A stretch of 23,004 bases of DNA from a virus, in the IMG/VR virus record IMGVR_UViG_3300022602_000449, positions 1-23,004 of that record. One strand, given 5' to 3'. Shown here piece after piece: positions 1 to 23,004 of this stretch (the first letter of the stretch is position 1; every line of letters starts with the position of its first letter). The notes under the pieces were generated by a model, which saw nothing but the letters and a program-made list of their open reading frames with translations, was not told where the DNA came from and ran no database searches. A program made the translations under genes and the position numbers.

Positions 1-45
1 ATCATACAATTCTCCAACGCCGATTGGAGCAAGAATCATACTCAT
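1..45 (-). CDS. Partial gene, first 15 codons only
   Basis: An ATG at 43-45 on the minus strand overlaps the TGA stop of the GDP-mannose dehydratase gene in an ATGA arrangement, the usual coupling in this genome. The visible residues are MSMILAPIGVGELYD, and the reading frame is open to the left edge. The segment IGVGELYD resembles the start of DUF6165-type proteins, which often have a VGEL(I/L)DK motif and lie near sugar-modification genes. That match is from memory and rests on very few residues. Position after gmd fits a role in nucleotide-sugar or glycan metabolism, but no function can be assigned from this fragment. Confidence 0.5.
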   Translation of the reverse strand, partial: MSMILAPIGVGELYD

Positions 46-1058
46 CGTTTTGCTAACTCGTAATCAGTTGCGCACATATCATTAACAAGGTCTTGAAGTG
101 TATACTCAGGCTTCCATCCAAGAACTTCACGCACCTTAGTAGCATCGCCCTGAATGTTGACAACATCAACTGGACGATAAAATTCTGGATTAACCTTGAT
201 CATAACTTCACCAGTTACAGCATTACGAGCAACTTCATCAACGCCAGTGCCTTCCCAATTCAACTTAATACCAAAGTATGCGGCAGTTGAATTACAGAAA
301 TCACGGATGCTGCTTTGAACGCCTGTCGCAACAACATAATCATCTGGCTTATCATGCTGCAACATCATCCACATTGCACGAACATAATCCTTAGCATGTC
401 CCCAATCACGAAGCGAGTCCATGTTACCAAGTTCCAATACCTTCTGCTTACCCAAGACCATATTGGCAAATGCCTTAGTAATCTTACGAGTAACAAAAAG
501 TTCGCCACGACGAGGAGACTCATGGTTGAATAGAAGACCATTGCAACCGAAAATCTTATAACTTTCACGATAGTTTACCGTGATCCAATAAGCATACAAC
601 TTGGCTGCGCTATATGGCGAGCCAGGATAGAATGGCGTATCTTCCTTTTGTGGATTAAACTTCTGGATACCAAACATTTCACTGGTTGATGCCTGATAAA
701 ACTTGGTGTCATCTTGCATTTTGAGACTACGGATAGTATCAAGAATACGCAATGGTCCAAGAGCATTAGTATCACCAGTTAATTCTGGCATTTCGAATGA
801 TACCTTGACATGGCTTTGTGCCGCAAGGTTATAAATTTCAGTAGGACGAACCTTGTCAATAAGATTGCGAATACTGTTTGAGTCGCTTAGATCACCATTA
901 TGGAATGTTACTTTATCTTTAACATTCTGAATATTTGGGTGATCAAAGTTTGCGCTACGACGAATAAGACCATGAACTTCATAGCCTTTGTCTAGCAACA
1001 TTTCTGCCAAGTAGCTGCCATCTTGACCTGCGATACCTGTAATAAGTGCCTTTTTCAT
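42..1058 (-). CDS. gmd: GDP-mannose 4,6-dehydratase
   Basis: This enzyme converts GDP-D-mannose to GDP-4-dehydro-6-deoxy-D-mannose, the precursor of GDP-fucose, GDP-rhamnose and related sugars. The 338-aa product is a full-length extended short-chain dehydrogenase. The NAD(P)-binding turn GIAGQDGSY is at residues 8-16, the catalytic T125-S126-E127 triplet lies in TSEMFG, and the Tyr-Lys pair Y149/K153 is in YSAAK. The family signature NHESPRRG follows. The start ATG has a clear AAAGGA ribosome site about 6 bases upstream. It lies downstream of uvsY in the same direction and overlaps the next gene by 4 bases. In phages such genes act as auxiliary metabolic genes, probably redirecting host sugar nucleotides to LPS or virion glycans; the end product here is unknown. 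Confidence 0.97.
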   Translation of the reverse strand: MKKALITGIAGQDGSYLAEMLLDKGYEVHGLIRRSANFDHPNIQNVKDKVTFHNGDLSDSNSIRNLIDKVRPTEIYNLAAQSHVKVSFEMPELTGDTNALGPLRILDTIRSLKMQDDTKFYQASTSEMFGIQKFNPQKEDTPFYPGSPYSAAKLYAYWITVNYRESYKIFGCNGLLFNHESPRRGELFVTRKITKAFANMVLGKQKVLELGNMDSLRDWGHAKDYVRAMWMMLQHDKPDDYVVATGVQSSIRDFCNSTAAYFGIKLNWEGTGVDEVARNAVTGEVMIKVNPEFYRPVDVVNIQGDATKVREVLGWKPEYTLQDLVNDMCATDYELAKR

Positions 1059-1089
1059 TGATAATTCCTTTGATACTTGTATATATTTC

Positions 1090-1097
1090 TAATTATA
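1090..1097 (-). promoter_or_regulatory. Possible degenerate late promoter before gmd
   Basis: The minus strand reads TATAATTA here, one mismatch from the T4 late octamer TATAAATA and 32 bases before the gmd start. Such AT-rich octamers arise by chance, so this is weak. The only other structure in the short gap after uvsY is a perfect 12-base palindrome CATAAATTTATG at 1104-1115. Confidence 0.22.
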
Positions 1098-1110
1098 TGC
1101 GGACATAAAT

Positions 1111-1572
1111 TTATGATACTGTGAAATCTTCCATGCCTGCGGTTTTAAGTCGAACCAAATGACCCAACATAAAATTCTTACTTTCTAGTGCTTTCATGAT
1201 ACCTAACCAACGATTTCGTAGTAAGGCTACTTCATTGATAATGGTTTCATAATCAATAACTTCATCTTCGCCATCAACATATTTTTCAGCATCTCTTGCA
1301 CTTAATGCACGAGCATAATGTTCCAAATACTTCTGGAAATGCTTACGGCGAACTTTACGCAATTGTATGTTCAAGAAATTTAAAACTGCTTCAATTTCTT
1401 GTAATTGATTAAAACGATGCTCGGTAATACCAGGTAAGCCACTTATGTTTTTTTCCACGATACCACCAATGTTGATATCACGTTTTGCTCCATTAAGTTC
1501 AGTTTCATAATGCGCAATAAAATCTGGAATTGCACCCATATTTTGACTTACTTTGGTATACCAGTTACTCAT
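1111..1572 (-). CDS. uvsY: UvsY-like recombination mediator
   Basis: UvsY loads the UvsX recombinase onto gp32-coated single-stranded DNA, giving the presynaptic filament for recombination-dependent replication and repair. The product is 153 aa, close to T4 UvsY (137 aa). It is helical and basic in its middle part (residues about 70-90, with KVRRKHFQKYL). Its C-terminus (LGHLVRLKTAGMEDF) is like the pattern that ends UvsY proteins. The assignment rests on this pattern, the size and the context: it is the third gene of a gp32-uvsX-small ORF-uvsY series. Its ATG overlaps the preceding stop as ATGA. Sequence divergence from T4 is large, so the name is likely but not certain. Confidence 0.75.
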   Translation of the reverse strand: MSNWYTKVSQNMGAIPDFIAHYETELNGAKRDINIGGIVEKNISGLPGITEHRFNQLQEIEAVLNFLNIQLRKVRRKHFQKYLEHYARALSARDAEKYVDGEDEVIDYETIINEVALLRNRWLGIMKALESKNFMLGHLVRLKTAGMEDFTVS

Positions 1573-1793
1573 TCGTCATCTTCGTCTTCGTCAGATTCTT
1601 CTACATCAAGATGCTCAGCAATTGCTGCTCGCATGGCACTATCAACGGCTAGTTCTTGTAAATCGTGATCTGTTATGCCTAATTCAACCAACTCATTAAT
1701 AACATGGTCGGCTGCTACTTGACGGTCTTTTGCTGAAATATATTCTTTGACAGTTTGCCAAAATTGAACAAGTAATTCACTTGTATCACTCAT
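1569..1793 (-). CDS. Small acidic protein between uvsX and uvsY
   Basis: A 74-aa protein that I cannot name. It starts inside the last codons of uvsX (8-base overlap) and stops in an ATGA overlap with uvsY, so it is almost surely translated with them. Residues 1-60 look helical (FWQTVKEYISAKDRQVAADH), and the last dozen are almost all acidic (EESDEDEDDE). Small proteins of this type, with a helical body and acidic tail, occur in other environmental T4-like phages. An acidic tail could mimic DNA or contact gp32, UvsX or UvsY, but this is inference from position only. Confidence 0.8.
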   Translation of the reverse strand: MSDTSELLVQFWQTVKEYISAKDRQVAADHVINELVELGITDHDLQELAVDSAMRAAIAEHLDVEESDEDEDDE

Positions 1794-2835
1794 CTTCTAC
1801 TTCTTCCTTCTTAGTAATAGGAGTATGCTTATTATACTCTTCCATAATTATATCCAACTGGTCATCAGTAAAGTTTTTGCGAAACTCCTTGATGATTTCA
1901 CCAGTAACTGGACTAGTATATGCAAGACGATTGCCTTCTTTGACAAGAATACCTTCATCTTCCATCATTTCAATGAGACCGCTATAAGGACTCATGCCAG
2001 TAGTGTATGGAATTTTAACCTGAACACTTTCAAATGGCTTGGCATAACGAGTTTTCATCACCTTACATGCGGCACGAATACCATTTACTTCCGAGGTCTT
2101 GTTGCCATCTTCATCTTCCTTCAATTTCAATTTGCGCATAGCAACCACAATAGAAGAAGCATACACAAATCCTTGTCCACCAGAAATCTTATCATCTGGA
2201 TCAAACATATCTTGCGAAGCATAGGTATGGTTAGTTGCAACCATGCCAATGTTATAAGAACCAAACATATTAACACAGTTACGAACTAGGGCAGTCAATG
2301 CCTTTGGTTTGCGACCCATGTCACCCTTCAAATCACCTGATTCAAACTGATTAACATCGGTTGGAGTAAGCAACATACCAAGAGAGTCAATTACAAATAG
2401 AACCTTTGGACGCGCTTCTTCTGCCATTGCCTTGTAATGATCCATGAAATTAGTGATAGTCTTGGCGACATCATCAATCATTGCCATATTAAGTTTAAGA
2501 AGATGATCTTCATCAGTCTTAACACCAAGTGCTTTTAGCCAATCTTCATCAAGTGCATTTTCAGTATCAATAAGAATGACATAAATTCCTTGATCCTGAG
2601 CGTTCTTGACAATATTGCCGCTGCAAATATAACTCTTACCAGCGCCAGACTCACCAGCAAATACGGTTACCTTTCCAAGAGGAATACCCTTGTTAAAATC
2701 ACCACTGATACGATAATTGAGTGTATAATTTCCTGTGGAGACCCAATCAGTTGGATCATTATATCCAACACTCATGCCTGGAATTGCTTTGGTTAGGTCT
2801 TTCCTAAATTTTGATATGTCAAATGGTTTAGCCAT
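1786..2835 (-). CDS. uvsX: UvsX RecA-like recombinase
   Basis: ATP-dependent strand-exchange protein that drives recombination-dependent replication, repair and DNA pairing. At 349 aa it is somewhat shorter than T4 UvsX (391 aa). The Walker A motif GESGAGKS is at residues 61-68 and Walker B LFVID at 146-150. A conserved NHTYAS-type segment and a DNA-binding-loop region with GGQGFVYASS follow. The C-terminus is acidic (KKEEVEDE), as in RecA/UvsX proteins, where the tail limits DNA binding. The ATG has AAAGG seven bases upstream. It sits just after gp32, separated by a hairpin, and overlaps the next small gene by 8 bases. Confidence 0.95.
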   Translation of the reverse strand: MAKPFDISKFRKDLTKAIPGMSVGYNDPTDWVSTGNYTLNYRISGDFNKGIPLGKVTVFAGESGAGKSYICSGNIVKNAQDQGIYVILIDTENALDEDWLKALGVKTDEDHLLKLNMAMIDDVAKTITNFMDHYKAMAEEARPKVLFVIDSLGMLLTPTDVNQFESGDLKGDMGRKPKALTALVRNCVNMFGSYNIGMVATNHTYASQDMFDPDDKISGGQGFVYASSIVVAMRKLKLKEDEDGNKTSEVNGIRAACKVMKTRYAKPFESVQVKIPYTTGMSPYSGLIEMMEDEGILVKEGNRLAYTSPVTGEIIKEFRKNFTDDQLDIIMEEYNKHTPITKKEEVEDE

Positions 2836-2877
2836 GATTATGCCTTTGTTAACTTTATTAAATTATTATATGAAATT

Positions 2878-2905
2878 GGGACAGGATTGTCAATAATCCT
2901 GTCCC
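2878..2905 (-). terminator. Hairpin between gp32 and uvsX
   Basis: A perfect 11-bp inverted repeat (GGGACAGGATT / AATCCTGTCCC) with a 6-base loop lies 12 bases past the gp32 stop. On the minus strand it is followed by AATTTCATATAATAATTT, which is AT-rich but not a clean T-run. It may be a partial terminator that lowers read-through into uvsX, or a 3' stabiliser of the abundant gp32 message. The stem itself is certain; its role is inferred. Confidence 0.75.
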
Positions 2906-2917
2906 TTGTTTGTTAGA

Positions 2918-3925
2918 TTATTCAGCAGTTTTACGATTGCGAATCATGCTAAGGATGTCTGCTGCCTTCTGGCTGCTATCACCACGAGGAGCGGTAGATA
3001 CTGGTGCAGATGCGACAGGAGCATCATCGGTATCAAAAGGAACATCATCCTCTTGAACTGCCGCAGGACGGCTGTATGCCACAGTAGGTTTTGCAGCAGG
3101 GGCAGATGGAACATCATCTGCATCTGGGTTATTACCCATGCCACTTGGCTTATAATACTGACCCCAACGATTTTCATCGTAGGTAGCACCATCAACAGAT
3201 GCCTCAAACATCTCCTTGATGATTTTCAATTCAGCATCGCCAGGCTTCTTTGGAAGGAAACTCTTCAAGTCAAACAAACCAAATGCATCAATTGCTGCAC
3301 GTTCAGTCTGAGTGAGAGGAGTTTCTTTACGGGCCCACTTACTGGTAGCATAATCTGCATACTGTCCCTTGCTAGTTTTAGTGATACTAAAGTCCAGACC
3401 ACGATCATAGTCTGTCGGTAGTTCCTCAATATCAGGGTCTTTCAATGCAGCAATGATCAAAGGATAAATGCTTGGGCTAATTACAAACCTACGAATTGGA
3501 TTCTCAGGAGTGCTGTCTTCGGTAAGTGGATTATCACGAACAAAGCCTTGGAAAAGATAAGAACGCTTCTTCCAATACTTACGACCCATTTCTTCAAGGC
3601 TCTTGTCCTTGAACCATGTGCGAACCTCTGTAAGAATGGAACAAGTTTCGTTCCACATTTCCATACAAGGAACCTGAACAGTCACGGGTTTGCTGTTCAT
3701 CTGACCTTTAACGCCTGCGAAAGGCAAGCGGATCATTGCACGTTCTACCCAGAAAAAGTCATTCTTTGCATCGCCATCAGGCAAGAACCTAATACGAGAA
3801 GTTGCAGTTTCAGGGATATTCCAGTGAGGGTATACGGCATTATCTCTGCCGCTGTTGTTGCCGTTGCCAGTTGAACGGGACTCTTGTTGTGCAAGTTTCG
3901 CACGGATTTCTGCCAATGAAGCCAT
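2918..3925 (-). CDS. 32: Single-stranded DNA-binding protein gp32
   Basis: Coats single-stranded DNA in replication, recombination and repair and interacts with UvsX/UvsY and the replisome. The 335-aa product has the gp32 layout. A basic N-terminal region for cooperative binding (residues 1-25) is followed by the OB-type core (about 30-220). An acidic, Ala/Pro-rich linker leads to a conserved C-terminal end, ILSMIRNRKTAE. In the part matching the T4 zinc site, C87 and C95 are present, but the position after CSI is Leu98, where T4 has Cys in CPVC, so zinc binding may be altered or lost. The ATG has an AAGGA site upstream and an exact late octamer 64 bases upstream. A hairpin follows the stop. 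Confidence 0.93.
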   Translation of the reverse strand: MASLAEIRAKLAQQESRSTGNGNNSGRDNAVYPHWNIPETATSRIRFLPDGDAKNDFFWVERAMIRLPFAGVKGQMNSKPVTVQVPCMEMWNETCSILTEVRTWFKDKSLEEMGRKYWKKRSYLFQGFVRDNPLTEDSTPENPIRRFVISPSIYPLIIAALKDPDIEELPTDYDRGLDFSITKTSKGQYADYATSKWARKETPLTQTERAAIDAFGLFDLKSFLPKKPGDAELKIIKEMFEASVDGATYDENRWGQYYKPSGMGNNPDADDVPSAPAAKPTVAYSRPAAVQEDDVPFDTDDAPVASAPVSTAPRGDSSQKAADILSMIRNRKTAE

Positions 3926-3988
3926 AATGTTTTTTTCCTTTTTGCCATATGTGCCATATACAATAGAACTCTCTCTACTGCATATATC

Positions 3989-3996
3989 TATTTATA
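3989..3996 (-). promoter_or_regulatory. T4-type late promoter of gp32
   Basis: An exact TATAAATA on the minus strand, 64 bases before the gp32 ATG, with an AAGGA ribosome site between. This is the consensus -10 element read by the phage sigma factor gp55 in T4. It lies in the intergenic region between two divergent genes, where a promoter is expected. gp32 is also expressed early or middle in T4, and no MotA-like box could be recognised here. Confidence 0.72.
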
Positions 3997-4064
3997 CATC
4001 AACTACGAACATGATGCAATATCTTTTTTTAATTTCTCGCATTTTTATATCAATAAGTATTTTT

Positions 4065-5219
4065 ATGTTTTTCAGCATCAGCGCCACGAAAAAAGAAAAC
4101 TTCTCATGTCATTTTGAATATGCCAACTGGGTAATCAATACTGACAATGGATGGATTTCTGCCCGTATAAACAATAAGCTAATAGTTTATAAAGGATACG
4201 CAGATTATGCTAATATAAACAATATACTTGAATCAATAGTAGAATCAGAAACACCAATCACAACTGGTAATTTTTGCTGCATTGTTGTTAGCAACGATGC
4301 GATTCAAATAAAAACCGATTTGTATAGAAGTTTTCCTATCTATTATGATGATAGCGAAATAACAAACCTAAATCAACTTAAAAATAATGTATATTCAACT
4401 GAATTGGTGCATATCAAATCAAACGAGATTATCAAGCAAAAATTCAAAATAATAGATGATTTAACAGAAAACACATTATCAGAAGATATTGTTTTAGATA
4501 AATTACATAATCTACTCAACAATAAGATCAAATCATTTGTAAGCCATAACATTCTACCATTAAAGATATTTTTAAGCGGCGGCTTAGATAGTATGTTAGT
4601 TTATAGTTATATGACTAAGTTTGCTAATGTTGAGATATTGAAGGGAGAGTTCTTTCAATTTGATGAGTTCTATTTAAAAAATCATAAAACATTAAAGGAT
4701 TTATGGGCTTACAATCAAATAAGCCATTTTGTAGAACCAACTATCTTTGTAAGTGGCACACCAGGCGATGAATATATGTTGCGTGGACCGTATACAGCAA
4801 ATTTATATTGTGCAGTGAATGGGAAAAATATCGCAAATCTATTAACCCAAGAACAATATGGCGATTGTTATCACAAACTATATTTTGATTTAGAGAAAAA
4901 CAAAAAGATATTTTATGAACCAGTTTCTAAGTTAGTTAAAAATAATAAGATATTTTGTTATAATTTTATCTGTAATACGTTACTCAATGACTATCAACAT
5001 CATCATTTGGGCAACACATTAACCTATACACCGCTACGAGATTTAGAAATTATAAAACTTCTCTTCCAATTGCCATTTGAAATTGCATTAAAGCAGATAA
5101 TGGATGGGTATATTAGTAAAAAATTAATTGAGAGAAATAATCCTCAATTATTAAATCATATAAGCAAATTTAAAAATTGTGATAATCATATGGCCAATCT
5201 TATAGGATTAGCCATATAA
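4065..5219 (+). CDS. Asparagine-synthase-like ATP-pyrophosphatase with degenerate glutaminase domain
   Basis: Plus-strand gene in a minus-strand block. From the ATG at 4065 the product is 384 aa; an ATG at 4011 would add a hydrophobic, possibly membrane-spanning stretch. Neither start has a good ribosome site, and still longer versions only read gp32 antisense. The C-terminal half carries the PP-loop LSGGLDS (residues 170-176) and a downstream GTPGDEY (231-237), matching the ATP-binding and GDGGDE-like motifs of asparagine synthase B. The first ~110 residues resemble the class II glutaminase fold (GNFCCIVV, TDLYRSFPIYY) but lack the N-terminal catalytic Cys, so glutamine hydrolysis looks lost. 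It may adenylate a carboxylate and amidate it with free ammonia, or modify a sugar or peptide. It is visibly AT-richer than its neighbours, suggesting transfer. Confidence 0.85.
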   Translation: MFFSISATKKENFSCHFEYANWVINTDNGWISARINNKLIVYKGYADYANINNILESIVESETPITTGNFCCIVVSNDAIQIKTDLYRSFPIYYDDSEITNLNQLKNNVYSTELVHIKSNEIIKQKFKIIDDLTENTLSEDIVLDKLHNLLNNKIKSFVSHNILPLKIFLSGGLDSMLVYSYMTKFANVEILKGEFFQFDEFYLKNHKTLKDLWAYNQISHFVEPTIFVSGTPGDEYMLRGPYTANLYCAVNGKNIANLLTQEQYGDCYHKLYFDLEKNKKIFYEPVSKLVKNNKIFCYNFICNTLLNDYQHHHLGNTLTYTPLRDLEIIKLLFQLPFEIALKQIMDGYISKKLIERNNPQLLNHISKFKNCDNHMANLIGLAI

Positions 5220-5221
5220 AA

Positions 5222-5434
5222 TTATGCTGGCGGATTAATATAAACCGTTTCGCCGTTAATAATATCGCCAGTTAGTGTTATCTGATAACGTCCATCGTCT
5301 GTTGGACCAATGTTGACAGCATGATTGGGAAAGTTAGGAATAACCTGACTTATAACTGCCCAACTCATGCTGCCACTATCTGTATATGTTTGCTTGGATG
5401 CCCAATCTTGGAGCCATGCTAAATCATAATTCAT
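5222..5434 (-). CDS. Unknown 70-aa protein
   Basis: Starts in an ATGA overlap with the stop of the 954-aa gene and ends 2 bases from the end of the convergent asparagine-synthase-like gene. The sequence opens MNYDLAWLQDWASKQ, similar in style to the C-terminus of the upstream protein (ADLVWLQAIAGIKRK). The rest looks like a small beta-rich domain (DDGRYQITLTGDIINGETVYI). No signal peptide or membrane segment is seen. The ATGA junction supports translation by coupling to the large upstream protein, of which it may be a split-off tail. Function unknown. Confidence 0.7.
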   Translation of the reverse strand: MNYDLAWLQDWASKQTYTDSGSMSWAVISQVIPNFPNHAVNIGPTDDGRYQITLTGDIINGETVYINPPA

Positions 5435-6006
5435 TTGCGCTTAATACCTGCAATTGCTTGAAGCCATACTAAATCAGCGGCTGCACGGCTTTCAGAAACT
5501 GATTCATTCTTCTTGCCGAAATACTTGGCTTGCTTATCGCTCATGCCTTTCTTTTCTGACTTATCATCGTCTTCGTCAGCATTATCATCTTTGCCTGGCT
5601 TCTTATCTGCCCAATCTGGAACGCCATCACCATCGGCATCTGGCTTTTTCTTGGTTGCTGCTTCTGATACGCTCTCATCTTTATATTCTACATCATTATC
5701 TTTCATATAATCACGAGCAGTATCTAGATAATCAACAGCCTTTGTAATCTTAGCCTGAACCCATTCTGGAAGATTTTCTTCGTCGTCAAGGATTGACTGT
5801 AATTCTGCTGCTGCATCTTTCGCAGTCTTTAATTCGCTCTTAGCCATACGACCTTCTTGATCATATTCTGCCTTGTCATCAGCACTTGGCTCATTGCCTT
5901 CATGCTCTTCTTGCTCATGCTCATCGCTTTCTTCTTGTGCATAGATATAGTTTTCCATCAAAGGCAAACCTGCCAATCTACGCATTTCCATAATTTTCTT
6001 ATTCAT
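5431..6006 (-). other. Possible internal gene product (M764 start) in the 954-aa frame
   Basis: Codon 764 of the large protein is ATG (6004-6006). AAAAGGA ends 7 bases before it (AAGGA at 6014-6018), a better ribosome site than that of the full-length start. Initiation here would give a separate 191-aa acidic protein opening MNKKIMEMRRLAGLPLMEN. That resembles the opening of the small 65-aa protein at 12646-12843 (LQRIKHLAGIKKH). This may be a true in-frame second product, as T4 has in genes 17 and 49, or the scar of a gene fusion. Confidence 0.45.
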
Positions 6007-8295
6007 TGGGGTTTCCTTTTCTTTGCTTTCTTTAACAGTATAGGTTTTGCCATCTACTTCAAATTCTTTCTTACCAGCAGCCTTTGCTGCTGCAAGTTTA
6101 CCACTAAATTCATTACCTTCATTTGGTTCTTCGTTGACAGCATCTTCAAATGGATCAGTTTTTGTTTTTGGCTTCATCTTTTCTTTAATCCAAGCCATTG
6201 CTTGTTCTTTGTCATCAAAGTTTACAAGTTGGCGACTTGGATTGCGTTTTAGAACTACTTCATATCCACCATGCTGTGCTGGCTTGACCATATAAGGAAC
6301 TGGCTTGTCATCACCTTGCATTGCAGCAGCACCTGCGCCAATACCAGCAGCAAGAGCACCCGCAGCAATAGTTTTGCCAATGCCTTCACCCATGCCTTGT
6401 ATGCCTTCATGTGCCATCTGATGCAATAAATCACGATGATGGTCATTTAACCAATCAAGTTCCTGATCACTCATTGGAGTGCCATCTGTATATTCACCAA
6501 CGCTAAAATAAGCATCACTAAAATCTGGATAATCTTCAGTATCAACGCCATCAACTTGAAGAGAACGAACATCAACTTGCTTGCCATTAATTTCAATTGG
6601 CTGACTCATTGGACCTTCATTAACACTTTCGTGCATACCAATTTCTTGCATAACTTGCTTTACCATGATACTAATATCACTGCTACCAAGTTCTTCTGCA
6701 CCTTCATGTTGATATGCTACGCCACTAATTGCATCAATAACCTTATCAAGACCATGCGCACGAAGTAGTTTATTTGCAACACCACTGCTCATCATACGAT
6801 GAGTAATTGCATCAGTAATATCTTGAACGGTTGCGCCTTGTTCGTCTTCACCAATGCCCATGATTTCTTCGGCAAAGATTTCACTTTCGGTCTTCTTGCC
6901 TTTAATCTTTTCTGGCTTACGATTAGTATCTTGACGATATTGGCTTTCATCTTCTGGATGTTGCTTAATATGATTAAGTTCTTTTAAGTATTTCTGTGCA
7001 AGTAAAATAGCAAGTTTCTTATCATGATTATATTCAGGATCATCGTTGCGCTGTCCAAATGCTTCGCCTTCACTGCTCATAAGATCACCCATGAGTGCAG
7101 CAAAGTTAGCTACATCGTCACCATCTTTTGCAACAAGACGATTGGCAATATCACCAAGAATAGCAACAGCCATTGCTTTGCTATCAGTATAGCTACGGCT
7201 TGTCATTAGCTTGTCTAAGCCACTGTCAGCTTTTAGAACTAATTTAAATTCAGGAGTTTTAATCTTATTTTCTACGCTATTGCTAACTTCATCAAGTTTG
7301 TTAATAGTATTTTCACGAAGTCTCTTATATGCACCAGCAGCACTTGCAAGATAATTGTCAAGGTTTTCATTGTATGTTTGCTGAGTGAACCATGCCTTCA
7401 TTTCTGTTACATCTTCAACCTGTTCACCAAGAAACTCAGCAAGTGATTCTAAACTTTCATTAAATGAACGACTATTGTTGCTTAAACGATTAAGATGACG
7501 CTTTAAATTTTCTTTTACAGTTTGTGCTGCACGAATAACATTATTAGCTTCTGCTGCTTCAAATGTGCGTGTGCGAGTAGCACTTGCAAAGCGTCCCAGA
7601 TTACGCATTTCGTTTACTGCACGAGAAATAATTTGTCCATTTGAATCATAAGGATTGCCACCACGACTAACATGGTTTGCCATTGCCTTTGCACCACTTA
7701 CGCTTTTAAATGGAAGAAGGAATTTTTCACCGCTTTCATTTACAAGGAAGATGCGATCAACCTTTAACAAACGATTGTTTGGGTTTTCCAACATGCGCTC
7801 GTTATGAACAACATGAATACGAACATTGTTAAGGTTACCTTCGCTAACCTTGCCTTTGCGGTTCCATAGAACACGGCTTTCTTCTAATGATTCTTTCATT
7901 TTCTTCTTCTCTGGGTTTGTTTTTGTTAAAAATTCATAATCTCTGCGACTTAAAGTATCTTTGCTAATATCACGAACATCAAAGTTTAATAGATGTGATT
8001 TTGCCATACGACGCAATTCACGCAAAAAACGATACCAATAATCTTTATCTTCTGGTAACATGCGGTCTGTAATACTTGTATCAAAGAATACTTTTAATGA
8101 GTTACCATCAATAAGACTGCAAGTTATCTTACCATAATCACGACCGCTATCCTTGTCATGATAGGTAAAGTTAAAAAAACGGGCTGCTTCTGGATCAATA
8201 GTCGGCACACTCATTTCATCTCCCATAGTAATCTTAGGGAAACGATTGCGTAGTTTATAAAACAAGTCTGTTGCTGCGTTACTTAAGTCGGCCAT
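5431..8295 (-). CDS. Large unknown protein, probably virion or prohead associated
   Basis: A 954-aa protein without a named family that I recognise, placed directly after gp17. Residues 1-130 form a compact domain (PEDKDYWYRFLREL, LNFDVRDISKD). Residues about 130-520 are helical and charged. Residues 563-625 hold an acidic domain (DTEDYPDFSDAYFSVGEY). Residues about 639-658 form a Gly/Ala-rich hydrophobic stretch that could cross a membrane. The tail (764-954) is very acidic and has a calcium-binding-like DADGDGVPDWAD at 886-897. ESVSE/ESVNE motifs recur and resemble gp21-type protease sites. The start ATG has no clear ribosome site and follows the gp17 stop by 16 bases. I infer a structural or internal head protein from context; function unproven. 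Confidence 0.85.
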   Translation of the reverse strand: MADLSNAATDLFYKLRNRFPKITMGDEMSVPTIDPEAARFFNFTYHDKDSGRDYGKITCSLIDGNSLKVFFDTSITDRMLPEDKDYWYRFLRELRRMAKSHLLNFDVRDISKDTLSRRDYEFLTKTNPEKKKMKESLEESRVLWNRKGKVSEGNLNNVRIHVVHNERMLENPNNRLLKVDRIFLVNESGEKFLLPFKSVSGAKAMANHVSRGGNPYDSNGQIISRAVNEMRNLGRFASATRTRTFEAAEANNVIRAAQTVKENLKRHLNRLSNNSRSFNESLESLAEFLGEQVEDVTEMKAWFTQQTYNENLDNYLASAAGAYKRLRENTINKLDEVSNSVENKIKTPEFKLVLKADSGLDKLMTSRSYTDSKAMAVAILGDIANRLVAKDGDDVANFAALMGDLMSSEGEAFGQRNDDPEYNHDKKLAILLAQKYLKELNHIKQHPEDESQYRQDTNRKPEKIKGKKTESEIFAEEIMGIGEDEQGATVQDITDAITHRMMSSGVANKLLRAHGLDKVIDAISGVAYQHEGAEELGSSDISIMVKQVMQEIGMHESVNEGPMSQPIEINGKQVDVRSLQVDGVDTEDYPDFSDAYFSVGEYTDGTPMSDQELDWLNDHHRDLLHQMAHEGIQGMGEGIGKTIAAGALAAGIGAGAAAMQGDDKPVPYMVKPAQHGGYEVVLKRNPSRQLVNFDDKEQAMAWIKEKMKPKTKTDPFEDAVNEEPNEGNEFSGKLAAAKAAGKKEFEVDGKTYTVKESKEKETPMNKKIMEMRRLAGLPLMENYIYAQEESDEHEQEEHEGNEPSADDKAEYDQEGRMAKSELKTAKDAAAELQSILDDEENLPEWVQAKITKAVDYLDTARDYMKDNDVEYKDESVSEAATKKKPDADGDGVPDWADKKPGKDDNADEDDDKSEKKGMSDKQAKYFGKKNESVSESRAAADLVWLQAIAGIKRK

Positions 8296-8311
8296 AGAAT
8301 TATTTATCCAT

Positions 8312-9385
8312 TCACAACATTACGAACGGCATTGGTGGAATGATGTCAGCAGCGTCCATTGCTAATCCATCACTAATTCTACTATCATATTGACGCAAAT
8401 GTAATATCATACGAACTGCTAGCAATGTTGCCATTACAAGGTCATCAGTTTCGCCAACTTTGCCTTGATAACTAACGCCATGTGCCACGAATGTTTTTAA
8501 TTCACTTATTAAACTTTTACTGCATAGTTTAATCTTTCCTGTTTCCATCCACAATTTAAACTTAGAACATGCTGCAATCTTGCTTTTTGCAGTTGTATTA
8601 AATCCTTTACGGAATCTACGTCCACCGCCGCCAGGCTCGCTTAAAAAGCTACCTGGTATATTTTCTTCGCCAATATCTGCAATGGCATGAAGAGCCGCTT
8701 CACCAATGGTATTATTTTCTACACTATAATAGATGTTACCAGGATCATTAGTAACTTCTTTAATATATTTGCAAATCTCGGCTAAAATAGCAGCTTGTCG
8801 TTGAATAATAGTGAGGTTATGTTGCCATTCTGCTACTTGACGCATTGAGGTTGCATCGTACACCTGAATAGCTGCTGGATCGCCACCTGTGCCAAGACTT
8901 GGATCAAGTGCAACAATATAAACATGGTTGCGTTGTGGTTTTTCATACCAACGAACTTGTCCTTGTTTTTCAATTGGTTCTACCCCATTTAAATCTACTA
9001 ACACACTTGGTGCAATAAGTGTTTCATCATAAATGATAAACTCACAGTTGGAAACTAATATATCATTTGCGTAAAATCTATTATTTTTTTCAACATTAAA
9101 TATATCATATACCGCAGCAGATACATCTTCGGTTATGGAAATTATATTTGTAATTTCGTGATTATCTACTATAATTTTGGAATTCACTGTTAAATCTCGT
9201 GCACGAACTTTAACTAACCCTTCTATATAAAATTCGTGATCTGGGGTGCATTGTATAACTTTTCCATTCGCAAATCTAATCAGCAATACTGATTGTATTC
9301 CCTTTTCAAGAACACCATCGAATTTACTCCATCCAAAATCTGTCCAAATTTCAATATCTTTATTATTTTTTACTAATTTTTCCAC
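8312..9385 (-). CDS. 17: Large terminase gp17, C-terminal half with split-intein C-fragment
   Basis: The second half of a fractured terminase gene. It starts with GTG at 9383-9385, chosen because AGAAGGA stands 7 bases upstream. Residues 1-113 are an intein C-fragment: block B CTPDHEF, block F VYDIFNVEKNNRFYAN, and the splice end ILVSN followed by Cys114. Residues 114-357 are the terminase nuclease domain, which cuts the concatemer during packaging. Acidic residues fit the RNase H-like triad: D161 in ALDPS, E223 in VENN, and D314/D315 in ETDDLVMA. It begins 23 bases inside the homing endonuclease gene and should be spliced in trans to the product of 10080-11000. Joined exteins give about 519 aa against 610 in T4. 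Confidence 0.93.
   Translation of the reverse strand: MEKLVKNNKDIEIWTDFGWSKFDGVLEKGIQSVLLIRFANGKVIQCTPDHEFYIEGLVKVRARDLTVNSKIIVDNHEITNIISITEDVSAAVYDIFNVEKNNRFYANDILVSNCEFIIYDETLIAPSVLVDLNGVEPIEKQGQVRWYEKPQRNHVYIVALDPSLGTGGDPAAIQVYDATSMRQVAEWQHNLTIIQRQAAILAEICKYIKEVTNDPGNIYYSVENNTIGEAALHAIADIGEENIPGSFLSEPGGGGRRFRKGFNTTAKSKIAACSKFKLWMETGKIKLCSKSLISELKTFVAHGVSYQGKVGETDDLVMATLLAVRMILHLRQYDSRISDGLAMDAADIIPPMPFVML
9047..9385 (-). other. Split-intein C-fragment (113 aa)
   Basis: This encodes the intein part of the gp17 second half and ends with Asn113, directly before Cys+1 of the extein (codon 9044-9046). It carries block B (TPDH), block F and block G. The penultimate residue is Ser instead of the usual His, and the usual block F His is replaced (NNRFYAN). 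The long C-fragment paired with a very short N-fragment is the reverse of classical split inteins such as DnaE. It matches the atypical TerL inteins known from environmental metagenomes (AceL-TerL type). Confidence 0.9.
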
Positions 9386-10076
9386 GAGTAAATCCTTCTG
9401 GTTCTTGTCCTAATGTATACTGTTTGTTTATTTCACCGTTATTAAACCATAACAATCCTTTTTTATTGGATTTATTATTTGGATTTCTACCCTTCCAAAA
9501 TCCTTCTGGGCATGTAATAGCATATGTTTCAGTTTTGCCATTTGTGAACCAGGTTTTACCAGCAGCATTTCCAATTTTACCTTTTTTAGATTCACTAATT
9601 TTTTTATTTCGTTCTTCTCTTTGGGTAAAATCATAATATCCTTCACGACTTCTAATCAATTCGTGCGTATTTCTTTCTTCTTCGGACCAAACTGTACCTT
9701 TTTTTCTACCGCCAACACCTGACCTACTGACACCTAAATTTGTAGCAGGTTTTCCATATCGTGGGTTTTTTTCTCCAACTTTACTCAATGATATCATCTT
9801 TCGTTGTTCATCTGTTGGTTTCCATCCAGAGGGATTTCCTTTATTGGAGTTAGATATAATTTCATAAATTCTTTCTTCATCTTTCATTATGCCAGCAAGA
9901 CTTAACCAAGCAACTCTATCTTGCCATCTTCCATATTGTTCAAATAATATTCGATGTGCCTCTGCATGTTCTTCAATTGTTAAATGAACGAGATTATCTT
10001 GATCGTCTGTTCCGCCAGCGTGTTTAGGTATAATATGGTGCCAATGTTTCATATGTTTATTTATATGTTTCGTCAT
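9363..10076 (-). CDS. HNH homing endonuclease inserted between the terminase halves
   Basis: A 237-aa free-standing endonuclease occupying the break in gp17: it begins 3 bases after the stop of the N-half and ends 23 bases inside the C-half. The HNH core is at residues 12-45 (HWHHIIPKHAGG; H13/H14, N28, H37, H41). A NUMOD3-like linker follows (KMISLSKVGEKNPRYGK, about 94-110; KKISESKKGK, about 158-167). Two related C-terminal modules, 176-197 and 210-232, share WF(T/N)NG and PEGF and probably contact DNA. It probably cuts intein-free gp17 alleles and so spreads the whole cassette. The first ATG has no ribosome site; a second ATG at codon 9 follows an exact late octamer. Its base composition is AT-rich. 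Confidence 0.9.
   Translation of the reverse strand: MTKHINKHMKHWHHIIPKHAGGTDDQDNLVHLTIEEHAEAHRILFEQYGRWQDRVAWLSLAGIMKDEERIYEIISNSNKGNPSGWKPTDEQRKMISLSKVGEKNPRYGKPATNLGVSRSGVGGRKKGTVWSEEERNTHELIRSREGYYDFTQREERNKKISESKKGKIGNAAGKTWFTNGKTETYAITCPEGFWKGRNPNNKSNKKGLLWFNNGEINKQYTLGQEPEGFTRGKISKK
9393..9399 (-). promoter_or_regulatory. Ribosome site for the GTG start of the gp17 C-half
   Basis: AGAAGGA on the minus strand, 7 bases before GTG (9383-9385), inside the end of the endonuclease gene. It fixes the start of the intein C-fragment and shows that the second terminase half is translated as its own protein, not by frameshift or read-through. Confidence 0.75.
10058..10065 (-). promoter_or_regulatory. 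Late-promoter octamer inside the endonuclease start
   Basis: An exact TATAAATA spanning codons 4-7 of the homing endonuclease (His-Ile-Asn-Lys), just before its second ATG at 10050-10052. A transcript starting about 6 bases downstream would make the second ATG nearly leaderless, or would serve the gp17 C-half. Chance occurrence in AT-rich DNA is possible. Confidence 0.4.
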
Positions 10077-10079
10077 AAA

Positions 10080-11000
10080 TTACAAATTTAAATAATTTCG
10101 TAATTCAATTATAGACATAATTTTTATTTCACCAGATGAAAGTTTTATTTTAACATTTGTATCACCAACTAAACAATTATGCTCACGACGGAAACGATCT
10201 ATGCCAACGCTAGACATTTCACGTTCAGCCCAATCACGGTCGCGCTCTGGATGGCGATCCCATGTAGCAATAAATGGACTGAATCCATTACGACCAAGAG
10301 GAGTTTCATTGCCATGTGAATCAAATTTCTTGTTGGCTTCTTTCCAAATATCAGCAAATTGATCTTCGTCATTGTTAGGTGTAGATGTAATGATTGCTTT
10401 ACCACCCGTTGATAAAGTAGGACTAATAGATGTCCAAAATTCTTTGGCAATAGTAGGTCTAACAAAGGCCATTTCGTCACAGTATAATAATGAGATAGAC
10501 ATACCACGACCTGTTGTTTCAGTGGTAGTTGCGCTTACGATGCGGCTATCATTATCAAATCCAAGCGATCCCTTGTTATAATCAACTACGCCAGCACGAA
10601 TATGATCTGGACAGTTTTCATATGCGTATCTAATGCGTTGCATAATTTCCTGTGCGCCAGTATATTTGTTACTTGCAACAAGAATAGTGCTATCACTTAC
10701 AAACATTGCATACCATAATAGATAGCCCGCCGCTAGTGTGGATTTACCCATTTGGCGACCTAACATATTGATACTGAATCTAAAATTATGGTAATTTTGC
10801 AACAGTTCTTCTTGGTAATCAAATGGTACAAACTTCTGTCTACCACGAGTAGGATGTTGAATATAAAAGAAATTGCGTAAAAAATAATCTGGTCCAGTTT
10901 CGGGATCAGCACACAAACTAAATTCAATAATTTGTTGCTGCGTCATTTGCATACGTCTATGCGGTTTTTTAGTTAAATTGTTCTCTATTGGTTTTGCCAT
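10080..11000 (-). CDS. 17: Large terminase gp17, N-terminal half with split-intein N-fragment
   Basis: The packaging ATPase half of the large terminase, 306 aa. Walker A GRQMGKST is at 81-88, Walker B LLYCDE at 171-176, and the coupling motif TSTPNN at 205-210. The extein ends at Asn275 in FRREHN. From Cys276 to the stop are 31 residues that begin CLVGDTNVKIK, a clear intein block A (Cys1 and GDT). The protein stops there, so no nuclease domain follows; that is encoded in 8312-9385. It starts 4 bases after the stop of an upstream homing endonuclease and has a weak ribosome site, so it is probably coupled. Function requires joining to the second half. Confidence 0.95.
   Translation of the reverse strand: MAKPIENNLTKKPHRRMQMTQQQIIEFSLCADPETGPDYFLRNFFYIQHPTRGRQKFVPFDYQEELLQNYHNFRFSINMLGRQMGKSTLAAGYLLWYAMFVSDSTILVASNKYTGAQEIMQRIRYAYENCPDHIRAGVVDYNKGSLGFDNDSRIVSATTTETTGRGMSISLLYCDEMAFVRPTIAKEFWTSISPTLSTGGKAIITSTPNNDEDQFADIWKEANKKFDSHGNETPLGRNGFSPFIATWDRHPERDRDWAEREMSSVGIDRFRREHNCLVGDTNVKIKLSSGEIKIMSIIELRNYLNL
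10083..10175 (-). other. Split-intein N-fragment (31 aa)
   Basis: The 3' end of the gp17 N-half from Cys276 (codon 10173-10175) to the last sense codon. It contains block A (CLVGDT, then SSGEIKI) and a short helix-like end (IIELRNYLNL). The fragment is only slightly longer than the 25-residue N-fragment remembered for AceL-TerL. The split falls between block A and block B, the atypical position. Confidence 0.9.
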
Positions 11001-11004
11001 GACA

Positions 11005-11673
11005 TTATTTAATTGTATTATTTCTTTGTTTTAATGTTTTGGATATTTTTCGTCTTGTTTCTTCTGATAACTTTTTACCAGTATTTGAAATTGCAATTTT
11101 TTTCTTGTGTTCTTCGTTAAATTTTTTACCTTTTTTTGTTTCGCTCATTTTTTTACGAGTTTCTTCAGAAAATATTTGGGTTGCTCTTGCTTCTTTTAAT
11201 TTTATTACAGTTTCTTCTGAATGTGGACCAAATCTCCTGCCATCTTTTCCTCTTGATAGTGATATTTTTTTCTTTGTTTCTTCGGTTCTTTTTTTTCGTA
11301 ATTTTTGTTTATGTTCTTCTGATAATGGCCCTCTGTTTTTACATTCTTTTATCCATTCTTCTTTTAATTTACAATAAATTCTTGAAGAAACTTTAATTCG
11401 CAATTGATTTTTATTTTCCATAGTAGCAATCATCCAAGCAGCTTTTATCATTTTTGATTTATTTTTGCCTTCTGTCATCTTTGGTAAAAGCATATGACAT
11501 ATATAATGTTCTTTTGCTGTAAGAGAAACGAGATTGTCTTTGCTGTTATCGCCACCTAAACTTTTAGGTATAATATGATGTTTTTCGGTATAAATATCGG
11601 GTGATAAAATTCTTGACTTTGCCCTATTGACAATGTTATAGTATATGGTAGTATATTTGTTATGTAAATACAT
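11005..11673 (-). CDS. HNH homing endonuclease with NUMOD3 repeats, upstream of gp17
   Basis: A 222-aa Lys-rich protein ending 4 bases before gp17. The HNH core is at about residues 31-60 ([12 protein letters not shown]32/H33, N47, H56, H60). From about 96 to 218 the sequence is a run of NUMOD3-type DNA-binding units, seen as recurring (L/F)(S/N)EE(T/H)xxK(I/M/L) and KGKK elements. This build is typical of free-standing phage homing endonucleases. The start has AGAAGG 11 bases upstream. It is AT-rich compared with terminase. It is not inside an obvious intron, since the terminase start after it looks complete; its target may be a nearby gp17 site in related phages. Confidence 0.88.
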
Positions 11674-11699
11674 GTGCTGTTACACCTTCTAGTAATAGA

Positions 11700-11727
11700 G
11701 TAGGTAGGATGGCAGTCCGTGACCTAC
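11700..11727. other. Inverted repeat between two divergent nuclease genes
   Basis: GTAGGT (11700-11705) pairs with ACCTAC (11722-11727), and a smaller GGA/TCC pair lies inside. It is in the 81-base gap between the minus-strand homing endonuclease and the plus-strand HNH gene. There is no T-run on either side, so it is more likely a 5' leader structure or operator than a terminator. Weak but visible. Confidence 0.35.
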
Positions 11728-11732
11728 ATTAT

Positions 11733-11740
11733 TATTTATC
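11733..11740 (-). promoter_or_regulatory. Possible late promoter for the endonuclease-gp17 unit
   Basis: The minus strand reads GATAAATA, one base from the late octamer, 60 bases before the ATG of the NUMOD3 endonuclease. A promoter is expected in this gap because the genes are divergent here and gp17 is needed late. The first base of the octamer is not the consensus one. Confidence 0.35.
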
Positions 11741-11754
11741 AACAAGGTTAAATT

Positions 11755-12264
11755 TTGTCTGATTGTTTAATTCTAAACGCTAATTATCAACCACTTTCTT
11801 GGCTACCGCTAAGCGTTATTCCATGGCAGCAAAGCATAAAGCTTCACTTCATGGATCGTATCAAGATTTTGGAATATTATGATGACTGGGAAATTCATAG
11901 TCCTTCAACGACTATGTTTGTGCCTGCGCTTGCCATAACCAAAGATTATCATAGCTTTAATAAAGGTGTTCGGTTTAGTCGCCAGAATTTATATTTGCGT
12001 GATTTGTTTCAATGCCAATACTGCGCAGAAACATTTGAACCGCATGATTTGAACATTGACCATGTAAAGCCATTGAGCAAGGGCGGCACGACTAATTGGG
12101 AAAACTGTGTTACTAGCTGTATTCCATGCAATAGTCGTAAGGGTAATATGTTTAAGCGACCGCTTCGTGAACCATTTAGACCAGATTACTGGACTCTAAC
12201 TGCTCGTCGCAAGCAATTTCATTATGATATGAAGCATCCTAGTTGGAAAGATTATATCAACTAG
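11755..12264 (+). CDS. Bacterial-type HNH endonuclease on the opposite strand
   Basis: A 169-aa protein on the plus strand. The start is TTG: a stop codon at 11749-11751 closes the frame upstream, and AAGG lies 7 bases before the TTG. The N-terminus (CLILNANYQPLSWLPLS, DRIKILEYY, SPSTTMFVPALA) matches a widespread bacterial HNH family (VLNADYRPLS...SPS...VP). The zinc-ribbon HNH core has C87-x2-C90, D102-H103, N117, and C122-x2-C125-N126. It therefore looks complete and active. It lacks the NUMOD3 repeats of the two neighbouring endonucleases and is a different family. Its end overlaps the convergent small gene by 8 bases. Possible roles are homing, attack on host or competitor DNA, or a nick in packaging; none is shown. 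Confidence 0.88.
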   Translation: MSDCLILNANYQPLSWLPLSVIPWQQSIKLHFMDRIKILEYYDDWEIHSPSTTMFVPALAITKDYHSFNKGVRFSRQNLYLRDLFQCQYCAETFEPHDLNIDHVKPLSKGGTTNWENCVTSCIPCNSRKGNMFKRPLREPFRPDYWTLTARRKQFHYDMKHPSWKDYIN

Positions 12265-12649
12265 AACGACGAGTAGGCACAAACTTAGCAACTGGACTGA
12301 CACGATTTACAGCAGGATTTTCATCCTTATGTGTATAAGGACTAATGCTCTTTGCTGCCATTCCAGTTGCTTTGCTTGCTGCTAACATTGTTTCTACGCC
12401 ACCTTCACTATATGGCATAACAATTAGTTTATCACCAAGATTTGTTTGTTCGTCATATGCATCTGGTTGTGGATCAGGTGCACGAGCCATCATGATTCCA
12501 TAACGATACATTTGATAGAAATTAAGGCTGGCGTCAGGAATTGCATAAGCACCAGCCATAGCGCGTTGTTCATAATCCAAGTGTTCACCTGCGCGATCTT
12601 GCTCGTGTTCAGCGGCTATTTGTTCGGAGACAAATTCTTTGGCTCTCAT
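12257..12649 (-). CDS. Putative internal head protein paralogue A
   Basis: A 130-aa product from the ATG at 12647-12649, which overlaps the previous stop as ATGA and has AGGAG upstream; a longer version from 12700 would only add 17 residues read from the neighbouring gene. The N-terminus MRAKEFVSE|Q resembles the capsid-targeting peptide of T4 internal proteins (MKTYQEFIAE|A), which gp21 protease removes. The middle has YQMYRYGIMMA (45-55), shared with the two paralogues. The end has VNRVSPV (114-120) and a basic tail (PTRRSS). It lies between the terminase subunit genes in a cluster of small late genes. I infer a protein packaged into the head; direct evidence is lacking. Confidence 0.8.
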   Translation of the reverse strand: MRAKEFVSEQIAAEHEQDRAGEHLDYEQRAMAGAYAIPDASLNFYQMYRYGIMMARAPDPQPDAYDEQTNLGDKLIVMPYSEGGVETMLAASKATGMAAKSISPYTHKDENPAVNRVSPVAKFVPTRRSS

Positions 12650-12843
12650 ACTGGTTTTTCTCCTGTCAAATAAGGACGGCTGAACCATAATTGGAACCAT
12701 TCCTGTGTGCCAGGTTGGATATTATGTTTCTTTTCAAGTGCACGTTTTTCTGTGCCAGTTAAGCTTATGTTGCTACCTTCATTTTCAGTAAAGGTATGCT
12801 TCTTAATACCAGCAAGATGTTTAATACGCTGCAAATCATCCAT
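12646..12843 (-). CDS. Small conserved phage protein, 65 aa
   Basis: Starts 8 bases inside the end of paralogue B and stops in an ATGA overlap with paralogue A, so it is part of the same translation chain. It opens MDDLQRIKHLAGIKKH, and the xxLAG(I/L) pattern also occurs in the 954-aa protein (at the M764 start and the C-terminus). The second half (EKKHNIQPGTQEWFQLWFS, then RPYLTGEKP) is a pattern I associate with conserved hypothetical proteins of environmental T4-like phages. No domain of known function. The compact Trp/Phe-rich end suggests a small folded domain. Confidence 0.75.
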   Translation of the reverse strand: MDDLQRIKHLAGIKKHTFTENEGSNISLTGTEKRALEKKHNIQPGTQEWFQLWFSRPYLTGEKPV

Positions 12844-13213
12844 TTTTCTTACGCATCTTTCCGCTGTTTTGTGGCACTGGACTTACTTGATTTACATAAC
12901 TTGGTTCATCACTGCCTTCTGGTGTTAAACGAACACGTGGTGTTCCAAAATATTTTGCAGTTTTTTGTAAAATTTCTTCTTCTGCTGGTGTATAACTGAT
13001 AGTTACCATTTTAAGACCAGTTGGACCTTCTTTTGGCATGTCAACATCAGGCATACCAGCAAGCGCAACACCAAAACGATATGCTTTATAACCACTGCTG
13101 TTATCTAATTCAGGATAAAGAAATGCGTTTGGAATAGTAGTTAAAGCCTGTTGACTCATTCCCTTAGCACCAGCATAATCTGCTGCTTCGCTTACAAATT
13201 CACTTGCTCTCAT
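12836..13213 (-). CDS. Putative internal head protein paralogue B
   Basis: A 125-aa product with AAGGAAGAAG just before its ATG, which overlaps the previous stop as ATGA. The N-terminus MRASEFVSE|A has the clearest T4-like targeting and cleavage pattern of the three paralogues. The core has GYKAYRFGVALAGMPD (41-56) and ISYTPAEEEIL (72-82). The end has YVNQVSPVPQNSG (106-118) and the basic tail KMRKKNG. The core motifs recur in paralogue C, so B and C are clearly related and A more distantly. Likely a late protein that enters the prohead; the biochemical role is unknown. Confidence 0.82.
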   Translation of the reverse strand: MRASEFVSEAADYAGAKGMSQQALTTIPNAFLYPELDNSSGYKAYRFGVALAGMPDVDMPKEGPTGLKMVTISYTPAEEEILQKTAKYFGTPRVRLTPEGSDEPSYVNQVSPVPQNSGKMRKKNG

Positions 13214-13563
13214 TTCTTCTTCCTTGCACCGCTATTAAATGCTACGGGACTTTTTGTATTATTAGAAGATGGTTCTTTTCCATTTTCTTTTGTAATCCAA
13301 CTTGCCTTCTTGCCCATATCTTTAACAGTGTCACTTAACATATCTTCTTCTGCTTGTGTATACGCTGTCATAACAGGATGATCGCGGAAATGTTCATGAT
13401 CATGAGCAGCATTTGTTTGTGGATATCCAGCAACCTTAATCATAAAACGATAATAATCATAGCCAGGGTCCATATCATGCACGACCATGCTTGGTTGCAT
13501 AGTGCTACTATGTTCTGGATTTGCTTTACCTTTGGCTTCTGATACTATCTCATAGGCTCGCAT
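13210..13563 (-). CDS. Putative internal head protein paralogue C
   Basis: A 117-aa product with AAGAGG upstream of its ATG. It begins MRAYEIVSE|A, continues with GYDYYRFMIKVAGYPQ (34-49) and AYTQAEEDML (67-76), and ends NNTKSPVAFNSGARKKK (101-117). These segments line up in the same order as in paralogue B. A His-rich stretch (AAHDHEHFRDH, 52-62) is particular to this copy. It stops in an ATGA overlap with paralogue B. It was presumably made by tandem duplication within the gp16-gp17 interval. Confidence 0.82.
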   Translation of the reverse strand: MRAYEIVSEAKGKANPEHSSTMQPSMVVHDMDPGYDYYRFMIKVAGYPQTNAAHDHEHFRDHPVMTAYTQAEEDMLSDTVKDMGKKASWITKENGKEPSSNNTKSPVAFNSGARKKK

Positions 13564-13567
13564 TTGC

Positions 13568-14164
13568 TTAGCCTCTTGTTTTTACAGGAAGACTCCAGTA
13601 TTGTGCAGTATCGGTTTTAACACTACAATCTACTGATTCAAGAAATAATTTATTACGGTTTGAATCTGCTTTCTTAAACACACATTCAAATGTAACTCGT
13701 GCTTCGGTTGCACTTGGGTTACGAGCAATCACAGTTACTTCACTTTCTGGAAGTTGATCTGTTTCAATAAGGCTTGCGCTAGCATGACGCAATTTATAAC
13801 CTTGTTCTTTCATTGTTTCGCTAATTTTATTTGCTGGCGCAATGTTACGGACAAAATCTGGAGTAATACCAGCAGCTTCCATTGGAGGCTGATGTAAGAA
13901 CTTCTTTTGAATTTTTTGACCTTCACGCTCAAATGTCAAAACAAATTCTGCCATTTGTTGTGCAGCACCTTCACTAAGAAGACGATTGCGATCAAGCATA
14001 TTCCACGCTGGATTATCTAACGCAACAGTAACACTCTTTTCAGTATGCTCAACAACAGTTGCTTGCACACTCTTTAAGTTGTCAATTTCAATATTAATAA
14101 TATCACCTGTTACTGGTGCATTATTTGCTCTTTCTGTTTTTGCAAGATAATCGCTGAAATTCAT
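13568..14164 (-). CDS. Unknown 198-aa protein in the gp16-gp17 interval
   Basis: I place the start at the ATG 14162-14164, with AAGGA 6 bases upstream; a TTG two codons earlier is possible but falls in the ribosome spacing. The protein opens MNFSDYLAKTE, a helical start similar in style to the targeting peptides of the neighbours. It continues with a beta-rich domain (GDIINIEIDNLKSVQATVVE) and a second one (VTVIARNPSATEARVTFECV). It ends YWSLPVKTRG, a short version of the PV-plus-basic tail seen in the next genes. No known family recognised; a virion or prohead component is likely from context. Confidence 0.78.
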   Translation of the reverse strand: MNFSDYLAKTERANNAPVTGDIINIEIDNLKSVQATVVEHTEKSVTVALDNPAWNMLDRNRLLSEGAAQQMAEFVLTFEREGQKIQKKFLHQPPMEAAGITPDFVRNIAPANKISETMKEQGYKLRHASASLIETDQLPESEVTVIARNPSATEARVTFECVFKKADSNRNKLFLESVDCSVKTDTAQYWSLPVKTRG

Positions 14165-14173
14165 AATCAATCC

Positions 14174-14899
14174 TTAGTCAAAACTTACTGCTACATGTGT
14201 TGGGTTATCACCGCCAGCAACTTTTGGTGCTGTTAGTTTTGGTCTGGCAAGATCATTTCCACTTGGAACTGCGGCGCGAGGGCTTTTGTAAATTTCATGT
14301 GGACTGTTGTTATAAGGACGCTCGTTCGTATCACCGCCCGCTGGTGCATCATCCATAGTAACTTCCATATCTGGACCACCACCGATATTTGGCAGATTTG
14401 CACCTACGCTTGGAAATGTTGATGGTTCACTTGGAGTCATTGCATGGTCGTGTGGAATTTCTGCTGTTGGTGCAGCAAATTTTGCTTCAATATCACCAAG
14501 TAATTCCATATCGTCATCACCAGGCGCAGCAGCCATGTCAGGAGCATTAACGCCACCAACCATGCCAGCAAGCTTTAAAATCTGTGCTAGAACTGCATCA
14601 TCACCACTAGTCTTGATTTCAATGCCTTCTTTAACAGGATTGCCCATCTTAGTAGCATTATCAATTGCGCTTGCAATCTCAGGGCTACGATCACTAATTT
14701 CTCTTAGCTTTGCAAGAACATCAACCATGTAAGAACCATTGCTAGTATCTGGCATAGCAGTTGATTTTGTTTCTGCTACCTTTTGCACTGGTGCTTCGGT
14801 AGCATTTAGCTTAGTAACGCTGCTAATGGCACGACCTAGTTCTTCTGGGCTGCGTCCTTGAATTTCTTGTAGTTTCTTAATTACATCAATCATTTGCAT
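14174..14899 (-). CDS. Unknown 241-aa protein with an N-terminal duplicated segment
   Basis: Starts at ATG 14897-14899 with AGGAAG upstream and ends 9 bases before the next gene. Residues 3-31 and 58-85 are a repeat: MIDVIKKLQEIQGRSPEEL and MVDVLAKLREISDRSPEIA. Each is a helix, then RSPE, then a second helix. A third, weaker helical unit with LAQILKLAGMVGG (104-116) follows. The second half is acidic and rich in Pro, Gly and Asp (low complexity), ending in a conserved-looking stretch around DARAs such as KSPRAAVPSGNDLARPKL. Possibly a scaffold or adaptor with repeated binding helices; no family recognised. Confidence 0.78.
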   Translation of the reverse strand: MQMIDVIKKLQEIQGRSPEELGRAISSVTKLNATEAPVQKVAETKSTAMPDTSNGSYMVDVLAKLREISDRSPEIASAIDNATKMGNPVKEGIEIKTSGDDAVLAQILKLAGMVGGVNAPDMAAAPGDDDMELLGDIEAKFAAPTAEIPHDHAMTPSEPSTFPSVGANLPNIGGGPDMEVTMDDAPAGGDTNERPYNNSPHEIYKSPRAAVPSGNDLARPKLTAPKVAGGDNPTHVAVSFD

Positions 14900-14901
14900 G
14901 G

Positions 14902-15468
14902 TTATCTTCCTGTTCTTCCACGTTCTGGGAGTTTGTTACGGTGTGTTCCAACAGGACTCTTATCGCCTTGTGGAAGTTCATTTGTAGTATGACCCTTAAC
15001 TGGCTTTACTGCAAATGGATGTTCAATTGTTTTTACTTTGAGAGCATTAGCAAGGTCTGCAAGTAATTGAGGTGCTTTTTGTTCAGGATATGGAGTATCT
15101 AGAATTGTCTTGCCTTCATTTTCTGGAAGAATTGGTGCTGCCAAAATTTCCTGATTAGGTGTGATTACCATAATATGACTGAATGGGATATTTGTTGCTT
15201 CATGAATTGCAGCCTGCATTTCTGCTGGTGTGCAAGGATAATTTACAACCATATCAATGATATAAAGTTCTGTTGCTTTAAGATGACCAAAACCTGTATG
15301 ATCTTCACTTACTGGCAAACTCTTTGGTTCACTGATTGCTTCAAGATTCCATCGTGCTAAAACTTTTTGAAGTTTTTCCATAGATTCTTTTGTAACTTCC
15401 GTAGCAATTTTTGCACGGAAGCCATATTTCTTTTCGTTATCTGTCAAATACTGAACATAGCTTTTCAT
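14902..15468 (-). CDS. Unknown 188-aa protein after gp16
   Basis: The ATG is preceded by AAAAGG at a normal distance. Residues 1-110 look like a folded alpha/beta domain (ELYIIDMVVNYPCTPAEMQ, then HIMVITPNQEILAAPI). About 80 residues that are largely unstructured follow, ending GDKSPVGTHRNKLPERGR plus a few residues. The SPV with a basic tail is the same kind of ending as in the three paralogues downstream. It is the first of the seven genes that separate the two terminase subunits. No known family recognised. Confidence 0.78.
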   Translation of the reverse strand: MKSYVQYLTDNEKKYGFRAKIATEVTKESMEKLQKVLARWNLEAISEPKSLPVSEDHTGFGHLKATELYIIDMVVNYPCTPAEMQAAIHEATNIPFSHIMVITPNQEILAAPILPENEGKTILDTPYPEQKAPQLLADLANALKVKTIEHPFAVKPVKGHTTNELPQGDKSPVGTHRNKLPERGRTGR

Positions 15469-15489
15469 TGCTGAATACCTTTTAGATAT

Positions 15490-15912
15490 TTATTGTTTTC
15501 TAATTGTTTTTAATAGTTCGTTACGATCAAAAACATGAGCGGTTACTGTTTCAGTTTCTTCGCCCTTGTCTTTATTCATATCATGTTGAAGTTTCTGCGC
15601 TCTCATTGCAAGTTCGGTTTGTTTGAGTTTCTTTTGAACCTTACCTAGTTTTGCAGTAACCGCTGTTGCCAACATTTTTGCACTTGCTTCAAAGATAGGT
15701 GCTGAAAATCTAGCCTCAACATTCATGCCAAGACTTTGTAAATTTTCAAAACTTTCTACTGCTTTGTCCACCAATTCATCAAGTTCTTTATCCATAGCAT
15801 CTTCTGGTGCTTCGGGCAAGCTTGCTTCAAGTTGATTGGCAGTATCAAGTGCCTCAGTCATTTCCTTGCTAGCAGATGGCAAATCAAATAATTCTTCTAA
15901 TTTTTGTGTCAT
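15490..15912 (-). CDS. 16: gp16-like small terminase subunit
   Basis: The small terminase recognises phage DNA and stimulates the gp17 ATPase. The 140-aa product fits in size (T4 gp16 has 164 aa) and layout. It has an acidic N-terminal part and a central coiled-coil pair for ring assembly (about residues 70-110, AKMLATAVTAKLGKVQKKL). A short C-terminal strand segment, TAHVFDRNELLKTI, resembles the conserved end of T4-like gp16. It follows gp4. Similarity is moderate and largely pattern-based; a scaffold-like coiled-coil protein is the alternative. The ATG has a poor ribosome site. Confidence 0.6.
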   Translation of the reverse strand: MTQKLEELFDLPSASKEMTEALDTANQLEASLPEAPEDAMDKELDELVDKAVESFENLQSLGMNVEARFSAPIFEASAKMLATAVTAKLGKVQKKLKQTELAMRAQKLQHDMNKDKGEETETVTAHVFDRNELLKTIRKQ

Positions 15913-15920
15913 ATATTAAT

Positions 15921-16367
15921 TTATCTTTTTCGCTTCTTGGTGTTTGAGAACATATCATGTTCTGTAATGACACGAAAATTTATGCCATTGCGTTTACAAA
16001 ATTCCCTAGCTGCTTCCCATTTAGCTTGATTTACAGCAGCTTGGATTTGATTCTTAACGCTACGTCCAGCAGCTTCTAAGGTAGTTTCTTTATGTGGTTT
16101 AATTTCTACCAACTCGCCTTTGCGATTTCCATTAGCATCTTCATAAATTATAAAAAAATCTGGAACATAACTTTTTACTTTTTTAGCCACTGGATTTTGA
16201 TATTTTATACTGATACTTTCACTTGCCCATTGTTTTACAGATGGATGATCGTCTAGGAAATTCATAAATTTTAATTCCCAACTACTGCGATATCTTATAC
16301 TGCCACGACCAATATATTTGTTTGGATTTTTAGGGGTGAATATTCCCTGACTGTATTTTAAACTCAT
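15921..16367 (-). CDS. 4: Head completion protein gp4 (gp50), nuclease-like
   Basis: In T4 this protein finishes the filled head before tail joining. The 148-aa length is close to T4 gp4 (150 aa). The N-terminus (GIFTPKNPNKYIG, RSSWELKFMNFLDD) is typical of the family. A PD-(D/E)xK nuclease pattern is visible: E31 in the first helix, D70 in YVPDFFI and E88-x-K90 in VEIKPHK, as in TnsA-like folds. The basic end KKRKR may bind DNA. Its ATG overlaps the stop of the 118-aa gene as ATGA, and the gp16-like gene follows after 8 bases. Confidence 0.85.
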   Translation of the reverse strand: MSLKYSQGIFTPKNPNKYIGRGSIRYRSSWELKFMNFLDDHPSVKQWASESISIKYQNPVAKKVKSYVPDFFIIYEDANGNRKGELVEIKPHKETTLEAAGRSVKNQIQAAVNQAKWEAAREFCKRNGINFRVITEHDMFSNTKKRKR

Positions 16368-16720
16368 GCAATAATATTTCTAGCAACATTTGGCGTTGTT
16401 GAGTTATTCTTTTTATAGCCAATTTTGCTAGTAGAACCTTTAACACTATTGAAAAAACTAACTAGTAATGATTTAGTATTATTACTTTGTGGATTAGCTT
16501 GGAATTGTTGTATAAGGTCTAATGGACTAAGATTATTATTAGTTGTCAGTGTAATAACAGCTTGCGCCATAGCAGACGCTGCATTGCTACTATTAGTAAG
16601 TGTTAAAAAATATCCATAAACTTGTTGCCAAACAGCATCACTAACCTGAATAGGTTGACTAAAATAGCCGTTAAAAAATACTTGTGTATCTGTTACTTGA
16701 TTATTTGGAACATTTGCCAT
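16364..16720 (-). CDS. Conserved 118-aa protein, likely virion component
   Basis: Lies between the second tube-like protein and gp4. The product is neutral and rich in Asn, Gln and Ser. A helical core (DAVWQQVYGYFLTLTNSSNA, about 28-47) is followed by SPLDLIQQFQ and the ending KIGYKKNNSTTPNVARNII. That ending resembles a family I remember from marine T4-like phages at the same map position (KTSxLGF...RNIL). The start ATG has little ribosome site and sits just past the preceding stop, so coupling is likely. Exact role unknown; a neck or tail completion part is plausible. Confidence 0.72.
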   Translation of the reverse strand: MANVPNNQVTDTQVFFNGYFSQPIQVSDAVWQQVYGYFLTLTNSSNAASAMAQAVITLTTNNNLSPLDLIQQFQANPQSNNTKSLLVSFFNSVKGSTSKIGYKKNNSTTPNVARNIIA

Positions 16721-16728
16721 ATCAGTAT

Positions 16729-18249
16729 TTACTTGTTGGCGCTATATGAAATATAACTTTGTGCAATAGGAACAAGATTAGTTCCACTTGGAATATTTAA
16801 ACCAGCAAAATGTGATTCGGCAATAGAAATATCGCTTTGACTATATCCCTGAGATGCCAATGTTGCTTGCCAGCTATTACTATCATATGTTGGACTTGGT
16901 GGACTTGCTGGATCAGAAAAATTAATGTCACTTGGAACACTAGTTGGTTGCCCATAATTTACTGTTCCGATATTACTCATGCTACTAGGATTGTCAATAT
17001 ATTGCTGAGCAATAAGTGTTTGTGCACTAGTAGTACTTGAAAAACCACCATAGCTTGAAAGTGTTGATTGCGGCACTGAGTTAACAAAACCTGTTGCACT
17101 GTTAATTTGATCTGCGCTATATCCTTGTTGCCATAGCGTTTGTTGCCAGCTACTAGCAGTATAAGGACTCACAACAATATTATTATCAGATGTGCTATCA
17201 GGATTTGTAGTATCATTAAGATAAGAAGGTCTTGACGGAGGCGCTGTAACAGCCGTTGCAATAGTTGGTAAATTTGTATCAGCAACTGGAAATGAAGTAT
17301 CCGAAGTAACTTGATTAGAATTATTGTTATAAACAATGTTATTAATTTCTTGCGGACTTAATCCTTGATTTGAAGATGGGTTATATTGGTTTCCCTGATC
17401 TAAAAATCCATAAGACCCTTGTTGACCATTTGAACTATAACGATTAGTAAAACTATTTCCCTGTTGTTCAAATTGTCCAGTAATAGGATTAATATATCCT
17501 CCTTGACCAACAAACTGACCACTCAGTGGACTTGGATTTGTATCATATGTTGCAGACTCATTAAATCCTGGTATACCGTTAACAAAACCACTTTCATAAA
17601 CAACTGCATTATAGCGAATTTGCATAGTTGCTTCCATGACGCCTTGCGCATCACTATATTCATGAGTATCATGAGTAAAAGCAGTAATAACTGGATTCAT
17701 TAATGTAATTTTATTTGCTTCACCGCCATACATGCTATAAATTTCAATAGCCGCAAAAAATGGAGCGATAGAACCATTATCTAAGCCCCATGAACTGACA
17801 TGGTTGCCTATGGTGTATCTATCATCATTATTATAAACATCTTGTGGATATAATCCATCTGCATAATAATAGGTATAATAATCTTGCCATAGTTCACGCA
17901 AACCATTGTTATTATCATCATGAAACTTGATAGTGATTGGTTCATATTTTATACGATCTTGAACATATACATGGCGATTGTATTGGTTAAGGTCTTTTAC
18001 ATCTATTGTAAATTTTGGCAAATCAATGCTCTTAACAAGAACACCAATTTCATTTGAACTGATGCTGTTAAAACCTTTTGTATTGATATTATTTTTTACA
18101 AAATTTACATAATAAAGAAATTTGTATTTTGGGCTGCGAGCAAAACCACTTGTTCTAAAAACTTGCGAGGCGTGTGCATAATCATGCACACCGCCTTTAT
18201 TAAACAAATTACTTGCTAAGCTGTTAAGAAAACCCCAAGAACTGGACAT
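16729..18249 (-). CDS. gp19-like tail protein with repeat-rich C-terminal extension
   Basis: A 506-aa protein directly after the tail tube gene, with AAGGAA upstream of its ATG. Residues about 30-222 resemble a tube-type domain: YKFLYYVNFV, SIDLPKFTIDVKDLNQYN, ITLMNPVITAF and MQIRYNAVVYE, the last like TIRYDN in gp19. Residues 230-506 are low complexity (Asn, Gln, Ser, Gly, Pro). They include two copies of a helical module, 367-417 and 459-500, sharing SWQxTLxxQGYSxxxI and IAQxYI. It may cap or join the tube, or be a baseplate or neck protein. The extension looks like a surface or binding element. Function inferred from the domain only. Confidence 0.75.
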   Translation of the reverse strand: MSSSWGFLNSLASNLFNKGGVHDYAHASQVFRTSGFARSPKYKFLYYVNFVKNNINTKGFNSISSNEIGVLVKSIDLPKFTIDVKDLNQYNRHVYVQDRIKYEPITIKFHDDNNNGLRELWQDYYTYYYADGLYPQDVYNNDDRYTIGNHVSSWGLDNGSIAPFFAAIEIYSMYGGEANKITLMNPVITAFTHDTHEYSDAQGVMEATMQIRYNAVVYESGFVNGIPGFNESATYDTNPSPLSGQFVGQGGYINPITGQFEQQGNSFTNRYSSNGQQGSYGFLDQGNQYNPSSNQGLSPQEINNIVYNNNSNQVTSDTSFPVADTNLPTIATAVTAPPSRPSYLNDTTNPDSTSDNNIVVSPYTASSWQQTLWQQGYSADQINSATGFVNSVPQSTLSSYGGFSSTTSAQTLIAQQYIDNPSSMSNIGTVNYGQPTSVPSDINFSDPASPPSPTYDSNSWQATLASQGYSQSDISIAESHFAGLNIPSGTNLVPIAQSYISYSANK

Positions 18250-18261
18250 AGTTTAAATTCC

Positions 18262-18885
18262 TTAGCCAGTTACAGAGGCTCCGAATGTTCTTGTTACAGT
18301 CTTACCAACGCCACTAGTAGTTGGAATTTGAAGAGCATTGTCATAACGAATAGTTAATGAAATAGTAGCTGGATCGTTGCTGCTATAATCAAAATTGTTA
18401 TAGTTTACTTCTTGTAGGAAGCAACCATATAGCTGCCAAGTTTCAAGTGTGTTTGGACCATTAGCGCCATTGCCGCCGTCAAGTGCTTCAAATTGTGTAA
18501 CGAACTTATAATCAATGCCGCTAACTGCGCTTGCTTGTTCAGCGAAGTCAAATTGCTTTTGAATTTGTTCACCAACAAGAAGACGAACGCTTCCTTGTGC
18601 ATCATCACGAAGTTCACAAGTAACTGTCTGCCACTCAGGTTTACCCTGCAAGTACATTCTGCTGTTATAAATTGGAATTTCAATCTGGTTAAAGTTTACG
18701 TTAGGACGAGTAAAAGTCATAACTTGCTTTGTAAGTTCTGTGGTCGGATTGGTAACCCCGAAATTCAAGAATGTAACTCTAAAGCGGTATTTTAGCAAAG
18801 GCATTAATAAGCCTTGATTGCCTGCACTTTGGTCACTATTACTAGCAACAGGAACCGTCATGTTGAGTAATGATGCAACTGCCAT
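18262..18885 (-). CDS. 19: Tail tube protein gp19
   Basis: Forms the inner tube of the contractile tail, through which DNA passes. The 207-aa product is slightly longer than T4 gp19 (163 aa) and has the expected beta-rich layout: LLKYRFRVTFLNFG near the start, FNQIEIPIYNSRMYLQG in the middle, and ISLTIRYDNALQ near the end. It is preceded by an AGGAG ribosome site and an exact late octamer 20 bases before the ATG. The strong terminator of the sheath gene lies upstream, so it begins its own transcription unit, which probably continues through the tube-like gene, gp4 and gp16. Confidence 0.88.
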   Translation of the reverse strand: MAVASLLNMTVPVASNSDQSAGNQGLLMPLLKYRFRVTFLNFGVTNPTTELTKQVMTFTRPNVNFNQIEIPIYNSRMYLQGKPEWQTVTCELRDDAQGSVRLLVGEQIQKQFDFAEQASAVSGIDYKFVTQFEALDGGNGANGPNTLETWQLYGCFLQEVNYNNFDYSSNDPATISLTIRYDNALQIPTTSGVGKTVTRTFGASVTG

Positions 18886-18904
18886 CTGTATCTCCTATTA
18901 AAAG

Positions 18905-18912
18905 TATTTATA
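18905..18912 (-). promoter_or_regulatory. T4-type late promoter of gp19
   Basis: An exact TATAAATA on the minus strand, 20 bases before the gp19 ATG. A start about 6 bases downstream leaves a short leader with AGGAG. It lies between the sheath terminator and gp19, where a new promoter is needed. Confidence 0.75.
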
Positions 18913-18941
18913 ACAATTCAAATAGTTTTTAAGGGGGGTAT

Positions 18942-18973
18942 AAAACAAAAAAGCCGCCCGTGAAGGCGGCTTT
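18942..18973 (-). terminator. Strong intrinsic terminator after gp18
   Basis: A 9-bp stem AAAGCCGCC / GGCGGCTTT with a 6-base loop. On the minus strand it is followed by TTTTTTGTTTTA, a classic rho-independent terminator. It stands about 22 bases past the sheath stop and before the gp19 promoter. It would keep sheath and tube expression separate, which suits their different copy-number control. Confidence 0.93.
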
Positions 18974-18995
18974 CTTATTATTGTGTTATTTTTTA

Positions 18996-21900
18996 TTATG
19001 CTACTGGAACAGTAGGAGTAGTATTGCTTAAACCGCCCTGATTTGCGTTTGTTCCAGCAATAGCACCAGTGTTCAATACACGAACTGGGATGTAGATAAA
19101 CTCTACTGCCTTTGTTGGTTCAATCGCAATATCAATATGCAACTCATTACGATCAATTGTTGCTGGTGTGTTGTTTGTAGTATCGCAAACAACTAGATAA
19201 TCATATACACCGCGCTGTGTCTTGATATCGTTAAGCAAGGCAGATACTGCATTTGTAGCCTGATTACGAGTTACTGTATCATTTGGCTCAAATACTAGTG
19301 GCTTTGCAAGACGTTCTAGATTATAACGGATATAGTTGATCAAACGAGCAACATTGATACGATCAAGCGCAGTAGCAGTTGCCTGACGAGTATGGTTACC
19401 ATAGTTAAGGATACCATCTGTTGGGAACACTGCAACAGGATTGACATTGTTGGCATATAGAAGATCACGAAGACCTTGATTAGTTCCAATTGAATAGAAC
19501 TTACCAGTTGTGCGGTCAACATAACCAATCTTAGTAACGTTGTCAATCTTACCACGAAGAGCACCTGCTGGGGCAAACCATGGAGCACTTGCCTGATCAC
19601 TCTTAATGATCATGCGAAGGATAGCGTGAGTAATTGGAACAACTACTTGTCCATTTCCATCAAGTGCGTTAGTGTATGCAGCACCTGGATAGAATACAGC
19701 AGTGTAGCTATCATTAGTTACAAGACCATCTTCGCTAGTATCATTTGCGCCAGCAGCATTAGTAATGTAATTGTTAACACTAGATGCATCGCTTGTGAGA
19801 CCCATTGGAGTATCAGCAATAACAAATCCAGTATTGCGACGATCATTATTAAGGCTATTCAAGTTACTTGTCAATTCAGGATAACCTGGGCAAACAAGTA
19901 GGTTGAAGTTAATTTGATCTTCACGAAGTACTGTATTAATATCAACTGCTTCTTTTAGTGCACTTACTACAACATTGCGTTGTGCCTTGCGACCAAAGTA
20001 TGGCTGACCAACACTGTTGCTACCGCTTACGCTTGCCCAAGTTGCAGCAACTTGTGGCAGGCTTTGTAGTGGATAATTAGTGCTGTTGAACTTGCTTGCA
20101 ATATACTTCTTAACATTGTAACTGCTACGACGAGTATTGAATAGAAGCATACCACGAGGATATAGTTGTGGGTTTGGAGCATCTAGGTCAATATAGTCAC
20201 TTGTCTGCAAGCTAACGATAGTTGGCTTATTTCCAAGAGCAGGATCAACTGTTCCGCTTGAATCCCAACGAGCATCACCGAATAGAACACCGTTTTCAGT
20301 TGTAGTATCAGTTGTATCTATCTGAACCCACTGATCTGTGCCACTATAACGCTGCCAACGATAAATTGCAGGATAATTTTCAAGATTACTTGTATTAATC
20401 CAGATATCACCATATACAAGTGTAGTTCCATCAGTTTGTGTTGTTGGAGTTGAACTGCTAATAATTGGTCCAAGAGGATCAGTGTTAGCAAGATTATAAC
20501 CACGACTATCGCTAGTTACATTCTTATAGCCTTTCCAATTTGTTCCATTGTTAATCATGATATCAACTTCAAGAGGAGTTGAGTAATACCATAAAGTGCC
20601 ATCATTAGGTGCTACGATTGGCTGAGTAGCTTGCTGATAAAGCATGCTAGCAGGCTGCCAATAAGTTGCAGTAAATGCAACACCAGCAGTATAACTGCCA
20701 GCATCATAGAACACATTAGGAGTACTATTCGGTACGATACCTGCTGAAACACTTAATGGTGTGCCAACTGTTTCAGTGAATACAATATCACCGCCATTTG
20801 TATGACCAAACTGGATATTATTAGTGCTTGTTAATGTGCAAGTTAGATATGGAATATTCTGAGCAAGAACATTGCTTACGAAGCTTGCTGCGGTAGTTCC
20901 AGTCAATGTAACAGTATAAGTGTTGCTCAATGAAGTGCTGCCAGGTACAGTTACTTGAATAGTAAACGCATTACTTGCAGTAAATGTTGGATTAGAAACA
21001 CTTCCAGTAACTGTTAGTGCAGTTCCACTGCCCATCCATTGATAAACTTTGAATGAACCAGTGTTATTCAATAGAATGTCATACTTAACAAACAATGTGT
21101 CATTTGCAATACCAAGACCACCAAGAGTTGGATCAAAGTTATAAGTTGCAAGACGACGATGTTGGAATAGAGGAGCAACAATATTGTCCCAATTTGTAGT
21201 AGCACTGTTCCAACGATAAATCATCCAGTTTGCGCCACTATTAACAGCAGTTGTTTTTAACCAAATACTTCCACTTGGACGAGGAGCACTATCAGTTGAT
21301 TTCCAGTATGGAACACTGTAATGAGCACTATATTGCAATGCTGGGCTATAATATGTACCAGCAGCGATGCCAAGATTTGTTAGAGGAGTACCACTGCTTT
21401 GACTAATGATAACTTTACCATCTGCTGTCTGGTTATAACCAGCACTTGCAGCAGCAGCATTAGCAAATAGTTCAAAGTAACCATTGATCAACTGAGCATT
21501 GATACCTGGAAGACCACTGCTATTGATTGTTGCAACAAGGTTAGCAACACTTGAGTTAGCAATAGTGAATGAATTTCCGTTAATTGTTAGAACATTAGTC
21601 AAGCTAAGAGAAGTTGCTTGTGAATTACCAACGATTGTTGGTGTTCTAATTGCCCAAGAATTGCTACCAATAGTCTGCCAAGAGTTATCATACATTTTTT
21701 GATAAACTGTATTTTTAACATCAGTTGCGTTAATAGCATAGCTGCCAATTACACCAACATTGCTGTAAGGAACACCGCTAGTGAGTAGTGTTGGATCAGT
21801 GATAACTGTTGGAGTTTGTACATTGAATACTTGGTTAGTAGCATCCCATTGGAAAATACCATAATTAGTAGTTGCTGTATCTACCCACTGTGTTCCGCCC

Positions 21901-22292
21901 GCTGGTTCAGCATATGGACGGTTGCTGCTGCCACTTAACTGAGCAAGATCAACATTGGCGCGTAAAATATAAGCCTGATTAGTTACACCAAGAGTGCTGT
22001 GTGCAGCCATAAGACCATACTCAGCAAGTTCACTACCAAACAAACGATTGCCACTGGCATCGGTTGGGAAAATAGGAAGTCCGTAATTATTAAGCAAGTC
22101 TTTCTGACTTGTTAGAAGTTGTAAAGTATTGACTGTTGAAGAGGTTGTATAGCTTGCAATACCTCCCGCAGTACTTGTTTTATTGCTTGCTGTCGCAAGA
22201 AGAATAAATGGTACAGTACCTGGTCCTGTTGGAGCATAATTGCTCTCATCAACGACCGTTACTGAAACACCTGGTGATACTAAAGTTGCCAT
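18996..22292 (-). CDS. 18: Tail sheath protein gp18, enlarged
   Basis: The contractile outer sheath of the tail. At 1098 aa it is far longer than T4 gp18 (659 aa). The N-terminus (VSPGVSVTVVDESNYAPTG, PFILLATASNK) and the last ~350 residues (NYIRYNLERLAKPLVFEPND, then IDIAIEPTKAVEFIYIPVRV) are the conserved sheath core. The extra length lies between about residues 125 and 680. There, a Trp-rich GxIW...W module recurs about four times (near 130, 340, 565 and 628), and two copies of a flagellin-IN-like domain sit near 233-315 and 433-525. AAAAGGAA precedes the ATG. A terminator closes the gene. Confidence 0.95.
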   Translation of the reverse strand: MATLVSPGVSVTVVDESNYAPTGPGTVPFILLATASNKTSTAGGIASYTTSSTVNTLQLLTSQKDLLNNYGLPIFPTDASGNRLFGSELAEYGLMAAHSTLGVTNQAYILRANVDLAQLSGSSNRPYAEPAGGTQWVDTATTNYGIFQWDATNQVFNVQTPTVITDPTLLTSGVPYSNVGVIGSYAINATDVKNTVYQKMYDNSWQTIGSNSWAIRTPTIVGNSQATSLSLTNVLTINGNSFTIANSSVANLVATINSSGLPGINAQLINGYFELFANAAAASAGYNQTADGKVIISQSSGTPLTNLGIAAGTYYSPALQYSAHYSVPYWKSTDSAPRPSGSIWLKTTAVNSGANWMIYRWNSATTNWDNIVAPLFQHRRLATYNFDPTLGGLGIANDTLFVKYDILLNNTGSFKVYQWMGSGTALTVTGSVSNPTFTASNAFTIQVTVPGSTSLSNTYTVTLTGTTAASFVSNVLAQNIPYLTCTLTSTNNIQFGHTNGGDIVFTETVGTPLSVSAGIVPNSTPNVFYDAGSYTAGVAFTATYWQPASMLYQQATQPIVAPNDGTLWYYSTPLEVDIMINNGTNWKGYKNVTSDSRGYNLANTDPLGPIISSSTPTTQTDGTTLVYGDIWINTSNLENYPAIYRWQRYSGTDQWVQIDTTDTTTENGVLFGDARWDSSGTVDPALGNKPTIVSLQTSDYIDLDAPNPQLYPRGMLLFNTRRSSYNVKKYIASKFNSTNYPLQSLPQVAATWASVSGSNSVGQPYFGRKAQRNVVVSALKEAVDINTVLREDQINFNLLVCPGYPELTSNLNSLNNDRRNTGFVIADTPMGLTSDASSVNNYITNAAGANDTSEDGLVTNDSYTAVFYPGAAYTNALDGNGQVVVPITHAILRMIIKSDQASAPWFAPAGALRGKIDNVTKIGYVDRTTGKFYSIGTNQGLRDLLYANNVNPVAVFPTDGILNYGNHTRQATATALDRINVARLINYIRYNLERLAKPLVFEPNDTVTRNQATNAVSALLNDIKTQRGVYDYLVVCDTTNNTPATIDRNELHIDIAIEPTKAVEFIYIPVRVLNTGAIAGTNANQGGLSNTTPTVPVA

Positions 22293-22319
22293 AGGGTCTA
22301 TTCCTTTTAAGGTTACTAA

Positions 22320-22327
22320 TATTTAGC
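22320..22327 (-). promoter_or_regulatory. Possible late promoter of gp18
   Basis: GCTAAATA on the minus strand, two bases from the late octamer and 28 bases before the gp18 ATG, with AAAAGGAA between. The geometry matches the gp19 promoter, but the match is poor; transcription could also come from upstream of the kinase gene. Confidence 0.3.
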
Positions 22328-22372
22328 GGATAGCCCTAAAAGACCCCCTATTCTAGGAGTTATATATGGATA

Positions 22373-23004
22373 TTATAATAAACTTTTAACTTTCTCTTCT
22401 AATTCAGAGAGCGTTCCATCATTATTGATTAATTGATCAAGATTTTCCCTAACCCATGACCATTCACTAGGATGAATATCATGCGGTTCTTCTCCATGCT
22501 GAACAAGTTTGATCAACCAATCAGGGTCTTCGCCTCGACGAACGCCCCATATTTCGCCACCAAGACGACGAATCATTTCAATTTCATTGGGAAAACGGGT
22601 ATCTGGGATAACAATGTTATTATATTCAAATGGACTGTTTACAATTTTAGAAAGTTTATTCTCTACGCTTGCAATCCAAATATCTTCATGGAATTTAACA
22701 CGGCAAACATCGGTTCCCCAATATTGCAAAACCCAACGAGGCGTTAAGTTAGGCATGTTCAATCGTTCTGCCCACCATTGATCAACTTGTTCACGCCATT
22801 CACGAGACTCTTTTGTATCGCCTTCAAGTAAATGACGAGGCCAATTGAATACATTAGCCACCATATCTTTAAGACTGTCGGCAAAACTTACTTTTTGAAA
22901 GTTATGATTGCCTACGAGAATATCAGCGACTGACCCTTTGCCTGAACCTATCAACCCACAGATTGCGATAACTTTTATATTATTTTTTGAATTTGCATTT
23001 TTCA
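22373..23004 (-). CDS. 1: Deoxynucleoside monophosphate kinase (gp1-like), start at window edge
   Basis: Phosphorylates dNMPs to dNDPs for phage DNA synthesis. The Walker A loop GLIGSGKGSVAD is clear, and the frame stays open upstream to the right edge. It reads KNANSKNNIKVIAICG after a first codon whose last two bases are TG, so an ATG at 23003-23005 (one base outside the window) is very likely. A start at the TTG of 22952-22954 would cut off the first strand of the kinase fold and is rejected. Other family features are FADSLKDMV, WGTDVCR, and IPDTRFPNEIEMI with the conserved D-x-R. The expected length is about 210 aa against 241 in T4. gp18 follows after an 80-base gap with no clear terminator. 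Confidence 0.9.
   Translation of the reverse strand, partial: KNANSKNNIKVIAICGLIGSGKGSVADILVGNHNFQKVSFADSLKDMVANVFNWPRHLLEGDTKESREWREQVDQWWAERLNMPNLTPRWVLQYWGTDVCRVKFHEDIWIASVENKLSKIVNSPFEYNNIVIPDTRFPNEIEMIRRLGGEIWGVRRGEDPDWLIKLVQHGEEPHDIHPSEWSWVRENLDQLINNDGTLSELEEKVKSLL

What the first reader, a model, noticed from the sequence alone, without database searches (positions are those of the whole stretch)
8312..11000. Fractured large-terminase gene: atypically split intein with a homing endonuclease gene between the halves
The gp17 ATPase half ends in a 31-aa intein N-fragment (C276, CLVGDT). The nuclease half begins with a 113-aa intein C-fragment ending ILVSN before Cys. A complete HNH gene fits between them with 3 bases before it and a 23-base overlap after it. 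The ATPase motifs and the nuclease D-E-D are all present in the two exteins, so a working terminase of about 519 aa requires trans-splicing. This resembles the fractured-gene split inteins and AceL-TerL known from metagenomes, but with an intact endonuclease in place. It would make packaging depend on a protein-joining step between two separately translated genes.
Basis: partly seen in the sequence, partly recalled or inferred. Interest (0 to 1): 0.92.

Follow-up and report, generated by a model that had tools for sequence, protein, structure and literature searches.

The report
Phage packaging gene split by intein
The DNA-packaging motor gene of an uncultured phage is broken into two genes, each ending in half of a self-removing protein splicer with a homing-endonuclease gene between them; this arrangement is already known, but its many relatives show such breaks being made, multiplied and probably healed.

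Summary
On the minus strand, TerL's ATPase half (10080-11000) ends in a 31-aa intein N-fragment. An intact HNH gene (9363-10076) follows after 3 bases. The nuclease half (8312-9385, GTG start) begins with a 113-aa intein C-fragment and overlaps the HNH gene by 23 bases. Sisters L084 and L085 keep the arrangement; relatives L001-L011 (84-94% identical exteins) carry the uninterrupted gene, so the insert is 1129 bp at REHN|CEF. The C-fragment profile's best solved relative is CatC, the engineered consensus of atypically split TerL inteins; structure prediction gives an intein (HINT) fold. Protein trans-splicing is by far the best explanation, but untested. It is not new in kind: fractured genes with an endonuclease between the halves, and atypically split TerL inteins, are published, and PX29 gp17A/17B is so annotated in GenBank. 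New here is the family picture: 81 loci; HNH, GIY-YIG or DUF7487 nucleases at one site; the endonuclease's last codons supplying the ribosome-binding site and start of the downstream half; endonuclease-less loci retaining only that tail; contiguous inteins carrying it as an out-of-frame fossil, implying re-fusion; TerL genes in three or four pieces.

The parts
10080..11000 (-). TerL N-half gene: ATPase extein plus intein N-fragment, 306 aa
   Evidence: Terminase_6N E=3e-14; PHROG terminase large subunit E=9e-65
10176..11000 (-). N-extein, 275 aa, ATPase domain, Walker A RQMGKS, ends FRREHN
   Evidence: 87-94% identical to uninterrupted TerL of L001-L011
10083..10175 (-). intein N-fragment IN, 31 aa, CLVGDT...NYLNL, Cys1
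   Evidence: every split relative carries a Cys-initial IN of 29-37 aa at this place
9363..10076 (-). HNH/NUMOD3 homing endonuclease gene, 237 aa
   Evidence: HHIIP...N...H residues kept in relatives; dN/dS about 0.1 against both sisters
9393..9398 (-). GAAGGA ribosome-binding site of the C-half, 7 nt before its GTG, read as part of the PEGF codons of the HNH gene
   Evidence: such a motif precedes 59 of 73 C-half starts against 7 of 237 internal ATG/GTG codons
9363..9385 (-). 23-bp overlap: HNH tail RGKISKK* and start of the C-half MEKLVKN in two frames
8312..9385 (-). TerL C-half gene: intein C-fragment plus nuclease extein, 357 aa, GTG start
9047..9385 (-). intein C-fragment IC, 113 aa, block B TPDH, block F YDIFNVEKNNRFYA, ends ILVSN
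   Evidence: profile best PDB hit CatC 6dsl E=3e-16, VidaL 1e-13; HINT fold
8315..9046 (-). C-extein, 244 aa, RNase H-like nuclease, begins CEF
   Evidence: Terminase_6C E=2e-6; T4/RB49 gp17 nuclease structures
9047..10175 (-). whole 1129-bp insert absent from intein-free relatives
   Evidence: L001-L012 align across the junction without a gap

Best explanation
The locus is a fractured gene. A mobile element made of a split intein and a homing endonuclease gene sits at one exact site of terL (REHN|CEF) in the region joining the ATPase and nuclease parts. Three genes are read one after the other: TerL-N with a 31-aa intein tail; the HNH endonuclease; and TerL-C with a 113-aa intein head, started from a ribosome-binding site and GTG that lie inside the last codons of the endonuclease gene. 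The two intein pieces associate into one HINT fold; Cys1 and Cys+1 attack, Asn113 cyclises, the intein leaves and a 519-aa TerL results. The endonuclease is expected to cut intein-free copies of terL in co-infecting relatives so that the element is copied in. Shown by sequence: gene arrangement, intein family and predicted fold, conserved catalytic residues, empty-site alleles, patchy distribution, selection on every part. Inferred: trans-splicing in the infected cell, cleavage and homing.
For: Anatomy and sisters. The IC profile hits solved inteins, best CatC (6dsl), the consensus of atypically split TerL inteins, then VidaL. AlphaFold2 of the window IC has mean pLDDT 90 and matches inteins including CatC; a naturally contiguous relative (L094) gives pLDDT 91 and best match VidaL at TM 0.79-0.88. 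Cys1 present in every split locus whose N-half is on the contig; terminal Asn and block F Asp 70/70; block B His invariant. Empty site, insert exactly 1129 bp. dN/dS: IC 0.18-0.26, IN 0.28-0.45, HNH 0.09-0.11, exteins 0.05-0.07. Intein presence is scattered over the TerL tree: at least 11 changes forced by well-supported branches. A fractured (L084) and an intein-free (L003) relative come from the same metagenome number, 3300021142. Related GOS-TerL and AceL-TerL are reported to trans-splice (PMC11766414).
Against: No protein or expression data. The window IC has Asn where most relatives have the block F His (41 of 70 have His, 13 Asn) and Ser as penultimate residue (45 of 70); both sisters share this, so it looks tolerated, but the splicing rate cannot be predicted. 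The HNH Pfam hit is just under its curated cut-off. Endonuclease target and activity are untested. The IN+IC complex of the window itself was not folded; a contiguous relative stood in for it. The tree is a quick one on the C-extein alone.
Confidence: 0.88

Rival explanations
1. The two halves work as separate polypeptides that assemble without being joined, as reported for a ribonucleotide reductase split by a homing endonuclease; the intein pieces are dead remains.
For: A split nucleotide reductase that keeps function as two peptides is known (cited in PMC10448857). ATPase and nuclease are separate domains.
Against: Intein residues needed for splicing but not for assembly are kept: Cys1 throughout, Asn and block F Asp 70/70, block B His, and IC is under purifying selection. 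Contiguous relatives with a complete intein at the same site show that the intein remains usable.
Confidence: 0.06
2. A single ORF is read by stop-codon readthrough and frameshifting (or sequencing errors hide one ORF), giving an ordinary intein with an internal HNH domain that splices in cis.
For: N-half and HNH are in one frame, separated by TAA and one codon.
Against: The N-half-to-HNH spacing varies among relatives (for example 3 nt in the window and L084, 26 in L086, 21 in L087), so the frame is not kept. Joining HNH to the C-half needs a +1 shift, and the C-half frame has stops 14 and 20 codons upstream of its GTG. The C-half has its own conserved ribosome-binding site. Two sisters show the same breaks.
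Confidence: 0.02
3. A group I or II intron carrying the HNH gene is inserted inside the intein coding sequence and is removed from the mRNA.
For: HNH/NUMOD3 proteins are common in phage introns; the terL of cholera phage ICP1 is interrupted by an intron (PMC10448857), and a Campylobacter phage paper reports an intein and an intron in terL (PMC3322345).
Against: No Rfam hit in the window at gathering threshold, or at E<=1 in 8200-11100. There is no room for a ribozyme: 3 nt on one side and a 23-nt overlap on the other. Relatives without the HEG keep two separate ORFs (L014, L119).
Confidence: 0.01
4. A dead or decaying insertion: terL of this phage is a pseudogene or the contig is a hybrid of two strains.
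For: Metagenomic record; no experimental data.
Against: Both exteins have dN/dS of 0.05-0.07 against the sisters, all motifs are intact, and three contigs from different metagenomes share the arrangement. Cultured phages carry the same layout.
Confidence: 0.02

Closest known systems
Fractured genes with split inteins and intervening homing endonuclease (Dassa et al. 2009, NAR 37:2560; original not held, content recalled; arrangement stated in PMC7891396)
   Same: A conserved enzyme gene broken by a split intein with a free-standing endonuclease gene between the halves; phage origin.
   Different: As recalled, half of the first loci had Vsr-related endonucleases; here HNH/NUMOD3.
Atypically split TerL inteins: AceL-TerL, GOS-TerL, Cat (6dsl), VidaL (6vgv)
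   Same: Terminase large subunit for the first three, very short IN (25-37 aa reported, 31 here), long IC (104 aa reported for Cat, 113 here), Cys+1, HINT fold; CatC is the best profile hit in the PDB.
   Different: Own lineage; block F Asn and penultimate Ser; splicing not measured.
Aeromonas phage PX29 gp17A/gp17B (GU396103)
   Same: Cultured T4-like phage with split gp17, annotated N-intein, GIY-YIG endonuclease and C-intein.
   Different: The endonuclease is in the same ORF as the C-half; different nuclease class; distant TerL.
Serratia phage 92A1 and Providencia phage PSTRCR_127 (Straboviridae)
   Same: Cultured phages with the same three-gene layout in terL, overlapping ORFs and a homologous intein C-fragment (30-32% identical).
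   Different: SegE-like GIY-YIG endonuclease; junction QEH|CAEF.
Pseudomonas phage MIJ3 PolB split intein with HNH gene (PMC6892783)
   Same: Split intein with an HNH endonuclease gene between the halves in a jumbo phage.
   Different: DNA polymerase B; splice point in the usual place (long IN).

Membership tests
Fractured gene | Essential enzyme coding region broken in two by a split intein | tested here: met
   intact terL in relatives
Fractured gene | Free-standing endonuclease gene between the halves | tested here: met
   237-aa HNH/NUMOD3 ORF; PHROG homing endonuclease E=2e-17
Fractured gene | Protein trans-splicing restores the enzyme | not testable with these tools
   needs expression or mass spectrometry
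Fractured gene | Endonuclease drives homing into intein-free alleles | tested here: inconclusive
   empty alleles, patchy distribution, HNH dN/dS about 0.1; no cleavage assay
Atypically split TerL intein | Short IN split near the N-terminus, long IC | tested here: met
   31 aa + 113 aa; published 25-37 and 104
Atypically split TerL intein | Sequence kinship to Cat/VidaL | tested here: met
   profile E=3e-16 and 1e-13; window C-half alone E=4e-5 to CatC
Atypically split TerL intein | HINT fold | tested here: met
   IC model pLDDT 90; contiguous relative pLDDT 91, best match VidaL
Atypically split TerL intein | Same insertion site as AceL-TerL | not tested
   native AceL-TerL locus not available in the tools; recalled to be CEF
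Class 1 intein | Cys1, block B TxxH, block F Asp, terminal Asn, Cys+1 | tested here: met
Group I/II intron-borne HNH | Ribozyme core around the endonuclease gene | tested here: not met
   no space

The most novel reading that the evidence does not exclude
At this one terL site, inteins pass through a cycle: a homing endonuclease gene fractures the intein gene and its own last codons serve as ribosome-binding site, start codon and first residues of the downstream half; the endonuclease then decays, leaving only that tail because the half-gene needs it; finally deletions re-fuse the halves into a contiguous mini-intein that carries the endonuclease tail as an out-of-frame fossil. In some phages three such breaks cut TerL into four pieces that must be joined in the right order.
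Probability: 0.6. Interest if true: 0.72.

Novelty: new member of a known kind. Interest (0 to 1): 0.52.

Why it matters
The window alone adds one well-documented fractured terminase. The family around it bears on how split inteins arise. Reviews describe mini-inteins breaking into split inteins (PMC7765530); here the reverse step leaves a readable scar, and the endonuclease itself appears to supply the start signal that makes the break survivable. Cultured phages with fractured TerL, among them a Tequatrovirus of E. coli (HY03), make it testable whether an essential motor is assembled by protein ligation during infection, and whether one protein can be built from three or four separately translated pieces.

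Tried and rejected
Group I/II intron: no Rfam match at gathering threshold in the window, or at E<=1 in the region. Readthrough/frameshift fusion: spacing not conserved, stops in the C-half frame. Block F Asn as a sign of a dead intein: rejected because 29 of 70 distinct relatives lack His there and both sisters share Asn. An alignment mixing separate IN and IC fragments (A3) misaligned the short INs and was dropped. The Dassa 2009 paper is not in the library. The careful phylogeny did not finish; the quick tree was used.

Full report
What is there. The window is an IMG/VR virus record of 23,004 bp. On its minus strand three ORFs lie in series. The first (10080-11000) is the ATPase half of a T4-type large terminase, followed by 31 residues that start with Cys276. 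The second (9363-10076), after 3 bases, is an HNH/NUMOD3 endonuclease of 237 aa. The third (8312-9385) starts at GTG 22 bases before the end of the HNH ORF and carries a 113-residue intein C-fragment ending in Asn, then Cys-Glu-Phe and the RNase H-like nuclease half. Family searches agree: Terminase_6N, Terminase_6C, Intein_splicing, NUMOD3, and a PHROG homing endonuclease.

It is real. Two further contigs, L084 and L085, encode the same three genes with the same junctions. Between window, L084 and L085, dN/dS is 0.05-0.07 in both exteins, 0.09-0.11 in the HNH gene, 0.18-0.26 in the intein C-fragment and 0.28-0.45 in the very short N-fragment. Everything, the endonuclease included, is therefore under purifying selection. 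The nearest intein-free relatives (L001-L011, 84-94% identical exteins) have one uninterrupted terL; across the junction they align without a gap, so the insert is 1129 bp, between 10176 and 9046. L084 and the intein-free L003 carry the same metagenome number, 3300021142.

It is an atypically split TerL intein. A profile of the C-fragment finds as its best solved structure CatC (6dsl, E=3e-16), which was designed from atypically split TerL inteins, then VidaL. AlphaFold2 gives the window C-fragment a confident fold (pLDDT 90) that matches inteins including CatC. A relative in which the two parts are naturally one chain (L094) folds with pLDDT 91 and matches VidaL best. Cys1 is present in every split locus with the N-half on the contig; the terminal Asn and block F Asp are in 70 of 70 distinct C-fragments. 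The window has Asn in place of the block F His and Ser before the final Asn; both are common in the family and shared by both sisters. AceL-TerL and GOS-TerL, reported to trans-splice (PMC11766414), have 25- and 37-aa N-fragments.

The family. Two scans of IMG/VR and the two cultured phages gave 81 loci with this intein at this site, some near-identical. In 64 both halves are on the contig as separate ORFs. Between them lies an HNH gene (34 loci), a GIY-YIG gene (12), a DUF7487 protein (10), a SegE-like GIY-YIG gene (the 2 cultured Straboviridae), or no full endonuclease (6). Six loci have a contiguous intein, and in 11 the N-half is off the contig. So endonucleases of different classes have come to occupy one place. 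The intein state is scattered over the TerL tree: well-supported branches alone force at least 11 changes (quick tree, C-extein only). The window and its two sisters form a small group (SH-aLRT 90) inside a group of 14 of which 11 have no intein.

The endonuclease tail is also the start of the next gene. In the HNH and most GIY-YIG loci the last codons of the endonuclease read (P)EGF-x-RGRIxKK-stop. The same DNA, one frame over, holds GAAGGA, a 7-nt spacer and GTG, and codes for the first seven residues of the C-half. A ribosome-binding motif precedes 59 of 73 C-half starts but only 7 of 237 internal ATG/GTG codons. Two loci that lost the endonuclease (L014, L119) keep only its last 28 or so codons...TNGIINRQFKENQQEEGFIRGRIIKK*, directly before and across the C-half start. 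In L109/L110 the N-fragment is fused in frame to the endonuclease tail. Most telling, contiguous inteins L094/L095 and L099 contain, out of frame, EGFVRGRILKK* and EGFHRGRISKK*. The simplest reading is that they were once split and were re-fused after the endonuclease was deleted; on the tree L094/L095 sit next to split L018, and L099 inside a mostly split group. L144/L146/L147 are contiguous without this scar.

More than one break. L032/L034, L092, L104, L123 and L148 have TerL in three pieces, with a second split intein just before the Walker B DE. L022 and L158/L161 have four pieces, with a further split intein inside the Walker A motif (GK|TT); all three junctions keep Cys1 and the terminal Asn. 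No report of a natural four-piece, three-split-intein protein was found in the held library, which is not proof of absence.

What is known. Fractured genes were described by Dassa et al. 2009 (recalled; not held). [quoted passage not shown] PMC6892783 reports an HNH gene between split-intein halves of PolB in phage MIJ3. GenBank annotates gp17A/17B of PX29 with N-intein, GIY-YIG and C-intein. E. coli phage HY03 has terL as three ORFs, with junction IDE|C...HN|CAFIPNF. The window is thus a new member of a known kind, and the intact endonuclease is part of that kind, not a departure from it.

Mechanism and limits. Shown: arrangement, family, predicted fold, conserved residues, empty sites, selection. 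Inferred: trans-splicing in the cell, homing, order of the evolutionary steps. Rivals (unspliced halves working together, readthrough/frameshift, intron, dead gene) each conflict with the data given above, but the first can be excluded only by experiment.

Noticed in passing
L022:373-5438; L158:3373-8364; L161:5537-10528: TerL encoded in four pieces with three split inteins (inside Walker A GK|TT, before the Walker B DE, and at HN|CEF) and two endonuclease genes. L158 and L161 are near-identical contigs; L022 is a separate lineage.
   Followed up: partly
L032/L034, L092, L104, L123, L148: TerL in three pieces, two split inteins with different endonuclease classes between the pieces.
   Followed up: partly
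L094:5893-6045, L095, L099:2548-2690: Contiguous mini-inteins carry the endonuclease tail EGFxRGRIxKK* out of frame, a scar that implies re-fusion after loss of the endonuclease gene.
   Followed up: yes
L014:1228-1330, L119:5150-5250: Endonuclease deleted except for about its last 28 codons, which hold the ribosome-binding site and start of the C-half.
   Followed up: yes
11005-11673 (-): A second HNH/NUMOD3 gene ends 4 bases before the TerL N-half; it is absent from sisters L084/L085 and from L001/L002, so it is a separate, window-only insertion.
   Followed up: partly
11755-12264 (+): A third HNH protein (HNH_5 E=4e-15) on the opposite strand.
   Followed up: no
L186 (KR269718, Escherichia phage HY03): Cultured Tequatrovirus with terL as three ORFs: split intein before the Walker B region and a 199-aa ORF between; other E. 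coli, Shigella and Salmonella phage records match the same intein fragment.
   Followed up: partly
L188 (HE815464, Campylobacter phage CP21): The TerL C-part ORF carries two intein-like segments in tandem, unannotated at 93342-93638 of the record.
   Followed up: no
3855-5219 (+): 454-aa ORF with a weak match to asparagine synthase (E=0.012, below cut-off), between structural and recombination genes.
   Followed up: no
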